Shown: positions 1 to 64,000, numbered from the stretch's first letter. The stretch: DNA of 64,000 nucleotides from a virus (IMGVR_UViG_3300028800_000003:55740-119739); one strand, 5' to 3'. The notes: generated by a model from the sequence alone, not told the origin. Numbers and translations: made by a program.

Positions 1-1
1 C

Positions 2-328
2 GGGTATATCGGAGGGGGCAACGACGCCCGCGCTCGCGCGCAAGGTTTGCCGGACTGCGGCGCCTACATGGCCGACCTGTTCGGCTTTGTCGGCAAGGTG
101 GGCCGGGAACTGTGGGTCGCCGCCAACTGGGCGCACATGGGCCACGCCACCGAGCCGCATCCGGGCGCAGTCGCGGTCTGGCGGCATCACGTCGTCAAGA
201 TCGTCGGCGGACAGGACGGCCATGACCGCTGGCTGGTGCAGGACAATCACGGCCGCGGCGGCAGCCACACCTATTACCGCTCGCTGCATGGCGTCATCGC
301 CATCCGCGACATCGGCGGCACGGGCTGA
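2..328 (+). CDS. NlpC/P60- or CHAP-like cysteine hydrolase, C-terminal part (5' end outside window)
   Basis: The frame is open from the window edge to TGA at 326-328, so the true start lies upstream. The visible 108 residues contain a Cys in PDCGAYMADLFG (about residue 19) and a His in VWRHHVVKIVGG, with a closing strand that ends HGVIAIR. This order (GYIGG, then Cys, then HHV, then a final Phe/Ile-Arg strand) resembles the small alphaproteobacterial NlpC/P60-like (TIGR02594-type) amidases. In a phage such a protein would cut peptidoglycan peptides or act as a lysin accessory. The Cys/His assignment is by eye. It heads a rightward run of four genes. Confidence 0.6.
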   Translation, partial: GYIGGGNDARARAQGLPDCGAYMADLFGFVGKVGRELWVAANWAHMGHATEPHPGAVAVWRHHVVKIVGGQDGHDRWLVQDNHGRGGSHTYYRSLHGVIAIRDIGGTG

Positions 329-332
329 ACAA

Positions 333-488
333 ATGAAGCGGTTCGGCATGACCGTCGTTCAGCTCGTCTCGCATCTGATCGAGCACGGCTATCCCGCCGA
401 CTTTGCCAGAACCTACGCGCGCAACTGGCACGAGTCTTTCATCAACACGCGTCTGCCGGCGCCAGGGCTCCTCAAGAGACTCCCATGA
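333..488 (+). CDS. Small hypothetical protein, 51 aa
   Basis: It starts at ATG 333, four bases after the preceding stop, and ends in an ATGA overlap with the next gene. The coupling supports it as real. The product has an amphipathic start (MKRFGMTVVQLVSHLIEHGY) and no recognised domain. Confidence 0.6.
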   Translation: MKRFGMTVVQLVSHLIEHGYPADFARTYARNWHESFINTRLPAPGLLKRLP

Positions 489-685
489 ACCGCAAACCAA
501 TCTATCACGAGACCAACCCGCGTTTCCGAGTCATCTCTGTGCCAAACGGTCAATGGCAGGCGCAACGTCGCCTCGACGTTCCGTCATCGAATACGGTGGA
601 CCCGTGGGCCAACATCGGCGGCCCTGATCCGATCGATGTCGCGCAGGCGCGGATGCAGGCTGCGGCCGAGACGAAGAAAAAATGA
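485..685 (+). CDS. Hypothetical protein, 66 aa
   Basis: ATG overlaps the upstream stop and the end overlaps the next ATG (ATGA junction). The sequence is polar, with a Lys-rich tail (AAAETKKK), and has no membrane segment or recognisable family. Its position in a tightly coupled rightward operon is the main evidence that it is translated. Confidence 0.65.
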   Translation: MNRKPIYHETNPRFRVISVPNGQWQAQRRLDVPSSNTVDPWANIGGPDPIDVAQARMQAAAETKKK

Positions 686-1014
686 CCCGCCGCACGACCG
701 AACGTCTGATCGATCTCCTGGAGACCGTCAACGCCACGGCGATCGACAACGACGGCGGCAAGCCCGGTGAATTTCTCGCCGCGCTCTGCCGCGAGGCAGC
801 GCAGCGTCTGCGCGATCTGCAAAAAGGGCAACGTTTCACGACGGCGCAAGACCGGCACGTTGCCGAACTTGCTGCTCACGTCGAGGAATTGGGTCCGCCG
901 CTGCGTAGCTTCGACGACACATTCAGCGCGACGACCGTCATCATGGACAAATTCTTCCCGCGCCGCAACGACGATGGCATGCCGATCATCAACGAAGGCG
1001 ATCACGGCTGTTGA
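682..1014 (+). CDS. Hypothetical protein, 110 aa
   Basis: Translationally coupled (ATGA) to the upstream gene and last of the rightward run, which is closed by the terminator at about 1.2 kb. The product is helical and charged, with Ala/Arg-rich stretches such as CREAAQRLRDLQKGQ. I do not recognise it. Confidence 0.7.
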   Translation: MTRRTTERLIDLLETVNATAIDNDGGKPGEFLAALCREAAQRLRDLQKGQRFTTAQDRHVAELAAHVEELGPPLRSFDDTFSATTVIMDKFFPRRNDDGMPIINEGDHGC

Positions 1015-1451
1015 TCTACGGAAGGTAGCATAGACCAGGTTTTAATGCAGGTGCAGTGTATTCCAGTAGGCGAGTGTTTGCCGTCAGCATAGCGGGCATT
1101 CTGTAAAGCGGGACGCCGCGAGCCGAAAAGTAAGCTGCACGTCGAAGAATGGTTCAAGCCCATTCCCTTCCACCGAACAAAAAAGAGCCGCCCCAGGGAA
1201 TCCCCGAGGCGGCTTTTTTGTCAGATTGTCGCACCCGAAAAGCGCGATGAATTGCGAACTTGTTGCCGCCGACTTTATTTGCTCGACCAGAGAAACACGC
1301 ATGACATCGTGTCAAGGTTTTGCGATCTGATAACGGTTGCTGCGATGTCACGCGGACTTGCGCGCCGAAAACCGACCCGTTTCGCCAATTCCAGATAGTG
1401 CGATGATTATATTAGCAGCATCAACCCCTATCAAAGGAGCAAACAAACAAG
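1015..1451. other. Non-coding gap with terminator and leader of the next gene
   Basis: No convincing gene lies on either strand. It holds a two-way terminator (1179-1219). Just before the next gene there is a TATATT at 1408-1413 that could be a -10 box, although I see no good -35, and a Shine-Dalgarno-like AAAGGAGC at 1433-1440. Confidence 0.5.
1179..1219. terminator. Bidirectional intrinsic terminator
   Basis: An A-run precedes GCCGCC at 1187-1192. The matching GGCGGC at 1208-1213 is followed by TTTTTT at 1214-1219. The U-tracts on both strands let it stop transcription from either side. It sits 165 bases after the stop of the rightward operon. Confidence 0.75.
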
Positions 1452-2153
1452 ATGCTGCACGATCCTATCGTCGACGTGACTCACACGGTCTATTGCGGGC
1501 CGAAAGCGATTGCAATTCTGACCGGCGTTCCGGTGTCACGCATAGAGAAGATGTTGCGGCGCTGCCGTTCCGACAAGGGACGCGATAGCCGCGGCAGAAA
1601 GATACCGATCCGCGGCACATATAGTAGCCAAGTAGTCAAGGTCTTGCGCCGGCTCGGATGCAAGGTGGAGGAGATAAGTCACTGCGAGCCGACGTTGGGC
1701 CGCTTCATCACCGACACCAATACATTCAAGGCGCCATGTCTGGTGATGACGCGGAATCATTTCACGGTGACATTCGATGGCAAGTGTTACGATCACTACG
1801 CCGGCAAGCCGACGGTGCGCGTGGTGAGAGGATGGCGAGTAGAAGCCCCGGCGACGCCGAAATTCACCTGCGGAGCACCGGCACCAGCGAGGAAGCCTAA
1901 GCCCGCGCGTGATCTGCGGGCCGAGCGCCACGCCAAGGTGATGGCCAGGATCAAGAGACTGGAGACCAAGATTAAGCGCGCCACCACGGCGCTGAAAAAG
2001 GCCCAACGACAGGCGCGCTACTATCAGCGCGTCAGTCGCAGCCCCGACCAATCAGACCGTAGTCAACCTCGCTCGGATCGGAATACACCTCCCAGTGCCG
2101 CCATCCTTTCGGGCACCAGAATCCCCAGTCACGAGTCTTCGGTCCCAGCATGA
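1452..2153 (+). CDS. C39-like papain-fold protein with basic C-terminal extension
   Basis: The 233-residue product begins with a domain like the phage C39-type cysteine peptidases. Cys15 sits in TVYCGPKAIAILTGVP, His103 in TRNHFTVTFDG, and Asp114 follows in CYDHYAGKP, giving a plausible Cys-His-Asp triad. From about residue 140 the chain becomes Lys/Arg/Ala-rich with heptad-like helices, as if binding nucleic acid or forming a coiled coil. The last 120 bases overlap the end of the converging cupin gene, so the extreme C-terminus may be low-complexity read-through. The Shine-Dalgarno is unusually far (about 13 bases) from ATG 1452. Substrate unknown. Confidence 0.65.
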   Translation: MLHDPIVDVTHTVYCGPKAIAILTGVPVSRIEKMLRRCRSDKGRDSRGRKIPIRGTYSSQVVKVLRRLGCKVEEISHCEPTLGRFITDTNTFKAPCLVMTRNHFTVTFDGKCYDHYAGKPTVRVVRGWRVEAPATPKFTCGAPAPARKPKPARDLRAERHAKVMARIKRLETKIKRATTALKKAQRQARYYQRVSRSPDQSDRSQPRSDRNTPPSAAILSGTRIPSHESSVPA

Positions 2154-2550
2154 ACAGCGTGAGCGCTGTCGGCGTCACCAGCTCGATGCGATGCGAGAAT
2201 TTGGCCGATCGGAAGACGACATCACCGGCGCGGATCATCCGCACGCTGTGTTGCTCCTTGTCGCGCGGATCGAAGCCGTTCTGCGCATAGACCTCGCGGT
2301 AGACGCCGTCGAGAATCAGCGACATCGAGGCTCGCGGATGATCGTGCAAGGCGCGATCATCGTCGTCATTCTTGAACAGATGGATATAGGCGTTGGGCAA
2401 TAGCTTCGCCCGCGGCATCGTGATCCAACGCAGCATGTAGGGAGCTTCGCGTGGCCCGATGATGTTGTCAGGCTCACGCGATTCGATGACACGCATGGCG
2501 CGCTTGCGGATTGGATCGAACACCGCCTTCGGCAGATGAACGATCGGCAT
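2032..2550 (-). CDS. Cupin-fold protein
   Basis: A 172-residue single-domain cupin. The first motif reads ALHDHPRASMSLIL, with metal-ligand candidates His69 and His71, and the second has KFSHRIEL with His120. A conserved-looking tail GPKTRDWGFWCPKGW follows (residues 136-150). Cupins of this type occur in phages of alphaproteobacteria, often with unknown substrate; a dioxygenase or sugar/nucleotide-linked role is possible. Its start abuts the end of the endonuclease VII gene, implying co-transcription. Confidence 0.7.
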   Translation of the reverse strand: MPIVHLPKAVFDPIRKRAMRVIESREPDNIIGPREAPYMLRWITMPRAKLLPNAYIHLFKNDDDDRALHDHPRASMSLILDGVYREVYAQNGFDPRDKEQHSVRMIRAGDVVFRSAKFSHRIELVTPTALTLFMLGPKTRDWGFWCPKGWRHWEVYSDPSEVDYGLIGRGCD

Positions 2551-3056
2551 CAGGCGGCCTCCAGATAGTCGGCCGCAACACGTAGGATAGACGGATCGTC
2601 CTTGGCGTGACCGAGAATGGCATTACAGTTATGGCAAAGCAAACCGCGCACAGCCTTTGTCTTGTGGCAGTGATCAACGAAAAGACTGATGTGCTTTGAA
2701 TTACCGATAGGCGATGGACAGATGGCGCAGTGGCCGCCCTGCTTTTTCAAAAGCGCCTGATAGTCTTCGATGGTGAGGCCGTATCTCGCCAAATTACCCG
2801 ACCGGACAAGCGCCGGATTGGCGGCATACCGCTTGCGCATGTATGAGGCATGCTGAGCCAGTTGTTCTGGCGTTCGCTTCGCCTTCTTCACCGCAGGATT
2901 GCGCTCGACGTATGAACGTCGACACTCGCGCGAACATTCGACGCACTGGCGACTTTGAACGAAGCGAGCTGCAAGATGGCCTTGTAGGCATGGCCGCCCC
3001 GTGCAGTATTGCTTCAAGCCGCGTGACAATGCGTCCTTGCGGGACACAACATTCAT
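2550..3056 (-). CDS. Recombination endonuclease VII family protein
   Basis: The 168-residue product ends in an endonuclease VII (His-Me finger) domain. Zinc-ligand pairs are Cys110/Cys113 and Cys141/Cys144, and the catalytic core DHCHKTKAVRGLLCHNCNA holds residues 128 onward. The N-terminal part has a second Cys set (18, 23, 38, 41) that looks like a zinc ribbon. T4 gp49 and relatives resolve branched DNA before packaging. The ATG at 3056 nearly abuts the stop of the phosphoesterase gene. Confidence 0.85.
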   Translation of the reverse strand: MNVVSRKDALSRGLKQYCTGRPCLQGHLAARFVQSRQCVECSRECRRSYVERNPAVKKAKRTPEQLAQHASYMRKRYAANPALVRSGNLARYGLTIEDYQALLKKQGGHCAICPSPIGNSKHISLFVDHCHKTKAVRGLLCHNCNAILGHAKDDPSILRVAADYLEAA

Positions 3057-3057
3057 C

Positions 3058-4389
3058 CTACGCTGCCTCTTTGAACTCGGTGGCTTTGCGGGCCGCCGAC
3101 GGGATGTTGATGCGGAGACGGCCAATCTCCCCTTCCTCGCGGTGAATTGTGATCGATGAAAGCGATTTTCCAGATGTGTAGCCAGACGCCTCGTGATGCG
3201 CGTCATTGGCCGCGAGCGTCTGGAACGACTCGACCCGCACGTCACCGATCTCCTTTACGGACTCGTGGTGAATGTGCCCGAAATAGAAATAGTGATAGGC
3301 AGTGGAGCCCCAATCTTCGCGAGCACGCACCGCCATCGCCATCGCCATATCCTGCGGTTTGCAGCGGTAGCCATGCGTGGCGCCGATCAGTGTGTTGCCG
3401 AACCGATGGAAAAAGAATTCGGACGGCGAGCCCCACACCTTGACGCGCGGATTGTTGGCGTAGGCTTCGATCAGCGCGACATCGAGGGCGATGCTGGAAT
3501 GCGGGTCGTGGTTGCCGGGAATGTTCACGACCAGCACGTCATGATGCTTCTGGAGCGCCAGATCGACGATGTTCTTCATCAACTGGACGCCGGCCACCAA
3601 AATCTTTCGATAGCGGCTATCGACATCGAGCTTATTCTTGTGGCCTGGAGTGAGGTTGGTGCTGTCGTCTGTGTGCTGCCAGTCGCCGAGGTTGAGAACG
3701 ATGGCCTGACGGCTATGTGGAGCCTGGGAGACCATACGGCTGGCGCACGCCATGAGGCGCTGTTTGCCGATCTCCAGGTCGTAGGGTTCGCCAGTTTCCT
3801 TGCCCCAAGCGAGCAAGCCATTGTGCTGGTCGGCAATCGGGTACACCGAGAGCAGGTCAACATCAGTCAGGTGTGGCGGATGGATTAATGGAACCGGGGC
3901 GATTTCGTCCTTAAAGACCTCCTTGATGGCCTCTACCAGGAAACGATTCTCATCGTCCTTGGTCCGAATCCAGGCCTGTTTGAGAATGCCCTCCGGCGTG
4001 ATGTGGTAGGTGCCCTTGCCGAGCACCTTGCCCTTGGGCATCTCGAAGACAACGCCCTCGCCTTCGTCCGGCGAATTGATCTGGGATACCGTTTGCGCCG
4101 TGACGTTGCCGCTGCCGTCGGTCGTGGTCGAGGTCTTGTTGATGACGAAGCCGGGCAGCACCGGTTTGAAGCCAAGCAGTCCGCGTTCGGCCGCGGCGTA
4201 CAGTCGGCGCCGGAAGCTGGTCTTGGCCATGTTGTTGAGGGAGCGGGCAGCCGCGGCCTTGTTCTGGCCGTTTGCCTCGTAAGCGGCGGCGACGGCTTTA
4301 AGGTCGTCGTCGGAAAAGGATTCACCTTGCAATGGCTTAACTCCGTGGGGGCAGATAGGGGTCGCGGGTATTTTCTGTTTGACCCGCAC
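3058..4389 (-). CDS. Calcineurin-like metallophosphoesterase with N-terminal helix-turn-helix
   Basis: 443 residues if GTG 4389 is used. An alternative TTG at 4332 has a better spaced GGAG and would remove 19 residues. Residues 28-60 look like a DNA-binding helix-turn-helix of the terminase-small-subunit/transposase kind. The C-terminal domain has the two-metal phosphoesterase motifs ADQH (186-189), GDW (235-237), GNHD (292-295) and GHIHHE (371-376). Phage enzymes of this layout are common and are usually annotated as DNA-repair-like exonuclease or phosphatase. Its substrate cannot be told from sequence. Confidence 0.85.
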   Translation of the reverse strand: MRVKQKIPATPICPHGVKPLQGESFSDDDLKAVAAAYEANGQNKAAAARSLNNMAKTSFRRRLYAAAERGLLGFKPVLPGFVINKTSTTTDGSGNVTAQTVSQINSPDEGEGVVFEMPKGKVLGKGTYHITPEGILKQAWIRTKDDENRFLVEAIKEVFKDEIAPVPLIHPPHLTDVDLLSVYPIADQHNGLLAWGKETGEPYDLEIGKQRLMACASRMVSQAPHSRQAIVLNLGDWQHTDDSTNLTPGHKNKLDVDSRYRKILVAGVQLMKNIVDLALQKHHDVLVVNIPGNHDPHSSIALDVALIEAYANNPRVKVWGSPSEFFFHRFGNTLIGATHGYRCKPQDMAMAMAVRAREDWGSTAYHYFYFGHIHHESVKEIGDVRVESFQTLAANDAHHEASGYTSGKSLSSITIHREEGEIGRLRINIPSAARKATEFKEAA

Positions 4390-4417
4390 ATAACCGCATG
4401 ATAGCCGTTCCCGTCAA
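4364..4417 (-). promoter_or_regulatory. Candidate promoter with flanking ATACCCGC-type inverted repeat
   Basis: Minus-strand -35 TTGACG (4412-4417), a 17-base spacer and a -10 GTTATG (4389-4394) precede the phosphoesterase gene. Directly downstream are GCGGGTAT (4364-4371) and ACCCGC (4382-4387) in inverted orientation, a likely operator. The same octamer recurs at other promoters in this window. If correct, the start codon is more likely TTG 4332 than GTG 4389. Confidence 0.4.
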
Positions 4418-4423
4418 GCGATT

Positions 4424-4771
4424 TTAATTCAGGGTGTCATCCTTTCTGACGCGGTGGATCAGCTCGCCGAATAGCTGCTGGATCGACACCGTCATCTGGC
4501 TCATTTCCTTGCTGATCTGAGCCATGATCTGGTTGAGAGATTCGGTGAGGCGCTTCTCGACCTCCTGCACCGCTTTGATGGTGGCATAGCTTTGCGCCAC
4601 CTCGATGCGGTGATCTTGAATTGAGGAACGCAGTTCGTTGATGGCGGTGGCCTGCTGGCTCTGTTGGCGGATCACATAGCCAACGATGGCGAGAGCGATC
4701 ATGCCGCCAACGCCAATGAGCGAGCCGAATTCAGTCCAGGTGACGGAGGAGGGGTCAAGCATCTTGGTCAT
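4424..4771 (-). CDS. Membrane-anchored coiled-coil protein, possible holin or spanin-like lysis accessory
   Basis: The 115-residue product has one membrane segment near the N-terminus (LIGVGGMIALAIVGYVI, about residues 18-34). A long Gln/Glu-rich amphipathic helix follows to the C-terminus, including KRLTESLNQIMAQISKEMSQ. It lies directly downstream of the muramidase gene. One N-terminal membrane anchor plus a periplasmic coiled coil fits a lysis accessory or inner-membrane spanin, but no signature proves this. Confidence 0.6.
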   Translation of the reverse strand: MTKMLDPSSVTWTEFGSLIGVGGMIALAIVGYVIRQQSQQATAINELRSSIQDHRIEVAQSYATIKAVQEVEKRLTESLNQIMAQISKEMSQMTVSIQQLFGELIHRVRKDDTLN

Positions 4772-4867
4772 CCAAACAAATAAAAAAATTGATCGTTGGC
4801 GGCGCCCGTTGCCAGGCTGCCGCCGACGACCGTCCCCGCGGCGGATCACGCCACGCAAATTAAAAGA

Positions 4868-5746
4868 TTACGCTGCCAGTCCGTAGCGCGGCTTGTAGGA
4901 ATCAAGCCGCGGCACCAAGGTCTCGCCTCCTGATGGCGCTTCCTGTTTGGCACTGAAATTCGCCTGATAGCGACGACGCGCGCTGTAGACACAGAATCCG
5001 ATTGCACCGGCTGCGACCACGCCGGCAGCAACAGCCGCAATGGGCGACACCCCGCCGTGAACCGAAATGGCGTCTGCCGTAGCGACCAGAATACCTGAGC
5101 CGATGGCACCGTCATGACCAGGAGGCGGAAGGATGCCCTTGCCGCGAGGTGCGGCCGCGGTCGGCGGCGTAAAGGCACGGAACGGCATCGTAGGCACAGG
5201 CGCATTGCGCTTGGCGGCCCCAGCCAATTCCAGCGAGAACGATCGCACCTCCTTGACGCGCGTTGTCCAACCGGCGCCGAATTCGCGCCAGGTGTTGAGA
5301 CCGCGCAGGAAATGGATGCGCTCGTTGTTGATGGCGTTGACCATCTGGAACGGATCGCGCTTGGCCAGCGCATCGAGCACGTCTGGCGTAATGCGCCAGG
5401 TGTCGTCTGTCATGCCAAGGACGCGCCGCAAGGTCTTGCCAGAACGTCCGATGCCGCTGTTGAGTCCATAATCAAACACGGTGTCGTCGACACCTGCCGG
5501 CAACGCATCGCAATCGAGAATGTCCCAGTATTTGAACTTGATCACTTTCTCCGCAAACGCCATCGGCATCGCGCGCATATCATGCACGCTCGGATTGGCA
5601 ACCCAGCCGAGTTCCTTACCATAGCGTCGCGCATCGGCGATCGTGATGCCGTAGTTGGTAGGGCCGCCCGGATCGCGAGGGTTGTTGGTGAAGCCGCCTT
5701 CGTGAACAAGCGCGCGGGATTCGCACGCGGCGTAATCATTCAGCAT
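4868..5746 (-). CDS. Endolysin: GH108 N-acetylmuramidase with C-terminal membrane segment
   Basis: The 292-residue product starts with the GH108 (secretion-activator/ZliS-type) domain. LVHEGGFT carries the catalytic Glu16 and is followed by NNPRDPGGPTNYGIT. The family cleaves the MurNAc-GlcNAc bond. A peptidoglycan-binding-like helical region continues to about residue 180. A hydrophobic stretch at about residues 232-254 (PIAAVAAGVVAAGAIGFCVY) is followed by basic residues, so the enzyme may be tail-anchored rather than freely soluble. The start at ATG 5746 follows a strong AAGGGAC. Confidence 0.85.
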   Translation of the reverse strand: MLNDYAACESRALVHEGGFTNNPRDPGGPTNYGITIADARRYGKELGWVANPSVHDMRAMPMAFAEKVIKFKYWDILDCDALPAGVDDTVFDYGLNSGIGRSGKTLRRVLGMTDDTWRITPDVLDALAKRDPFQMVNAINNERIHFLRGLNTWREFGAGWTTRVKEVRSFSLELAGAAKRNAPVPTMPFRAFTPPTAAAPRGKGILPPPGHDGAIGSGILVATADAISVHGGVSPIAAVAAGVVAAGAIGFCVYSARRRYQANFSAKQEAPSGGETLVPRLDSYKPRYGLAA

Positions 5747-5763
5747 GACAAAGGTCCCTTCGA

Positions 5764-5777
5764 CAATACGGGTATTG
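5764..5777. promoter_or_regulatory. 14-bp palindromic operator candidate upstream of endolysin
   Basis: CAATAC-GG-GTATTG is a perfect inverted repeat 18 bases before the endolysin start. It shares the 11-mer AATACGGGTAT with a site at 28317-28327 and the ATACCCG core with sites at 4.4, 39.4 and 58.9 kb. It fits a binding site for a phage regulator. Confidence 0.4.
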
Positions 5778-5797
5778 CGCGGTTAACGCGCGAATGG

Positions 5798-6919
5798 TCA
5801 AGCGGCCATTGGATAGTTCCGCTTCAACCAGTCGAGATCGGTTCGATCAGATCGCGGGGTGTACCAGCGCTTTCCGGTCTGAGCATCAGCCACGGATTGG
5901 AAATACTCCTCGTACATCGCGCCAACGCGCTCCAAGGAGAAATTCGACGCCGCCCAGTCGCGACAAGCGCGCCGATCAATCTTATGGATGTTCTGCGCCG
6001 CCCAGACGAATTGCTCGAATGTTCGACACCGATAGCCGGTCACGCCATGCAACACGTTCTCGGCGAATGCGCCCCAATCGGTGGTGATCACCGGAGTTCC
6101 AGACAGCATCGCCTCGACCGAAACGCCGCAGAACGGCTCGACGAACATCGACGGCGTCAACACGGCGCGCGCGTTCGATAGAATCTCGCGGCGCTTCTCG
6201 ACGCCAACGAATCCGACCAATTGCGCCGGCGCATGGGCATTGTTCACTGTGCCAGGTCCAGCCATGACCAGTGGCAACCCGACTTCCTTGGCGATCTGCA
6301 TGGCGATGTAGTCGCCCTTGCCTTCGCCGCCGATCGAACGCACGCCGAGGAACGCAAGGTATCCGCCTGGATTATCGTTGAAGGTGAAATCGGCGAGGTC
6401 GTAATAGTTCGGGATCACCGCATCGTACCACCAGGCATTCCCTTGCGCGGTGCCAACGCCCTGCGTGCCGCGATAGGCGTGCAGCAGCGCGTAGGACTCA
6501 AACACCTTGTAGGGCGCAAAGTATCCGCCCGGATAGCCGATGCCGGACTCGACCACGATCAGGCCTGGACACTCATCAGCAATCGACTTGTGCGAGGCCC
6601 AGGCGCACAACAAGAAATCGCCCGGCTGTTTTCGCGCGTTGATTGCCTCGACGGTGTTGTGGTGAAAATTGCCATAGACGGCGCTGTTCACGTCGAACTT
6701 GCCGGAGGTCTCCGGTGGCCCGATGTCGGCCGCATCAGTCACCGTGACATGCTCGGTGCAGACCACATCCGATAGCTCATTGCCATAATGGATGACCTTG
6801 TGGCCACGCTCGGTCAACATCTTGCAAAGGTTGAGAACCTTCTGGGTGAATGCGCAGCACAGATAGTCCTTGTTGGTCGCGGTGTGCGGAATTCCTGGAA
6901 TGTGAAACGTAAAAGACAT
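5798..6919 (-). CDS. GT4-type glycosyltransferase
   Basis: A 373-residue GT-B fold enzyme. A C-terminal nucleotide-sugar site is marked by VEPFCGVSVEAMLSGTPVI (EX7E pattern, near residue 260) followed by GAFAENV. The N-terminal half has KMLTERGHKVIHYG, typical of GT4 proteins. It lies immediately downstream of the collagen-like fiber gene, so the fiber (rich in Gly-Ala-Thr) is a plausible acceptor; host surface glycan modification is the alternative. A hairpin with a U-tract precedes its ribosome-binding site. Confidence 0.75.
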   Translation of the reverse strand: MSFTFHIPGIPHTATNKDYLCCAFTQKVLNLCKMLTERGHKVIHYGNELSDVVCTEHVTVTDAADIGPPETSGKFDVNSAVYGNFHHNTVEAINARKQPGDFLLCAWASHKSIADECPGLIVVESGIGYPGGYFAPYKVFESYALLHAYRGTQGVGTAQGNAWWYDAVIPNYYDLADFTFNDNPGGYLAFLGVRSIGGEGKGDYIAMQIAKEVGLPLVMAGPGTVNNAHAPAQLVGFVGVEKRREILSNARAVLTPSMFVEPFCGVSVEAMLSGTPVITTDWGAFAENVLHGVTGYRCRTFEQFVWAAQNIHKIDRRACRDWAASNFSLERVGAMYEEYFQSVADAQTGKRWYTPRSDRTDLDWLKRNYPMAA

Positions 6920-6944
6920 GACCTCGAAATTACTCCTGAAAAAT

Positions 6945-6967
6945 AAAAGGCTGCCCGAAGGGCAGCC
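6945..6967 (-). terminator. Hairpin plus U-tract between fiber and glycosyltransferase genes
   Basis: Reading on the minus strand, GGCTGCCC-TTC-GGGCAGCC (6967-6949) is followed by TTTTATTTTTC and then AGGAG of the next gene. It is one of seven hairpin/U-tract/Shine-Dalgarno modules in the window. Confidence 0.7.
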
Positions 6968-6997
6968 AGACGTTTTGCAAAAAGAAGAACGTCGTCA

Positions 6998-11893
<4,896 letters not shown>

Positions 11894-11956
11894 AAAATTT
11901 GGATCGCTTTGAAAAAATCAGGTTCTGAAAATCAGAGGTGCAAACGAACGATAAGA

Positions 11957-12595
11957 TCAGGGGGTGGTTACACCTCCCAGAACAGTCAACGTTGCAGGCC
12001 CTTGCGGGAATAGATTGATCGTGTGGCCGTCGGCCTCGGCCACGATGTCCATGACGTATATGCCTGGTGTGAGCGCGGAATTCTTCAACGTCGATTGCGT
12101 CACATTGAACGCCAGAACGCCAGTCGCACCGCCATTGGTGAAAGACTGATCGGCGGTCTGCGCGGAGATGAACACCTGCGTTCCAATGACTCCGTTGGTC
12201 GATTGGCGCACCTGACAGATGAAATCGATCCCGGTGATGTCGAGGGGCGGTGGCGAGAAAGTCAAGGTCGCCTCGGCATCGGTCTCGGTCGCATTGAGCG
12301 CGGAGCCGGATGCGTTCACCATGTTGAATTGCGTTGCAGAGGTAATGGCGCCGACAAACGCACCGGAAGGAATCCCGGCCGCGCCGGCTATCGTCTGTCC
12401 AGGCACGAGGCCTGCCGTCGAGGATACGGCGACAGCATTCTGCCCTGACGTGATCGAGCAACCCGACAACGTGACCGGCACATTGGGATAGCCGGACTGG
12501 GTAAACTCGATTGTGTCGAGCCAATCGCTATTCAGCACAATCGTGAATGTGCTGGTTGCCGAGAATTTCGGCAGCAACAGGATATTGGTGGTCAT
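11957..12595 (-). CDS. Hypothetical virion/fiber-associated protein
   Basis: The 212-residue product is Thr/Ser/Ala-rich with beta-strand pattern throughout, including a Gly-rich repeat-like centre (GCSITSGQNAVAV). It starts at ATG 12595, overlapping the upstream stop. The composition fits a fiber or baseplate-decoration protein. No family was recognised. Confidence 0.65.
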   Translation of the reverse strand: MTTNILLLPKFSATSTFTIVLNSDWLDTIEFTQSGYPNVPVTLSGCSITSGQNAVAVSSTAGLVPGQTIAGAAGIPSGAFVGAITSATQFNMVNASGSALNATETDAEATLTFSPPPLDITGIDFICQVRQSTNGVIGTQVFISAQTADQSFTNGGATGVLAFNVTQSTLKNSALTPGIYVMDIVAEADGHTINLFPQGPATLTVLGGVTTP

Positions 12596-13173
12596 GAATT
12601 CACCGGCCAAGCGGGAATGGGAGACGGCGGCGTGTCGACCTGCGCTTGAGTCGCAATGGTCTTGGCGTCGATCGCCTTGTTGACCGCGGCAAATGTTGCG
12701 GTGGCGCCCTGCACGAAGGTGAACAGGCCCGCGAACAACACAACGACCTGGGCCGAGGTCAGAGCAAGGCTATCGCCCTGACCATCCACCCATGAATAGC
12801 TGCCGTTCGGCGTGCCCTGCGCCATCATCGCCATCGCCATCAGATGAACGAGATTCTGCGTGTCGGTCTTGACCTTAACGAAAATCGGGGCTTGCGCCGT
12901 GCCCACATTCACGGACACCCCGCCATCGACCAGCATCTTATGCTTGATCGCCGCGTAGGCTTTCAAATCGCCCGCTTCGGTCAGCACCGGCGCCGCATAG
13001 CGACGATGGTCGCGCTTGCCTTTGGCAGGAGCATCGCCATGACGCGACAGATGCGACATGGATTTGATCGGCACGACGCTGACGTTTGCGCCATAGGCCG
13101 ATGCCGGAATGTTCTGGCTAGAGTCGTGCGTGGCCACCACCACGCCGTTGGCGCAGTATGCAAGCATGGTCAT
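12592..13173 (-). CDS. DUF4376-like tail fiber-associated protein
   Basis: 193 residues. The C-terminal half carries the DUF4376 pattern: a VDTQ-like entry (KVKTDTQNLVHLM), then SWVDGQGDSLALTSAQ and a closing helix with AIDAKTIATQAQ. DUF4376 proteins lie beside phage fibers and are thought to be chaperone- or attachment-related. The N-terminal 60 residues differ from the family. Confidence 0.6.
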   Translation of the reverse strand: MTMLAYCANGVVVATHDSSQNIPASAYGANVSVVPIKSMSHLSRHGDAPAKGKRDHRRYAAPVLTEAGDLKAYAAIKHKMLVDGGVSVNVGTAQAPIFVKVKTDTQNLVHLMAMAMMAQGTPNGSYSWVDGQGDSLALTSAQVVVLFAGLFTFVQGATATFAAVNKAIDAKTIATQAQVDTPPSPIPAWPVNS

Positions 13174-13184
13174 TGCTGAAAACC

Positions 13185-15518
13185 TTAGTTGATGATGATG
13201 GCGTTGTTGTTGCCGACGGTATTCACGCCGGGGCTGGAGTAGCCGGACACGTTGGAAACGCCGGTGAGGTTTACGGTAGAACCGTTCTCAGACAAAACGT
13301 TGCCGTCGCCGTTGTTGGTGCTGAGCTGAACATTCGTTCCGCCGTTGACGCCGGCTGTGTCGAAGGCGGCAATACCCCAGTGTGAGTTTCCGGCGATCGT
13401 GACCGCGTTGTCCAAAAGCGCCAACTGCGAATTCTGAACGTAGAAACCGGCGTCGTCGTTGTAGGAGAATGAGCCGCCGATGATTGCGGCATTGGACCCG
13501 TTCTCGACCAGCATTCCACTGCCGCCATTATACATCGAGTAGATGTTGACAGTTCCAACGTCACCGCCAAAGCCGGCCTGCTGAACGATGATTCCGTTGT
13601 CATCATTGCTGTACGAACAAATTTCGATGTTCTGTCCGACCAGCCCCTGAACGATGAACGATCCCCACGCGGCACCGATACCGGGACCAATGCACCCTGT
13701 CGCGCTGACGAAACCCTGGAATGCCATCAGGCCGCCGTTGGTGGCGATGCCATATCCGCCGCAGCCATGCGCAGAGACGTTGCTCAATGTGATATTTTCA
13801 AGAGCAAAGCACAGCGCAACGTATTCTTCGTTGGCGCCACGGTCTCCGACCAGCAAGATATTATAAAGACCCCAGCCTGGTGACTGAAAATTGAGTCCGC
13901 CGCTTGCCGTGAAATCAAGTTCAGTGTCGTAACAGTTGCGCAATGCCGTCAGGTCGGCGGTACGATCTGTTGCTTTGTTGCCGGTCGTTGAAAAGATCGA
14001 GTGGCTTGGGCTCGATTTCATGCCAGCGCCGAAGATGCCGATGCGATCGGAGTTCGGATGCGACAGAGCGATCTGCGACGATCCTGCTGAAATTTGACCG
14101 GAAGCGAGGTTCAAGCTCACGTATCCATTCGGCGTGATGCGGAACTTGCCGAGATATTCCATTGCCACAGCAAGGCTGGAAAAGTTCGCGCCCTCACCGT
14201 ACACCGAATATGAGACGCTGGAGTCGATAACAAATCCGTTGAACAACTGGAATGCGGAACCGTTGTATACCAGGAATGCGATCTGTCCGGCCGACAACAT
14301 TCCGGCGGCCAGCGGCAAGCCGCTGCAATCAACGATTGGAACCGCAGCCAACGAATTTACGGCAATCGTCGAAGCACCGGTGTTGTTAGCGGCGATCTTG
14401 ACCTCAACCGTAGTGCCGGCTGGCAGCGACGTGATTGCTGGCGTAAATGAAGCGACGACGGTATTGGCCGTGCCAGTGTCCTGCGCATACGGGATGTCGA
14501 TCGTGTAGGTGTTGTTGTTGGTCGTTGACGAGGTAAAGCCCTCGAAGTTCTCAACCTGGAACGCCGAGCCGTCATAGACCAGCGACACAACCATGCCGGC
14601 GTTGATGTCGCCCGAGGAAAGCTGAGCGCCGTTGGCGCGATGCACGGCGACGGTGCCGAGGTTGTTGACGTTTATCGTGGTGACATCGGTGTTGGTGTGG
14701 TTCACCTTCACCGAGAGCCGCATGCCCGGCTCGTATTGCGCCGGTGTCGGCGCAACCGTAACAACCATGTTGTTGACGGTTCCGGTGTCGACCGCATACG
14801 TCCAGGTCTGATTCTGAACACCAGTCGGGATCAGCGGCAGCTTGCCGTTGGTGGCGAGAAACGGCGCCAAATAGTAGGGCAAGATATTGCCGGCCGTGAT
14901 CGAGGTCGCGCCGTTGGCCACCGTGATCGTGAACAGACCGGTCCAGCCCGCATCCGGCGACGGCGCCAATTGCGTGCCGGTCGTGGCCGCGATACCGGCC
15001 TTGATCTGATAGGCGACGCCGCCATAGCGCACGGTGTTCTGTGCGGTGCCGGCATTGGCGGGGCCGGAGAAGGGATCGGATGGATCGGCCGCATCGAAAT
15101 ACGGCAGCACTGTCGCGCCGCCGTCCATGTCCTGATACTGGACCTCGACAAGGAAGACCTGGCTGTAACCGGTCGTGCCTGGAGGCGTGATGCCCATCGT
15201 GACCGACTGGCCGACGCCTGCCGCGGTGCCGTTGGCGACGAACTGGATGCCCTGTTTCAGAATCGAGGTCGCAGTATTCGCCGGAAGCGAAGACCAGATC
15301 GATTGCTCCAGGTTTTCCAACTGATAGATGTTGCCGGGCGTCAGGATGATGTTGAGCGATCCCGGTACGGTCGGAGTCACCGTGAAACCGTCGACAAGCG
15401 TCGGCGTGCCCAGGATCGTTTGCGACAGCTCGGCAAGAGCCACCATCGCGTTTTGCTGGGCTTGCAGCAGGTCTGTTTCGAGCGGAGTCTGACCCGCGTA
15501 AATGGTTTTGCGATCCAT
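13185..15518 (-). CDS. Tail fiber/tailspike-like protein with predicted beta-helix
   Basis: 777 residues from ATG 15518, which has a well-spaced GAGGACGCG. Residues 1-230 resemble the baseplate-attaching head of large fibers. Two tandem repeats of about 90 residues follow, each with DTGT-N-VV near its start and VYDGSAFQ near its end. The C-terminal 300 residues are Gly/Asn/Ser-rich with short repeating strands (such as NSQLALLDNAVTIAGNSHWG), typical of a right-handed parallel beta-helix. This could bind or degrade a surface glycan, but no catalytic pair can be named from sequence alone. Confidence 0.75.
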   Translation of the reverse strand: MDRKTIYAGQTPLETDLLQAQQNAMVALAELSQTILGTPTLVDGFTVTPTVPGSLNIILTPGNIYQLENLEQSIWSSLPANTATSILKQGIQFVANGTAAGVGQSVTMGITPPGTTGYSQVFLVEVQYQDMDGGATVLPYFDAADPSDPFSGPANAGTAQNTVRYGGVAYQIKAGIAATTGTQLAPSPDAGWTGLFTITVANGATSITAGNILPYYLAPFLATNGKLPLIPTGVQNQTWTYAVDTGTVNNMVVTVAPTPAQYEPGMRLSVKVNHTNTDVTTINVNNLGTVAVHRANGAQLSSGDINAGMVVSLVYDGSAFQVENFEGFTSSTTNNNTYTIDIPYAQDTGTANTVVASFTPAITSLPAGTTVEVKIAANNTGASTIAVNSLAAVPIVDCSGLPLAAGMLSAGQIAFLVYNGSAFQLFNGFVIDSSVSYSVYGEGANFSSLAVAMEYLGKFRITPNGYVSLNLASGQISAGSSQIALSHPNSDRIGIFGAGMKSSPSHSIFSTTGNKATDRTADLTALRNCYDTELDFTASGGLNFQSPGWGLYNILLVGDRGANEEYVALCFALENITLSNVSAHGCGGYGIATNGGLMAFQGFVSATGCIGPGIGAAWGSFIVQGLVGQNIEICSYSNDDNGIIVQQAGFGGDVGTVNIYSMYNGGSGMLVENGSNAAIIGGSFSYNDDAGFYVQNSQLALLDNAVTIAGNSHWGIAAFDTAGVNGGTNVQLSTNNGDGNVLSENGSTVNLTGVSNVSGYSSPGVNTVGNNNAIIIN

Positions 15519-15530
15519 CGCGTCCTCGGA

Positions 15531-15556
15531 AAATAAAAAAGGCGCCACGCGGCGCC
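15531..15556 (-). terminator. Hairpin plus U-tract before the fiber gene
   Basis: On the minus strand GGCGCC-GCGT-GGCGCC (15556-15541) is followed by TTTTTTATTTTCC, then GAGGA of the next gene. Confidence 0.75.
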
Positions 15557-15587
15557 GGAAAATTCAGGCTGGAATCTGAAACTTGGA

Positions 15588-16199
15588 TTAGACGATCAGA
15601 CTGGCGCCGATCGACGCGCTGAATGACGGCGATGTGCCGCCGATCACTATCGAAATGCGCCAGGTGCGCGGCAGCGGCGCATTGGCAGAGATGTTGGCAG
15701 TGGCAGGCGCGCCCGGATAAACCGTCAGCAGCGTGAAGCCAGCGGTGGTCAATTCCGCGCTTTGCAGCAGCGTGTAGTAAGTGCCGGATGCCGGGTCCTT
15801 ACCCTGGATCGTCACCTGAAACGTCGGCGACGTGCCTGTCGCGGCCGAGATGTTGATGCCGAGTTGCAGACCGCGGTGATTGTAGTTGGTTTGATCCGGC
15901 GAATTTGCGTTGCCGGAAGCATTCGTCACTGTCAGGACCGCCGGCAGATCGACATTGCCGCGCTTACGATCGAATGTGGTGCCGTTGAACACCATCTCGA
16001 TAGCTGCCGCGATTGCCGCATTGACGGCGGATAGTGAGTTGGCGTCTGCCGTTTGTGGCTGCGCGACGGATTGCTTGAGCCCAGATGCCGGATCAGTAAC
16101 GCAAGTCGAACCGACGCGGTTGCCTTCCGCGTCCAGTGTGGTGCTAAAAGGCACCAGCGTCCCCTTGCCGTCTTGCGTGTTGTAGGGAGTATCAGCCAT
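15588..16199 (-). CDS. Hypothetical structural protein, 203 aa
   Basis: It lies between baseplate and fiber genes. The N-terminal 60 residues are acidic and polar (MADTPYNTQDGKGTLVPF); the rest is beta-rich, with NYNHRGLQLGINISAATG and a hydrophobic end (SFSASIGASLIV). Its position and composition suggest a fiber-base or decoration protein. No family was recognised. Confidence 0.65.
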   Translation of the reverse strand: MADTPYNTQDGKGTLVPFSTTLDAEGNRVGSTCVTDPASGLKQSVAQPQTADANSLSAVNAAIAAAIEMVFNGTTFDRKRGNVDLPAVLTVTNASGNANSPDQTNYNHRGLQLGINISAATGTSPTFQVTIQGKDPASGTYYTLLQSAELTTAGFTLLTVYPGAPATANISANAPLPRTWRISIVIGGTSPSFSASIGASLIV

Positions 16200-16214
16200 G
16201 AAACAAATCCATGC

Positions 16215-17072
16215 TTAAAAGAAGAAGGGCAACACCGCCAAGATTTGCGTATTCTCGACGTTGCCGAATGATGCGGTGGGAATATCGACGGTGTCAGGCT
16301 GACTCTGAATGCAGGTCCATGCCGTAATACCAGCGGCAACCGTCTTGGCGATCGTCGCGTAGATCGTGGCGTCCGGCACTGCGGCGTCGACCTCGTTCAT
16401 GTCGCCGTATTGACCATAGCCGCCGGAGCCGTAACCGGACTGCGGATTACCGTAGCCGGGAGCGTTGGGAATGCCGCCGCCTGGAGGACGATAGGCCGTG
16501 ACGAAAATCTGATTGTTGAATTTTAGGCTGCCGTACATGCCGGCGACGCCATACCCTTGCTGTCCTGATGTACCGTAAGCGCCGGTGTCTCCTGGATTCC
16601 ACAGCTCGATCAGCTTGGGCGCGGCGCCCGTCAACGCCTCGACGGCCTGAATGATCGCAGCGCGCGTTTGCTTAGGCGCCAAGATGGCGTCCATGATGCG
16701 TGCGCGATAAGCATCGTCCTGCTCATTCACAAGACGCGGCAGATCGTTGCCGAGAAAATCGTATGAGATGCGATCGAGCCAGACTCCGGTGGCGCTGGCG
16801 ATGCGCGACTGGGTCAGCGCATACTTATAGAGCACATAAATCCAGGATAGATTGTAGCCGGTGCCAGACAATGGAATGTTGAGAAGCGGCGCGCCAGGTT
16901 GCGCCATCACCTCGTCTACCTCGGTAGCCCCGGTGCCGAACCATGACGGCGGAATAAGGCCTGCCAGGCGATGGACGAATTCCGTCTGATCGGCATCCAG
17001 CAAGCCGGACAGAACCTGGACGGCAAGTGACGGCGACAGCTCCCCGGCGGTCTCAATATTGTTTGCCGTCAT
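16215..17072 (-). CDS. Baseplate/tail protein of the gpI (tail protein I) type
   Basis: 285 residues, placed directly after the J-like gene as P2 gpI is. The first 170 residues are helical with a WLDRISYDFLGNDLPRL segment and YRARIMDAILAPKQTR, similar to proteins positioning the fiber on the baseplate. A flexible Gly/Tyr-rich linker (near residues 190-225) then leads to a hydrophobic C-terminus. Assignment rests on order as well as sequence. Confidence 0.65.
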   Translation of the reverse strand: MTANNIETAGELSPSLAVQVLSGLLDADQTEFVHRLAGLIPPSWFGTGATEVDEVMAQPGAPLLNIPLSGTGYNLSWIYVLYKYALTQSRIASATGVWLDRISYDFLGNDLPRLVNEQDDAYRARIMDAILAPKQTRAAIIQAVEALTGAAPKLIELWNPGDTGAYGTSGQQGYGVAGMYGSLKFNNQIFVTAYRPPGGGIPNAPGYGNPQSGYGSGGYGQYGDMNEVDAAVPDATIYATIAKTVAAGITAWTCIQSQPDTVDIPTASFGNVENTQILAVLPFFF

Positions 17073-17073
17073 G

Positions 17074-18279
17074 TTAGCCGCCCAGGTTTACGGTCGACGA
17101 TGTGACTTTGATTGTCTGGCCCATGGCCGGCACCAGATCGGCCGCGCCGCTGTTGAGCAATAAGCTGGTGACATTGCTCACGCCCGGACTCGCGCCATAA
17201 GCAATTGCAGCGAGTTGCGAGTAATGCAGCGGATTTTCCAGACCGAGAGAATTAACATAGGCACCTATGGCGTTCGCCACCGCGGCAACAACGGCCGAAG
17301 TGTTGTAGGCAGATGCTACCGTCACTGTCAGGCTGATCGCGGCACCCAGCTTAGACGCACTCACGACCTGCGGCCGCACGCCAGCGGCACGACCCCGCAA
17401 GCCATTCACCGCCGCAAGGGCATTGAGTACAGTCTGTGTCGGTGGAGCACCGGAGCCATCATCAACGAAGATAGTGAAGGCGCCGTAGTCTGTTGCGCCG
17501 TTTGGATCGACATTCTCATGCACCACGCATTGCAGGCCTTGCTGCAACGACAGGATCGCATATTCCAGGGCGCCGACCGTGCCGGCTGCCAGCGACGCGA
17601 TGTAAAGTTTGAAGCGCGCCTTCAACGCGTCGTCGCTTTCCTCGTCGAATCCTGTCGTTATCGGAGCCGGATTTGTCACCGTATCGACGCCGACCGCGGA
17701 AGACTGAATTCGCGTGATGGTGTTAGCGAGAACGTTGCCGCCGGTTCCAGGATTGAGCGCCTGCACATTGACGGACAGCGAGGTTTGTCCGGCCGGAATG
17801 ATGAATCCGCCGCCAGGTACGATGTCTGCCGAATAGGCGTTGTTGGTGGGATCGGCGTAGACCTGATAGACCTGACTGCCGTCAAAGGTGGAGACCAGCG
17901 AGCCGACAGGTACGACGCGCTGATTTTGCGGCGCGAAGCTACTGAATTGAACCACTCCGCTTGCCGGAGTGGCCGGAAGGCGAGGACTGTTTGTGCCATC
18001 CACAGCCGGCATGAAGTCGGCGACGAAGGTATCGACCCACTCGCCTTTCGAGGTTTGCAGGCGCTGGACAATCAACGAAAACAGATAGAGTTTTTGCAGC
18101 CAATCGGCGTTGCCGGCAGTCGCCTCGGCGAGCGCCAAGAACACCGAGCCATCGCTGAAATCTAGCGGATTTTTCGACGCCGCTTGCGCTGCCGCCGCAA
18201 AATCAGCGACGATCTGAGAAAATGGTTTGGTGTACGGGACCGGCGGCAGAGGCAAGCCCGTGCTGTTGGAAGAAGCCAT
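17074..18279 (-). CDS. Baseplate J-like protein
   Basis: 401 residues from ATG 18279. The pattern is that of baseplate J/gp6-type wedge proteins: an N-terminal helical region, then a beta domain (PVGSLVSTFDGSQVYQVYAD) and the characteristic NVQALNPGTGGNVLANTI. The GFDEESDDALKARF segment and a C-terminal alpha/beta domain follow. In myoviruses J forms the baseplate wedge linking hub to fibers. It overlaps no neighbour but sits between gp25-like and I-like genes, the expected order. Confidence 0.85.
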   Translation of the reverse strand: MASSNSTGLPLPPVPYTKPFSQIVADFAAAAQAASKNPLDFSDGSVFLALAEATAGNADWLQKLYLFSLIVQRLQTSKGEWVDTFVADFMPAVDGTNSPRLPATPASGVVQFSSFAPQNQRVVPVGSLVSTFDGSQVYQVYADPTNNAYSADIVPGGGFIIPAGQTSLSVNVQALNPGTGGNVLANTITRIQSSAVGVDTVTNPAPITTGFDEESDDALKARFKLYIASLAAGTVGALEYAILSLQQGLQCVVHENVDPNGATDYGAFTIFVDDGSGAPPTQTVLNALAAVNGLRGRAAGVRPQVVSASKLGAAISLTVTVASAYNTSAVVAAVANAIGAYVNSLGLENPLHYSQLAAIAYGASPGVSNVTSLLLNSGAADLVPAMGQTIKVTSSTVNLGG

Positions 18280-18343
18280 AAATGCCGACGCACGGCGCAA
18301 GCGCCGCGTCCCAAAAATGAATTTGTTGAAAAGCGACGACTGT

Positions 18344-18745
18344 TTACTTGTCGCCTGGCACGTCGAGAACGATCAACGGCGACTGGTTGCCGTCGACATC
18401 GGTGTATTTGATCTTTGCGCTGAACGTTCCGTTCGGATTGGTCGTCACCGTAATGGACGGCTCCGGCGTCTGTGAGACCGACGCCTCGTGATACATCTGG
18501 GTGCGAATGAGTCCCGACATCGCATTGTTGCGAGCAAGACGGCCGACATACCATGGCAACGATCCGCCATAAGTCGGGTGGAAAAGATATTCGGCCTTTT
18601 TGGCGCCGGTATATTTGCCGTTGGTGCAGAGCCGGCGAAAGATTCGTTGATTGCTCTTGGCTATGCCGATAACCAAAGGCAGATCGCCAGATGGCGTGAG
18701 AGGCGAAATATCGTCGCCCCACCAGTGATCGATGTCGTAGGGCAC
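18344..18745 (-). CDS. gp25/W-like baseplate wedge protein
   Basis: A 133-residue product from GTG 18745, chosen because AGGAAAG lies nine bases upstream; a TTG at 18778 would add 11 residues. It begins MPYDIDHWWGDDISPLTPSGD and includes RIFRRLCTNGKYTGAKK, a pattern seen in small baseplate wedge components next to J. In T4, gp25 joins wedge arms to the hub. Family resemblance is moderate. Confidence 0.6.
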   Translation of the reverse strand: MPYDIDHWWGDDISPLTPSGDLPLVIGIAKSNQRIFRRLCTNGKYTGAKKAEYLFHPTYGGSLPWYVGRLARNNAMSGLIRTQMYHEASVSQTPEPSITVTTNPNGTFSAKIKYTDVDGNQSPLIVLDVPGDK

Positions 18746-18765
18746 AGCAATTCTTTCCTGGGAAA

Positions 18766-20058
18766 TCAGAACGGCCAACCGGCCGTAGCGTCAAACGAAA
18801 CGACCTGTGAAACCGTGGTCTTTGCGGCAAGCGACGCCAGCAAAGTCTGTCTTGATTGATTGAGTGAGGCACGTCGCGATACGATCGCAGCTACCAGAGC
18901 AGAGTATTCTTCCCCGGTCATGGTCACAGGCGCGCTCTGTCCGATCGGTATCCATTGAACGGAACCGAGAACCGACGACGACTCGTTGTCCAGAGAGACG
19001 CCTTCAATCGACGGAGCAGAGACACCGACGCCAGAAGAACTGATTCCTGGCGAACCGATCTCCCATCCAGAATTTCCTGTGTTGGCGCTGCCGTTTAGCG
19101 TGACCCCGGCAACTGGCACCGACACCTCGTCAGTGATGTTTGGGATGGTGACGACAAACTGAGGATTTCCACTGCTAATCTGTTCTACGTTGTAATTGAT
19201 CGTCCCTTGCAAGGCGCCACCATTGGGGCTGCCGATCGCACTGTTTATCTGGCTGAACGATTGCGAAAATCCACTTGAAAGCGCAGAGTTGATTTCTGAC
19301 ACAAGCGACGAGAAGGCATCGTTGATCGCATTGGCGAGATTTGGAAAGGCTTCTGCGAGACTGCCGATAGTGGACTGCATCCCACTATTTAATTCGTTAT
19401 CGAACTCTTGTAAGGCGTTGGCAGCATTATTCAGCAATGATCCGAGAGCGTTGTTGATGCCGGTTGCAAGAGATGAAAGTGCGGTATTGATCTGACCTTT
19501 TAGGGTCGACAGCGCACCATTGATCGCGTCGACCAGCGAAGAATTCAGGCCAGTGACCGTCGAATTAGTGCCAGACAGGATCGCCGACGCCAGAGCCATG
19601 GACATCGCGTTCAGCGACTCATCTGAGCAATCCCAGTTATAGACGCCGCCTGGACTTGCCGCGACCACGCCGGCATCGTAACCGGCGTCACCTGACGAGA
19701 CGGCGAATTGGATTGCGCTCTGTCGCTTGGAATCGTAGATCGCCTCGATCAGTTCGGCCTTGATCTGCTGCGCTTGCGCCAGGGTTAGAAGCGGGATGGA
19801 CGCCGTTGCTTGCAGTGCCGGAGTCAACGCCAGTCCTGCCGCAGACGACATCCACGCATTGATGGAAGGCTGATACGGCGACGGATCGGAGAACGGCTGA
19901 AAGGTTGGAGCCTCGCCATTGTAGACGATCAGACCGAGTGCGGCTTCCTCCCATTGCACATACTTGACGTTGGTCGCGAGACCGGAAACTGTGAGCGGCT
20001 GAATCTGATAGCCGTCGACGGAAACGACGCTGTCACCTGGGTTGATGTAAAAACGCAT
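18766..20058 (-). CDS. Hypothetical tail/baseplate protein with long helical middle
   Basis: 430 residues. The N-terminal 120 residues resemble fiber-assembly-like modules (VQWEEAALGLIVYNGE). Residues from about 150 to 270 are a Ser/Asn/Leu helix repeat (INTALSSLATGINNALGSLL) that likely forms a coiled coil. The C-terminal part is beta-rich and ends in a helix (EEYSALVAAIVSRRASLNQS). Its place between the spike and gp25-like genes suggests a baseplate or needle-associated role. Family not recognised. Confidence 0.65.
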   Translation of the reverse strand: MRFYINPGDSVVSVDGYQIQPLTVSGLATNVKYVQWEEAALGLIVYNGEAPTFQPFSDPSPYQPSINAWMSSAAGLALTPALQATASIPLLTLAQAQQIKAELIEAIYDSKRQSAIQFAVSSGDAGYDAGVVAASPGGVYNWDCSDESLNAMSMALASAILSGTNSTVTGLNSSLVDAINGALSTLKGQINTALSSLATGINNALGSLLNNAANALQEFDNELNSGMQSTIGSLAEAFPNLANAINDAFSSLVSEINSALSSGFSQSFSQINSAIGSPNGGALQGTINYNVEQISSGNPQFVVTIPNITDEVSVPVAGVTLNGSANTGNSGWEIGSPGISSSGVGVSAPSIEGVSLDNESSSVLGSVQWIPIGQSAPVTMTGEEYSALVAAIVSRRASLNQSRQTLLASLAAKTTVSQVVSFDATAGWPF

Positions 20059-20060
20059 CG

Positions 20061-20783
20061 TTATCCCAAATCAGGTTCGGCGCAGAGCGTCTTGGCTACG
20101 CCGCCGTCTGCGAGCGCCACAGGCACGGCCGCGGCGCCCTTCTGCGTGACGCAGTGCGTCTTTTTCGGCTGCGAGATGATGTAGACGATATTGTTGTCAG
20201 ATTGCAGGATCACGTCGCCATTCGGCGCCTCAATCGTCATGCTGCCGTCTGGCGCCATCTTTATAATCTGCTTGCCATTCGGCTGCTGCTGCTGTTGTTG
20301 CTGTTGCTGTTGACCGGTGCCGCCGTTTGATTCAGTCGTCGTGTTCCCTGACTGCGACGTGTTCTGCCCGGTTTTGGTGTAGCCAGGGCCTCCGATCAGG
20401 AGCGTGCCGTCTTGCTGCGCATGAATGGTCGCGCCGTTCTGATGAATGATGGCATGCTCGCCCGCCTGCAATTCAGGCGGCTTGTTTTGATGCGACCAAT
20501 GGCGCGTCATAACGCGCGCTGACAGATGATTGCTTTCCTGGTTATGCACCTCGACCGGATCACCGATGTTCGGCGCCGAAGCGATGCCGTAACCATTGCC
20601 GACGGCAAGACCTGTCAAGGGAATCCACGCCGACTCGGTGCCTTCGGGCTGGTATTGAATCTTAACCGAGTGCGTTTTGGAGTCGTAGCTCGACACCAGG
20701 CCGACACGCGGCGGATTGTGATACTTACGCATGGTGCGCGCGACCTCGCGGCGCATCACGGAGACGAAGGAATCAAGGTACAT
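20061..20783 (-). CDS. Baseplate assembly/spike protein V-like
   Basis: 240 residues from ATG 20783. The N-terminal OB-fold pattern is RVGLVSSYDSKTHSVKIQYQ followed by WIPLTGLAVGNGYGIA and IGDPVEVH, typical of gpV/gp45-type spike proteins. A run of ten consecutive Gln (encoded near 20283-20312) forms a flexible linker. The C-terminal strands (MAPDGSMTIEAPNGDVILQS) match the repeat pattern of a triple-stranded beta-helix spike. It acts at the tail tip in puncturing the host envelope. The CAG/CAA tract may vary in length between isolates. Confidence 0.75.
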   Translation of the reverse strand: MYLDSFVSVMRREVARTMRKYHNPPRVGLVSSYDSKTHSVKIQYQPEGTESAWIPLTGLAVGNGYGIASAPNIGDPVEVHNQESNHLSARVMTRHWSHQNKPPELQAGEHAIIHQNGATIHAQQDGTLLIGGPGYTKTGQNTSQSGNTTTESNGGTGQQQQQQQQQQPNGKQIIKMAPDGSMTIEAPNGDVILQSDNNIVYIISQPKKTHCVTQKGAAAVPVALADGGVAKTLCAEPDLG

Positions 20784-20787
20784 TTGA

Positions 20788-21984
20788 TCACACAACGCTG
20801 CCGGTCAGCATCGTGAAGCCTTGCACCGGCGTCTGCTGGAAAGGATTGGTCGGCTGTTTCGGTTGATTCGGATCAGGATTCGGAAGGTCTGGATTTGGCG
20901 AATAGCCAAACGACCATTGCGGAGAATTGTAGCCCGTAATCTCCATGTCGTAGCCGTCGTCATCGTTCATGCGATGCACGACCTCGTACATATAGTAGGT
21001 CATGTCGAACGAGGTCTGCGTTCCAGACAGTGCGATCATCATCGTCGGCTGCACGACCACGTCGCCGCGCATTTGCACCTCGATGGTGTATTCGTGCATC
21101 TGCGCGTAGCGCTGGCCTGCGTTAGCCAGTTGCTGAACTTGTTGCTGGGTCTTATTCGGGATGCGCGCGGCGCCCTGATACTTGCCGGCGCCAGCCATGG
21201 CAGTGTAGGCTTGGTTGTCCGATTGCTTCCAACTCATGACGCCGTACTGGACGCCTTGCCCCAGATCAAAGTTGTGGATGCAGTTCAGTTTTTCCATGTT
21301 GCCGGCATCATAGTCATCGGTGCCGATGCCTGCCTCTGTTTGAGACGAGACCTCTCTGCCGATTTGCGGCGGCCGATAATGAATGGCGTATGTTGAACTG
21401 ACAGCCGTTCCTGGCGCCACGTAATAGAGCGTATTGCCGACAACGAAGGCGACGTAACCATCTTGATGCGCAAGCGTCTGAATGACATCCCACGGCGTTT
21501 CCAGATCGGAATTGAAAACGGTGTTGCCTTGGGCGTCGACATCGCCAGCCATAGAGCCCGGACCTGCGACGACCTGGAGGCCGGCTTGCGACGCCAATTG
21601 AGTCACGATCTGGCTGGTGGTCTGATTTGTCCACGACGCGTCGCTGCGAGTATCGAGCAGCGGGCGGCCTTTGTCGCTCATTTGAGCGGTGACAGTTCGC
21701 GTGCCGAAATCCACCGTGGCGTAATCGATGTAGCCGGTGAGGATCGTCGCCGTGGTCTTCTGCGCGTCGCCGTTGGTGGCGATAAGGGATGCCGGAATGA
21801 GTCCGCCCTGCGACCAGAATTGAGCGCCCGGATTGGTTGGATCATCGACCGCCATCGTAATCTCTGCGGTCGATTGCTGGCCGGCGCTCTGAATCAGGCG
21901 CGCCTCGAAGGCCATGATATTGATGGTGTCGTTACCAATGAGCAGCCACGCGCGCGGCTGGCGCGCGATCCCATTCTCTGCCAT
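20788..21984 (-). CDS. Tail hub protein (gpD/gp27-like)
   Basis: 398 residues from ATG 21984, preceded by GAGGAGGGC. It has the hub-type arrangement: an N-terminal beta domain (GYIDYATVDFGTRTVTAQ), a central DVIQTLAHQDGYVAFVVGN segment and a C-terminal beta domain with MTYYMYEVVHRM. A Pro/Gln-rich tail closes it. It lies between LysM and spike genes as gpD lies beside gpX and gpV in P2-like phages. It connects tube to spike. Confidence 0.75.
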   Translation of the reverse strand: MAENGIARQPRAWLLIGNDTINIMAFEARLIQSAGQQSTAEITMAVDDPTNPGAQFWSQGGLIPASLIATNGDAQKTTATILTGYIDYATVDFGTRTVTAQMSDKGRPLLDTRSDASWTNQTTSQIVTQLASQAGLQVVAGPGSMAGDVDAQGNTVFNSDLETPWDVIQTLAHQDGYVAFVVGNTLYYVAPGTAVSSTYAIHYRPPQIGREVSSQTEAGIGTDDYDAGNMEKLNCIHNFDLGQGVQYGVMSWKQSDNQAYTAMAGAGKYQGAARIPNKTQQQVQQLANAGQRYAQMHEYTIEVQMRGDVVVQPTMMIALSGTQTSFDMTYYMYEVVHRMNDDDGYDMEITGYNSPQWSFGYSPNPDLPNPDPNQPKQPTNPFQQTPVQGFTMLTGSVV

Positions 21985-21998
21985 CGCGCCCTCCTCTG

Positions 21999-22238
21999 TT
22001 ATGGCCAGGCCGCGCTTGGATCGACGGCCGGAATTTGCAATGTGCCAGCGAGACGTTGAGCATCGTCGATGGACAGAATGAAATCGGGCGGCTGGCCCGG
22101 AAAACCGTTGAGAGCGGCAATGCGCCACCATTGCGTCGCGTCGTTGAGATACAACTCGGCAATGCGCATGAGATTTTCACCGCCGATCACTTGGATCGTG
22201 GTGACGCCGGCAGGTGTACCGGCTGGAACTGGTGCCAT
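21999..22238 (-). CDS. LysM-domain tail protein (gpX-like)
   Basis: The 79-residue product carries one LysM-like module: VIGGENLMRIAELYLNDATQ, then WWRIAALNGF and a LAGTLQIP end. Small LysM tail proteins (P2 gpX, T4 gp53 C-terminus) join the hub to the tube or tape measure. It overlaps no gene but is spaced two bases from its upstream neighbour. Confidence 0.8.
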   Translation of the reverse strand: MAPVPAGTPAGVTTIQVIGGENLMRIAELYLNDATQWWRIAALNGFPGQPPDFILSIDDAQRLAGTLQIPAVDPSAAWP

Positions 22239-22240
22239 CG

Positions 22241-23035
22241 TCAGCCTCCAGTGTCGGTGAGATTGGCTATGATGCGACCGAGATAGGCAGTTGCCGTCTC
22301 CATGTCGCTTTCGGCGGCGACGGCGTTGGCTTCTGTTACGAAGGTGGCCACGCCATCGAGCGTTGAGGCTCCAGTGATGGCGTCGAGATTGATGCCGATC
22401 GGAGTTCCAGAGCCTGCGCCGAACGCCGCATATGCGTTTTGGAATGCCGCGATGATAGGTTGCAATTGCGTGAGCGATAGATCGTCCAGCGTGCCTGCAC
22501 CGACGATGCTGGCCATCGTCGATTGCGCCCCAACGAGAGCGGCCGTAGCAGACGATGGAATTACGGCGCCGCTGTTAGCCAGCGCCATGATCGCTGCAAT
22601 GTCTTCGTTGACGACGCTGTTTAGAGACGGCGCTAGATTGGACGCGTTGAATGGTTGCACACCATTGTCAGCAACAACCTTACAGACAATGCGATAGCTG
22701 ATTTGCCATTCGTGCTTGTAGACCGCCTCAAAGTCGGCAACGATGACCTGATATGAGAACGATCCCCATGTCAGAGTTACCTCGGTGCCGGACTGACGCA
22801 ACGTATCGACAGCGCGAGCGCGCTCTGCCGCGGTTCCTGGGATGCCGGCGATCGTATAGAAATGTCCGGCCCAGTGAATGTCGGCCGGGTCTGGACCCAT
22901 GGCGTCGATTGTACGAAAGCCGCCCAGATTTTTGTGAACGGCCATCATCTGCTTGCCACCAAAATTAATGGTGTCGGGGATTTCGCGCTGGAGAAAGGAG
23001 ATGTCTCCCAGCGTGAGAATGGCCGGTTGCGCCAT
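22241..23035 (-). CDS. Tail protein between tape measure and LysM genes (gpU/DNA-circularization-like position)
   Basis: 264 residues. The N-terminal half is beta-rich with TLGDISFLQREIPDTINFGG, HWAGHFYTIAG and VTLTWGSFSYQVIVADF, a pattern found in P2 gpU-like and Mu gp43-like tail proteins. The C-terminal half is helical and Ala-rich. Position directly after the tape measure supports a tail-completion or baseplate hub role. Confidence 0.6.
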   Translation of the reverse strand: MAQPAILTLGDISFLQREIPDTINFGGKQMMAVHKNLGGFRTIDAMGPDPADIHWAGHFYTIAGIPGTAAERARAVDTLRQSGTEVTLTWGSFSYQVIVADFEAVYKHEWQISYRIVCKVVADNGVQPFNASNLAPSLNSVVNEDIAAIMALANSGAVIPSSATAALVGAQSTMASIVGAGTLDDLSLTQLQPIIAAFQNAYAAFGAGSGTPIGINLDAITGASTLDGVATFVTEANAVAAESDMETATAYLGRIIANLTDTGG

Positions 23036-23052
23036 AGCGAATCCCTGAAATG

Positions 23053-23078
23053 AAAAAGGGCGCCGCGTGGCGCCCTTT
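23053..23078 (-). terminator. Hairpin plus U-tract after the tape-measure gene
   Basis: On the minus strand AAAGGGCGCC-ACGC-GGCGCCCTTT (23078-23055) runs into TTCATTTC and then AGGGA before the next start codon. The stem has ten base pairs. Confidence 0.75.
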
Positions 23079-23100
23079 GCTGAGATGATGACGACGACTG

Positions 23101-26100
23101 TTAGACCGGCAGCGTCGGCGTATGGGCGTATGGATCGGGCATGCGCGCCCCGCGCGTCGGCTGGTTACCCATTCTCGCCGTATGGCGATGCACCGACTTG
23201 GTGATCGTGCGGCCGTCGAGTTTCGTCGTGTGATGAATGGTCACGTCGTGTCCGGCAGGCTGCGCGATGGCATCCGACGGCGTGTCGCCTGATTCTCCGG
23301 CGTGGGCTTCAAAATCGTGCCGCCACTGCGCAGTACCGCGGCCCGCATTCCAATCGCCGTAGATATTGCCGTGGCCTTTTCCCCAGACGTGGAAATGATT
23401 AAGGATGTAGCGACCGTTTGGATCGCTTACCATTCCCTGGTCGGTGGCGCCCTTGATCGTATCCGAGCCTGCGAGCGCAGCGTCGATGGCGGCATTCATC
23501 TTCGCCATCAGCTTCGGATTATTCCGAAGACGACGCATGAATGCCGGCAACTGTCCGCGATTGATCGGCCCATAGAAGCCGCTGTGCAATGCCTGCATCA
23601 GCGACTTGTGCTGAAATGACGATCGGTTCATTGCCGATTCGGCAGTCTGCGTCGGGTTGCCTTCCGACAAAAGCATTGCGGCAAACTGTAGCCGCTTCTG
23701 AGGATCAGACAATTCCTTGCCGAAACCGGATCGAGCAGCCCTGATGTAAGCGTTGCCGTGAAGACCGGCGAGGCTTGCATCGGTGGCGGCTCCTTGCGCC
23801 GCAGCAGCGGCCGCGGCCGTGCTGGCAGGCAGATGACCGCTCCACTCGAAATGACCAAAGTCAGGATTGCGCCAATCGCCGCCCGAGATCATCCCCCACT
23901 TGTTCAATATCGAGCGGAACTGTGTGGGATGTGATTGAGCCCAGGCACGCAAGCCGGGATCAACGATATTGCGAGCGTGCTGATCGATGTCGATCGCATT
24001 GCCATAGGCGTGCTGCGACTTTCGTGACGAGCCGGCGATATTGCGGTTATTGAAGCCGCCGATGGAATTAATCGGCGCCCCAGCCGCAGCCAGATCGTTG
24101 ACGAACCCGGTGATAGCTCCTGCGGAGTATTTGTTGACTTTGAAATTCTTTCCGCCGGCAGTCACTCCGATGATGTTCGATCCAGGAGCGCCGAACTGAC
24201 CGTGCATGAAATTGACGTGGCCAGCGCCGTAACTCTGCATCGGAATGACAGAGCCCATCGGGTTGGCGCCTGGATTTGTCGTGCCGGCGCGCACGCCAGG
24301 ATTCGTCGTGACCGGGCCAGTTGGATTGCCGCCGCGACCACCGAATGGTCCTACGGCTGCGCCGCCACCAGCACCACCAGGTCCATAATAGATGCCGTTG
24401 CCGAGCGGGTTGCCACCACCACCTTCATACATGGTCGGCGACAGCAACGACGGCGCCACATAAGGAATTGGCTGGAGGTCTCGTAGGCCTTCCTTGATGC
24501 CGTCTTTGGCGCCTTGTTTGGCGCCTTTTTCGCTTCCCTCTTTCGCACCTTCCTTGGTGGCTTTCTGATCGTCTTTTCCTTTGCCGTCCCACCAATATTT
24601 GAGGGCGCCCCAGGCTCCAGAAGCAAGGCCGGTGATCGGATTGCCTGATGCAATTCCCTGACCGTAAGCCTTGCCGACGAATTTGCCGAAGCCGCTATCG
24701 CCGCCTGGAAGAACCTTCCCAAGCATCTTCAACATTTCGTCGAAGCGTTCAAGCGTTCCAATCAAGGGTGGCAACACCACGGTAGCGATGTCCATCAGGA
24801 CATTTCGCAGGTTGGCCCACGATTGATCAAACTGCTGGACCGGCGAGTTGGTGGCGTAGTTTTTGAACAGCGCGCTGCCGCTGCGGAATTTGTTCATGTC
24901 CGCTTGCAGATCAGGCAGCATTTTCAGGATTTTCGGATCGCTCAGGAACGCCATGGCGCCGGAGCCCTGAGAGCCGAACAACTGTTGCATGATGCCGGCG
25001 CGTTGCGCCAGCGGCATGGCCTGCAAATGCGAACTGGCCATTTCCAACAGCTTCACCATGTCTGGTGCGCCGTTGGTGAACCAAGTCGGATTGTTGTTCT
25101 TGTCGACAAGGCCGAGCGCGGCCAACGCCGACTCGTGCTTCATGAAGGCCTGACGAGACATTACGCTCGTGCCAGGAAGCGCGCGCGTGCCCAACTGGCG
25201 CAGCCACGTTCCAGATTTTGTATTCAAGATGCCGCCGCGCATCATCGCGGTTTGCAACATCATGACCTGGAACGGATCGAAGCCAAGTTCGCCGAGAATC
25301 GGAACGGCGTAACCGGACGCGCGCTCCATCTGTTGCAGCTTCGCCGGGTTGACCGTCGACAGATAAGCGAACTTGTCGGCCAATTGCGCGATCTTCTGCG
25401 GATCATAGACCTTGAGCATGTGCGCAAGTCCGATGATCGAATCGACGCCTTCCTTGGTCGAGGTGCCTTTCAACTTGCCTTCGGCCGCGCCATAGGTCAG
25501 GAGTGGACCCAGCACATTCATCTTCTGTTGCCAGGACAGCCCGGTGCCGCCAAGCTGCCGAATTTCGTCGAGCGTGGCCTCGCCGAGATCATCAATGCTG
25601 CCGCCAGTCTTGGAGGCAATGCGCTTGATGATGTCCTGAATGTCCTTCATGTGCGAGGAAGAAACCCCGCCGGTGAAGACGCCCCGATAGGCGTAGTCTT
25701 CGAGCTTGCTTTGTTCGTAGATGCCAACGCCGAGAGCGGCCAGCAGCCCCTGGCCCACCATGGAATGCGTGTGCGCGTGGAAGCCGCCACCAATGTGGGT
25801 GCCGCCAGGACCGCGAAGGCTGATGCCGCCGTAGCCGCCATTGCCACGCCAACCACGGCCACCACCACCGCCAGTTCCACCACCAACTGGCAACGTCGGG
25901 CCGAAGCCGCCGCGACGCGCGCCAGCCAGGATCGAGGCTCTGGTGGCCTTGTCAGTCGCAATTGCGGCAGAGGTTGCCGCGGCGTTCACGTCGCGCCACT
26001 GTCGCGCAAGATTCTGCACGCTGGCGCCTGCCGCGCGTGTCGCGCCGGCCTGGACCCTGATGCTGGCTTCGATTTCATCGTCCAGAGCGACGAACTGATC

Positions 26101-26286
26101 CTGAACCTTTTTTAGGTTGGCATTCAGCTTGTCGAACTGGACGTTGCCCAGCTTTGACAGATTGAGCTGCGCCCATTCGATCTTGTCGTTGAGAGCATCG
26201 ACCGACTTGTTGATGCGGTTGAGGACCGCAGTGGCCTTGTCGATGATCTGAAAGACCGTGGCGACCTCGAAGGATGTCACGGGCAT
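23101..26286 (-). CDS. Tape measure protein with embedded M15-type peptidase and a further lytic-like module
   Basis: 1061 residues, the longest tail-interior protein. Residues 1-90 are coiled coil, and residues 140-190 are a Gly-rich loop region before a conserved tape-measure domain. Membrane-active and basic helices follow (EGAKEGSEKGAKQGAKDGIK, near residue 585). Near residues 755-810 the order SQHAYGNAIDID and DFGHFEWSG matches the zinc-binding His/Asp/His sites of VanY/M15 D-Ala-D-Ala carboxypeptidases. A later segment (LLSEGNPTQTAESAMNRSSF to HVWGKGHGNIYGDW) looks like a second wall-hydrolase module. It sets tail length and probably opens peptidoglycan during DNA injection. Confidence 0.85.
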   Translation of the reverse strand: MPVTSFEVATVFQIIDKATAVLNRINKSVDALNDKIEWAQLNLSKLGNVQFDKLNANLKKVQDQFVALDDEIEASIRVQAGATRAAGASVQNLARQWRDVNAAATSAAIATDKATRASILAGARRGGFGPTLPVGGGTGGGGGRGWRGNGGYGGISLRGPGGTHIGGGFHAHTHSMVGQGLLAALGVGIYEQSKLEDYAYRGVFTGGVSSSHMKDIQDIIKRIASKTGGSIDDLGEATLDEIRQLGGTGLSWQQKMNVLGPLLTYGAAEGKLKGTSTKEGVDSIIGLAHMLKVYDPQKIAQLADKFAYLSTVNPAKLQQMERASGYAVPILGELGFDPFQVMMLQTAMMRGGILNTKSGTWLRQLGTRALPGTSVMSRQAFMKHESALAALGLVDKNNNPTWFTNGAPDMVKLLEMASSHLQAMPLAQRAGIMQQLFGSQGSGAMAFLSDPKILKMLPDLQADMNKFRSGSALFKNYATNSPVQQFDQSWANLRNVLMDIATVVLPPLIGTLERFDEMLKMLGKVLPGGDSGFGKFVGKAYGQGIASGNPITGLASGAWGALKYWWDGKGKDDQKATKEGAKEGSEKGAKQGAKDGIKEGLRDLQPIPYVAPSLLSPTMYEGGGGNPLGNGIYYGPGGAGGGAAVGPFGGRGGNPTGPVTTNPGVRAGTTNPGANPMGSVIPMQSYGAGHVNFMHGQFGAPGSNIIGVTAGGKNFKVNKYSAGAITGFVNDLAAAGAPINSIGGFNNRNIAGSSRKSQHAYGNAIDIDQHARNIVDPGLRAWAQSHPTQFRSILNKWGMISGGDWRNPDFGHFEWSGHLPASTAAAAAAAQGAATDASLAGLHGNAYIRAARSGFGKELSDPQKRLQFAAMLLSEGNPTQTAESAMNRSSFQHKSLMQALHSGFYGPINRGQLPAFMRRLRNNPKLMAKMNAAIDAALAGSDTIKGATDQGMVSDPNGRYILNHFHVWGKGHGNIYGDWNAGRGTAQWRHDFEAHAGESGDTPSDAIAQPAGHDVTIHHTTKLDGRTITKSVHRHTARMGNQPTRGARMPDPYAHTPTLPV

Positions 26287-26293
26287 GGCTCAA

Positions 26294-26749
26294 TCAATCC
26301 TTTTTCGTAAAAATTTCGGTCACCGTGCGGGTAATCGTCTTTTCGGCAAACGGCATGACCTCGATCGCCGACATGGCGAGGAAAGGCCGAGGCGGAATGA
26401 GCGCCGTTCCCATTTCCTGATAGAGGGCAACCTTGTCTTTGGAACCGACCTCCAACTGCACGCCGCCCGGCGTCGTGGTGACGCGGGCCTCGATCGTGTC
26501 GCGCATCTCGCCGGTGCGCAGCAGCGGATCGGTCTCTGAGACCTGGCCGGTGTAGCCAAGCCGCTCCTTCTCCTCGATCGTGCGTTCGGCAAGCGGCGGC
26601 CACTCGGGCATTTCCTGCCCGATCATCTTGTAGGCAATGCTGTGTTGCTCGACCCCGATTTCGGTGGCGTCCTTGACCAATTCAGGCCTGACGTTCCTCG
26701 CCGCCCGCGCCAGCATCGCGGAGAACTCGGCGAGCGACATCGCGGCCAT
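26294..26749 (-). CDS. Virion morphogenesis / tail completion protein (gpG-like)
   Basis: 151 residues resembling the Mu gpG/P2 gpS family. There is an N-terminal helix (SLAEFSAMLARAARN), then WPPLAERTIEEKERLGYTG, LLRTGEMRDTIEARV, and a final ALYQEMGTALIPPRPFLAMS. That last motif (Glu-Met-Gly-Thr, then PPRPFL) is characteristic of phage neck and tail-terminator proteins. It sits between the chaperone and tape-measure genes. Confidence 0.75.
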   Translation of the reverse strand: MAAMSLAEFSAMLARAARNVRPELVKDATEIGVEQHSIAYKMIGQEMPEWPPLAERTIEEKERLGYTGQVSETDPLLRTGEMRDTIEARVTTTPGGVQLEVGSKDKVALYQEMGTALIPPRPFLAMSAIEVMPFAEKTITRTVTEIFTKKD

Positions 26750-26780
26750 GGGACACCTGTGACCGCCTGCCGCACCGTCC

Positions 26781-26808
26781 TTGACGGGCGCAGCGCAACG
26801 GCTATGTG
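26781..26808 (+). promoter_or_regulatory. Candidate promoter for the inserted secreted-protein gene
   Basis: TTGACG (26781-26786), a 16-base spacer and TATGTG (26803-26808) lie 34 bases before ATG 26842 on the plus strand. This gives the reversed gene its own promoter, a moron-like arrangement. Confidence 0.4.
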
Positions 26809-26841
26809 GGGGAGTTACAAGGGGGTGGGAAGGAGATCGCT

Positions 26842-27171
26842 ATGGCTCGAATTGCCAGGATCATGGGCGCGCTATGTATAATGTGCGCCGCGATCGCCCC
26901 ATGCCACGCGGCAACGTTGGGCGATTCTGTGCTCGTCTGTCGGTCGCGAACCGTCATGGAGAAGCTGCGCGCCTATGCGGTTGCCCAGGACAACGTCGAT
27001 TTTTTCCGCCTGCTCGGCGCCAGCAACGACATCTGCCAGACGCTCAATCGAGGTGACGATGCAGCCGCGGATGCCGAACAATCATCCGGCGGCTTGATCT
27101 GCGTGCGCACGCCAGACCATCCAGAATGTCGATGGGCAGACGAAAGACAGGCCGGCCAGTCTGGATTATGA
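26842..27171 (+). CDS. Secreted small protein on the opposite strand (moron-like)
   Basis: The 109-residue product starts at ATG 26842 behind GGGAAGGAGATCGCT. It opens with a signal peptide: basic MARIAR, a hydrophobic core MGALCIMCAAIAP, and likely cleavage after CHAA. The mature part has Cys in LVCRSR, DICQTL, LICVRT and PECRWAD, suggesting disulfides in the periplasm. It is reversed relative to the surrounding tail genes and converges with the second chaperone frame, overlapping it by six bases. Function unknown; superinfection exclusion or envelope modification are possible. Confidence 0.65.
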   Translation: MARIARIMGALCIMCAAIAPCHAATLGDSVLVCRSRTVMEKLRAYAVAQDNVDFFRLLGASNDICQTLNRGDDAAADAEQSSGGLICVRTPDHPECRWADERQAGQSGL

Positions 27172-27405
27172 TCTTGTGTCCGGGTCCTCAAATTTCATTT
27201 TCTGAAAGTTGAATTTGGCACCGTCGAATCGTTGAAGGATCACGCACCAGGCAAAGCGATCCTGCCAAGTCAGCGAGAACGCAACATCAAACGGGACCCC
27301 GTATTTCACGAGCAACAGGCACTCGTTCAATTCGGGGTCCAGAATCAGATTGCGGAGCAGAGATTTCTGGCGCGCGCTGAGTTCACGCTTTTTCGCCTTT
27401 GCCAT
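27166..27405 (-). CDS. Tail assembly chaperone, second frame (T part)
   Basis: 79 residues if started at ATG 27405 inside the end of the preceding gene. The protein begins MAKAKKRELSARQKSLLRNLI, and its other features are LVKYGVPFDVAFSLTWQDR and a Lys-rich end. Position between the first chaperone frame and the tape measure, plus the short overlap in a different frame, is the classic layout of a frameshifted chaperone pair. It may be made only as a fusion with the upstream protein, or by re-initiation at ATGATG. Confidence 0.7.
   Translation of the reverse strand: MAKAKKRELSARQKSLLRNLILDPELNECLLLVKYGVPFDVAFSLTWQDRFAWCVILQRFDGAKFNFQKMKFEDPDTRS
27383..27397 (-). promoter_or_regulatory. Candidate -2 (or +1) ribosomal frameshift site
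   Basis: The first chaperone frame ends GGC GAA AAA GCG TGA. A tRNA-Lys on the AAA codon can slip back two bases within the five-A run and still pair AAA. Reading then continues AAG CGT GAA, which is the second frame. Phage Mu is known to use a -2 shift for its tail chaperones. Confidence 0.45.
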
Positions 27406-27778
27406 CATCCGACTCGTCGTCTTCGTCGCCAGCATTGGCAGTGCCGAAGTCATCGATCCATGCCGAGGCAACGGCAGCGAGGCCTGCATCATCCAACTCG
27501 GCAATCAACGTATCGAGCTGCCGCTCGGTGTTGACGATCTGTGGCCGGCCGTCGATTTCCTTTACCGACATCGCCAGCATCAGTTCGTTCACCAGACGCT
27601 GATTGAGTGAGGACTCCGGCCCGATCATCTTGAACAGACGAATGCGCATCAGCGCGTTCGGCCGCACAACTCCGATCTTGCGTTTCATGGAATCCGTTTT
27701 GTAGACGATGGCATTGGCGGAATTGACGACGCTTTCGGTCGGCGTTTCAGCAACGCGCATGGCTGCTCGTTGAGCCAT
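27383..27778 (-). CDS. Tail assembly chaperone, first frame (G part)
   Basis: 131 residues: a helical core (MIGPESSLNQRLVNELMLAM, then ERQLDTLIAELDDAGLAAVA) and an acidic tail (AGDEDDESDDGKGEKA). Such proteins coat the tape measure while the tube polymerises. Lies immediately after the tail-tube gene as expected. Confidence 0.75.
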   Translation of the reverse strand: MAQRAAMRVAETPTESVVNSANAIVYKTDSMKRKIGVVRPNALMRIRLFKMIGPESSLNQRLVNELMLAMSVKEIDGRPQIVNTERQLDTLIAELDDAGLAAVASAWIDDFGTANAGDEDDESDDGKGEKA

Positions 27779-27808
27779 TATAGTACCTCCTAATTTTCAG
27801 TAATTGGA

Positions 27809-28270
27809 TTACGCGGCGCTCGACTGCGTAATTTTTCGCTCGCCTGCCGAGAACTCGACACGCTGAACGATATTGCCGTCAGCCTTGTACGAGCCGGGGT
27901 CTTCAACCCAAAACATGCAACCGTTGTACTGGATGACAGTCTGGTTGCCGTTCTCCTCGGTGATCGTTTCTGTCACGATGCCAGACGCCGTATTGGTGCC
28001 CTGCCAGAAATTTCCTTCGATCGTGGCCTGATAGGTGTCGAGCGTCGCATCCATGCGGTCCACCTCGATCGTGCCTTTCCAGCCGTCAGGCATGTAGATC
28101 GGCTGCGGTGGCGAATTAAGCGGACGCGCCCAAACCTCTTTCTTCATCGGCTTGGCGTCGAAGCTCGTGATTTGGTCGGGCGGAATGACCGTGCCGCCAA
28201 CCCCGTTGCCGGTGGGGCTGTTCATCACGATCTGAACGTCACGACCTACGGTATACCCATTGACCGGCAT
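27809..28270 (-). CDS. Major tail tube protein
   Basis: 153 residues, beta-rich, located between the sheath and chaperone genes. Segments such as PPDQITSFDAKPMKKEVWARP, GWKGTIEVDRMDATLD and VQRVEFSAGERKI fit a Mu/phage tail-tube fold (inner tube of a contractile tail). The gene is separated from the sheath by an inserted reversed endonuclease gene. Confidence 0.75.
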   Translation of the reverse strand: MPVNGYTVGRDVQIVMNSPTGNGVGGTVIPPDQITSFDAKPMKKEVWARPLNSPPQPIYMPDGWKGTIEVDRMDATLDTYQATIEGNFWQGTNTASGIVTETITEENGNQTVIQYNGCMFWVEDPGSYKADGNIVQRVEFSAGERKITQSSAA

Positions 28271-28316
28271 ACAACTTCTCCTAACAATAGATTGAAAACC
28301 GGCCGAGCAATCCCAA

Positions 28317-28327
28317 AATACGGGTAT
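28317..28327. promoter_or_regulatory. AATACGGGTAT operator-like site
   Basis: The 11-mer AATACGGGTAT is identical to one in the palindrome upstream of the endolysin (5765-5775). It lies between the divergent tail-tube and HNH genes and could control either. Confidence 0.35.
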
Positions 28328-28342
28328 ATGCGGGCGGTCGAA

Positions 28343-28912
28343 ATGATTGGGCGAAAATTCGGAAGGCTAACCGTATTCTCGGAAGCCATGAAAAGGCGCG
28401 ATCAGAATACAGGGCGGTCGCGCCGATTTTTCTTCTGTGAATGCGAATGTGGCACGGTAATAACCGCGCGCGGCTCAGATTTAAGTTCGGCAAACACTAC
28501 TAGCTGCGGATGCGCTCAGATTGAGAGTGTCATCAAAAAGAACACCAAGCACGGTTTAACACCACGCCGTAAAATCAATGCCAAGAAATGGCCTGCGCCT
28601 TACCAACTTTGGGCCAACATGAAAGATCGTTGCAATAATCCCAACCACAAATCCTACAAGGATTACGGCGGGCGCGGCATCAAAGTCTGCGAACGCTGGT
28701 CAAATGGCGAAGACGGATTGAGCGGCTACGAGTGCTTTATCCTCGATGTCGGCAAGCGACCATCGAACAAACATTCGATTGACCGCTATCCAGACAACGA
28801 TGGCGATTATGGCCCGCACAATTTCCGATGGGCTACACGCTTTCAACAAAACACGAACCAGCGACGGAAGACTCCGAAGCTGGTTCATGCAGGTGTCAGA
28901 GTTTTGCCTTAG
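28343..28912 (+). CDS. HNH-type homing endonuclease-like protein inserted in the tail operon
   Basis: The 189-residue product begins MIGRKFGRLTV; an in-frame ATG at 28328 would add five residues. A zinc site is formed by FFCECECGTV and TTSCGCAQ. The phage HNH/AP2-type pattern follows: YQLWANMKDRCNNPNHKSYK, YGGRGIKVCERW, SIDRYPDNDGDYGPHNFRWA, then a Gln/Asn/Arg-rich end. Such free-standing endonucleases spread by cutting genomes that lack them. It runs against the flanking tail genes and its stop overlaps the sheath stop, so it is most likely an intergenic mobile insertion. Confidence 0.8.
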   Translation: MIGRKFGRLTVFSEAMKRRDQNTGRSRRFFFCECECGTVITARGSDLSSANTTSCGCAQIESVIKKNTKHGLTPRRKINAKKWPAPYQLWANMKDRCNNPNHKSYKDYGGRGIKVCERWSNGEDGLSGYECFILDVGKRPSNKHSIDRYPDNDGDYGPHNFRWATRFQQNTNQRRKTPKLVHAGVRVLP

Positions 28913-30960
28913 CCGGTGATGACGCCGTTGTTGTTGCTGAACCCAGGCGAGGTGGCGCCGGTTGGCAACTGCGACGTGATGGTGACGGTCTGGCCGCCTT
29001 CCAGGTCGACGATGAAATAACGAATCACCGACAGATAGATCACCTTGCAGTATGCGATCTGGTAACCAAGGGCCACCAGCGTCTGCGGATTGTCGGAGTC
29101 GTTCAACACGACCTGATAGCAGGGCGAGCCGTCGGCGGTGCCGATCAGACCCAGCGCTTCCATGTTGGCGAAGAATGCCGCCAGCGTGGTCATGGCCTGC
29201 AAACGCTCGGTCGGCGTTTGCAATTGGCCAACGTAGCTGCCGCAACCCTGGGCGATCGAACGCGCGATGAAATAAGTCATGCGCGTGTAATTGTCGCCAT
29301 TGACCGCGAGATTGCTCGACGTATTAATGCCAAGCCGCAGCGCGAAATACGTACCGCCCGGATTCGGATTGCAGATCACGTCGATGCCGGCCGCAGACAA
29401 CGCCTGGAGATCGGCGTTGGTGTATTGGATTCCGGTCTTCGATTTCTGCGTGCCGACGATGCCGTTCATCGGCTTGTTCATCGGCGTCTGCGACGGGTCC
29501 TGGTTGCCCATGAAGCCAGCCACGAAGCCCTGCGGCGAGATCATGCGCTGGGCACCGGTGACCGGATCATTGATGTAGCACCAGTCTCCAAACATCAGCT
29601 TGAAGGTGAAGTTGTCGATGCCGAACGAGGCCTTGGAGCCCTCAGTGCTGGTCTCGGTGGTCAGATTTGCGGCATTCGGCAAAGTGCCGATCATGTAGAT
29701 GCCTTCCGAGGAACCGAACGCGACCTGTGCAGACCACGTCGTGGCATCGTCGCAATCGACCAGCGCGGCAATCGAGATCAAAGCCGACCGCATCGCATAC
29801 ATGCCGGTGCGCGGCAGCGCGTCCTGGCCAACCAGGGCCGGCGTGCCACTCTGCCCGATCGAGGCCGGATTGGCGCCATCGGTGCCGCCGGACAGCGTGT
29901 AACCGGTTGCCGTAGGCGTCGATGTGCCGCCACCCGCGGTCGCGGAAACGAACTGCGACGGACCACGAAGACCAGACTGGCCATTGTTGATGGCATTGGC
30001 GATGTTAGTCCAATACGCGGTGGACGCGGTGATCGTACCAGCGCTGCCCGTGCCGCCGACGATCGTCACGTTTGGCGCGTCGCCGAAATAGCCGGAGCCG
30101 CCAGTGACCAGGATAGGCTGACCCAGTCCCCAGCCAGTCGGCGTGAGCTTTGCGCCAGTGCCGGCGCCAGTCGTCGAGGTCTGCGACATCGCGCCGGTCG
30201 GCGCAGTCTCGCCCGCCGGCACAGAGCCGGCATTGGTGACACTATAGGTGGCGATGGCGCCGGTGGTGACCGTCTCGACGGCAATTTCGACGCCGTTGGC
30301 AAACACGACATGGTCGCCAACCGCATAGCCCGTCATCGTGCCGCTGATAGTGCCGATGCCGGTCATTGTCAGTTGCGGATACGCGACAGCCTGCACGCCA
30401 TTCGGCAGCGTCGGCGCGTCGATCGTGAGCAGATCGGGGCACGCCGTGTAGTTACCGGCGGTGACCGAGAAACCGACAACGCCTTCGGAGATGCTGTCGA
30501 ACACCTCCGGCACCTGGCCGGGCATTGCCACGACCGCGCGCATGGTGTTTAGCTGCGAACCGGCGCCGAGCGAGAAATTGATGTTGTTGCCGCGCGTGCC
30601 GCTGTAGAGACCATTGACCGTCAGACAATTGGTCTGGATCACAACGGACGCGGCCGTGTCGGTGCCGTCGGTGACGCGCACCAGCCGGAACGCCTGCGCG
30701 CCCTGGAGCGTCGCCGCCCAAGTTGCCGTCATCAGGTCATACTTGCGCGGATTCGGCAGACCGAACTGCACGACGCCGCCCTGATAACCACCGACAACCT
30801 GCGGGACGTTGGTCGGACCCCAGCTTGCGGTGCCGACGAAGCCGACGATGTTGCTCGGGACCCCGTTGATCAAAAGCTGCGGCGGGATGATCTGGACGAT
30901 CAGATCAGGCACATTCAGCGCAGCGAGATTGATCTGGCCCTCTTGGACAATCTGAGGCAT
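28909..30960 (-). CDS. Tail sheath protein
   Basis: 683 residues. The N-terminal signature is PPQLLINGVPSNIVGFVGTA followed by SWGPTNVPQVVGGYQ, as in Mu gpL-type sheaths. The C-terminal domain includes INTSSNLAVNGDNYTRMTYF and a GQLQTPTERLQAMTTLAAFF region, then a final beta strand (GQTVTITSQLPTGATSP) that can donate to the neighbouring subunit. The sheath contracts to drive the tube through the envelope, which makes this a myovirus. Confidence 0.9.
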   Translation of the reverse strand: MPQIVQEGQINLAALNVPDLIVQIIPPQLLINGVPSNIVGFVGTASWGPTNVPQVVGGYQGGVVQFGLPNPRKYDLMTATWAATLQGAQAFRLVRVTDGTDTAASVVIQTNCLTVNGLYSGTRGNNINFSLGAGSQLNTMRAVVAMPGQVPEVFDSISEGVVGFSVTAGNYTACPDLLTIDAPTLPNGVQAVAYPQLTMTGIGTISGTMTGYAVGDHVVFANGVEIAVETVTTGAIATYSVTNAGSVPAGETAPTGAMSQTSTTGAGTGAKLTPTGWGLGQPILVTGGSGYFGDAPNVTIVGGTGSAGTITASTAYWTNIANAINNGQSGLRGPSQFVSATAGGGTSTPTATGYTLSGGTDGANPASIGQSGTPALVGQDALPRTGMYAMRSALISIAALVDCDDATTWSAQVAFGSSEGIYMIGTLPNAANLTTETSTEGSKASFGIDNFTFKLMFGDWCYINDPVTGAQRMISPQGFVAGFMGNQDPSQTPMNKPMNGIVGTQKSKTGIQYTNADLQALSAAGIDVICNPNPGGTYFALRLGINTSSNLAVNGDNYTRMTYFIARSIAQGCGSYVGQLQTPTERLQAMTTLAAFFANMEALGLIGTADGSPCYQVVLNDSDNPQTLVALGYQIAYCKVIYLSVIRYFIVDLEGGQTVTITSQLPTGATSPGFSNNNGVITG

Positions 30961-30984
30961 TGAAAAATTTCCCTCGGAAAATGA

Positions 30985-31005
30985 AAAAGGCGCCGAAACG
31001 GCGCC
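30985..31005 (-). terminator. Hairpin plus U-tract before the sheath gene
   Basis: GGCGCCG-TTT-CGGCGCC (31005-30989, minus strand) is followed by TTTTTCATTTTCC and then GAGGG before ATG 30960. Confidence 0.75.
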
Positions 31006-31034
31006 AGTAATTGAAAAATCAGGAACGAGACTCG

Positions 31035-31295
31035 TTATTCAGCGACGCGGATCACGTCGAAGCGAAGATCGGGCGGCTTGCTCACCAAGTCTTCTTTGTT
31101 GGTGCTCGGAATGAACTTGAAACCGGCGTCCTTGGCCATGTCGTAGATGTCTGGGCAATGGCGATCGACCAGGTCTTTCAGTGTGTCGCTGTAATAGACA
31201 TTCTGACCGACCGTCGCGAATTGCAGCCGCGTCGACAGCTTTGTCAGTAACTCCATATCGCACTGAATAATCGCCGGGCGCTTTGCCTCCACCAT
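31035..31295 (-). CDS. Hypothetical protein, 86 aa, in tail operon
   Basis: Starts at ATG 31295 five bases after the upstream stop. It includes LLTKLSTRLQFATVGQNVYY and KEDLVSKPPDLRFDVIRVAE. No family recognised; its location upstream of the sheath suggests a minor virion or assembly role. Confidence 0.65.
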   Translation of the reverse strand: MVEAKRPAIIQCDMELLTKLSTRLQFATVGQNVYYSDTLKDLVDRHCPDIYDMAKDAGFKFIPSTNKEDLVSKPPDLRFDVIRVAE

Positions 31296-31300
31296 GGCGT

Positions 31301-31522
31301 TTACTCCTGGCCAGCCAAGGCGCCAGACAGCTTGCGCTTATCTGCCAGTTCGGCATCGCTGCGGAAAAAATCGCCGCTGGCGTGCTCGGGCTTCTCAATG
31401 ACGCGCACAACGCTGTGGCGATGCGGGCCGCGGCGCAGCTTTGCGACCAACGCCTGATCGGTGATGATCTGGCCCTTGGCGTATGACTCGAATGGCTGGG
31501 AGACAACAAGATGGATTTTCAC
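31301..31522 (-). CDS. Hypothetical protein, 73 aa, in tail operon
   Basis: Basic small protein starting MKIHLVVSQPFESYAKGQII. The opening resembles short phage proteins with a KOW-like strand (YAKGQIITD) found near tail sheath genes. Function unknown. Confidence 0.65.
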   Translation of the reverse strand: MKIHLVVSQPFESYAKGQIITDQALVAKLRRGPHRHSVVRVIEKPEHASGDFFRSDAELADKRKLSGALAGQE

Positions 31523-31536
31523 GGGCGTGATCCTTG

Positions 31537-32463
31537 TTAGGAATTGGTTGTCAGCGTCGGCGCATTGGACGGCACCGGAAGTTTTCCGGTGGGCGACACG
31601 GCGGCCTGGACTTGCTGTTGAGCAGCGCCAATCTCGTGAGCCGTCATGGCTACGGTCTCGGCAAATTCGATCTGGAAAAACAGGTCGCGCCGATAAAGAC
31701 CTTGGGATTGCGCCGTATCGAGAGTGACTGTCCGCTCATAGCGGATCATGGCCCAGACGCCATCAATCATTGAGATGCGGTTGAGATTGCGTAGTGGCGG
31801 GCTGATGATCTTGGAAACGGCAGTGCGCCAGGTGTCGGCGTCTTGATCGGCCACGTTGCACGGAGGTGACCAGATCGTGATCTGGAATTCCTTGCATTGC
31901 TGGCCGACGATTTGAATGGCGGTTCCTGCGGCCGTAACACGCGCTTCAACCGGAAGCGTGCTGTTGACGGTAATGACGGCGCCGCTTGATGTCGTGCCTG
32001 CGAATGATCCCGCAATGAGCGCAGCGAGTCCGCTGGCGATGGAATTGACTGTGTCGGCCGGCTGCACGGCATAGGAAAAGGCCTGCACATCCGCAGACCC
32101 GCCGACCAGCGCAATGACGTTCTGCGGTGTCGCTGTCGTGCCGGCGATAGTGATCTGATTTTTCTGCGAACCGCCAACCGTCGCCGTCAACGTATGGACA
32201 GGCGCCACGGATGGAATCCAGGAAAGCGGCTTGCGCGTGGTGTTGCGTTCAACGCCAATGCGCGTGCAGACTGAAACGATGACCAATCCTGGCATCCCGG
32301 ATGCGGACTGGCTGTTAGCGAGAGTGAAATCTGCCGTCGTTGGCCAGCCGCGAGCGACCTGGCACGGCACGCCGGCCGCGCACGACTGACCGGTGCCGTT
32401 CGGATACAGATAGCCGATGATCATCGATTTGAGCGTATTCTCGACATCAGTTTCGTCGCACAT
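31537..32463 (-). CDS. Tail terminator/completion-like protein
   Basis: 308 residues between head-tail joining and sheath genes. The ends (MIIGYLYPNGTGQSC near the start and MIRYERTVTLDTAQSQGLYR near the end) fit a neck or tail-completion alpha/beta fold. A LysM- or Ig-like insert lies in the middle (ITIAGTTATPQNVIALVGGS to AVITVNSTLPVEARVTAAGT). The C-terminal tail is Pro/Ala-rich. Assigned mainly by gene order. Confidence 0.6.
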   Translation of the reverse strand: MCDETDVENTLKSMIIGYLYPNGTGQSCAAGVPCQVARGWPTTADFTLANSQSASGMPGLVIVSVCTRIGVERNTTRKPLSWIPSVAPVHTLTATVGGSQKNQITIAGTTATPQNVIALVGGSADVQAFSYAVQPADTVNSIASGLAALIAGSFAGTTSSGAVITVNSTLPVEARVTAAGTAIQIVGQQCKEFQITIWSPPCNVADQDADTWRTAVSKIISPPLRNLNRISMIDGVWAMIRYERTVTLDTAQSQGLYRRDLFFQIEFAETVAMTAHEIGAAQQQVQAAVSPTGKLPVPSNAPTLTTNS

Positions 32464-32472
32464 TGAGCAACC

Positions 32473-32841
32473 TCAGATGTCGAGCAATTCGACCTGCAAT
32501 TCGTATCCCAGCAATTGAAAGTCTGGAGCGGCGACGCGATAGCGCAGACCGACATCGTCAGTGACGATGTCGCCATAGGTGATTGATCCGCACGGAGCAT
32601 TCGCGGCAGGAATCGTGATCAGATAACGTGAGCCGCGAGCATCGGTCGGCAAATCCGCTGGATTGCGCAGATTTGAGCCTCTGTAGGAAACATTGGCCGG
32701 GACGTTGGCGATGATGACGGTTTCGCCTGTCACCGGCGCGTCGCCACGAAAGCCGACATCGCCGACCTGCGGGGTATTACCGCTGGCGGCCGTCTTCATA
32801 CGGCTGACAGAAACGGTGCGCGGATAGAGCAAATTCACCAT
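32473..32841 (-). CDS. Head-tail joining protein candidate
   Basis: 122 residues, beta-rich: ETVIIANVPANVSYRGSNLR, SRYLITIPAANAPCGSITYG and a final FQLLGYELQVELLDI. The pattern is like small head-completion or neck proteins (gp6/gp10-like) and the order connector, then this, then terminator, then sheath fits. Confidence 0.6.
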   Translation of the reverse strand: MVNLLYPRTVSVSRMKTAASGNTPQVGDVGFRGDAPVTGETVIIANVPANVSYRGSNLRNPADLPTDARGSRYLITIPAANAPCGSITYGDIVTDDVGLRYRVAAPDFQLLGYELQVELLDI

Positions 32842-32859
32842 CCGCGCACCTGTCTTGAT

Positions 32860-33585
32860 TTATTTATGGAAGTAGCCGAGCAGCCAAGAAAGGCCAGGAA
32901 CATGCCACGTCGTGGCGGTATCGTTCGGTGCGATCTGCGGGACGATGACCGAGTCTGTCGCATCTGCTGGGATTGCGAACGGCACGAAATCGCCGAAATC
33001 GCCGTTGGCGACGTGGGTGGTGTCTGGATCGACATCGAGGCCGGCGACCTCGCGATCGGTCAACTGCCGCAGCTCGTAATTGCCGTTGGAGAGCGCATCC
33101 TTGCTACCGCGGAAGCCGCTCGACATGGTCAGCCAGCGATACTTGATCAGGCCGCGAGAAAAGAGCGTCGAGCACACATAACCAGACGCATATGCGCCGA
33201 GCGTGTAATAGCCACCGAGCGCTTCGCCGAACGCGCGGAAATAGTCGACGATGGCGAGGATGTCGGCTGGACCGGCGTCAAAGTCGACCGTGAGATAGAT
33301 CGCGGCGCCCTTTGGCGCGCCTAGCGTCTTGGCATAAGCCAGCGCCCACAGACCATTTTCGCGGCCACGCGCGGCGCCGAGCGTCGCCTCTTTCGCGCCA
33401 CCCTCGTAGATCAGAAAGACGCGCTTATTGACAGCGGCAATGGCTTTCGCCTCTGCCGGCTTGATCACCTTGGCCTCACCTTCAAGGCCGCGGGCGATGT
33501 ATCGGCCGAACGATTCCGTCCCGGCCGCCACGAAACGTGACAGCCGGGGCGTGACATCGTAGTTGGTGTCGATGATCGAGAACAT
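32860..33585 (-). CDS. DUF1906 (Rv2525c-like) glycoside-hydrolase-fold lysin
   Basis: 241 residues from ATG 33585, overlapping the upstream stop. The GH25-like TIM-barrel pattern is clear: FSIIDTNYDVT, RFVAAGTESFGRYIAR, KPAEAKAIAAVNKRVFLIYE, GAAIYLTVDFDAGPADI and YYTLGAYASGYV. DUF1906 proteins are thought to hydrolyse cell-wall glycans. Located in the head-tail connector region rather than the lysis cluster, it may be a virion-associated lysin or a second endolysin. Confidence 0.75.
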   Translation of the reverse strand: MFSIIDTNYDVTPRLSRFVAAGTESFGRYIARGLEGEAKVIKPAEAKAIAAVNKRVFLIYEGGAKEATLGAARGRENGLWALAYAKTLGAPKGAAIYLTVDFDAGPADILAIVDYFRAFGEALGGYYTLGAYASGYVCSTLFSRGLIKYRWLTMSSGFRGSKDALSNGNYELRQLTDREVAGLDVDPDTTHVANGDFGDFVPFAIPADATDSVIVPQIAPNDTATTWHVPGLSWLLGYFHK

Positions 33586-33986
33586 TACGCAGCCTTGGCC
33601 GGAGCCGCTGCGGTGGCAGCGACCGCAGCGGCCGTCGAGGCGGCAGCAGCCGCTTGTTTGGCAGCGACATAGCCGGCGACGACCGCCTGCGCGTTGGAAT
33701 TGCCGGCCTTCACGTTGGCGGCGAACACGTTGAGGGCAGCGACCGCGACGTTGGCGGCGTTGATGGAGGCCTGCACCGACGGCGTCAGAATGCCGGCCTG
33801 CTCGACCAGCGACACGACGGTCTGGATGTCGGCCGTAATGCTCGGCGCGTTGGCGGCGATCCATTTCAGCGCAGCGGCTATTTCCGCCTCTGCGACCGCA
33901 GCGCCCTGTTTGACCTTGGCGATGATGGCGACAACATCGGCCTCGGTGGTCTCGAAAATCGCTTCGACGCTGGAAAGAAAGCTCAT
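33585..33986 (-). CDS. Ala-rich helical hypothetical protein, 133 aa
   Basis: Almost entirely alpha-helical: SFLSSVEAIFETTEADVVAI, then EAEIAAALKWIAANAPSITA, ending in an extended AAAAAS/AAAPAKAA tail. It directly precedes, and overlaps by one base, the DUF1906 lysin gene. This could be a holin-independent lysin partner or a virion protein; no family recognised. Confidence 0.65.
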   Translation of the reverse strand: MSFLSSVEAIFETTEADVVAIIAKVKQGAAVAEAEIAAALKWIAANAPSITADIQTVVSLVEQAGILTPSVQASINAANVAVAALNVFAANVKAGNSNAQAVVAGYVAAKQAAAAASTAAAVAATAAAPAKAA

Positions 33987-34006
33987 TGGATAACTCCTCC
34001 TGGAAA

Positions 34007-34034
34007 ATAAAAAAGCCGCCCGTCGGGGCGGCTT
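34007..34034 (-). terminator. Hairpin plus U-tract, strongest of the set
   Basis: AAGCCGCCC-CGAC-GGGCGGCTT (34034-34013, minus strand) is followed by TTTTATTTTCC and AGGAGG, then ATG 33986. Confidence 0.8.
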
Positions 34035-34058
34035 CGAGAATGGAAATCTGATCTGCGA

Positions 34059-34994
34059 TCAGATGAACTGTAGACAACGGAAATTGTCGATCATGCGTTT
34101 TGTGTCGGCGTCAATCGCCGTCGGGGCGAAACGGGTGATTTCCGTGGTGCCGGTCTTGACCGTCTTCAACTGGCCTTGCAGCACCGTATTGGATGCTATC
34201 GAGTTGACCACGTTAGCCGTGGCCATTTTGATCATTGACGGCAACGCAGCCTGCGAATATCCGCAGACGTAATAGAGGCGCACCGAAGAAAAGTATTGCA
34301 GCAATTCGCCAGCCGGGACCCAAATCTCGCGAGCGGTGGTTGTCACCAATGTGTTCTTGGTGTCGAACGGAATCCACATCGGCGGCCCGCCGAATTCCTG
34401 AATCACCGCCAACAGATTGATGTCGGTATAGAGCCCCTGATCCTGACTGGTGCGACGGCCATAGCCGTATCGGCCGAGGCCGGACATCAATCGCACGATC
34501 GGACGCGACACGCGTGCCAACGAACGTTCGTCCGGGAGCTGTCGTTCCTCGAAAACGGTCATGCCGAAATCGATCGTGCAATTCGCGGCGTGCGTGTTGG
34601 CGACGCTTGTCAGAATGATGACGCCACCAGGCGCAATCGCTTGAACGGTGCAGGCTTCGGCAAGGTTGGCCGTGCCAATGTCGAGGATGACGACGCTGCC
34701 GATTACGTCGTCATTGAGCAATTGCGCTGGCGCCAGTTGGACACTGACTGCGTTGCCGGGATTGATGCCGGCGGGAGCCTTCAAGGTCGCGCGCGGCACG
34801 CCAGGCGGCTGCGGACAGTCGCCAAGCATGTAGGCCGGCTGGCCCAGATAATCGACGCCGTAGACCAGTCCTTCGGGCCGGTTGAGATATGAGTCGATCA
34901 CCAGTGATGCCTGGATGATCTGCGCGGTGGTCGTGCTCGATGGCAGACCGTATGTCGTAAGATCATCTGGAGGTGTCAGATACTGTGAGGGCAT
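34059..34994 (-). CDS. Head-tail connector/adaptor-like protein
   Basis: 311 residues. The start MPSQYLTPPDDLTTYGL and helix IIQASLVIDSYLNRPEGL are typical of the small connector fold (gp15/gp6-like). An inserted beta region and a C-terminal helix bundle (VVNSIASNTVLQGQLKTVKT) follow. It is longer than most connector proteins, which are nearer 100-200 residues. Confidence 0.6.
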   Translation of the reverse strand: MPSQYLTPPDDLTTYGLPSSTTTAQIIQASLVIDSYLNRPEGLVYGVDYLGQPAYMLGDCPQPPGVPRATLKAPAGINPGNAVSVQLAPAQLLNDDVIGSVVILDIGTANLAEACTVQAIAPGGVIILTSVANTHAANCTIDFGMTVFEERQLPDERSLARVSRPIVRLMSGLGRYGYGRRTSQDQGLYTDINLLAVIQEFGGPPMWIPFDTKNTLVTTTAREIWVPAGELLQYFSSVRLYYVCGYSQAALPSMIKMATANVVNSIASNTVLQGQLKTVKTGTTEITRFAPTAIDADTKRMIDNFRCLQFI

Positions 34995-35006
34995 CAGCGC
35001 ACCAGA

Positions 35007-35306
35007 TTAAGATGCAGCCGCAGCCGAGATTGTCCCCTCGGGATCAACGCCGAAATACTCGCCGTGCAGATTCGATCCGAGATAAGCGACGACAATCGGA
35101 CTGCCGCCAGGCGGCGTATAACTGATGGTGCAGGTCGCATCGGCGACTACGCGAATGAACTGGGTCGTCTTCTGGAAAGCGGAAGACGCCGAACCGCCGA
35201 TCGTGACGGTCTGCAATTTGGTATTGGCGTCGAGTTTCCCGAACGGCGGCACGCCGTTCTCGGAAATCACCAGTTCATCGAATTCGGTGACGAAGACAGA
35301 GGACAT
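35007..35306 (-). CDS. Hypothetical virion protein, 99 aa
   Basis: Beta-rich, starting MSSVFVTEFDELVISENGVP and with ATCTISYTPPGGSPIVVAYL. Similar short proteins near capsid genes are sometimes capsid decoration proteins. No firm family. Confidence 0.6.
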   Translation of the reverse strand: MSSVFVTEFDELVISENGVPPFGKLDANTKLQTVTIGGSASSAFQKTTQFIRVVADATCTISYTPPGGSPIVVAYLGSNLHGEYFGVDPEGTISAAAAS

Positions 35307-35334
35307 TGCCGTTCCTGAAAATGGATTGTTAAGA

Positions 35335-35409
35335 TGGCTCCGGGGGCAGGACTCGAACCTGCGACCATCCGATTAACAGTCGGACGCTCTACCACTGAGC
35401 TACCCCGAA
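35335..35409 (-). tRNA. tRNA-Asn(GTT)
   Basis: Full cloverleaf on the minus strand. The acceptor TTCGGGG pairs with CCCCGGA (one G-U pair). The D arm is GCTC/GAGC, the anticodon stem TCCGA/TCGGA with loop CTGTTAA (anticodon GTT), and the T arm GCAGG/CCTGC with TTCGAGT. The discriminator is G and CCA is encoded (35335-35337). It sits between two head genes. Confidence 0.9.
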
Positions 35410-35426
35410 TCGACTCCGCGGCAAGA

Positions 35427-35645
35427 TCACTTGCCGAGCAGGAGTCGGACTGTCCGTTGTTTGATGGAGAAGGTCTGGCCCGCGTAGATAGCGACCTCGC
35501 CGTCGGTCGGCTTGTCGAGGCTGTAGAGATTGCGCTCGCGATTGAGCAGCGCCTCGTATCGCTTGGCTTCGTCTTGCGTACCTCGCCCGTATAACGTCCT
35601 GGCGCCATGGGCTCGAAAGGCGTGAACGGGAGAGATAGCAGGCAT
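35427..35645 (-). CDS. Hypothetical protein, 72 aa
   Basis: Starts at ATG 35645. It contains KRYEALLNRERNLYSLDKPT and an SH3-like end (GEVAIYAGQTFSIKQRTVRL), so a small beta-barrel domain is possible. It ends 18 bases before the tRNA-Asn gene. Confidence 0.6.
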   Translation of the reverse strand: MPAISPVHAFRAHGARTLYGRGTQDEAKRYEALLNRERNLYSLDKPTDGEVAIYAGQTFSIKQRTVRLLLGK

Positions 35646-35646
35646 A

Positions 35647-36357
35647 TTAGCGGACGCGGCCAGAAATCAATGAGGCGAGACCGCCCAGCAGAGCATTGCC
35701 GCTGGCACGCACAAGCGGAGTGCGCTGCGCATGGCCGGTCTTGACCAGCCATTCGCCGAGGCGTTCATCGACACTGGCGCGGCCATGCGTAAAGACCACC
35801 TCGAACTGGCGCGGCACCGTCGTCGTGCCATCGGCCGATGGCTGTTTCCACTCGTCAGGAACATCGTTGGCGGACACGCCACCACCGAGACCTGGGACGC
35901 CAGGAGTGACATAGAGAACGTGACGGGGATTGGCGCGTTCTTTTGCGCCAGCGAGGAAAACAAACACTTTAGACCTCCGAGTTGACCGTATGGATTTGAG
36001 TTGATGACGCCATTCGCCGAAGCCGGCGAAGGCTCTCTCGCGCCCGGTCCAGCGCGATGAATCAATTCCACTGGAATGCTGGGTTTCAGCGGATGCTGAA
36101 ATCGGCTGACCCAGTAGAGTGGCTTTCAGTCGGTCTGTGCCCGAGACCTGTCGTGGCTTCTCTGACAGCGGCCGATAACGCCGCTGCGGCAACAGATCGA
36201 ATGCAAAGCGCCAGATGTGGCGCCACTGCAATTCACCGACCGGCGCGTAATGGCGCCGTCGCCAACACAGTGTGATAGCGGCATCGTATTGACCGTCAGG
36301 CCCGATGCGGCTCGGCTTGCCGACATTCAACATGCCGAGCCAGAACTTGAAAACCAT
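35647..36357 (-). CDS. Hypothetical protein, 236 aa, with an internal start
   Basis: One uninterrupted frame from ATG 36357, which has GGAGG seven bases upstream. The N-terminal part (CWRRRHYAPVGELQWRHIWR) looks like a small basic protein; a middle stretch of about 70 residues has low protein-likeness. A second in-frame start at GTG 35967 has its own GGAGGT and opens VFVFLAGAKERANPRHVLYV, which then reads as a clean domain. This may encode both a long product and a 106-residue short one. Function unknown. Confidence 0.5.
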   Translation of the reverse strand: MVFKFWLGMLNVGKPSRIGPDGQYDAAITLCWRRRHYAPVGELQWRHIWRFAFDLLPQRRYRPLSEKPRQVSGTDRLKATLLGQPISASAETQHSSGIDSSRWTGRERAFAGFGEWRHQLKSIRSTRRSKVFVFLAGAKERANPRHVLYVTPGVPGLGGGVSANDVPDEWKQPSADGTTTVPRQFEVVFTHGRASVDERLGEWLVKTGHAQRTPLVRASGNALLGGLASLISGRVR

Positions 36358-36483
36358 GCGCGTGCCTCCACGCGGTGTGAATTGAAATGCAGGGCTTGTC
36401 CACCTGCTCCAGCGCACGGAGTCGCCTACCGGACGCAAACAGACGCCACTACCGGTGCTGCACTACTCCCGTCCGGGGGGAGC

Positions 36484-36499
36484 CTCGCCCATGGGCGAG
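36484..36499. repeat. 16-bp perfect palindrome in the intergenic region
   Basis: CTCGCCCATGGGCGAG lies between the small head-region genes. There is no U-tract on either side, so it is more likely a protein-binding site or mRNA hairpin than a terminator. Confidence 0.5.
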
Positions 36500-36522
36500 C
36501 AATTGCGACATCGCGAGATGCG

Positions 36523-36732
36523 TTACACCTTGTGCCAGTGTTCCGCCGCTTCGGCGAACCGCGCGCGCTCGGCGAGTTTCACGTTGGGAGAGTGTGCGGC
36601 CTTCTCGATCTTGGCTTCGGGAATTTTCTTCCCTTGGGCGACGCCAAGGTCTTTATGCAGCAGACCCTTGTGCGACGGCTTGATCGGGCCGCCGGGACCC
36701 CAGGCTTGCGCCTGTTCAATACGTTCGGCCAT
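36523..36732 (-). CDS. Small conserved-type phage protein, 69 aa
   Basis: The product MAERIEQAQAWGPGGPIKPS continues into KGLLHKDLGVAQGKKIPEAK and KLAERARFAEAAEHWHKV. This basic GLLH-GVAQGKKIP-K pattern is widespread as a stand-alone phage ORF near structural genes; its role is unknown. Start chosen at ATG 36732 over the upstream ATG 36783 because of the family-like beginning and the AAGGA before it. Confidence 0.7.
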   Translation of the reverse strand: MAERIEQAQAWGPGGPIKPSHKGLLHKDLGVAQGKKIPEAKIEKAAHSPNVKLAERARFAEAAEHWHKV

Positions 36733-36813
36733 CACGGAAATCCTTCCAAAATAAATAACAGGGAATCTGCACGGCAACAGCAACGCCGTTACCGTGCAGC
36801 CGCTTGTTAGGAA

Positions 36814-37809
36814 TTACGGACGGACGACCGCGACGATCGAGTGGGCGTAGGTCGGACCCTTCGCCAGCACCGCGTTGAAATGCACGGCGACGTACTGGCC
36901 CTGCAAGCCGCCCAGCAAGCCGAGCTGGAAGATGCGGGGCTTGGGGTTGCCCTGACCGCCATCGATGTACGGCATCTCAACCATTCGCTCGGTCATGATG
37001 ACGGCGAAATAGTTGTTGAAGCCGGACGGAGGAGCCGAGAAGCCGAACGCCGCAGCGTTGGTGTAGGGCAGCCAGCGCTCGCTGATCAGAGGCAGGAGGC
37101 CCGCCTCGGTCTGGATCGCGCTCACCTTCACGCCGGCCTTCACTTCCACAGTGTCGAGCACGAGGCCCATGGCCTTGCACTCTTGGGCGATGTAGTTGGC
37201 GAGCTTCGGGTTGACGTAGATCGCCGTCGGGTCCGAGTCGAAATCGGTGCGGGCGATCATCGAGGCGACCTGTGCTTTCAGCCCGTCAACGATCGAGGAA
37301 CCGTTGCCGATGGTGGCCGTCTGCATGATCTGGTTGAGCAGGCCCATGTACTGCTGCGTGGTCGGGTTCGACAGCGACGTGTCGTTGCCGTTCCACACCG
37401 CAGCCGCCTCAAGGCGCAGGATCGCGTTGACGGCGTCCTGAATGTCCTTGGCCTCCAGGTAGGAGAACTGGCCTTGCTGTTTGGTCACGTCCACGTCGAA
37501 CAGCGAGAGGTTCGTCTGGACCGTGATGGCCTTGATGAAGGCCGTGCGCTCGACGCGCTGCGGGCCGGTGGCGGCTGGCGTCAGATTGCGCGGGTCGTTG
37601 AACGCGGCGGTGCCGATGTTCAACTGTTCAAAGTAGCGATGCGGATGGCCGGTAGCCGGCTTGGCAGAAACGCGATTGAGGAAAACGCTCGACCGCACAA
37701 CCTCGTCGACGATCTCGGGCTCGTAGCGGTTGATTTCAATCGCGCCGTTGCCAAGAAAGTCCGCGGCCGCGCTCACGGATTCAAAGCGCGCCTGAAACTT
37801 ATCAGTCAT
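36814..37809 (-). CDS. Major capsid protein
   Basis: 331 residues from ATG 37809 behind GAAGGATTTTTCC. It lies downstream of the protease/scaffold gene, as in HK97-fold phages. The sequence reads like an HK97-type capsid protein: N-arm helix (SVSAAADFLGNGAIEINRYE), E-loop/P-domain (LEAKDIQDAVNAILRLEAAA) and A-domain (DSDPTAIYVNPKLANYIAQE). An intrinsic hairpin precedes the gene, giving separate control from the scaffold. Confidence 0.85.
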   Translation of the reverse strand: MTDKFQARFESVSAAADFLGNGAIEINRYEPEIVDEVVRSSVFLNRVSAKPATGHPHRYFEQLNIGTAAFNDPRNLTPAATGPQRVERTAFIKAITVQTNLSLFDVDVTKQQGQFSYLEAKDIQDAVNAILRLEAAAVWNGNDTSLSNPTTQQYMGLLNQIMQTATIGNGSSIVDGLKAQVASMIARTDFDSDPTAIYVNPKLANYIAQECKAMGLVLDTVEVKAGVKVSAIQTEAGLLPLISERWLPYTNAAAFGFSAPPSGFNNYFAVIMTERMVEMPYIDGGQGNPKPRIFQLGLLGGLQGQYVAVHFNAVLAKGPTYAHSIVAVVRP

Positions 37810-37872
37810 TGGGGAAAAATCCTTCACGCGGCGCGGCGAGAAACGACGCACCGATCAAATGGATGGGGTGGA

Positions 37873-37898
37873 AAAAAGCGGGGGCCGAAAAGGCCCCC
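37873..37898 (-). terminator. Hairpin plus U-tract between scaffold and capsid genes
   Basis: GGGGGCC-TTTTC-GGCCCCC (37898-37880, minus strand) is followed by GCTTTTTTCC. The U-tract is four to six bases long. Its position between scaffold and capsid genes could set their ratio, or mark the 5' end of a processed capsid mRNA. Confidence 0.7.
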
Positions 37899-37929
37899 TT
37901 GATCAAACAAACCGAATTGTCAGATCGGA

Positions 37930-38652
37930 TTAGTCGATCGCGCCGACGTGGGCGAGAACCGTTTTCAGACGGAAACGATCCTCGGTCGCGAGACCGGCTT
38001 TCGCCATCGCGTCGTTGAGCGTGTTGAGCGGAATCTTGCTGCCGTCCTTGGGCAGTTCGATGCCGGCCTTGGCGATCAGCTTCTCCTCACCGGCGCTGAG
38101 TGCGTAGGCGAGAGTCTGGCGCGCCGGGCGCACGCCCTCGGCCGAAGCCGACAGCGTCTCGATCTTCTTTTCGGCGTCGGCCAGCTTGGTCTTGAGCGAA
38201 GCGACCTCGTCCTTGTGCGCGACTTCCGCCTTTTCGGCAGCAGCCTTCACCTCGGCGATCTGTTTGTCGGCCTCGACCTTCGCCTTCGCCGCAGCGTCTT
38301 CGCCGGCCTTCACCGCGGCCGCGTCGCTCGCCATAAAGCGATCGAACACATGGGACACTTTGCCCACGGCGCCGTCGGCACGAATGCCGTCAGCCATCTT
38401 GCGGAGAATCTGGACGTGGCCGGCGCTGGCATGCAGACCAATGCCTGCATCTTCCAACTTGTTGGCGGCATCCTCCAGTCGCTTCGCGTGCGGCTCGACT
38501 TTTTCGAGCACGTTCGCGGCCTGAACGTTCGCCATCTTCTCCGGCAGCTTCTGCAACTCTGCGATCTGAGTGGCCTGCGCAGTCACTGCGTCAGCGATCT
38601 GTTTGACAGACGCAGCGAGAGCGTCGAAATTCTTTTGGGCTTCTGCATCCAT
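37930..38652 (-). CDS. Nested scaffold protein (internal start of the protease gene)
   Basis: ATG 38652 is in frame with the larger gene and is preceded by AAGGAGATTTCAAG, a good Shine-Dalgarno with eight-base spacing. The 240-residue product (MDAEAQKNFDALAASVKQIA onward) is the coiled-coil scaffold alone, as in phage lambda C and Nu3. Confidence 0.6.
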   Translation of the reverse strand: MDAEAQKNFDALAASVKQIADAVTAQATQIAELQKLPEKMANVQAANVLEKVEPHAKRLEDAANKLEDAGIGLHASAGHVQILRKMADGIRADGAVGKVSHVFDRFMASDAAAVKAGEDAAAKAKVEADKQIAEVKAAAEKAEVAHKDEVASLKTKLADAEKKIETLSASAEGVRPARQTLAYALSAGEEKLIAKAGIELPKDGSKIPLNTLNDAMAKAGLATEDRFRLKTVLAHVGAID

Positions 38653-39276
38653 CTTGAAATCTCCTTGATCTGAAAGATGGGCCACTACGTCGGCAGCACG
38701 TTCGGCTGCTTCCTGTGCGGCGTTAATTGACGTTGATTTGTAGGCAGCCTTATTCTTGAAAAGAATTGCTGCACCAGTGAAGACAAGTTCGGTAACAGAA
38801 ACAGGATTCAGCTTGGGATCGTTAGTCCACAAGTTGCGTGCCTCGAAACTCATTCCGAGGTCGTCCTTGTTGGCCTTGATCTCTTTTGCCAACTCCGGGA
38901 AATCGGCAGCGAAGATGTAGCCGTCGACGACGATGGCGTTACGCCCATTCACTTGTTTGATGTCGGCGGCGCTGATCACGCCAATCTTGTTGCGCGGCGC
39001 GTGCGCGGTCAGATCGGCCATGCAGCCGATGCCCATGCCGATCAGAGAGTCGAGCGCGTCGCGCGCGGCGCCCGCTGTCACGAGGATGCGCTTGCCGCCG
39101 GTGCCTTCCGGCGCGGCGTCAGACGGTTCATCGATGTACGTAAGCACACCTGAGAACGGCATCTTGTTTGGATGCGTCTTGATGTCGAAGGCCGCGGCTT
39201 GCAGCGCGACAGTCGAGAGCATCACGGCGCGCTTGTCGTCGCCGTGGCCGGAATCAACCGGAACGTGGTCAGTCAT
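37930..39276 (-). CDS. Prohead protease fused to scaffold
   Basis: 448 residues from ATG 39276. The N-terminal half is a capsid-maturation-protease-like domain: SGVLTYIDEPSDAAPEGTGG, MADLTAHAPRNKIGV with a candidate catalytic His, LGMSFEARNLW with a candidate catalytic Ser, and the closing ILFKNKAAYKSTSI. The C-terminal half is a long coiled coil (EDAAAKAKVEADKQIAEVKA and more) of scaffold type. Cleavage would release the scaffold and mature the capsid. A nested start codon gives the scaffold alone. Confidence 0.75.
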   Translation of the reverse strand: MTDHVPVDSGHGDDKRAVMLSTVALQAAAFDIKTHPNKMPFSGVLTYIDEPSDAAPEGTGGKRILVTAGAARDALDSLIGMGIGCMADLTAHAPRNKIGVISAADIKQVNGRNAIVVDGYIFAADFPELAKEIKANKDDLGMSFEARNLWTNDPKLNPVSVTELVFTGAAILFKNKAAYKSTSINAAQEAAERAADVVAHLSDQGDFKMDAEAQKNFDALAASVKQIADAVTAQATQIAELQKLPEKMANVQAANVLEKVEPHAKRLEDAANKLEDAGIGLHASAGHVQILRKMADGIRADGAVGKVSHVFDRFMASDAAAVKAGEDAAAKAKVEADKQIAEVKAAAEKAEVAHKDEVASLKTKLADAEKKIETLSASAEGVRPARQTLAYALSAGEEKLIAKAGIELPKDGSKIPLNTLNDAMAKAGLATEDRFRLKTVLAHVGAID

Positions 39277-39306
39277 CGCAGTATGCAACCTGTGCTATAT
39301 GTGCTG

Positions 39307-39326
39307 GCCGGTTACACGCGACCGGC
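39307..39326. promoter_or_regulatory. Inverted repeat in the divergent promoter region
   Basis: GCCGGT-N8-ACCGGC lies between the leftward protease gene and the rightward operon. It could be an operator or an mRNA hairpin. Confidence 0.4.
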
Positions 39327-39369
39327 TTAACCTATTGATTTTGCGAGGATAAAAGCCAGGAAGAATGCC

Positions 39370-39409
39370 ATACCCGCACTTGCGCCCCGCATTTACCCGC
39401 ATATATAAC
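39370..39409 (+). promoter_or_regulatory. Rightward operon promoter with two ACCCGC sites
   Basis: -35 TTGCGC (39380-39385) and -10 TATAAC (39404-39409) are separated by 18 bases. ATACCCGC (39370-39377) abuts the -35 and TTACCCGC (39393-39400) lies in the spacer, matching the octamer found at other promoters here. A regulator bound there would block polymerase. Confidence 0.5.
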
Positions 39410-39432
39410 AACATGACGAGAGGAGCGTGCTT

Positions 39433-39666
39433 TTGAAACAGCTCGATCTATTCGGCGAGCCCGTCGCGTCATCCGCGCCGGATGAACCGCCGATCGACGA
39501 TGTCGAATTCAGGTTCGGCAATCGCGGCCTGCGCGTCGTGCGCGTTTACGGCGACGATGATGCAGCGCCCGTAATCGTCGAGGAGCTAAGCAATCGCGTC
39601 ACTCTGCCAGGGCAACTCGCGCTCTGGAGCCGACAGGGCGTCAAGAGAGAACTGGAGAAACGATGA
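39433..39666 (+). CDS. First gene of the rightward operon, 77 aa hypothetical
   Basis: Starts at TTG 39433, seven bases after AGAGGAG; a GTG at 39427 is too close to that site. The product MKQLDLFGEPVASSAPDEPP is acidic at first and then mixed (GNRGLRVVRVYGDDDAAPVI). Coupled to the next gene by an ATGA overlap. Confidence 0.6.
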   Translation: MKQLDLFGEPVASSAPDEPPIDDVEFRFGNRGLRVVRVYGDDDAAPVIVEELSNRVTLPGQLALWSRQGVKRELEKR

Positions 39667-39944
39667 GCAAAAAGTTAGTGCAACCAAAAGAGCGCAAGCG
39701 CGGACTGCCGCCTGATCCTGACGGGCGAGGTCTCCACTATGGCAACGCCGACCGCGCCAAGTGGGCGCTTGCCGCCGTGCAAGAGTTTCAACGGCAGACG
39801 GGCAGCGATAATGACACCGCAGTTGGCGATCTGATCGCCGACCTGATTCATATGTGCGACCGTTATCCAGAGTTCGGACCATTCGGCGCGCAATACGAAA
39901 ACGGCTGTCGACACTATGACGCCGAGACACGGCCAGAACGATGA
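39663..39944 (+). CDS. Hypothetical protein, 93 aa
   Basis: Overlaps both neighbours by ATGA. The sequence has a basic start, KERKRGLPPDPDGRG, and DADL-like helical segments with VGDLIADLIHMCDRYPEF. The second half is similar to small proteins found beside replication or partition genes in phages, but no family is certain. Confidence 0.65.
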   Translation: MSKKLVQPKERKRGLPPDPDGRGLHYGNADRAKWALAAVQEFQRQTGSDNDTAVGDLIADLIHMCDRYPEFGPFGAQYENGCRHYDAETRPER

Positions 39945-40195
39945 GTCGCACAATGACGACAAAAAGGACTGTCTACGAAACGGTGCCGTCGAAGAATTGG
40001 AACGGAACGCCAGACGGCGGCACGTTTCAGAAACCCGTGACAGAGGTCAAATGCTGCGGCCGGTGGCTGCGCTGCGACCGCTTCACCAACACCTGCGACA
40101 CCTGCAACGCCGACTACAATATGAGCGGTCAGCGACTGGCGCCGCGCGAGCAGTGGGGCGAGGAAACCGGAGAACACTGGACGGAGTGCATATGA
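39941..40195 (+). CDS. Cys-rich zinc-ribbon-like protein, 84 aa
   Basis: Residues VKCCGRWLRCDRFTNTCDTC give a four-Cys zinc site (CC and C-x-x-C type). The end is GQRLAPREQWGEETGEHWTE. ATGA overlaps at both ends place it in the coupled operon. Possible nucleic-acid-binding protein. Confidence 0.65.
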   Translation: MSRTMTTKRTVYETVPSKNWNGTPDGGTFQKPVTEVKCCGRWLRCDRFTNTCDTCNADYNMSGQRLAPREQWGEETGEHWTECI

Positions 40196-40350
40196 CGCAA
40201 AGCAATCAAGAGAAGATTGCGCACCTGCGCAAGCGAGCCGCACGGCTGCGCGCCAGTCTGCGCCATATCACAGACCCATTTTGGAAGCGCCGCGGCAACG
40301 AACATATAGCTGCGGTGGAACGCGAAATAGAGAGACTGGAGAAGCAATGA
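40192..40350 (+). CDS. Basic helical hypothetical protein, 52 aa
   Basis: ATG 40192 lies within the upstream stop. The product (HLRKRAARLRASLRHITDPF) is Arg-rich and likely a single long helix. It ends overlapping the next ATG. Confidence 0.6.
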   Translation: MTQSNQEKIAHLRKRAARLRASLRHITDPFWKRRGNEHIAAVEREIERLEKQ

Positions 40351-40577
40351 CGATGACTGAGCGAGAACCACGTTTCGCGATCGGAACGCGATTCAACTAC
40401 AAAACGCGCGTCTGCACCGTCACGGACATTCTGCGCACATACAATAGCGCTGGCGATCTTGTGAAAATTCGCTACGTCGCCGAGCACAAGTTTCTTGGGC
40501 AAATCGTCACTGACAGTGACGTTTGCGAAACCTCGATTGCGCGCGGCAGACCAGTAACCAGGACGGTGCAGCAATGA
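40347..40577 (+). CDS. Hypothetical protein, 76 aa
   Basis: ATGA junctions at both ends. Contains the beta-strand-like RFNYKTRVCTVTDILRTYNS and IRYVAEHKFLGQIVTDSDVC. No family known. Confidence 0.6.
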   Translation: MTMTEREPRFAIGTRFNYKTRVCTVTDILRTYNSAGDLVKIRYVAEHKFLGQIVTDSDVCETSIARGRPVTRTVQQ

Positions 40578-40789
40578 GAACTTGCACCATAATGACATTC
40601 ACCGACGGCAAGGCATCGCGCTATTGCGTCATGCGCGGCCCGATGTCTGGCAAGGCATTCAACGCTGGCGCGGCCGACATCGTCGCCACAGTCACGCTGC
40701 AAAAGCCAGCAGACGATCAATTCTATTTGGACACGACGGCACGCTACGCAACGCCGGAAGCGCCGCCCGTGTATTGGCAGCGATCATGA
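40574..40789 (+). CDS. Hypothetical protein, 71 aa
   Basis: ATGA overlaps at both ends. Starts MRTCTIMTFTDGKASRYCVM, with an antiparallel-strand pattern and a Cys pair. No family recognised. Confidence 0.6.
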   Translation: MRTCTIMTFTDGKASRYCVMRGPMSGKAFNAGAADIVATVTLQKPADDQFYLDTTARYATPEAPPVYWQRS

Positions 40790-40970
40790 GCGCAGTCCCG
40801 AAACTCGAACCGCACTGCAACAATAGCTGGATCGCCGTATCTCGCGAGACCGGCAAGCCGGTGTTTGAGACGTATCGGCGAAAACTGCCGAGCACATCAA
40901 TCAAGAGCGCTACGAGGTCGTAACCGCGCACCAATGGCTTGCGCGCATCACAGAAAGGAAGGGAGCATGA
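40786..40970 (+). pseudogene. Small conserved-type gene interrupted by a -1 frameshift, or programmed -1 site
   Basis: From ATG 40786 the frame reads SWIAVSRETGKPVFETYRRK and then drifts to a stop at 40923. From CGAAAAC (about 40879-40885) the -1 frame continues as a sensible protein, TAEHINQERYEVVTAHQWLA to a stop at 40970. That stop forms the same ATGA overlap with the next gene (ATG 40967) that marks the other junctions in this operon. Either a one-base change broke the gene or a slip on the AAAA run is programmed. Without a slip the product is 45 residues; with it, about 61. Confidence 0.55.
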
Positions 40971-41179
40971 TCGATTTGACAATGAAGGCTTACAAGGAAG
41001 GCGATCGTATCGTGCTGGCGGACGACCTTGGCCCGACCGCACTATCTGCATTGCTCGGCGGCAAGCATGGAGTCGTGTATCGCGTCGTCAAAGCGCGTCG
41101 CGTATTCACCGTGAAACTAGAGGACGGCAGATTCTATGACGCGCCACCGTGCGCTCTGCGCCCGGAGACGCAGCAATGA
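40967..41179 (+). CDS. Hypothetical protein, 70 aa
   Basis: Starts at ATG 40967 with AAGGAAGGGAGC upstream; ends ATGA into the ParB gene. The middle (GGKHGVVYRVVKARRVFTVK) is a short beta barrel pattern. No family recognised. Confidence 0.65.
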   Translation: MIDLTMKAYKEGDRIVLADDLGPTALSALLGGKHGVVYRVVKARRVFTVKLEDGRFYDAPPCALRPETQQ

Positions 41180-42057
41180 GTATCCGCATCCCCATCGTCA
41201 AAATCGATCGCGATTCTGCGCAGCCGCGCAAAGCGTTCGATAACACGCACATCCAGTCACTGGCGGCATCGATCCGCAAGCGCGGCCTATTGCAGCCCAT
41301 TACCGTGCGACCGCGTGACGACGGCCGCTACCAAATCGTGGCCGGCGAATGTCGTTGGCGCGCGCATAAACTCTTGGTCGAGCGCGGCTACAAGCAATTC
41401 GCGGAAATCTCATGCAACGTCGTCGCGATGACTGATCGCGAGAAGAAAATCGCAGCGATCATCGAAAACGTGCAGCGCGCCGACATGAATCCGATCGAGG
41501 AGGCCGAGGGCTATCAATCGCTGATGGACGACGGCATGACGCTCGATCAGGTCGTCGAGGAGACCGGCAAGGGCCGCGATCACGTCCGGCACCGGCTCGA
41601 ACTACTGTCACTTGACGAAGGCATTCGCGGCCTCGTTAAGTCCGGGCAATTGCCGCCGACGATGGGCGTCGTCATTACCTGGGCGCCGAAGCATCATCAC
41701 GCCAATCTGGTGCGCCAGATTGCGGCCGGCAAACTGAAGACGACGGAACACGTCCGCCACGCCGCGATGGCGTTACGTGACGCGGAAGCGCAAGCCGACG
41801 CGTTTGCGTCTGCACCGCCCGCATCAAAAGAGGATCGGCGCAAGCTCGCGTCACTGGAAAACAGGATCGAGCAAGTCGCCAAGCTGGTGCGGTTCGGCTT
41901 CAAAGACGGCGAGTGCGTTGCCGCGAAACGAGTCGATCCGCAACGTATCAAGAAAGCCGCAGACCAGCTCGCGCTGATCCGCAAGCACATACAGCAAATG
42001 GAACATGCACTGCGCTGCGCCGCAGCCCAGGGCGAAATCTTGAAGGAGGCCGCATGA
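41176..42057 (+). CDS. ParB/RepB/Spo0J-family protein
   Basis: 293 residues from ATG 41176. ParB box I is DSAQPRKAFDNTHIQSLAAS, followed by GLLQPITVRPRDDGRYQIVA. Box II is the GECRWRAHKLL motif in place of GERR. ENVQRADMNPIEEAEGYQSL and a helix-turn-helix (MTLDQVVEETGKGRDHVRHR) follow, then a long C-terminal helix. ParB proteins bind parS-like DNA and act as CTP-dependent clamps; phage relatives may partition plasmid prophages or regulate transcription. A ParA-like ATPase is encoded separately at 47.8-48.5 kb. Confidence 0.85.
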   Translation: MSIRIPIVKIDRDSAQPRKAFDNTHIQSLAASIRKRGLLQPITVRPRDDGRYQIVAGECRWRAHKLLVERGYKQFAEISCNVVAMTDREKKIAAIIENVQRADMNPIEEAEGYQSLMDDGMTLDQVVEETGKGRDHVRHRLELLSLDEGIRGLVKSGQLPPTMGVVITWAPKHHHANLVRQIAAGKLKTTEHVRHAAMALRDAEAQADAFASAPPASKEDRRKLASLENRIEQVAKLVRFGFKDGECVAAKRVDPQRIKKAADQLALIRKHIQQMEHALRCAAAQGEILKEAA

Positions 42058-42242
42058 AATATCGCGTCGGACTGACACAACGCGTCATCGAGGAAGCAAC
42101 TGTCGAGGTCGAGGCTAATTCCGCGCAAGAGGCCGAGGATAAAGCCTTGGCGAAAGCGCTATCAGGTGACATCGAGTGGCGCTTTCTCGAAGCCAACGAG
42201 ACCCCGGAGATTTCCGCAGAGCCTGAGGAGATAAAGCCGTGA
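42054..42242 (+). CDS. Hypothetical protein, 62 aa
   Basis: ATGA overlap with ParB. Beta-alpha pattern (MKYRVGLTQRVIEEATVEVE, ALAKALSGDIEWRFLEANET) and an acidic end. Coupled to the ASCH gene by a GTGA overlap. Confidence 0.6.
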   Translation: MKYRVGLTQRVIEEATVEVEANSAQEAEDKALAKALSGDIEWRFLEANETPEISAEPEEIKP

Positions 42243-42700
42243 AGGCGATCAGTCTATGGCAGCCATGGGCATCCCTGTGGCTGTCACCTGCAAAGATTCA
42301 CGAGACCAGAAGCTGGCCGACGAAACATCGCGGCTGGACGCTTGTGCATGCCGCCAAGCGCTCGCCTGATGACTTTCAGGGACAAGACGAACTGGACGAG
42401 GTCTGCAAGCGCGTGCTTGGGGCCGACGCGCCGCTTGGCCCGCGCGGCGCACTGATCGGCATGGTTAATATTGTCGACTGTCAGCGCACCGAGGCCATTC
42501 TCAACGGCTATCAGGAGCCCGACGATTTTGTCTGTGGCGACTATCGTCCTGGCCGTTACGGCTGGCGTCGCAGCGATTACGTGATCTTCAAAAAGCCGAT
42601 CCCGTATCGCGGAATGCAGATGCTTTTCAGCGTGCCGGAATCCGTTCTGCCGCCCGAGGCGAAGGCGCTGATACCGCAGCGCGAACTATTCACGCCGTAA
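42239..42700 (+). CDS. ASCH-domain (PUA-like) protein
   Basis: 153 residues from GTG 42239. The start MKAISLWQPWASLWLSPAKI with HETRSWPTKHRGW is the usual ASCH opening; GPRGALIGMVNIVDC forms the middle strand. ASCH domains bind RNA or modified nucleotides. Here it ends a rightward operon, converging with the ABC-GNAT gene by an 11-base overlap. In phages these are found near DNA-modification and translation genes. Confidence 0.75.
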   Translation: MKAISLWQPWASLWLSPAKIHETRSWPTKHRGWTLVHAAKRSPDDFQGQDELDEVCKRVLGADAPLGPRGALIGMVNIVDCQRTEAILNGYQEPDDFVCGDYRPGRYGWRRSDYVIFKKPIPYRGMQMLFSVPESVLPPEAKALIPQRELFTP

Positions 42701-43799
42701 TGAGTCGTCTGGCCTTGTCGGCATCTTCCGCCGCGGGTCCGATGTAACGAAACACCGCGCACGGCCGCCCGCCGATGCGCGCGCCAAGCGTCGAGGTCGC
42801 ACCGTTGACGTGCGAGAATTTGCCAGGCTTGGCCTCAAGCTGCCAGCATTTCGACTTGTCGAATGACCGGATCAGCGCCGGATGCGCCGGGTATGTGTGC
42901 AGCCGCCGCTTGATGGCGCGATACTGCGCGCCGAGCGTGTCAACCAGGACCATCGCCAAGCCCATGCCCTGATAGTCGGGCAGCGTGACAAGACGCGATA
43001 CGCCATAGATGTCGCTCACGGTCGGATGCGGGCGATACAGCACGCCGGCAAAAGCGGCTGGCTGGCCATCCGCGAACAGCACGTAACACCGGGCCGCGCG
43101 ATGCAGATCGGCGGTCAGATAGTGGAACGGAGCGAACAGCTTCCAAGCCGAATGATCGACGCGCGCGATCTCGACGGCGAGTTCTGGTCGTCGTTGAACC
43201 GCCCTCCACTGGAAAGTCATCGTGGCCGGTTCCAACATCCAATCGGGCTGGAGCCAGTCGATCACGTCATAATGACAGGTGACCGCGACGAATTTCCGCG
43301 CATTGCGCCGAACGTATTTTTGAACCGCGTGCGAACCAATATGGGCGACTTGACGATCAATCACCGAGGTGAATTCGTCGATGACGATCGGGTCGTCGTC
43401 TTCCATCAGATGCCGCGCCAGGTCGACGCGGAATTTCTCTCCCGTGGAGAGCACCGCGTAGGGCTTCATCCATGACGGGATCGTATTGAAACCGACAGCG
43501 GAGCATATCGCCGAGATGTCGGCGATCGAGTGCTTGCCATCAAAATCGTCAATGACCGAACCGGCCTTCCAGTCGAAGGTCTTCGGCTCGCCGAACATCT
43601 GGCGCATCACCGAGGACTTGCCGGCGCCGGACGGCCCAACGATCAGGCCGACATTCCAGTCCTTGGTATCGATCGGAACATCGCCCGACCATTCGCGCTC
43701 CAGCTTCTCGGTCAACGGCACGTCGAACATGCCGGAGAGTTGCTTGACGCGAGGCGTCAACTTGATTTCCGATTTGACTACGAAATCAACGCGCGACAT
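42690..43799 (-). CDS. ABC-ATPase/GNAT-acetyltransferase fusion, Mom-like candidate
   Basis: 369 residues. The N-terminal ABC-type ATPase has a Walker A GPSGAGKSS (55-63), a signature LSTGE (117-121), a Walker B IVIDE (138-142) and a switch His (174-176, TCH), all within a compact span. The C-terminal half is GNAT-like: WKLFAPFHYLTADLHRA has an HYL (226-228) like the HHY of Mom-type acyltransferases, and the acetyl-CoA-binding loop reads RLVTLPDYQGMGLA (269-282). No membrane segment is present, so this is not a transporter. Overlaps the ParB-like gene by 22 bases. Candidate DNA-base modification enzyme. Confidence 0.8.
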   Translation of the reverse strand: MSRVDFVVKSEIKLTPRVKQLSGMFDVPLTEKLEREWSGDVPIDTKDWNVGLIVGPSGAGKSSVMRQMFGEPKTFDWKAGSVIDDFDGKHSIADISAICSAVGFNTIPSWMKPYAVLSTGEKFRVDLARHLMEDDDPIVIDEFTSVIDRQVAHIGSHAVQKYVRRNARKFVAVTCHYDVIDWLQPDWMLEPATMTFQWRAVQRRPELAVEIARVDHSAWKLFAPFHYLTADLHRAARCYVLFADGQPAAFAGVLYRPHPTVSDIYGVSRLVTLPDYQGMGLAMVLVDTLGAQYRAIKRRLHTYPAHPALIRSFDKSKCWQLEAKPGKFSHVNGATSTLGARIGGRPCAVFRYIGPAAEDADKARRLITA

Positions 43800-44353
43800 T
43801 CGATGCCCTCCTCCTCGAATTTGGTCAGGAGTCGGGTCTGTTCTTCCTCAGTCTCGCACTCGATGACGATCGAGAACTTGTTTTCGCCGAGTTTGGAGGA
43901 GCCGTCTTCCTCCTCGCGGCCCATCAGCTTGTCGAGTTGCGCGGTCGAGAAGCCGAGGAGATCGAGGTCGAAATTCATCTCCAGCGCGGCACATTCCATG
44001 CCGAGCAATTCCTTGTCCCAGCCGCCGTTCTCGGTCAGCCGATTGTCGGCGATGATGTAGGCGCGCTTCTGCGCATCACTCCAGCCGCGAGCAACGAGGC
44101 ATGGCGCCTTGGTGTAGCCATTCTTCTTGGCGGCGCGGATACGGGCATGACCGGCGAGGATGAAATCATCCTCATCGATCAGGACCGGCATCGTCCAACC
44201 CCACTGCCGCATCGCTTTGCAGATCAGCTTGATCTGCTCGGCGCTATGCGTGCGCGAGTTCTGCGGATGCGGCTTGAGAGCCGCGATGTCGCGCAGCTCG
44301 ATTTTGGTTGCCGGCCAATTCACAGGGTTGGCCGAGCCGTTGACGCCTTCCAT
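43778..44353 (-). CDS. ParB-like (Srx-fold) nuclease-domain protein
   Basis: 191 residues from ATG 44353. It has the phage ParB-like core: LRDIAALKPHPQNSRTHSAE, QWGWTMPVLIDEDDFILAGH, ARIRAAKKNGYTKAPCLV and QKRAYIIADNRLTENGGWD. It continues to a C-terminal part (KLMGREEEDGSSKLGENKFS) and lacks a helix-turn-helix tail. This subtype is often found fused or adjacent to DNA methyltransferases and modification genes. Overlaps the ABC-GNAT gene, indicating joint expression. Confidence 0.8.
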   Translation of the reverse strand: MEGVNGSANPVNWPATKIELRDIAALKPHPQNSRTHSAEQIKLICKAMRQWGWTMPVLIDEDDFILAGHARIRAAKKNGYTKAPCLVARGWSDAQKRAYIIADNRLTENGGWDKELLGMECAALEMNFDLDLLGFSTAQLDKLMGREEEDGSSKLGENKFSIVIECETEEEQTRLLTKFEEEGIECRALIS

Positions 44354-44373
44354 AATTGCCTCTCAGAGAATAA

Positions 44374-44640
44374 TCAGGTGGCAGGCACGATCAGCCGGCC
44401 GTTCTTGCCAAGCTCCATCAGGGCTTTGAACGGTGCGTTGATCATCGAGACGATTTCAGCAAGCGGTAGCGTGCATGTTGCTACGTCGCCGCAGGACTCG
44501 TCTGACTTTTTCGGCCCGCGTACCGTGATCTGGAATTTGCCGTCGACGACATTCATCGACACGAATTCTGGATAGGTTGGGTCCTTGGGATTGTTCGCCG
44601 TGTAAGCGAAAATGTTGACAGGGTTGACAGGCATGGTCAT
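44374..44640 (-). CDS. Hypothetical protein, 88 aa, in the modification cluster
   Basis: Starts at ATG 44640, overlapping the phosphorylase stop (TGATG). It includes YPEFVSMNVVDGKFQITVRG and two Cys (ESCGDVATCTLPLAEI), with a C-terminal helix. No family recognised; its position between the phosphorylase and ParB-like genes suggests shared function. Confidence 0.6.
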   Translation of the reverse strand: MTMPVNPVNIFAYTANNPKDPTYPEFVSMNVVDGKFQITVRGPKKSDESCGDVATCTLPLAEIVSMINAPFKALMELGKNGRLIVPAT

Positions 44641-45299
44641 CAATCGTTCCATTGAAAATTGCTGCCGACCTGCCGACAGACGCGATCGAGCGCGTCCATT
44701 GATTTTTTGTATTCGAGAGCGGTCTTGACCAACGCTGGAACTTGCAGCGGATCGGTCACCACTGACCAGATCACGGCCTCCAGATTGTCGGTGCCGTTGG
44801 CGTTCAATGCGTCAACAACGGCCGGCGGCAGGTTGTCATGCTCGCCATCGGATACCGAGCGCAATGCGGCGAGCGCCAACTTGCGCTCTTTCGCGAATTG
44901 CGCCACGGCGAAGGTTTCGTCGTCGATGACTTGGCAACGCGTCTTGGCGAACAGCGCGTCACGCTCGATCTTGTTATTGGCGGTATTGAAATCGCCCGAT
45001 GACCACCAGCGCACGCCCAGAGCGCCGGTGCATTCGTAAAGCCGCTGCGTCCAGCCGCGGTCTGTCTCGTATTCGCCGTCTGGCGTGTCGACAATGCCGG
45101 CAAGCACCACATCGCCAACGGCGATCGAGGGCGCCAGGCCGCCGCACAGGCCAAGTGAAATGATGGCTCTGGCATTGGACGGCACCGACTTGCGCAGCGC
45201 GTCCACGGTCAGAATACCGGTCAATACCAGAACATCGGCCGCGGCGTATTTCTTGGCGACGCGAAATTCGCTCGCCATGCCGGTCTTGATAACAAGCAT
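44640..45299 (-). CDS. Nucleoside phosphorylase-like protein (HpnG-related)
   Basis: 219 residues from ATG 45299. The fold is that of the PNP/UDP family: LVIKTGMASEFRVAKKYAAA, ARAIISLGLCGGLAPSIAVG (47-57 is the phosphate loop region), a TRCQVIDDETFAVA segment in place of DMES, and RSVSDGEHDNLPPAVVDAL. The order and spacing match the hopanoid-associated phosphorylase HpnG better than purine nucleoside phosphorylase. HpnG releases adenine from adenosylhopane. In this cluster it could cut a purine nucleoside or supply a base for modification; the substrate is unknown. Confidence 0.7.
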   Translation of the reverse strand: MLVIKTGMASEFRVAKKYAAADVLVLTGILTVDALRKSVPSNARAIISLGLCGGLAPSIAVGDVVLAGIVDTPDGEYETDRGWTQRLYECTGALGVRWWSSGDFNTANNKIERDALFAKTRCQVIDDETFAVAQFAKERKLALAALRSVSDGEHDNLPPAVVDALNANGTDNLEAVIWSVVTDPLQVPALVKTALEYKKSMDALDRVCRQVGSNFQWND

Positions 45300-45312
45300 C
45301 TGGATGGTCGCT

Positions 45313-45837
45313 TTACGCTGCAACCGCTTCGGCGATGGCCTGGCGCAATCGCGTCGACATGCCGGTTTCAAGCTGATCGACGGTGTGGCGCACCTCGCCG
45401 CAGAGCAGTTCGAGGCGGCTCATGAAAGCGTGCAACTCGACTTCGCCAGCGACATTCGTGAGATGCTTGCGCAGCGCCTCGCCGAGGATGCCGGCGTCAT
45501 TGTACCAGCGGCCGACAGCCATCAGGGCCGCGGACACGGTGGCGTTGGGATCAGTCGGGGCAGTGGCGGCAATCGGCAACTCCTCGACGGTCTCGCCGAT
45601 GTAGGGCTGCTCGCCATCCTCTGCCATGCCGTTGGCGGCAAGGAAGGCGGCTTCGTCGTCATTGACTGCGCCGGCATCGACGGCATCGAGCGGGTCCTGA
45701 TCGAGCGGATTCTCCAGCGGCTCCTGCCGCAATTCGGCTTCCGCCATGGCCGCCTGTTTGAGCTGCGAAAGCACGCTATTCTGCGGCTGCGTCACGACCA
45801 GGCCGGCCGCGTCTGGAATGCGTTGATCTTCGGCCAC
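45313..45837 (-). CDS. Hypothetical protein, 174 aa
   Basis: Starts at GTG 45837 with AGGAGGCAACC upstream. An acidic helical N-terminal half (LRQEPLENPLDQDPLDAVDA) precedes a helix-rich C-terminal domain (DAGILGEALRKHLTNVAGEV, ELLCGEVRHTVDQLETG). No family recognised. Lies between the small portal-proximal protein and the phosphorylase gene. Confidence 0.65.
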   Translation of the reverse strand: MAEDQRIPDAAGLVVTQPQNSVLSQLKQAAMAEAELRQEPLENPLDQDPLDAVDAGAVNDDEAAFLAANGMAEDGEQPYIGETVEELPIAATAPTDPNATVSAALMAVGRWYNDAGILGEALRKHLTNVAGEVELHAFMSRLELLCGEVRHTVDQLETGMSTRLRQAIAEAVAA

Positions 45838-45929
45838 GGTTGCCTCCTGTGGATTGAATGGGCAAGGGCGCGGCTGACTAGCCGCTCTTTTGCTGCCGCC
45901 TCACACGGCCAACAACTTGAAGAAATCGG

Positions 45930-46247
45930 TTACGCGATCACCAGCACGTCGAGCGTACCTGCGGAGAGTGCAGAGCCGGCTTCGAGGTTGACGGTGAACC
46001 CGGTCGCCGTCTTGTTGGTGACGTACACCGTCGTACCGGCCGGCTGCGCGCCGCCGAGCGTGACAAACACGCCGTACTTGCCGTTGCCATTGGCATCGGT
46101 CGGCAGGTCAACGAATGACACGGCCACGGCCTTGGTGTCGGCGCCGCCAGTGAAGGCGATGTTGTTCTGGATGCCGAGGATAACCCGATCGCTCCACAGC
46201 GGAGCCGAACCGTCGGCAATCTCGGAAATATGATATTGAACGGGCAT
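45930..46247 (-). CDS. Small beta-rich virion protein, 105 aa
   Basis: Starts at ATG 46247, four bases after the portal stop. Beta-strand-rich: MPVQYHISEIADGSAPLWSD, AVSFVDLPTDANGNGKYGVF, ATGFTVNLEAGSALSAGTLD. The shape is like a capsid decoration or portal-associated protein; no confirmed family. Confidence 0.65.
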   Translation of the reverse strand: MPVQYHISEIADGSAPLWSDRVILGIQNNIAFTGGADTKAVAVSFVDLPTDANGNGKYGVFVTLGGAQPAGTTVYVTNKTATGFTVNLEAGSALSAGTLDVLVIA

Positions 46248-46251
46248 GGAA

Positions 46252-47736
46252 TTATTTCCCTGATTTCAGTGTGCGCGAACGCGAAAAGAATGTGCGCTTG
46301 GACGGCCGGGCAATTGACTCGTACATGGCGCTGATCGCGCCATCGATGCCGGCCTCGGCAGCCGAAACTTTCTTCGGTCCCTTCTTGGGTCCGGCAGGCG
46401 GCTGCGGCGGTTGCGGTTCGATCATCGTCGGCAATCGCGGATCGATGACCTCTTTGGCGCCGCGCGCCGCGTCCATAGCGACCTGCACGTCGGCGTTTGT
46501 CAGATCGGCCCACGGCGAGTCATCCATCGGCACTTCACCGAAGCGGTCGCGGATTTCGTTGGGCGTGATCGAATTGGTCTGGTAGCGCTTCTCCAGGATT
46601 TGCATCGTCGCCAGCTCGTCCTCACGGTCGAGACCAACGAAACGAATCATCAATTGCGAGAAGCCCAGCCGCTTCTGGATGCAGTGTCTGGTCAGAGCCC
46701 GCGCGATCTCGATCGCAGCCGGCTTGATGGCCTGATCCCAGTCGCGGTCTTCCGACACCTCTGCGGTGTTGCGATTGACATCGCGCTCCAGGCCGAAATT
46801 CTGCGGCGACAGGCCGAATGCCGCGGCAAGCTCGCGGATCAGAAATTCCTGATACTCCAGGAACAACGCCTTGTCGCCTTCCGGGTAGAGCCGTTGCACG
46901 GCGACCTTTTCAGGCTTGCCGTCGGCGCCGGACTTGCTCGAAATGATGGGCACCATGCCCTGGCCTTCGATGTCATTGCGCCACCAGTGGCGAATGGCTT
47001 CGAGTTCTCCTGCCGGGTAGCCGGGGAAATCCATCAGCACTGAGGAGCGCTGATTTCCAGCGACCTTGGCGGCAAACTTGCCGGTAGAAATCTGGCTGGC
47101 GACCGATTGAAATGCCATCTCCAGCGGGCCAAAACCGAACGGCGTTGCCGTGTTCTGGTTCGGCGCGAGATAAAGCATCTCCTCGTCAAACAGCACCTTG
47201 AACTGGCCGCCGCCGAGCTGCGAGCCGTAGCCTACGGTCTGCGCATAGTGCGGCTTCTTGGGGTTGCCATCCCAGTTCGGGTAAATCTGGATCGAGAATC
47301 CGTCGGTCGGCCAAATCCACAACGGACGCTGCGGATCACTGCCTACCTGGGTCTCCAGCGCGCCGCAGCCGCACAGATAGTCCTCGATGAACCGCTCCAG
47401 CATCGAGGCCCAGTCATCGGTCTCGTTCGGATGCTCGAAGCAATTGGCGACGACTTTAGCCTGGCGCTTTAGCTCGCTATTCCAATCGACATCGCCGATC
47501 GGCACGATCTCCCACTCCATCATCTTGATGGGGTCCTTGATCGCGTTGATGGCGCGGCGTGCCCACGGCGTGCGCGAGAAATAGCGCAGATTGCGCGGGC
47601 TCGGCTTGTAGACCAGGCCCTCGGTCTGATTGACGCGGCCGATCTGGATCAGGTTGGGATACTGAATCGTATCCCGCACTGGCGCCAGCCGGCGACGGCC
47701 GAGGCGCGGCAACTTCAAGCCATCGAAGATGCCCAC
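46252..47736 (-). CDS. Portal protein
   Basis: 494 residues from GTG 47736, which has GAGG six bases upstream; a TTG at 47748 would add four. The start MGIFDGLKLPRLGRRRLAP and PWARRAINAIKDPIKMMEWE, then ERFIEDYLCGCGALETQVGS and ELAAAFGLSPQNFGLERDVN, fit SPP1/HK97-type phage portals. The C-terminus (PKKGPKKVSAAEAG) is basic. It forms the dodecameric ring through which DNA is packaged. No terminase gene is adjacent. Confidence 0.85.
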   Translation of the reverse strand: MGIFDGLKLPRLGRRRLAPVRDTIQYPNLIQIGRVNQTEGLVYKPSPRNLRYFSRTPWARRAINAIKDPIKMMEWEIVPIGDVDWNSELKRQAKVVANCFEHPNETDDWASMLERFIEDYLCGCGALETQVGSDPQRPLWIWPTDGFSIQIYPNWDGNPKKPHYAQTVGYGSQLGGGQFKVLFDEEMLYLAPNQNTATPFGFGPLEMAFQSVASQISTGKFAAKVAGNQRSSVLMDFPGYPAGELEAIRHWWRNDIEGQGMVPIISSKSGADGKPEKVAVQRLYPEGDKALFLEYQEFLIRELAAAFGLSPQNFGLERDVNRNTAEVSEDRDWDQAIKPAAIEIARALTRHCIQKRLGFSQLMIRFVGLDREDELATMQILEKRYQTNSITPNEIRDRFGEVPMDDSPWADLTNADVQVAMDAARGAKEVIDPRLPTMIEPQPPQPPAGPKKGPKKVSAAEAGIDGAISAMYESIARPSKRTFFSRSRTLKSGK

Positions 47737-47844
47737 AGCGCGCCTCAAATTGTTGGTTCAAAAGGTCCGATAGCGCCTCGTTAAAGCGCAGAAATAGCTA
47801 CGTTCGGGCGCCGCAATTGGCGTCACACCCGCCGGCGTGGTAAT

Positions 47845-48540
47845 TCAGGCCAGCACGCCGACGCGATCAAATTCCTTCCAGCACTTTTCGGCCCAGGTCT
47901 TGAGCAGCCCCTTGATGGTGCGCGATTGAGCCGGGTCGTTCATGAAATCGAGGAACGACTCGCCAGCCTTTTCCGGGCCGGACTTCTCCAAGGTCTCGCG
48001 GATGCGATCTTCCATGAACGGAATATCGATCATCATCGGCGCCATGCTCGCCAGGATATCCTTGGTGTCAGACGTGTCCCAGTCGAAATATGAAGCGTCC
48101 GGCGAAATGTGGTTCTTGACCAGCAGATGTCGCACGTTGCCGATGCGCGATGCCGCGGCGCTGATCTCTCCGATCGAGCGCACGGTGGGGCCGAGCACAT
48201 GCAACAACGTCATTTTCATAACGCCGCGCTTCACGTCTTCCAGGAGCCGCGCGTCATCGAGCGTCTGAATTGCGCTCATGAGTCGGCCGGCCGGAAGATC
48301 GACAACCGTAACCGCGTCGTCATTGACGCCATCGAAGACCTTCATCTGATCGTCGATGGAGTCGATGTTGACAATCGAGGCATAGCCGGCAAAGCGAGAC
48401 AGATCGCCGCCGGGATAATCGGCATCGAACGCGCGCAGCTTCATGTTGCGGACCTTCATCAGGTCGAGCAGAAGCCGTGCCGTCATCGTCTTGCCGACGC
48501 CGCCCTTGTCGGCACCGACGAAGATCATCGTGGCGGTCAT
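47845..48540 (-). CDS. ParA-like P-loop ATPase
   Basis: 231 residues. A deviant Walker A (DKGGVGKTMTA, 11-21) opens the protein, followed by LRAFDADYPGGDLSRFAG (switch I region) and VTVVDLPAGRLMS (Walker B/switch II). The C-terminal half is helical. This fits MinD/ParA/SIMIBI ATPases used for DNA segregation or positioning. It is placed beside the portal with no ParB neighbour, so a packaging, partition or modification role are all possible. Confidence 0.75.
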   Translation of the reverse strand: MTATMIFVGADKGGVGKTMTARLLLDLMKVRNMKLRAFDADYPGGDLSRFAGYASIVNIDSIDDQMKVFDGVNDDAVTVVDLPAGRLMSAIQTLDDARLLEDVKRGVMKMTLLHVLGPTVRSIGEISAAASRIGNVRHLLVKNHISPDASYFDWDTSDTKDILASMAPMMIDIPFMEDRIRETLEKSGPEKAGESFLDFMNDPAQSRTIKGLLKTWAEKCWKEFDRVGVLA

Positions 48541-48639
48541 CTTGTTGCCTCACAAGAAAAGGAAAGAGCGCGGGCCGGGGCGTAACTCCCGGCGTTGACT
48601 CCCCGTGGGCGAACCACCGTCGGCCGCGCTTTGAAAGAA

Positions 48640-49125
48640 TTACAGCGCGCCGAGCGCCGAATTCAGGATGGCGTGCGTCACCGAATCCTCGGAGTTGGTC
48701 ACGACGTTGTTGAGCAGATAGTTCAGGAGCGCCCGGCTTTCGTTCATCTTGGTCTGAACGAGCTGAACCAGGCCGCGCACGTCGGTGGAATTCGGCGTAG
48801 CGAAGCCGGCAGCGATGTCGGCAGGCTCGAACCCGAATTGGAGAACGTCGCCAGAGGTGATGGCGTTGGCAGCATCGGCCGCCAGCGTCACGTCGACGCC
48901 GCTGATTGAAGCGACCGCGCCGACATACGCGCCAGCCGTCACGTCATACACCGGCATGCCGGCAACGATCCAAGACGGGGCAGCAATCCCGAGCACAACC
49001 GTTTCCGAATTGGTGGCAGTGGCGCCGCCGGCAGCGATCTGGCCAAGGGGCAGACCAGTGACCTGACTCGTGGCCAGCATGCCGTCGGCATTGTAGAGTT
49101 CATTGAGGTAAGCGCTAACGCCCAT
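48640..49125 (-). CDS. Hypothetical protein, 161 aa
   Basis: Starts MGVSAYLNELYNADGMLATS. The Ala/Gly-rich beta-like core (GQIAAGGATATNSETVVLGI, then GAVASISGVDVTLAADAANA) and C-terminal helical tail (LVQLVQTKMNESRALLNYLL) are typical of small phage structural proteins. No family confirmed. A long GC hairpin follows its stop. Confidence 0.6.
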   Translation of the reverse strand: MGVSAYLNELYNADGMLATSQVTGLPLGQIAAGGATATNSETVVLGIAAPSWIVAGMPVYDVTAGAYVGAVASISGVDVTLAADAANAITSGDVLQFGFEPADIAAGFATPNSTDVRGLVQLVQTKMNESRALLNYLLNNVVTNSEDSVTHAILNSALGAL

Positions 49126-49203
49126 GGAAAAATTCCTTCTCGAAAGAAATTAACGTTGGTCGCAGCGGCTCTTGCCGGCGACAAAAATGATTTGAAGACG
49201 AAT

Positions 49204-49497
49204 TCAGCAGCGAGGACCGCTGCCATATCGCACGCACATGCAAAGGCCGGAGTGCGCGCAAGCCGGACAGCCGGTGCCAAGCGGGATAGCATCGCCCGTG
49301 CGTGGCCATCCAAACGGATCGCCGTAAGGTCGATCCGTCCATGGATCGACTGTGGGCGACGGCATATGCGGCACCACGACAGGGCCGGTCGCCATCGGCG
49401 TAACGTGATCGCACGTCGCGACACCTGGCGCGACACCGCGATTACAGACTGGGCATTGCCAGCCTTTGTTGTCGTTCACGATAGGATCAGCCGCCAT
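49204..49497 (-). CDS. Cys-rich zinc-ribbon protein, 97 aa
   Basis: Two zinc-ribbon-like Cys pairs (GWQCPVCNRGVAPGVATCDH, then GTGCPACAHSGLCMC) flank a Pro/Gly-rich middle. Overlaps the upstream small gene by 11 bases. May bind nucleic acid; function unknown. Confidence 0.6.
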   Translation of the reverse strand: MAADPIVNDNKGWQCPVCNRGVAPGVATCDHVTPMATGPVVVPHMPSPTVDPWTDRPYGDPFGWPRTGDAIPLGTGCPACAHSGLCMCVRYGSGPRC

Positions 49498-49672
49498 GTT
49501 TGATCTCGCCTTCGTGGCGCTTGATCACGCCGTTGGCTTCGCGAATGGCGAGGCCTTCGTTACCGGTGCGTCGCAGGATGCCGTCGGCGATGTCCGCCCA
49601 CTGGCGTTCTTTTTTGGGATCACCGGCGACCTTGCTGTCGTGTCGCGCTGCATCTCCGGGTTGCCAGGGCAT
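49487..49672 (-). CDS. Small hypothetical protein, 61 aa
   Basis: Begins MPWQPGDAARHDSKVAGDPK. The RQWADIADGILRRTGNEGLA segment, with REANGVIKRHEGE, resembles small phage proteins with an RQW-ADVAN helix and Gly-Asp pattern. Coupled to the Cys-rich gene. Confidence 0.6.
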   Translation of the reverse strand: MPWQPGDAARHDSKVAGDPKKERQWADIADGILRRTGNEGLAIREANGVIKRHEGEIKHGG

Positions 49673-49932
49673 GGTCTTTCACCTTCGCAACAATGGGCAA
49701 ATCCGCAACCGCCGCATTCAGGGCAAAGCAAGTTGCAACCGAAACACGACGGACAGATCACTGAGTATCCAAAAAATTGTCGACAACGCGCGTCACACCG
49801 TAAGGTTCCAGTTATTCCACAACCCTCCGCGTGTAACCTTGTCACGTTGCTTTTGATTATGGGTTGCACTACCAAGGAGAAGCACTTGCAACTCAAGCAA
49901 GCATTTATAGGCCAAGGAAGGAGGACGCCCTT
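49673..49932. other. Regulatory gap before the repressor gene
   Basis: No confident gene. An inverted repeat GTTGCA-N18-TGCAAC (49863-49868 and 49887-49892) lies just upstream of the XRE repressor and is a candidate autoregulatory operator. A Cys-rich minus-strand frame crosses this area but its start and end are not supported. Confidence 0.4.
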
Positions 49933-50313
49933 ATGGCGAGTAAACGCACAAACGAATTTGACAATATCGTCGCCAAGCGTATCCGCGCACGAAGGCTGTC
50001 GTTGGGCATGAGCCAGGAGACTCTAGCCAATCATCTCGGGATCACGTTTCAGCAGGTACAAAAATACGAACGCGCCGCCAACCGCATCTCGGTCGGACGG
50101 CTGATCGAAATCGGCAAGGCGCTGGAAATCGCGCCCGAATCACTTCTTAAAGGCCTGACACACGCCGGCCACCTCGCCCATAGCGAGAACCGCGGTCTGG
50201 CCTTCCTGCAAACACGCGATGGCATCGGTCTGACCAATGCCATGGAACGAGCGAAGCCAAGGCAGCGAAAAGCTGTACTGCGCTTCCTTCAAGACATGAT
50301 GATGGCTGCTTAA
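49933..50313 (+). CDS. XRE-family HTH repressor
   Basis: 126 residues from ATG 49933 behind a very strong AAGGAAGGAGG. The HTH domain (RIRARRLSLGMSQETLANHL, GITFQQVQKYERAANRISVG) occupies residues 17-60. The C-terminal part (ENRGLAFLQTRDGIGLTNAM, then a short helix) resembles alphaproteobacterial HTH regulators. It is the only rightward gene here and converges with the Ntn-hydrolase gene by four bases. Likely a phage regulator; whether it recognises the ATACCCGC sites is unknown. Confidence 0.85.
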   Translation: MASKRTNEFDNIVAKRIRARRLSLGMSQETLANHLGITFQQVQKYERAANRISVGRLIEIGKALEIAPESLLKGLTHAGHLAHSENRGLAFLQTRDGIGLTNAMERAKPRQRKAVLRFLQDMMMAA

Positions 50314-50732
50314 CGCAGCTTGACAACGGTCACCTTGCCGCCGGTGTTGCCATCGAAATCCATCGCGATTTTGATGGCCTCACGCGCGGTCTTGCCGCAA
50401 CTCATCGCCACCAGCGCCGGTATCTTGCCGGAGCCGATCGCGAAATATTTTGCCTTGGTCTCTGTCCAGCCGCCGTCGTCGAGCACCTTAACGACGCCGT
50501 CTGGATAGACGACAATTGCATTGACGCCCTTGGTGATGGCATGGATGCCGTCAGGGTCCTTGCGTATCTTGCGCAGAGACTCCTGAATGTGTCCGAGTGG
50601 GCCAGCAAAGCCGATCAGCATGCCGTTTTTCAGACGGAAAACCTTGCGGACCTCGCCTGGATCAATCAGGTCATCGTCGACCACTCGCGTATCGCCCGCA
50701 AGGATTCCTTCCTTGTAGGCGATCGTTGTCAT
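50310..50732 (-). CDS. Proteasome-like Ntn-hydrolase (HslV-type)
   Basis: 140 residues. After Met removal Thr2 would be the nucleophile (MTTIAYKEGILAGDTRVVDD). RLKNGMLIGFAGPLG and FAIGSGKIPALVAMSCGKTA match the beta-subunit core of proteasome/HslV proteins. It is shorter than a full HslV (about 175) and lacks its final helices. Phage-encoded relatives have been proposed to act in prohead or regulator proteolysis. It is adjacent to a secreted protease gene. Confidence 0.75.
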   Translation of the reverse strand: MTTIAYKEGILAGDTRVVDDDLIDPGEVRKVFRLKNGMLIGFAGPLGHIQESLRKIRKDPDGIHAITKGVNAIVVYPDGVVKVLDDGGWTETKAKYFAIGSGKIPALVAMSCGKTAREAIKIAMDFDGNTGGKVTVVKLR

Positions 50733-50750
50733 GATGATCGACCTTACGTT

Positions 50751-51530
50751 TTATGGACCGATGTTTCCGCTCGGGAGACCTGCAAGCTGCGCCGGCTCGG
50801 GCGCCGGTGGCGTCCATTTCGGCGGGTTCTTCAAGTCCTGGAGAACGACCGTCGACGGCACGACAAAATGAACCGTGCCAGGAAAGATGTTCTGCCCTTG
50901 GATGTTCAGATGTTCGCCGACGACGATGCCGACGACCTCGTCGGTGCCGGCCAGATAAACCGGGCCGCCAGAGTTGCCGTTGGTGAATTCGACATCGAGC
51001 GGCAGCACCCAGTGCCAGGCGATGCCCTGGGATGGATCATTGCCTGCGCTTGCATCGCGCGGCACGCCGGCAACGTGACCCCAGGTATGAATGAAGGTCT
51101 CGCCAAGCGGGTTGCCGACGACCTCGATCTTGGCGCCGATTTCCGGCAGCGCTGGACCGAGGGTGGCAGTGCCGAGCCCCACAGGCACCTTGTCGAGTTT
51201 CAGGGCCGCCAGATCGTGATCCTTGTCGGCCCACAGCACAGTGGCATGGACCTTGTCGCCAGGCTTGCCATTGGCATCGACGATGACCTGATACGAATTC
51301 AGGTCTGGCGTGCCTTCAAGCACCATGTGCCCGGCGGTGATGACGATGCCGTTGCCGATGTAGACGCCGGAGCCGAGCGACGAGCCGCCGCCCTGCTCTT
51401 GCACGGTGATCTCGACATCGGAATTCAGGCGCGCGCGCGGCGCAGTGTAGTTTGCGGCGCCGACGGCGACGGATGCCACGACGGCAACAGCGCCAGCGGC
51501 AGATGCAACCTTATGCAGAGCCGACATCAC
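50751..51530 (-). CDS. Secreted trypsin-like serine protease
   Basis: 259 residues. An N-terminal signal peptide (HKVASAAGAVAVVASVAVGA, cleavage near residues 25-29) exports the enzyme. The catalytic triad is visible: His68 in IVITAGH, Asp106 in DHDLAALKL, Ser187 in GNSGGPV. The fold is the trypsin/HtrA-like type without a PDZ domain. Substrate unknown; in the periplasm it could process receptor, lysis or exclusion proteins. It overlaps no gene but its end lies 18 bases from the Ntn-hydrolase start. Confidence 0.85.
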   Translation of the reverse strand: MMSALHKVASAAGAVAVVASVAVGAANYTAPRARLNSDVEITVQEQGGGSSLGSGVYIGNGIVITAGHMVLEGTPDLNSYQVIVDANGKPGDKVHATVLWADKDHDLAALKLDKVPVGLGTATLGPALPEIGAKIEVVGNPLGETFIHTWGHVAGVPRDASAGNDPSQGIAWHWVLPLDVEFTNGNSGGPVYLAGTDEVVGIVVGEHLNIQGQNIFPGTVHFVVPSTVVLQDLKNPPKWTPPAPEPAQLAGLPSGNIGP

Positions 51531-51538
51531 AAGACCTC

Positions 51539-51721
51539 TCAGGTTTCGGGGCTGTAGTCAGTCCCGAAGCCTTCCAGGTTCGGGTACGAATAGGTGCGGC
51601 GGGGAGCCGGTGCGCATGGGCGTCCACGAAGGGACACAGCCGTTTGCCGGTCGCGGTACTCACGCTGGGCTTGGAGCAATTGCCCTTCCACACGCCGCGC
51701 AGTGACGGGAGGCAACGTCAC
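51539..51721 (-). CDS. Small hypothetical protein, 60 aa
   Basis: Starts at GTG 51721; the ribosome-binding site is weak. The product (VEGQLLQAQREYRDRQTAVS) is Arg/Gln-rich and precedes the protease gene by eight bases. Evidence is gene density and spacing only. Confidence 0.45.
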   Translation of the reverse strand: MTLPPVTARRVEGQLLQAQREYRDRQTAVSLRGRPCAPAPRRTYSYPNLEGFGTDYSPET

Positions 51722-51765
51722 TGCATTGCGCAGGTCTCTTGGCGAGACCGCGCGGGGAGCTGAGT

Positions 51766-51987
51766 TCAGTTTGGATTCTCCGGCGCGATTTTTTCCGTGT
51801 CGAAGAAAACATCGGCCGCGTTGAATTGCACGGTCACGATGGAATTGGTGCCGTCATCCATGACGGCGACGCCAGAGACGCCAGCGACCGGTACGTCGCC
51901 AAGATACAGACCGAAGCCGCCACCGCGCATACGGCGCACGGTCATCGGAACCTCCGGCATGGTGAGCAACGCCGGAGCGTCTGTCAT
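51766..51987 (-). CDS. Hypothetical protein, 73 aa
   Basis: ATG 51987 lies three bases after the preceding stop. Beta-rich: MTVRRMRGGGFGLYLGDVPV and VQFNAADVFFDTEKIAPENP. No family recognised. Confidence 0.6.
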   Translation of the reverse strand: MTDAPALLTMPEVPMTVRRMRGGGFGLYLGDVPVAGVSGVAVMDDGTNSIVTVQFNAADVFFDTEKIAPENPN

Positions 51988-51990
51988 CTG

Positions 51991-52401
51991 TCAGCCCCCA
52001 AACAGCTTTTTCAGCTTGTCGATATGCTCGTCCTGCAAGCCGACGAACGTGTCGGTCTGGACGAAGCGCGGCAGTTGTTCGGACAGCATGTCAGAGTTGT
52101 CGTCGAGGATCGCGTAGCGATCGACCAGATCAGGGTGGTCGTCGATCCACTTTTTGATCTCGTAGCCGCGCTCGGTGGTGAGCCGCGGCGTCTTATCGAG
52201 CCAGCGAATGCCGGCCTGATGCAGGTGTTCCCACATATCGGGATGATTGCGCCAGGTCGACGACAGCACGATCTGAATGTCGGTCGTTTTCAGCCAGTCG
52301 AGCAGCCGCTTGGACAACTCGCGATCGACACCAAGGAAGCCGTTGCAGCGCTCCTTGGTTTTGTGATGATTGAGGACACCATCGATGTCCAGAAACAGAA
52401 T
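51991..52401 (-). CDS. HAD-superfamily phosphatase-like protein with non-standard start
   Basis: The frame encodes LFLDIDGVLNHHKTKERCNG, with the HAD motif I (DIDGVLN). IVLSSTWRNHPDMWEHLHQA, YAILDDNSDML and a C-terminal helix follow, matching the small phage HAD (Swiss-army-knife-type) domain. No in-frame ATG, GTG or TTG precedes motif I. The most likely start is ATT 52401 or CTG 52398, since TTG 52317 would remove the catalytic Asp. Function: phosphatase, possibly nucleic-acid-end processing. Confidence 0.65.
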   Translation of the reverse strand: MLFLDIDGVLNHHKTKERCNGFLGVDRELSKRLLDWLKTTDIQIVLSSTWRNHPDMWEHLHQAGIRWLDKTPRLTTERGYEIKKWIDDHPDLVDRYAILDDNSDMLSEQLPRFVQTDTFVGLQDEHIDKLKKLFGG

Positions 52402-52411
52402 GTCGGCCCTG

Positions 52412-52669
52412 TCACGCCGCCATCGCCAGCTTTGCCGGCTCTGGAGAACCAGACACAGGCGCCGGATCGCCTTCCGGCGGCACGGCCTTCAACGCCGCGG
52501 ACGCATGCGCCCAGGCGCAATTCAATTCGATCATGCGCTCGGTGGTCGGGTCTGCGGCAAGTTGTTTGATGCAGAAGGCGACACTGTCGGCGCACTGCCG
52601 CAGTTGCGCGGCGTATTCGGGTTTGCTGCACGCCTTGGCGGCGTTGCGCAGCTCCAGGAGGAACGTCAT
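52412..52669 (-). CDS. Hypothetical protein, 85 aa
   Basis: Ala/Cys-rich helical protein, MTFLLELRNAAKACSKPEYA then LRQCADSVAFCIKQLAADPT. Overlaps the gene upstream by four bases. No family recognised. Confidence 0.6.
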   Translation of the reverse strand: MTFLLELRNAAKACSKPEYAAQLRQCADSVAFCIKQLAADPTTERMIELNCAWAHASAALKAVPPEGDPAPVSGSPEPAKLAMAA

Positions 52670-52896
52670 TGCGCGCCCTCCCCGGTTTCGTCGACAATAT
52701 CGACGTTGAGCACCAGCCGTTCGAATTCATCGGCCATGCTTTCGTCCCACGGCGCTTCGCTGCCGCGGATCATCGCGACAAAGCCGTTGACGACATGACG
52801 CCACGCGAAATCATCGTCGGTGCGGGTCGGGCGCGTGGCGCCGAGCACGCCGGCAATCTGCGCCAGCGTGAGGTTGACATCAGCAAGCCGTCTCAT
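52666..52896 (-). CDS. Hypothetical protein, 76 aa
   Basis: Starts MRRLADVNLTLAQIAGVLGA. FAWRHVVNGFVAMIRGSEAP, then an acidic end (DIVDETGEGAQ). Overlaps both neighbours by four bases. Function unknown. Confidence 0.6.
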   Translation of the reverse strand: MRRLADVNLTLAQIAGVLGATRPTRTDDDFAWRHVVNGFVAMIRGSEAPWDESMADEFERLVLNVDIVDETGEGAQ

Positions 52897-53279
52897 AGCG
52901 GGATACTCGCCATGCAGGTCGGCGTTGCTTCCATGGCCTCGATCTGGCTGCGGCTTTCGCGCACCGCCTGATCCTTGCCGGATGTCTCGCTGATGATCGC
53001 GTGCGCCGAATACGGGTAGAACGAATCCCGCGGCCGCAATTCCGTCACCGAGACGATCTGCGCAATGGCGATCGTCACATGCCGGCCGTCAGGCGCGGTC
53101 AATGTGATGTGCGTCGGCAACTCGCAGGTCTGTCGGACCTCATGATCGCTGGTGAAGCGCTCGGTCGAGATGCCGGGATACTCCACCCAGTCGAATGGCG
53201 ATGCGATCACTGCGCAGACGACGAAGGCGCCGATGACGCCAAGCGCATCCCACACGTAGTCGATAAACGACTTTTTCAT
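52893..53279 (-). CDS. Membrane-anchored hypothetical protein, 128 aa
   Basis: ATG 53279 is chosen over the upstream TTG 53294. One N-terminal membrane helix (VWDALGVIGAFVVCAVIASP) precedes a periplasmic beta domain with TAPDGRHVTIAIAQIVSVTE. It ends RSQIEAMEATPTCMASIPL. Possible envelope protein; no family recognised. Confidence 0.6.
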   Translation of the reverse strand: MKKSFIDYVWDALGVIGAFVVCAVIASPFDWVEYPGISTERFTSDHEVRQTCELPTHITLTAPDGRHVTIAIAQIVSVTELRPRDSFYPYSAHAIISETSGKDQAVRESRSQIEAMEATPTCMASIPL

Positions 53280-53336
53280 TGCCTCTTGCTCCAAGGGGTA
53301 TTTCGCCGGCCTTGCCTAAGAGCCGGCGTCGTCCAG

Positions 53337-53516
53337 TTATTTGCTGGCGCGGCCAACGTGACCGGCAGCAAACCAGGTCAGCGCGAACTCGAACGCCGTC
53401 GACGGATCAACCGTCACACCTGGAATCGAAACGCCGAGATAGGCCAGGCCTGCATCGAGCAGCGCCAGCGCGGCGATGCCGTAATGGGCAATCGCAGCCA
53501 GAGTTGTCTTGTTCAT
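53337..53516 (-). CDS. Small membrane protein, 59 aa
   Basis: MNKTTLAAIAHYGIAALALL opens a hydrophobic segment, with VTVDPSTAFEFALTWFAAGH in the second half. Has AAGGACAG before the ATG. No close family; likely a membrane-associated accessory protein. Confidence 0.55.
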   Translation of the reverse strand: MNKTTLAAIAHYGIAALALLDAGLAYLGVSIPGVTVDPSTAFEFALTWFAAGHVGRASK

Positions 53517-53540
53517 TGTTGCTGTCCTTGAAAGGAAGGG

Positions 53541-53792
53541 TCAGCGTGGTCGCCTATCGATCCACGCTTCGATGTATAGAGCGCCACGGCGCGTGTAGAC
53601 CCACAGCCGTTTGCCTTGGCTAAGCGTGAAAGGATCGTTGCCAAGGCGACAGAACAAAAAGCCGATGTGCTTCCACCACGGCCAATGCTGAGATGCAGGG
53701 CCGTGGCAGCATGAGCCGCCTGGCTTGCCGTTCCAGTGCGACGCGCTGGCATGAATGACCAGCGGCCAAGTCCATGGCGTGCGAACGATCAT
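53541..53792 (-). CDS. Hypothetical protein, 83 aa
   Basis: ATG 53792. Trp/His-rich (HASASHWNGKPGGSCCHGPA, QHWPWWKHIGFLFCRLGNDP) with a basic end (GALYIEAWIDRRPR). The Cys/His arrangement could bind metal. No family recognised. Confidence 0.5.
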   Translation of the reverse strand: MIVRTPWTWPLVIHASASHWNGKPGGSCCHGPASQHWPWWKHIGFLFCRLGNDPFTLSQGKRLWVYTRRGALYIEAWIDRRPR

Positions 53793-53820
53793 GGTTTGAT
53801 CACCAGAAGCCGCGGCATGA

Positions 53821-54012
53821 TCAGAACCAGCCGAGCAGCGCGCCGAGCGGGAAGGCAAAGATGCCGAGGATGCGCACGGCAAACATCGTCGTCACCGGCG
53901 AATTCGCCACGGCGAGATGCACCACGTCGATCAGATTCATGATCCAGCCGGCGACACCGGCGACAACCACGGCCATGTAGACGATAGCGAAAGAACCAAA
54001 CAGCTTACCCAC
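53821..54012 (-). CDS. Small membrane protein, 63 aa
   Basis: Start at GTG 54012, five bases after GGAGG; an ATG at 54024 is in frame but overlaps that site. Two hydrophobic helices (FAIVYMAVVVAGVAGWIMNL and FAVRILGIFAFPLGALLGWF) make it an inner-membrane protein of unknown role, possibly holin-like. Confidence 0.55.
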   Translation of the reverse strand: MGKLFGSFAIVYMAVVVAGVAGWIMNLIDVVHLAVANSPVTTMFAVRILGIFAFPLGALLGWF

Positions 54013-54427
54013 GAATGCCTCCATTCGGTTGGTGGGATTGGACGAACGCGGCGACTCAAGGAGCGCCGCGCGGTAGAGAATTCTGGACATCGTCACGCGC
54101 AGCGCTGCATTGGCGCGGCCGCTTCGCTGCGACGAGTCAATAAGAGGCGGCGCCGCGTGATGAAATTCAGCGGTCGCCGCCGGAAATGGGCAGGTCTTAA
54201 AATTAGTTGCGCAGGCGCTGATACCGCCTCGCTCAAAAAGAAACTGCGTGGCGGCCAAAGCCTCTGTCAGGGCTGGCGCGCCACGATGTTTCGCCGATGC
54301 AACTCGGCGGGGTATTAATCGGCCGGAGATCAGCCCGGCCGGCCTGGGAGCGACCCAGGACTTATAGCCGCCAGAACACGGTGTCGACGTGCGGTCGCTT
54401 GTTGCGGCCGCGCCGTGCTGGCGGAAT
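54013..54427. other. Gap before tRNA-Pro
   Basis: 415 bases without a convincing gene. Several GC-rich inverted repeats (such as ATCGGCCGGAGATCAGCCCG) occur. The stretch probably holds the mature tRNA 3' flank and a transcript end. I see nothing else. Confidence 0.4.
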
Positions 54428-54504
54428 TGGTCTGCGTGGCAGGACTCGAACCTGCGACAACTCCGCTCCGAACGGAGGACTCTACCAAGCTGAGCTACAC
54501 GCAG
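54428..54504 (-). tRNA. tRNA-Pro(CGG)
   Basis: Minus-strand cloverleaf. CTGCGTG pairs with CACGCAG (C1-G72 as in bacterial tRNA-Pro). D arm GCTC/GAGT, anticodon stem CTCCG/CGGAG with loop TTCGGAG (anticodon CGG), T arm GCAGG/CCTGC with TTCGAGT. A73 and an encoded CCA (54428-54430) follow. Confidence 0.9.
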
Positions 54505-54539
54505 ATATTTGCGTGCGCCGCGAGGCGAGCGAAAAGGAT

Positions 54540-54641
54540 TTACGCCCAGCCTTCGCGGCTGGCGCTTGGGTAGCCATTCACAGGCTTCATCGGAATGTAA
54601 AGGGTCGTGCCGCCATCAATGATGGTCTCGGTGGAAGCCAT
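54540..54641 (-). CDS. Tiny hypothetical protein, 33 aa
   Basis: MASTETIIDGGTTLYIPMKP to GYPSASREGWA, ATG 54641 with AAGGGATCG upstream. Sits 12 bases after the hydroxylase stop and 36 before tRNA-Pro. Evidence is the ribosome-binding site and spacing only. Confidence 0.4.
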   Translation of the reverse strand: MASTETIIDGGTTLYIPMKPVNGYPSASREGWA

Positions 54642-54653
54642 GACACGATCCCT

Positions 54654-55178
54654 TCAAAATTCGGTGCCGAAGACGCGATCCCACAAGCTCGTAACGACAC
54701 CGTAGTTGGTGTCATCCACGGCATGGTGGATGGCGTGACGCCGTTTCAGACGCCACAGCGGATGACCGCGGCGAATGTCGGCGTAATGGAACAAGGTATG
54801 CAACGCGGCATAGACCACGTAGCCGATCGAGAAGCCGATCATGGCGGCGCTCGACTGCAAGCCGAAGGCCAGCCAGGAGCCGGCATACATCAACGTGGTG
54901 AGCAGCGGATGCAGCGCGATGTAGTCGCGCGGCTCGTCATGGTGCATTGCGTGAAAGCGACGCAGCAACAGCGGCGCCTCGTGTAGCACCCAGCGATGCA
55001 CCACGTATTCGTAGAGGCTCCAGACGAACAGGCCGATGCCTGCCTCGCCGAACCATTTCAATGACACGCCGTGGATGACAGAAAGGATCAGCAAGCCCAG
55101 CGTGGCCGGTGCCGTGATCAGAAAGTCGGCGTAATATTCCCACTTGGTCAGCTTGACCAGCCGCTGAAATTTGATCAT
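54654..55178 (-). CDS. Fatty-acid hydroxylase/sterol desaturase superfamily membrane enzyme
   Basis: 174 residues. The eight-His di-iron signature is complete: HRWVLH (61-66), HAMHH (76-80), HTLFH (127-131) and HAIHH (148-152). Two to three membrane segments (LITAPATLGLLILSVIHGV, GFSIGYVVYAALHTLF) embed it in the membrane. Relatives hydroxylate or desaturate fatty acyl chains, sterols or carotenoids using O2 and a redox donor. A phage gene of this type could alter host lipids or lipid A and so exclude other phages. No redox partner is seen nearby. Confidence 0.85.
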   Translation of the reverse strand: MIKFQRLVKLTKWEYYADFLITAPATLGLLILSVIHGVSLKWFGEAGIGLFVWSLYEYVVHRWVLHEAPLLLRRFHAMHHDEPRDYIALHPLLTTLMYAGSWLAFGLQSSAAMIGFSIGYVVYAALHTLFHYADIRRGHPLWRLKRRHAIHHAVDDTNYGVVTSLWDRVFGTEF

Positions 55179-55220
55179 CCAACGGCTTCCATCTTGGGGC
55201 TAAGCACCTGTGAATATTGC

Positions 55221-55262
55221 GTTTCCACACTTTCGCGCAAAATAGCGCCGAACTGTGGAAAA
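55221..55262. promoter_or_regulatory. Inverted DnaA-box-like pair
   Basis: GTTTCCACA (55221-55229) and, in opposite orientation, TGTGGAAAA (55254-55262) flank CTTTCGCGC-N-GCGCCGAA. The TTTTCCACA form differs from the DnaA-box consensus TTATCCACA by one base. It lies upstream of the hydroxylase gene, so it is a regulatory site or, less likely, part of an origin. Confidence 0.4.
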
Positions 55263-55376
55263 CCGAAATTGTTGCTCCGTCATCGGGGCCAGAGGCGCGC
55301 GCGTCCGCCCGTTTATCCCGACTTTCTCAATGCACCAGGGCCATTGTCCTGCTGGCTGGTACGGATTTCATGTCTA

Positions 55377-55398
55377 AGCGTAGTTCATGAACTACGCT
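55377..55398. promoter_or_regulatory. 22-bp perfect palindrome
   Basis: AGCGTAGTTCATGAACTACG plus CT is perfectly symmetric about TCATGA. It lies just after the stop of the small gene at 55415 and has no U-tract, so it is more likely an operator than a terminator. Confidence 0.5.
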
Positions 55399-55414
55399 CG
55401 ATCACCATTTTCTC

Positions 55415-55624
55415 TTACGCTGCATCAATCCAGTCATCGATGCGCCAGATGGCGGCGTTGATCTTGCGCGCGAGCCAGCGATCCCTGATCGCCCAGGCCA
55501 GCACCTTATCGAGCAGATATGCCGCGCCGCGCAATAGCGCAATCGGTGCATACGCCAGCAACACCGGCAGGGATACAATCACCTGCGCGGCGAAACCCAA
55601 CCACTGACGCGTTTTGCGGCTCAT
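55415..55624 (-). CDS. Small membrane-associated protein, 69 aa
   Basis: ATG 55624 overlaps the upstream stop. MSRKTRQWLGFAAQVIVSLP continues with a hydrophobic segment (VLLAYAPIALLRGAAYLL) and a basic amphipathic tail (WAIRDRWLARKINAAIWRID). Probably membrane-attached. Confidence 0.55.
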   Translation of the reverse strand: MSRKTRQWLGFAAQVIVSLPVLLAYAPIALLRGAAYLLDKVLAWAIRDRWLARKINAAIWRIDDWIDAA

Positions 55625-55800
55625 GGCACTGCACCAAGAAGAATGCACTCGGTGCCGAAATGCAGCTTGTTCATCACCTCGATGATCAGGCCTGATTGCT
55701 CGGTGCCGAGATCGAAGCGGCGCCATGTCTCCAGGAGATCGGCGTCATTGTGAAGCCGGTGCGCTGCCAGCTTGAAGACGGCGCGCTCGCGGCGGGTCAT
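55621..55800 (-). CDS. Hypothetical protein, 59 aa
   Basis: ATG 55800, with overlap to its downstream neighbour. MTRRERAVFKLAAHRLHNDA and LGTEQSGLIIEVMNKLHFGT suggest a short helical domain. No family recognised. Confidence 0.55.
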   Translation of the reverse strand: MTRRERAVFKLAAHRLHNDADLLETWRRFDLGTEQSGLIIEVMNKLHFGTECILLGAVP

Positions 55801-56030
55801 TCGCCACACGAAAAAACGAAAGCCCAACCCATACAGGCAGCAAATCCGAGCCCAAAGGCACCACACAATCCGAAGGCGGAAAACCATGCCCGCCAATAGT
55901 CGACGGCAAGCCAGTAACCGACATGATGCGGATCGATGGCTCCGGCGGCGATATACGACAGCCACAGCAAGCCAGCAGCGAGCCCGCTATAGAGAATGGC
56001 CAGCGCCAGATTGGTCAACTTTCTGCACAT
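55797..56030 (-). CDS. Small membrane protein, 77 aa
   Basis: MCRKLTNLALAILYSGLAAG is the first hydrophobic segment; YWRAWFSAFGLCGAFGLGFA the second. ATG 56030. Two membrane helices with a short periplasmic loop (HHVGYWL). Role unknown. Confidence 0.55.
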   Translation of the reverse strand: MCRKLTNLALAILYSGLAAGLLWLSYIAAGAIDPHHVGYWLAVDYWRAWFSAFGLCGAFGLGFAACMGWAFVFSCGE

Positions 56031-56049
56031 TCGGTTGCCTCCGAAAGCG

Positions 56050-56271
56050 TTATACGGCCGGCGTCGGAATGCGCCCGATCTGGCCAAGCAAGATGGACAG
56101 GAATTGATTGTCGGCGATCGAGACATCCCAGTTCGGGTCGTTGCAAAGCTGCTCGACCACGTCGACGTTGAGCCATTCGCCCGGCTTGAACCGAGTCGAG
56201 TTGGTGATGGTCTTGACCTCGTATTGGCGAACGCCCCACACCAGACCGATCTTGACTTCCTTCGCTGCCAC
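56050..56271 (-). CDS. Hypothetical protein, 73 aa
   Basis: Starts MAAKEVKIGLVWGVRQYEVK. Soluble, alpha/beta-like (VDVVEQLCNDPNWDVSIADN). ATG 56271. No family. Confidence 0.6.
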   Translation of the reverse strand: MAAKEVKIGLVWGVRQYEVKTITNSTRFKPGEWLNVDVVEQLCNDPNWDVSIADNQFLSILLGQIGRIPTPAV

Positions 56272-56282
56272 CTTGGCGTCTC

Positions 56283-56486
56283 TCAGTAACCGGATTTCAG
56301 ATCAGGCTTTGTGCGCGGGTCATACGGAAAATAGACCCGACATTCAGGTCCGTTCTCGCCGTCGAGATAGGTCTCGTAGACCCATCCCATCCACACGTAT
56401 CGCCCTTGCGCGTATTCCGGCATCCAAGCCCAGTGGCGCGTCACGTAGTACGTTCCATCGGCCGTCTTGGTGAAGACCTCTGGCAT
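56283..56486 (-). CDS. Aromatic-rich hypothetical protein, 67 aa
   Basis: Trp/Tyr-rich beta pattern: TYYVTRHWAWMPEYAQGRYV, WMGWVYETYLDGENGPECRV. Overlaps the stop of the upstream gene by one base. No family recognised; soluble. Confidence 0.6.
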   Translation of the reverse strand: MPEVFTKTADGTYYVTRHWAWMPEYAQGRYVWMGWVYETYLDGENGPECRVYFPYDPRTKPDLKSGY

Positions 56487-56839
56487 CAGGCGTTGGCCTG
56501 TTGATTGTAGCCGATCGAGCCGCCACCCGTGTTCTCCGGCAGGTACGGCTTCAACGCCGCAAGCTGGTCGGGCGAATACGCGAATTGCGAGAACAGTGCC
56601 TTGGCGACGTTGTCGAGATGTTCAAGCTCGCCGACGGCCGGCGACTTTGGAAACACCTTGGCGAGATTCTTGATAGCGTCCGACACCACCGGGAATTCCT
56701 TGTCGATCGCTTGATAGATCGAGTCGCCGGCCTTCACCGCGTTGACAGCGAGGACGACATCGCTGGCGACGGAAATAACGGCCGGCATCCGGGCGATGAA
56801 CGCCGCGGCGACCGCAAACAGTGCCTCAATCGCTTCCAT
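56486..56839 (-). CDS. Helical hypothetical protein, 117 aa
   Basis: ATG 56839. An N-terminal hydrophobic helix (IEALFAVAAAFIARMPAVIS) is followed by a coiled-coil-like region (VVLAVNAVKAGDSIYQAIDK) and a Pro/Gly-rich end. Possibly membrane-linked. No family recognised. Confidence 0.55.
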   Translation of the reverse strand: MEAIEALFAVAAAFIARMPAVISVASDVVLAVNAVKAGDSIYQAIDKEFPVVSDAIKNLAKVFPKSPAVGELEHLDNVAKALFSQFAYSPDQLAALKPYLPENTGGGSIGYNQQANA

Positions 56840-56843
56840 GTCA

Positions 56844-57395
56844 TTACTCCGGAATCCGCATCCACTCGGAACGGTCGATCGCTTCCTGCGGAACCTGGCG
56901 CCCGAGACTGCCAACGTAACCGAGCGTGTCGTTACGACGAAACACGACGGCGGCCTGATACCCAGGAGCACGCCACAAGAATGAGTGCGGCACGTCATCC
57001 CAGTTGAAAGGATGCCATGGCGATGCCGACTTTGCTGCGACGGCATTCTCGACGTGATGGATCGCCGACTTGGTGTGCTCGATCGCAGACATCACATCAC
57101 TGCCGGCCGATTTGACCAACTCAATGGCGTCGGCGACTTTTGCAGCCGCTTCGGAGATTTTCGCCAGCTTGGCCTCGGCTTCGTCCGTCTCGATGTTCAA
57201 CGTGACGGTAAGAATGCCGGGTGCTGCACCAGCAACGGCTTGCAGCCGCTTGGACGCTTCCTTGATCAGGTTAGCGTGCGATGCTTTGAGCGGCACCGTC
57301 CAGAGAATGTTCTCCAGAGCGCGTGCCAATTGCACGTCGTCGGCGCGCTCTGGTGTGCGCTGGATGTCCCAGCAGTTCGGATGCGCCTCGCCCAT
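56844..57395 (-). CDS. Hypothetical protein, 183 aa
   Basis: ATG 57395. The N-terminal half (NCWDIQRTPERADDVQLARA) is helical, and a long coiled coil covers residues 60-110 (LAKISEAAAKVADAIELVKS). The C-terminal half has WRAPGYQAAVVFRRNDTLGY. No family recognised. Confidence 0.6.
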   Translation of the reverse strand: MGEAHPNCWDIQRTPERADDVQLARALENILWTVPLKASHANLIKEASKRLQAVAGAAPGILTVTLNIETDEAEAKLAKISEAAAKVADAIELVKSAGSDVMSAIEHTKSAIHHVENAVAAKSASPWHPFNWDDVPHSFLWRAPGYQAAVVFRRNDTLGYVGSLGRQVPQEAIDRSEWMRIPE

Positions 57396-57400
57396 CGCTG

Positions 57401-58081
57401 TCACTCCCGCACCGGAGCGCCGTGACCCTCCATGCAGGCGACGGCGAGGGCGGCAATCTTGCGAAAGCCGTGCAGCACCTCGATGTTGTTGCCGCGACTC
57501 ACGCGCCAATCTTCGAACGCCTTGTTCAGGTACGTGTGGATCGCCGCCAGATAGTCGCCGACGCCGCTGAGCACGTCGGGCTTGGCATTGCCGCGCTCGG
57601 CCCGCTGATACTGGCGCTCGGCTACGATGGCGTCGAACGATTTCAGGATATTCCAAGTGAAATCGCGCGGCAGATTTTTCAGGTCTTCCGCGAAACGCGC
57701 AATCGAAAAGTCGACCGTGTCGAGCGGATTGGACGCATCACCCATGCGCACGAAATGCAGCATGGTGTACTGATCGGCGAGTGTCAGCGTGCCGTAGGCG
57801 GCGCGCAATTCGTCGGCCAGAACGTCGGACGCATTGTCGAGCGGGCGATCCTGACAGCTATGATTCTCGCTGGCGCGGCCAAGGCATTGATCGAGGCTGA
57901 CCAGTTCGGCACGAATGACAATGGCCCAGCCGAACAACTGGTTGCCATCGGTATAGCGCAGTTCGAGCAGATCGCCCGGCTTCGCCTTCATCCACTTGCC
58001 ACCCTTGCGGGCGGTCGACGTGGCTTTGCCGAACGGAATGTTGGCATTGGCTCGCAGATATAGAATCTCGTGAGTGGCCAT
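57401..58081 (-). CDS. Hypothetical protein, 226 aa
   Basis: ATG 58081. Begins MATHEILYLRANANIPFGKA; includes GKWMKAKPGDLLELRYTDGN (beta barrel-like) and a helical C-terminus with SFDAIVAERQYQRAERGNAK. Function unknown; no close family. Confidence 0.6.
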   Translation of the reverse strand: MATHEILYLRANANIPFGKATSTARKGGKWMKAKPGDLLELRYTDGNQLFGWAIVIRAELVSLDQCLGRASENHSCQDRPLDNASDVLADELRAAYGTLTLADQYTMLHFVRMGDASNPLDTVDFSIARFAEDLKNLPRDFTWNILKSFDAIVAERQYQRAERGNAKPDVLSGVGDYLAAIHTYLNKAFEDWRVSRGNNIEVLHGFRKIAALAVACMEGHGAPVRE

Positions 58082-58086
58082 GTCAG

Positions 58087-58257
58087 TCACTCCGATTTCA
58101 GGAGTGACACGGCGACGCCGGCCAGCGCGACGCTGCCCGCGGTGAAGCCGATGACGGCAGGCCAGCTCTGCGCATGCAGACCCCAGCCATAGATCATGGT
58201 GCCGAAGCCGCACGCAATTGCGCCCAGCCAGATGATAATCCCAGCAAGTGCTGCCAC
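58087..58257 (-). CDS. Small membrane protein, 56 aa
   Basis: GTG 58257 with GGAGG six bases upstream. The product is nearly all hydrophobic (AGIIIWLGAIACGFGTMIYG and AVIGFTAGSVALAGVAVSLL), two membrane helices. Holin- or toxin-like in size; no evidence beyond shape. Confidence 0.55.
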   Translation of the reverse strand: MAALAGIIIWLGAIACGFGTMIYGWGLHAQSWPAVIGFTAGSVALAGVAVSLLKSE

Positions 58258-58463
58258 GTTTGCCTCCGTGGTTATTTGCTTTGCGCTCCAGACAAACGAG
58301 CGGGCCGTCAACCTGAAAGCGAACAGGTTGACGGCCCTACAGACAGGCTCGGTTGTGGTTATTGAATGTTGCCGTGCTTACTTTCAGTTCGGCATCGGCA
58401 GTTGTTTGTTGCCCGCTTTCGGCGTCAAGGCACGACGGCCGCGCCACGGTGGGGCTGAACCAA
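58258..58463. other. Gap with a strong 14-bp hairpin
   Basis: 206 bases without a gene between the membrane-protein and 58464 genes. It contains the 14-bp inverted repeat described separately. Otherwise nothing is recognisable. Confidence 0.45.
58302..58337. promoter_or_regulatory. Fourteen-base-pair perfect hairpin with CAGGTTG arms
   Basis: GGGCCGTCAACCTG (58302-58315) is perfectly complementary to CAGGTTGACGGCCC (58324-58337), with loop AAAGCGAA. No U-tract follows on either strand, so it does not look like an intrinsic terminator. The CAACCTG/CAGGTTG arms recur as another inverted repeat at 59003-59020. Confidence 0.6.
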
Positions 58464-58793
58464 TTATTCTTCGAGGTCGCCGTATCGGATCGGCTGAACG
58501 ATCGCGCCGGCTTCCATATCGGCAACGGCATCGGTCAGAAGCCGCCGCGGATGATTCGATAGCCGCGACTCTCGCACGGCATGTTCGCCGAACACGTCGG
58601 CGATAGCATCGGCTGCACGCCAGTCGATGAAAATGTCGCCGGCTGGATCAAGATCGTTCGGCCCGGCTTTCAGTTTCTTGACCGCCCCGCCCCGCTCCAG
58701 GAATTTCGCGGTAAGCCGTTCAAGTTCCTCACGTTGCGCGGCCTTGGTATCAATCGCAGATGCCGCGCTCGCGCGGTCCTCAAACGTACTCAT
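58464..58793 (-). CDS. Hypothetical protein, 109 aa, behind the strongest promoter in this region
   Basis: ATG 58793. Contains AQREELERLTAKFLERGGAV and DWRAADAIADVFGEHAVRES, and an end (LLTDAVADMEAGAIVQPIRY) typical of small alpha-rich proteins. No HTH pattern is evident. Its gene is preceded by a near-consensus promoter overlapped by ATACCCGC, so it is likely an early or regulatory gene. Confidence 0.6.
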   Translation of the reverse strand: MSTFEDRASAASAIDTKAAQREELERLTAKFLERGGAVKKLKAGPNDLDPAGDIFIDWRAADAIADVFGEHAVRESRLSNHPRRLLTDAVADMEAGAIVQPIRYGDLEE

Positions 58794-58823
58794 TTCGCAT
58801 TGCTTTGCCTCTGAAATGAAAAC

Positions 58824-58843
58824 GGCGGCCGTTGCTGGCCGCC
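58824..58843 (-). terminator. Hairpin with short U-tract in the leader of the 58793 gene
   Basis: GGCGGCC-AGCAAC-GGCCGCC (58843-58824, minus strand) is followed by GTTTTCATTTCAGAGG. The U-tract is short. It lies inside the leader, after the promoter and before the ribosome-binding site, so it could attenuate the gene. Confidence 0.55.
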
Positions 58844-58870
58844 GAGGTCATTTTGTCCATCATGAGGCGC

Positions 58871-58926
58871 AGAGTACCATGCGACGCGGGTATCGTCAAT
58901 ACTTAACCGCATTTTTTTGCGGGTAT
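58871..58926 (-). promoter_or_regulatory. Near-consensus promoter with two ATACCCGC sites
   Basis: -35 TTGACG (58894-58899) and -10 TACTCT (58871-58876) are separated by exactly 17 bases, minus strand. ATACCCGC lies in the spacer (58886-58893) and again at 58919-58926, 33 bases apart (about three helix turns). A regulator bound at the spacer copy would occlude RNA polymerase. Confidence 0.65.
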
Positions 58927-58975
58927 TCGGCTAAGTGGTTGATTTTGACCAAATAAATCTACATTACCGCCCACT

Positions 58976-59004
58976 TTGACATGCGACACGTCAGGGTTGA
59001 TACA
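58976..59004 (+). promoter_or_regulatory. Antisense-direction promoter candidate
   Basis: TTGACA (58976-58981, perfect -35) and GATACA (58999-59004) with a 17-base spacer point rightward, into the leftward GIY-YIG gene. No rightward gene follows. The inverted repeat at 59003-59020 overlaps its downstream end. Confidence 0.4.
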
Positions 59005-59020
59005 ACCTGATTCCAGGTTG
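59003..59020. promoter_or_regulatory. CAACCTG-ATTC-CAGGTTG inverted repeat
   Basis: A perfect seven-base inverted repeat with a four-base centre. A second overlapping one (GGTTG-ATA-CAACC) precedes it. The arms match the 58302-58337 hairpin. It lies eight bases after the stop of the GIY-YIG gene. Confidence 0.5.
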
Positions 59021-59027
59021 AAAACGA

Positions 59028-59471
59028 TCACTTAAACAACGATTTGCTGCGGGCAAATGCTTCGATGTCCGCCTGAGTGTAGAGCGCAATACCTGCGGCG
59101 GCAGCCGCTTCAACGACACCGAGGCTGGCTTGCGTTACGTTGCGCTCGAACCATTCGCCATGCCGACGATGATGCCGTAGGCAGTGATGCGCCATCCGCT
59201 CCAACTCGCGGGCGATCTGTTCGCTTGGGACATGGAACTCCTTGAACAGGCGCAATTTGATTGGGCTTGACATCTGGAGCTGACGCAATCGCTCCTGAGA
59301 TGCGTTAGTCGTATATCCGATCTTCAATGGACCGCAGGCGCGCGCACCGACGATATAGACCGAGCACCATTGCGGCTTATCAAGAGCGGCAATCGCATGC
59401 TCGCTCAACGCCGGTTCCTTATTCTGAGGCAAATGTGATTTCTGCGCCCAACGCGCCGCCGACTTATACAT
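59028..59471 (-). CDS. GIY-YIG-superfamily (T5orf172-type) nuclease-like protein
   Basis: 147 residues from ATG 59471, overlapping the upstream stop. The core is SVYIVGARACGPLKIGYTTN (VYIVG standing for GIY, KIGYT for YIG), followed by ASQERLRQLQMSSPIKLRLF and a Glu/His helix (IARELERMAHHCLRHHRRHG). GEWFERN closes the domain. The T5orf172/MUG113 group are phage nuclease-like proteins of uncertain substrate. An alternative start at 59513 would add a poorly conserved stretch. Confidence 0.8.
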   Translation of the reverse strand: MYKSAARWAQKSHLPQNKEPALSEHAIAALDKPQWCSVYIVGARACGPLKIGYTTNASQERLRQLQMSSPIKLRLFKEFHVPSEQIARELERMAHHCLRHHRRHGEWFERNVTQASLGVVEAAAAAGIALYTQADIEAFARSKSLFK

Positions 59472-59682
59472 CCAGCTTCGACTCGAATGCAATGATGTCG
59501 CCGATGTCGGCACGTTGCTTCTCGGTGAACGTCGCGGCGAGCGCCCGTAGCGGCTCTCGATTGATCAGCTTCGGCCGCAGAAAATCCGGCATCGAATAGA
59601 GCACCTTGCCGGTCTCCATCACCTCGACGAGCAATCGCTTGGAGCGCTTGACGACAACAGCGGTGCCACAGAATGCCGTCAT
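59464..59682 (-). CDS. Hypothetical protein, 72 aa
   Basis: ATG 59682. Overlaps neighbours at both ends. Has VEVMETGKVLYSMPDFLRPK and AATFTEKQRADIGDIIAFES. No family recognised. Confidence 0.6.
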   Translation of the reverse strand: MTAFCGTAVVVKRSKRLLVEVMETGKVLYSMPDFLRPKLINREPLRALAATFTEKQRADIGDIIAFESKLDV

Positions 59683-60083
59683 GCGGCCCGCCGGATAGCT
59701 TCGGCGATTTCCTTTGCTGTCGCAGCCCCATGCAGGTCTTCTGCCATTGAGGTAACGGAACTGCCGCGTTCATACGCGCGGCGATAGCGATCCGCGATCT
59801 GCGCGCATCTCTCGCGCTCTGCGGCTACGGCTGCGTGCGTCGCCCACTGACGGCGACGTTCCTCGGCGCGCTCATGCAGATAGGCGCGCTGATCGTCGGT
59901 CAATTCATCGGCCTGCGGCTTCGGCGGTATCGGCCATGGCGTTGCCGGCCGTATCCAAGGTTGCTCGCGAATGCGACTTGGGCATTCGTGATTGAAGCAA
60001 AACTGCCCCAGCATGGCCAGTGACCACTTGTGGCAGTCTGGACACTTGCCGAAGAATTTGGTGATGGCTTGCCGGAGTCGCAT
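59679..60083 (-). CDS. Zinc-ribbon hypothetical protein, 134 aa
   Basis: N-terminal zinc site C-x-x-C (GKCPDCHKWSLAMLGQFCFN plus HECPSR). A Pro-rich linker (PWPIPPKPQADEL) leads to a coiled-coil Arg/Glu region (AVAAERERCAQIADRYRRAY). Start ATG 60083. Possible nucleic-acid-binding protein. Confidence 0.65.
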   Translation of the reverse strand: MRLRQAITKFFGKCPDCHKWSLAMLGQFCFNHECPSRIREQPWIRPATPWPIPPKPQADELTDDQRAYLHERAEERRRQWATHAAVAAERERCAQIADRYRRAYERGSSVTSMAEDLHGAATAKEIAEAIRRAA

Positions 60084-60470
60084 TCAATGGACCCCCTGCT
60101 CAATGCACCGCTCATAGAGTTGCCGCGCTTGATCTGGCGTGCATCCCTTGGCGATAAAGAAGCCGAGCGCAATGCTGCCGAAGTCTTCCTGATCGAAATC
60201 GCCCATATCGAATTTCTCGTAGAATTCTTTCCTCCAGGCGGTAATGAGTTGATCAGAGACTGCTCGTAGCCGTTCAGCATCTGCCCGCAGCCGCTTGATC
60301 TCGTTCCAGCAGCCTGTAACCAGGCCGGCAGGCACCTCGACCATTTTCTCTCGCGGCACCAACTTGTCACCCCAGCCGATCACGACATCGGCAAGGCGAT
60401 CGAGGATGTCCCTGGCCTGATCTTTCTGGATTGCCGCGCGCACGGCGCAGCCTGATAGAACCTCGCTCAT
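60084..60470 (-). CDS. Helical hypothetical protein, 128 aa
   Basis: ATG 60470. A long helical stretch (CWNEIKRLRADAERLRAVSD) follows LVPREKMVEVPAGLVTGCWN, with an acidic middle (EKFDMGDFDQEDFGSIALGF). Adjacent to the preceding gene with no gap. No family recognised. Confidence 0.6.
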   Translation of the reverse strand: MSEVLSGCAVRAAIQKDQARDILDRLADVVIGWGDKLVPREKMVEVPAGLVTGCWNEIKRLRADAERLRAVSDQLITAWRKEFYEKFDMGDFDQEDFGSIALGFFIAKGCTPDQARQLYERCIEQGVH

Positions 60471-60713
60471 TCAACCTCTCTCCTTAACTAACTCCTTGGC
60501 GCGCGCAGTGCGCAGCAGATCGAGCCCAGCCGGCGTCATGGTTACGTAATCCCGGCCGACTATCAGCAGATCACGCTTGATCATCGCGGCAACAATGCCG
60601 CTGCATTTCTCTCCTGCGATGGTCCAGTAGTAATTGCCCTTGTCGTCATACCAGCGGCGCAGCGGGTAGCCGCGGTCCATCCAGCTCAGCACCTCGACCA
60701 TCGTCATGGACAT
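60471..60713 (-). CDS. Hypothetical protein, 80 aa
   Basis: ATG 60713; a TTG at 60749 overlaps the upstream gene. Alpha/beta-like: MTMVEVLSWMDRGYPLRRWY, IVAAMIKRDLLIVGRDYVTM. Winged-helix-like shape is possible. No family confirmed. Confidence 0.55.
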   Translation of the reverse strand: MSMTMVEVLSWMDRGYPLRRWYDDKGNYYWTIAGEKCSGIVAAMIKRDLLIVGRDYVTMTPAGLDLLRTARAKELVKERG

Positions 60714-60721
60714 GGCGTCTT

Positions 60722-61087
60722 TCACCGGTAATGTGAGATGACGTGACAACCGATCGGCGGCAATGTCACGCCGCTCGGCATGAGGCGCGCTATCTTGAGG
60801 CGCAAATCGACAATTTCGTGCGCATCTTCTATCGTTTCTACAGGCAACGCGGGAAACGTAATCGGCTCCTCGAAACCCTGTCCGTCTTCCGTCTTGGCGA
60901 TCACCTTGCCAATGGCAACGTAGGAGCCATTCATGCCGTCATAGAGAACGCAGAGCCCGTCGTGATGTTTGATGCCATCGAATGCCGAGTCCCTGTACGG
61001 TTCAAGGTGATCATAAGCATCGTCGCCGAACGTGTCCCCAGGAAGGACAACGCCGATCATCGCGTAGGTGTTGACGTGGGTGCTCAC
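60722..61087 (-). CDS. Hypothetical protein, 121 aa
   Basis: ATG 61087. Starts MSTHVNTYAMIGVVLPGDTF, with LCVLYDGMNGSYVAIGKVIA and IEDAHEIVDLRLKIARLMPS. Single-domain alpha/beta protein; similar stand-alone phage ORFs exist without known role. Confidence 0.65.
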   Translation of the reverse strand: MSTHVNTYAMIGVVLPGDTFGDDAYDHLEPYRDSAFDGIKHHDGLCVLYDGMNGSYVAIGKVIAKTEDGQGFEEPITFPALPVETIEDAHEIVDLRLKIARLMPSGVTLPPIGCHVISHYR

Positions 61088-61389
61088 TATCTCTCCTCCA
61101 TTGCCGGCGGCAGCCTGGCATAGCTCAAAACGCCCAATCGGCGCGCGCGTTTCAGTTCCTTTTCCCAGGCCGCCAGCATGGCAGTCCAGACAGCGGCATC
61201 ACCGGCGGCGATCATCTGCGGCGTCGGCTTCCTTGGCGTCACGACGTACCCACCGCGCTGGAGCATCTGCAACAACCGTGTCGCATCGTTATCAGGCAGC
61301 GGCGGCAACGGTGTGCGCGGGAATTTTCGCCAATGCAGGCGGGACAACATGCCGGCGCAAAACGCCGAAACGATGTCGTGAGGTGTCAT
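61087..61389 (-). CDS. Hypothetical protein, 100 aa
   Basis: ATG 61389 with AGGATCAAG upstream. A basic start (AFCAGMLSRLHWRKFPRTPL) and an Ala/Trp helix (AAGDAAVWTAMLAAWEKELK). The second half recalls short proteins from other phages of alphaproteobacteria. Overlaps the next gene by 98 bases. Confidence 0.6.
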   Translation of the reverse strand: MTPHDIVSAFCAGMLSRLHWRKFPRTPLPPLPDNDATRLLQMLQRGGYVVTPRKPTPQMIAAGDAAVWTAMLAAWEKELKRARRLGVLSYARLPPAMEER

Positions 61390-61558
61390 GCGGCTTGATC
61401 CTGATCAGGTACAGCGGGCGATAGTAGGCGGGCGATGTCGAGCGCAGCAGGCGCACGGCCTCGACGCTGGTAGATGTGTATTCGGTGAAGCGGCTGCCAT
61501 CCTCCAGGCGCTCGCAAATCACCATCGCTTTCGGCAAGGTAATGTCGCGCAGGATCAT
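61292..61558 (-). CDS. Hypothetical protein, 88 aa
   Basis: ATG 61558. Reads LPKAMVICERLEDGSRFTEY and SVEAVRLLRSTSPAYYRPLY, then continues into a less protein-like tail over the next gene's start. The real end may be upstream of 61292. Confidence 0.5.
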   Translation of the reverse strand: MILRDITLPKAMVICERLEDGSRFTEYTSTSVEAVRLLRSTSPAYYRPLYLIRIKPHDTSRHRFGVLRRHVVPPALAKIPAHTVAAAA

Positions 61559-61815
61559 GTCGCCTCGTCCTCGTCATCACCGCGTCGTTTCCCCAATAGG
61601 TCATGGAACGCCACGTCGTCGTCGCTGATCTTCACCCAGGCCTTGCCGCCGCGGCTCGGATAGACGCAGCCCCAGACCTGTTTACAGCGCTGGCACTCCC
61701 ACACGGCACCGATGCGTTTGTCTTCCGGTCTGCAAGGCACGATCTCGCCGCAGGTGCAGACCCAGAGGTGTTCGATCGTCATGCCGCCAGCGCCATCGGT
61801 GCGGCGGTAGGTCAT
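61555..61815 (-). CDS. Zinc-binding hypothetical protein, 86 aa
   Basis: ATG 61815. A C-x-C ... C-x2-C zinc site is visible (HLWVCTCGEIVPCRPEDKRI, then WECQRCKQVWGCVYPSR). The end is acidic (GKRRGDDEDEAT). No known role. Confidence 0.65.
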   Translation of the reverse strand: MTYRRTDGAGGMTIEHLWVCTCGEIVPCRPEDKRIGAVWECQRCKQVWGCVYPSRGGKAWVKISDDDVAFHDLLGKRRGDDEDEAT

Positions 61816-61817
61816 CG

Positions 61818-61985
61818 TTAGCGTGTTCCTTCGACCAGCGTATTGCGTACAATGCGGAACGCCTCAATAATTTCGCCAATTGTTAGATCGGGTCGCCGTT
61901 CGCGCTCTCTGTCGATTGCTTTCGCAATGCCGTCAATCAGCATCGGTGATGGCGGCTTTGGTATTGTTGTTCCGGTGGTGGCCAT
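61818..61985 (-). CDS. Short hypothetical protein, 55 aa
   Basis: MATTGTTIPKPPSPMLIDGI onward, with a helical charged end (KAIDRERERRPDLTIGEIIE). Found by reading the frame directly; ATG 61985, stop two bases before the next gene's ATG. No family. Confidence 0.5.
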   Translation of the reverse strand: MATTGTTIPKPPSPMLIDGIAKAIDRERERRPDLTIGEIIEAFRIVRNTLVEGTR

Positions 61986-62006
61986 TGGTGTTGCGGTCCT
62001 GTGATG

Positions 62007-62288
62007 TTATCGCGATGGTCGATTGGCCGTGGCGATCATCTTTTTCCACACTCTTTCGACGCCACGCCTGTCGACACATTCCTCAGCGCAGCATCGATTG
62101 CCGGCTACGACCATTTCTTCGTCCGGTTCTCCCAACGCTTTAATGGCGGCGCGCGCCCAACAAGTGGCAATTGTTTGTCGATAGCCAACATCCTCGATGT
62201 GCGTGAACGCCGGAAGGATAGCTTCTGTAACTTTTTCGAGCGCCGTTGTCATGACGTTACCGTTCCGGTATCCGCAGCGCGGTTTCAC
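62007..62288 (-). CDS. Hypothetical protein, 93 aa
   Basis: GTG 62288 or internal ATG 62252 (which gives 81 residues). It is helical and Ala-rich: ALEKVTEAILPAFTHIEDVG, then a Cys pair (GNRCCAEECVDRRGVERVWK). No family recognised. Confidence 0.5.
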   Translation of the reverse strand: MKPRCGYRNGNVMTTALEKVTEAILPAFTHIEDVGYRQTIATCWARAAIKALGEPDEEMVVAGNRCCAEECVDRRGVERVWKKMIATANRPSR

Positions 62289-62304
62289 GTCTGCATTGCC
62301 TCTC

Positions 62305-62385
62305 CTAAAATCGGTGACGCCGCGTCACCGTTAAGACTTCGGCGTGCATCCGCTCGTCCTGCTCTATGGTTGTGGCGTCGGTCAT
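62305..62385 (-). CDS. Tiny reading frame, 26 aa
   Basis: MTDATTIEQDERMHAEVLTV is charged and short; its first four residues (MTDAT) are repeated at a second ATG at about 62.79 kb, suggesting a duplicated start. It may be translated, but evidence is weak. Confidence 0.25.
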   Translation of the reverse strand: MTDATTIEQDERMHAEVLTVTRRHRF

Positions 62386-62387
62386 GG

Positions 62388-62750
62388 TCAGAGGTTAATC
62401 TTCGCAATGTTGGTTTGAAACTTGCGCCATGCTCGCTTAAATTCGGCCTTTGAGCACGGCGAATAGTCCTGCATGTGGTAGCTGTGCCGATCGGGCTCGA
62501 CTTCCATTTTGCCGTAACGGTCAGTCTGAAAGTTGAAGGCGTACAGGAAGCCGTCATCGTTCATGCGTGTGCATTTGGCGTATAGCCACCAATAGTCGCT
62601 CGGCTTCTCCGGACACGAATAGCTATTTCGTGTTTTGAAGTAGCGCCCGACCTTTTTATTGTTTGTTTCGCGGCGGGCGGCCGTTTCAATTTCATCGATC
62701 TGTTCGCCGATACGGCGAGCTTCGGCCTTAAGTTCTTTGAGCCGGTTCAT
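62388..62750 (-). CDS. Hypothetical protein, 120 aa
   Basis: ATG 62750. A coiled-coil start (LKELKAEARRIGEQIDEIET) precedes a Trp/Tyr/Cys-rich domain (SYSCPEKPSDYWWLYAKCTR). The end KFQTNIAKINL is short. Ends just before a weak frame. No family recognised. Confidence 0.6.
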   Translation of the reverse strand: MNRLKELKAEARRIGEQIDEIETAARRETNNKKVGRYFKTRNSYSCPEKPSDYWWLYAKCTRMNDDGFLYAFNFQTDRYGKMEVEPDRHSYHMQDYSPCSKAEFKRAWRKFQTNIAKINL

Positions 62751-62823
62751 TTCGATTTTGCTCCTTCATCAATCGTGGCGTCGGTCATTGTGGTGGCATG
62801 TCTCGTCGGGCGGAGGTCAGCGC

Positions 62824-63078
62824 TCAGTCGCCGTCCGTTTCGAGCACCTGCTTGGTTGGATCGTCAGGAGGCCCGTAATATCCGATCCACATAGCCTCAT
62901 CGACGGCCTCGCGGATGATCTCAGGCGTCGTATTGAAGGCGAGCGCAGCATCCGCAACTGTCACCTTGTCTTTGTCCTCCGCTACCATGCACGTCCAAAT
63001 GACAAGGGCGCGGCCAAGGTCGCCAATGAACACGCCAGCATCATCGCCTTCTTCACCAAATTGCAAACGAGTAAACAT
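62824..63078 (-). CDS. Hypothetical protein, 84 aa
   Basis: ATG 63078 directly after the AAGGAGGGAGGAAG ribosome-binding cassette. LGRALVIWTCMVAEDKDKVT with FNTTPEIIREAVDEAMWIGY looks like a small HTH-like helical protein. Function unknown. Confidence 0.65.
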   Translation of the reverse strand: MFTRLQFGEEGDDAGVFIGDLGRALVIWTCMVAEDKDKVTVADAALAFNTTPEIIREAVDEAMWIGYYGPPDDPTKQVLETDGD

Positions 63079-63080
63079 CC

Positions 63081-63102
63081 CTTCCTCCCTCCTTGATTTT
63101 GC
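63081..63102 (-). repeat. RBS cassette, copy 1 (partial)
   Basis: The 22 bases that on the minus strand read GCAAAATCAAGGAGGGAGGA plus AG form the start of the cassette found in full at 63310 and 63854, just before ATG 63078. The upstream part (GACCTGTA) diverges here. Confidence 0.75.
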
Positions 63103-63109
63103 CGCAAGG

Positions 63110-63307
63110 TCACTGCGTTTTGGCGGCCGAGGTGCCGTCGTCGAGTTCGACGGTGAACGTGTTTCCGCTGCCGTAAGAGCCGTTGCCGGTATTGGGCTTC
63201 ACATCCACAACGACGTGGCTCTCCTTGAATGTGGAATCGAGATACATTTGCAGGGCCGCGATCATCGTTGGCTTGTTCAGTTCCACTGTGGTTTTGCCTT
63301 TCAGCAT
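63110..63307 (-). CDS. Hypothetical protein, 65 aa
   Basis: ATG 63307 behind the ribosome-binding cassette. Alternating strands (KGKTTVELNKPTMIAALQMY, SHVVVDVKPNTGNGSYGSGN) with a Gly/Asn-rich turn. No family. Confidence 0.6.
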   Translation of the reverse strand: MLKGKTTVELNKPTMIAALQMYLDSTFKESHVVVDVKPNTGNGSYGSGNTFTVELDDGTSAAKTQ

Positions 63308-63309
63308 AA

Positions 63310-63348
63310 CTTCCTCCCTCCTTGATTTTGCTACAGGTCGCGGGGTGG
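63310..63348 (-). repeat. RBS cassette, copy 2
   Basis: A 39-base element, identical to the 63854-63892 copy. On the minus strand it reads CCACCCCGCGACCTGTAGCA followed by AAATCAAGGAGGGAGGAAG. It holds the Shine-Dalgarno of the 63307 gene. Confidence 0.8.
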
Positions 63349-63633
63349 CTACGCCGGATCGTAAGTTGCGTTGAAGATGTCCGCCTTAATCGGATATAGC
63401 TCGCCTTTTATTCCCCGGATTATCCAGTCGCCAGGCGATGCATAGATTTCGCCTTCCAGAGTTTTAATCGCCATTTTTCCATCGACAAAATTCAGTGCTC
63501 CTAACTCTCCCCGATCAATCGTCCGGGCGGCGGCATACCAGTCGGGTTCTGGTCCATCGATCTCTGTGGAAGCAGTCGCGCCAAGAAAACGCACGGCCTC
63601 AATTTCGACCGGCTTTTTTCTGAATTTAGGCAT
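63349..63633 (-). CDS. PGDYG-type conserved phage protein, 94 aa
   Basis: ATG 63633 behind the ribosome-binding cassette. MPKFRKKPVEIEAVRFLGAT at the start and YASPGDWIIRGIKGELYPIK near the end match the widespread phage protein with a PGDYG/PGDWI motif. Role unknown. Confidence 0.75.
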   Translation of the reverse strand: MPKFRKKPVEIEAVRFLGATASTEIDGPEPDWYAAARTIDRGELGALNFVDGKMAIKTLEGEIYASPGDWIIRGIKGELYPIKADIFNATYDPA

Positions 63634-63635
63634 AT

Positions 63636-63666
63636 CTTCCTCCCTCCTTGATTTTGCTACAGGTCG
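63636..63666 (-). repeat. RBS cassette, copy 3
   Basis: 31 bases of the repeat; on the minus strand the last bases of the upstream gene (GACCTGTAG, its stop) lead into AATCAAGGAGGGAGGAAG. The stop codon lies inside the repeat. Confidence 0.75.
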
Positions 63667-63851
63667 AACTTTTGACGGATGGCCTTAAACCAGCGCAACG
63701 TATTGGCTTGCGGGGACCACTCAGGCCAATCGTGCTTGTCCGGGTCGCCACCTTGCAGCTTGACGATCTCCGCATGCGCACTTTTAAGGTCGCTTTGGGC
63801 CTGCTCCATCACAACACGCAACGTCTCTCGCTCGGTTGCTGGGATGAACAT
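63657..63851 (-). CDS. Hypothetical protein, 64 aa
   Basis: ATG 63851. Starts MFIPATERETLRVVMEQAQS; a coiled-coil helix runs into a Trp-rich end (KHDWPEWSPQANTLRWFKAI). Ribosome-binding cassette copy 4 lies just upstream. Confidence 0.6.
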   Translation of the reverse strand: MFIPATERETLRVVMEQAQSDLKSAHAEIVKLQGGDPDKHDWPEWSPQANTLRWFKAIRQKFDL

Positions 63852-63853
63852 AT

Positions 63854-63892
63854 CTTCCTCCCTCCTTGATTTTGCTACAGGTCGCGGGGTGG
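63854..63892 (-). repeat. RBS cassette, copy 4
   Basis: Identical to copy 2 over 39 bases. It precedes the gene starting at ATG 63851. Together the four copies show a recent duplication of the intergenic element in front of consecutive small genes. Confidence 0.8.
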
Positions 63893-63901
63893 GGTTGAGG
63901 G

Positions 63902-63994
63902 CTAATGCCTTGCGGGCTTCTTCTTTGCATCGGCAAACAAGACCGTCCTCATATTCGCCCCAACAAACAGTAAAAGTCCCGCGATCACAGCCAT
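63902..63994 (-). CDS. Small membrane peptide, possibly extends past the window edge
   Basis: From ATG 63994 it reads MAVIAGLLLFVGANMRTVLF, then a basic end (ADAKKKPARH). One membrane segment. Because the frame is open to the window edge, the true start may lie upstream. Confidence 0.45.
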   Translation of the reverse strand: MAVIAGLLLFVGANMRTVLFADAKKKPARH

Positions 63995-64000
63995 GCGATT

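Follow-up and report, generated by a model that had tools for sequence, protein, structure and literature searches.

We analysed a window of 64 kb, the right-hand part of the 119,739-base virus record IMGVR_UViG_3300028800_000003, along which no end repeats were found. Four leftward genes in this window encode, in order of transcription, a protein of the nucleoside phosphorylase fold, an 88-aa protein, a ParB/Srx-domain protein and an ABC ATPase fused to a GNAT acyltransferase (ABC-GNAT). They follow the portal and a series of small genes and precede a convergent, rightward ParB/ASCH operon and head genes, which gene order and sequence suggest to code for prohead protease/scaffold and capsid. 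The large terminase gene (TerL) is found close to the record's left end (record 1629-3320), and searches of the phage collection with the portal and capsid proteins retrieved no relatives. The initial annotation was right in describing the four genes as overlapping or abutting, tightly packed from 45299 to 42690, and in placing them after the portal and beside the ParB/ASCH operon. The domain identities that it proposed (PNP, ParB, and ABC plus GNAT in a single protein) are likewise upheld by Pfam and PHROG matches.

Table 1. Features of the phosphorylase/ABC-GNAT region (window positions) and, in the last line, stretches with PanD at other ABC-GNAT loci (locus positions).
Feature	Position	Strand	Evidence
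Canonical ParB with HTH, upstream of ASCH in the rightward operon	41176..42057	+	ParB_N 4e-22, HTH_ParB 4e-13
ASCH-domain protein, convergent to ABC-GNAT	42239..42700	+	ASC-1 ASCH structures E 1e-8; phrog_3193 5e-27
ABC ATPase fused to GNAT acyltransferase, phrog_11143, 369 aa	42690..43799	-	phrog_11143 E 8e-99
ParB/ABC-GNAT reading-frame overlap, 22 nt	43778..43799	-	same length and phase in 26 non-redundant loci
ParB/Srx-domain protein, 191 aa, type fused to phage DNA methyltransferases	43778..44353	-	phrog_620, phrog_498, PADLOC MTase_II
88-aa protein, no assigned function	44374..44640	-	weak homologues only
Nucleoside phosphorylase/nucleosidase-fold protein, HpnG/PRK07077-like, 219 aa	44640..45299	-	PNP_UDP_1 E 1e-12
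PanD and, where present, the genes after it, behind ABC-GNAT	L054 7104-8119; L062 7068-8091; L064 932-1947; L066 7098-7457; L087 6107-7218		

The phosphorylase gene starts with the ATG at 45299, and the 88-aa reading frame begins on the final base of its stop codon (44640). After a 20-nt gap comes the ParB/Srx gene, whose start at 44353 is preceded by GAGAGG. ABC-GNAT starts at 43799, 22 nt within the ParB/Srx gene and behind a strong ribosome-binding site, GGAGGAGG; this overlap probably serves translational coupling. At the other end, the 3' termini of ABC-GNAT (42690) and of the rightward ASCH gene (42700) overlap by 11 nt. The window further encodes a ParA (47845-48540), probably the partner of the canonical ParB at 41176-42057, and a phage integrase family gene is found at record 53795-54862; with these three genes the virus might have a temperate or plasmid-like lifestyle. 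Elsewhere in the record, an N-6 DNA methylase-like protein (record 20365-21186, L085:1365-2186; PF02384, E 2e-7) is a possible second modification gene of this virus. NADAR, SLOG-family, NUDIX, deoxynucleotide monophosphate kinase, RtcB and RNA ligase families are represented within record 1-55739. Example positions of this counter-defence/repair-like set are record 141-677, 10713-11276, 31583-32143 and 48627-50069, of which only those of NUDIX and RtcB are pinned to a gene, the others being deduced.

Pfam detects both ABC_tran (E 2e-7) and Acetyltransf_1 (E 1e-6) within the one ABC-GNAT chain. Its Walker A (GPSGAGKS), signature (LSTGE), Walker B (DEFTS) and H-loop (CHY) motifs, as well as the GNAT acyl-CoA motif RxVxLPDxQGxG, are invariant or nearly so among sets of 50 and 72 homologues, in which H226-Y227 and R269 are likewise conserved. 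The AlphaFold model consists of two domains (pLDDT 91) for which Foldseek retrieves ABC ATPases and GNATs, and a Leptospira phage homologue aligns with it over the full length. With both domains in one chain, intact motifs and a ParB/Srx gene directly upstream, the protein belongs to the phage ABC-GNAT family. GNATs coupled to an ABC ATPase have been predicted to carry out an uncharacterised acyl modification of a DNA base, with QAX98348.1 as a named case (PMC7824862, 2021, citing Iyer et al. 2013). This protein is the gene under our hit H13, from Aeromonas phage AsFcp_2, and shares 39% identity with the studied ABC-GNAT over residues 19-320. Both have the same ABC plus GNAT architecture, but the pair studied here follows the portal instead of lying ahead of the terminase, and the phosphorylase and 88-aa genes come before it. 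As side observations, the relatives in Rhizobium phage RHEph10 and Escherichia phage PhiR41_1 (L098 and L099) are shorter and consist of the ABC part alone; they lie close to genes for ParB-like proteins or a 'DNA modification methylase' and may represent the module in split or reduced form.

The ParB/Srx protein scores below the Pfam cut-off with ParB_N (E 2e-4), and matches phrog_620 (E 2e-48), the DNA methyltransferase N-terminus phrog_498 (E 2e-45) and, over positions 4-157, the PADLOC MTase_II profile (E 2e-27). Its best matches among phages comprise ParB-methylase genes as well as the ParB encoded at a different ABC-GNAT locus, and identity to phage genes annotated as methylases is 41-51%; the protein is thus homologous to the ParB/Srx domain of phage DNA methyltransferases. 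A 2025 survey (PMC12704722) covered fusions of the ParB fold to acetyltransferases and methyltransferases, and the ParB-terminase loci of temperate phages have been described as hot spots for modification genes, where ParB was suggested to direct modification during packaging (PMC6536676). The studied locus resembles the latter in that a ParB-like gene is followed by the gene of a predicted DNA-modifying enzyme in the packaging/head region, but differs in what lies downstream, namely the rightward ParB/ASCH operon and head genes; with TerL located near the left end of the record, the modification gene is not found between ParB and the large terminase. Since a QAX98348.1-type homologue had already been named and ParB-terminase loci had been described, the ParB/ABC-GNAT pair is of an already predicted kind, known in other phages.

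Searches for ABC-GNAT returned 73 phage records (some matching the ABC half only), 130 viral stretches and 278 bacterial-genome stretches. We used the best 80 of the 130 viral and the best 80 of the 278 genome stretches plus 11 annotated phage loci; viral and phage loci were collapsed at 90% identity to 72, while genome loci were left uncollapsed. ABC-GNAT is preceded on its own strand by a ParB gene, at a distance of 250 nt or less, in 53 of the 65 non-redundant viral loci with enough upstream sequence and in 62/77 (uncollapsed) bacterial-genome loci, fractions that describe this sample and not all phages, because loci were ranked by similarity to the query, and in which related phages are only partly independent. 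The genome loci provide the cleaner test, since the ParB and ASCH profiles were made from viral-locus hits. The exact 22-nt overlap recurs in the same phase in 26 non-redundant viral loci, from Lactococcus P335 to Pseudoalteromonas SL25 phages, and many annotated phages display the order ParB, ABC-GNAT, terminase, portal, with the terminase just downstream. ParB and ABC-GNAT are therefore a genuine, widespread module. Several jumbo and T4-like phages (L090, L092, L093, L096) have no detected ParB next to ABC-GNAT. In five further loci (L010, L011, L029, L074 and L186, 604-2315, the last from Gordonia phage AnClar), genes or gaps of 0.5-2 kb separate the two; the intervening gene of AnClar is annotated as an HNH endonuclease, and the arrangement is consistent with homing-gene insertion.

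The initial annotation had looked to co-occurrence of all four families in other phages, which is borne out for ParB and ABC-GNAT and fails for the remaining two: across the viral and genome loci examined, the phosphorylase and 88-aa genes stand beside ABC-GNAT only in the studied virus and in two contigs with identical genes. The 88-aa protein has weak homologues only (E 4e-5 to 8e-5), in 152-154 kb Rhizobium phages whose corresponding neighbourhood contains no annotated ABC-GNAT, and is probably not part of the module. The phosphorylase is a member of the PNP/UDP phosphorylase superfamily (PNP_UDP_1, E 1e-12, 48.4 bits, cut-off 25.1), whereas its scores with HpnG (E 7e-31, 107 bits) and PRK07077 (E 1e-31, 110 bits) stay below the curated cut-offs of 187 and 215 bits, so that its earlier label 'HpnG-like' stands as a statement of similarity and not of family membership. 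Residues E11, E128 and D151 are conserved with HpnG homologues, and we take them to be the active-site Glu and Asp residues of the superfamily, with roles as in MTA/SAH nucleosidases. No match was found in 50,697 phage records, nor any relative in a scan of genome contigs that reaches close relatives only. Distant HpnG-like relatives occur on plasmids and in two genomes reached via ABC-GNAT loci, and in Roseomonas a distant relative resides within a hopanoid cluster. The hopanoid-associated phosphorylase HpnG itself shares fold, overall sequence and active-site residues with the studied protein, which differs from it in scoring below the family cut-off, being phage-borne and lying outside a hopanoid gene cluster.

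These findings bear on the proposal that all four genes form one pathway, with the phosphorylase releasing or exchanging a base or nucleoside for use in modification by ABC-GNAT. Packing tight enough for a single transcript and retention of the active-site Glu and Asp speak for such a pathway; however, the restriction of the phosphorylase and 88-aa genes to this virus and the two identical-gene contigs argues against it, as does the consideration that GNAT acylation of DNA would need no free base, and we consider it improbable. The supposition that the phosphorylase supplies the base is not supported by this distribution, and its variant, in which the enzyme has been recruited into the operon in this virus to supply or proof-read the modified base with ASCH as reader, has a similarly slim chance of being correct. 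Instead, the phosphorylase and 88-aa genes may be later, lineage-specific insertions into the ParB/ABC-GNAT transcription unit, and for the phosphorylase a separate role, salvaging or clearing nucleosides and not supplying a base, is most likely. More specifically, it could be a stand-alone salvage or counter-defence enzyme acting, for example, on methylthioadenosine, S-adenosylhomocysteine or nucleosides released when NAD or signals are broken down, a reading to which we give slightly less than an even chance. Its nearest relatives, HpnG and the MTA/SAH nucleosidases, favour this role, as do the NADAR, SLOG-family, NUDIX and deoxynucleotide monophosphate kinase genes of the same genome; identity to any relative found is, on the other hand, at most about 32%. 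A stand-alone phosphorylase is compatible with DNA modification by the ParB/ABC-GNAT pair.

For that pair, gene anatomy, intact ATPase and GNAT motifs, the conserved pairing and overlap, a methyltransferase-type ParB and a recurrent ASCH neighbour lead us to predict that ParB-guided ABC-GNAT acylates a base in DNA, with a probability of about 0.6. We infer DNA as the substrate mainly because the same ParB targeting domain, in the same place, serves both methylases and ABC-GNAT; the frequent terminase-proximal position together with the methylase-type ParB points the same way. Against DNA acylation, the studied pair is not itself placed before a terminase, ABC-GNAT occurs without a detected ParB neighbour in several jumbo and T4-like phages, the enzyme resembles the DNA-modifying Mom of phage Mu only weakly, and GNATs have proteins, tRNA and small molecules as their targets no less often than DNA. 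The enzyme might thus acylate a host protein or tRNA, in host takeover or anti-defence, with the neighbouring ParB as its regulator. The phages with ABC-GNAT and no detected ParB neighbour would fit this explanation, and so would the RtcB and RNA ligase genes of the studied virus, the listing by Foldseek of RimI and, weakly, of the tRNA cytidine acetyltransferase TmcA, and the description of phage GNATs that modify RNA polymerase or are predicted to act on ribosomal proteins (PMC7824862). Yet the frequent pairing with a methylase-type ParB and the terminase-proximal position indicate DNA, and a protein or tRNA target appears unlikely, at roughly one chance in five.

Two known enzymes offer partial parallels. 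Mom of phage Mu also uses the GNAT fold to modify DNA (adenine, in its case), but has no ABC domain. Mom membership was rejected, as no Mom family appears among the Pfam or PHROG matches and the structural similarity is weak (Foldseek rank 37, TM 0.42 to the target, E 6e-4). TmcA similarly combines an ATPase with a GNAT that acylates a nucleobase amine, but is an RNA helicase-GNAT instead of an ABC-GNAT, and superposes poorly overall.

Neighbouring genes hint at the acyl donor. An aspartate decarboxylase (PanD) gene directly follows ABC-GNAT in five lineages, and a CoA_transf_3-like gene comes next in 4/5 of them, one of these (L062) having no Pfam match of its own and being grouped by similarity, and two others scoring just below the Pfam cut-off. 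Next in line at L054 is a second ABC-GNAT. This neighbourhood suggests an acyl-CoA donor, perhaps beta-alanyl-CoA; the studied virus has no such genes beside its pair. Separately, a formyltransferase-domain gene of Pseudomonas phage Komp_PAO1_1 (L091 6110-6727) overlaps the end of ABC-GNAT and is possibly another acyl-transfer partner. No mention of PanD with ParB and terminase in phages was found in the open papers searched. The conserved overlap, the statistics on convergent ASCH genes and the PanD/CoA-transferase neighbours were not found in the literature searched, from which Iyer et al. 2013 fell outside, and we claim no priority for them.

A convergent ASCH gene lies within 1.5 kb past ABC-GNAT in 18/69 viral and 14/74 genome loci, and ASCH is never on the same strand as ABC-GNAT; the control on the upstream side yielded 1/43 and 2/65, respectively. 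The canonical ParB-ASCH pair convergent to ABC-GNAT is also present in L004 and L007. The ASCH protein of the studied virus is weak in Pfam (E 0.14) and matches the human ASC-1 ASCH structures and phrog_3193 (E 1e-8 and 5e-27). Among ASCH enzymes, E. coli YqfB is an N4-acylcytosine amidohydrolase active on N4-acyl-deoxycytidines, with a Lys21, Thr24, Glu74 triad (PMC6972931). A neighbouring eraser of this type would imply an N4-acylcytosine mark. However, the position of the catalytic Thr24 is occupied by Glu in the studied protein (KxxE) and in every neighbour ASCH in which the motif was found, in the forms KxxETR/KxxENR, and the closest structures by sequence are those of ASC-1, not YqfB. 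Assignment as a YqfB-type amidohydrolase was consequently rejected, and an eraser is very improbable. Resemblance to ASC-1 and lack of the YqfB catalytic threonine make a reader the likelier role, and the ASCH protein is likely to read the acyl mark. The modification machinery that the initial annotation had seen here is well supported for ParB and ABC-GNAT, with ASCH as recurrent convergent partner; as a single four-gene pathway it is not supported.

In the mechanism that we envisage for DNA acylation, the small ParB would bind or slide on phage DNA and bring ABC-GNAT there. The ABC ATPase would dimerise on ATP and present a base by clamping or distorting the duplex. The GNAT domain would then move the acyl group from acyl-CoA onto this base at its exocyclic amine, for which N6 of adenine and N4 of cytosine are natural candidates. 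The mark could hide phage DNA from host restriction at about the stage of packaging, and the convergent ASCH protein would probably bind the acylated base. In the literature searched ABC-GNAT exists as a prediction only, yet the enzyme is encoded by many bacterial genomes and by phages whose hosts differ widely. The frequent methylase-type ParB partner, the recurrent convergent ASCH gene and, in some phages, the acyl-precursor-like genes that hint at the attached group give experimenters handles on it.
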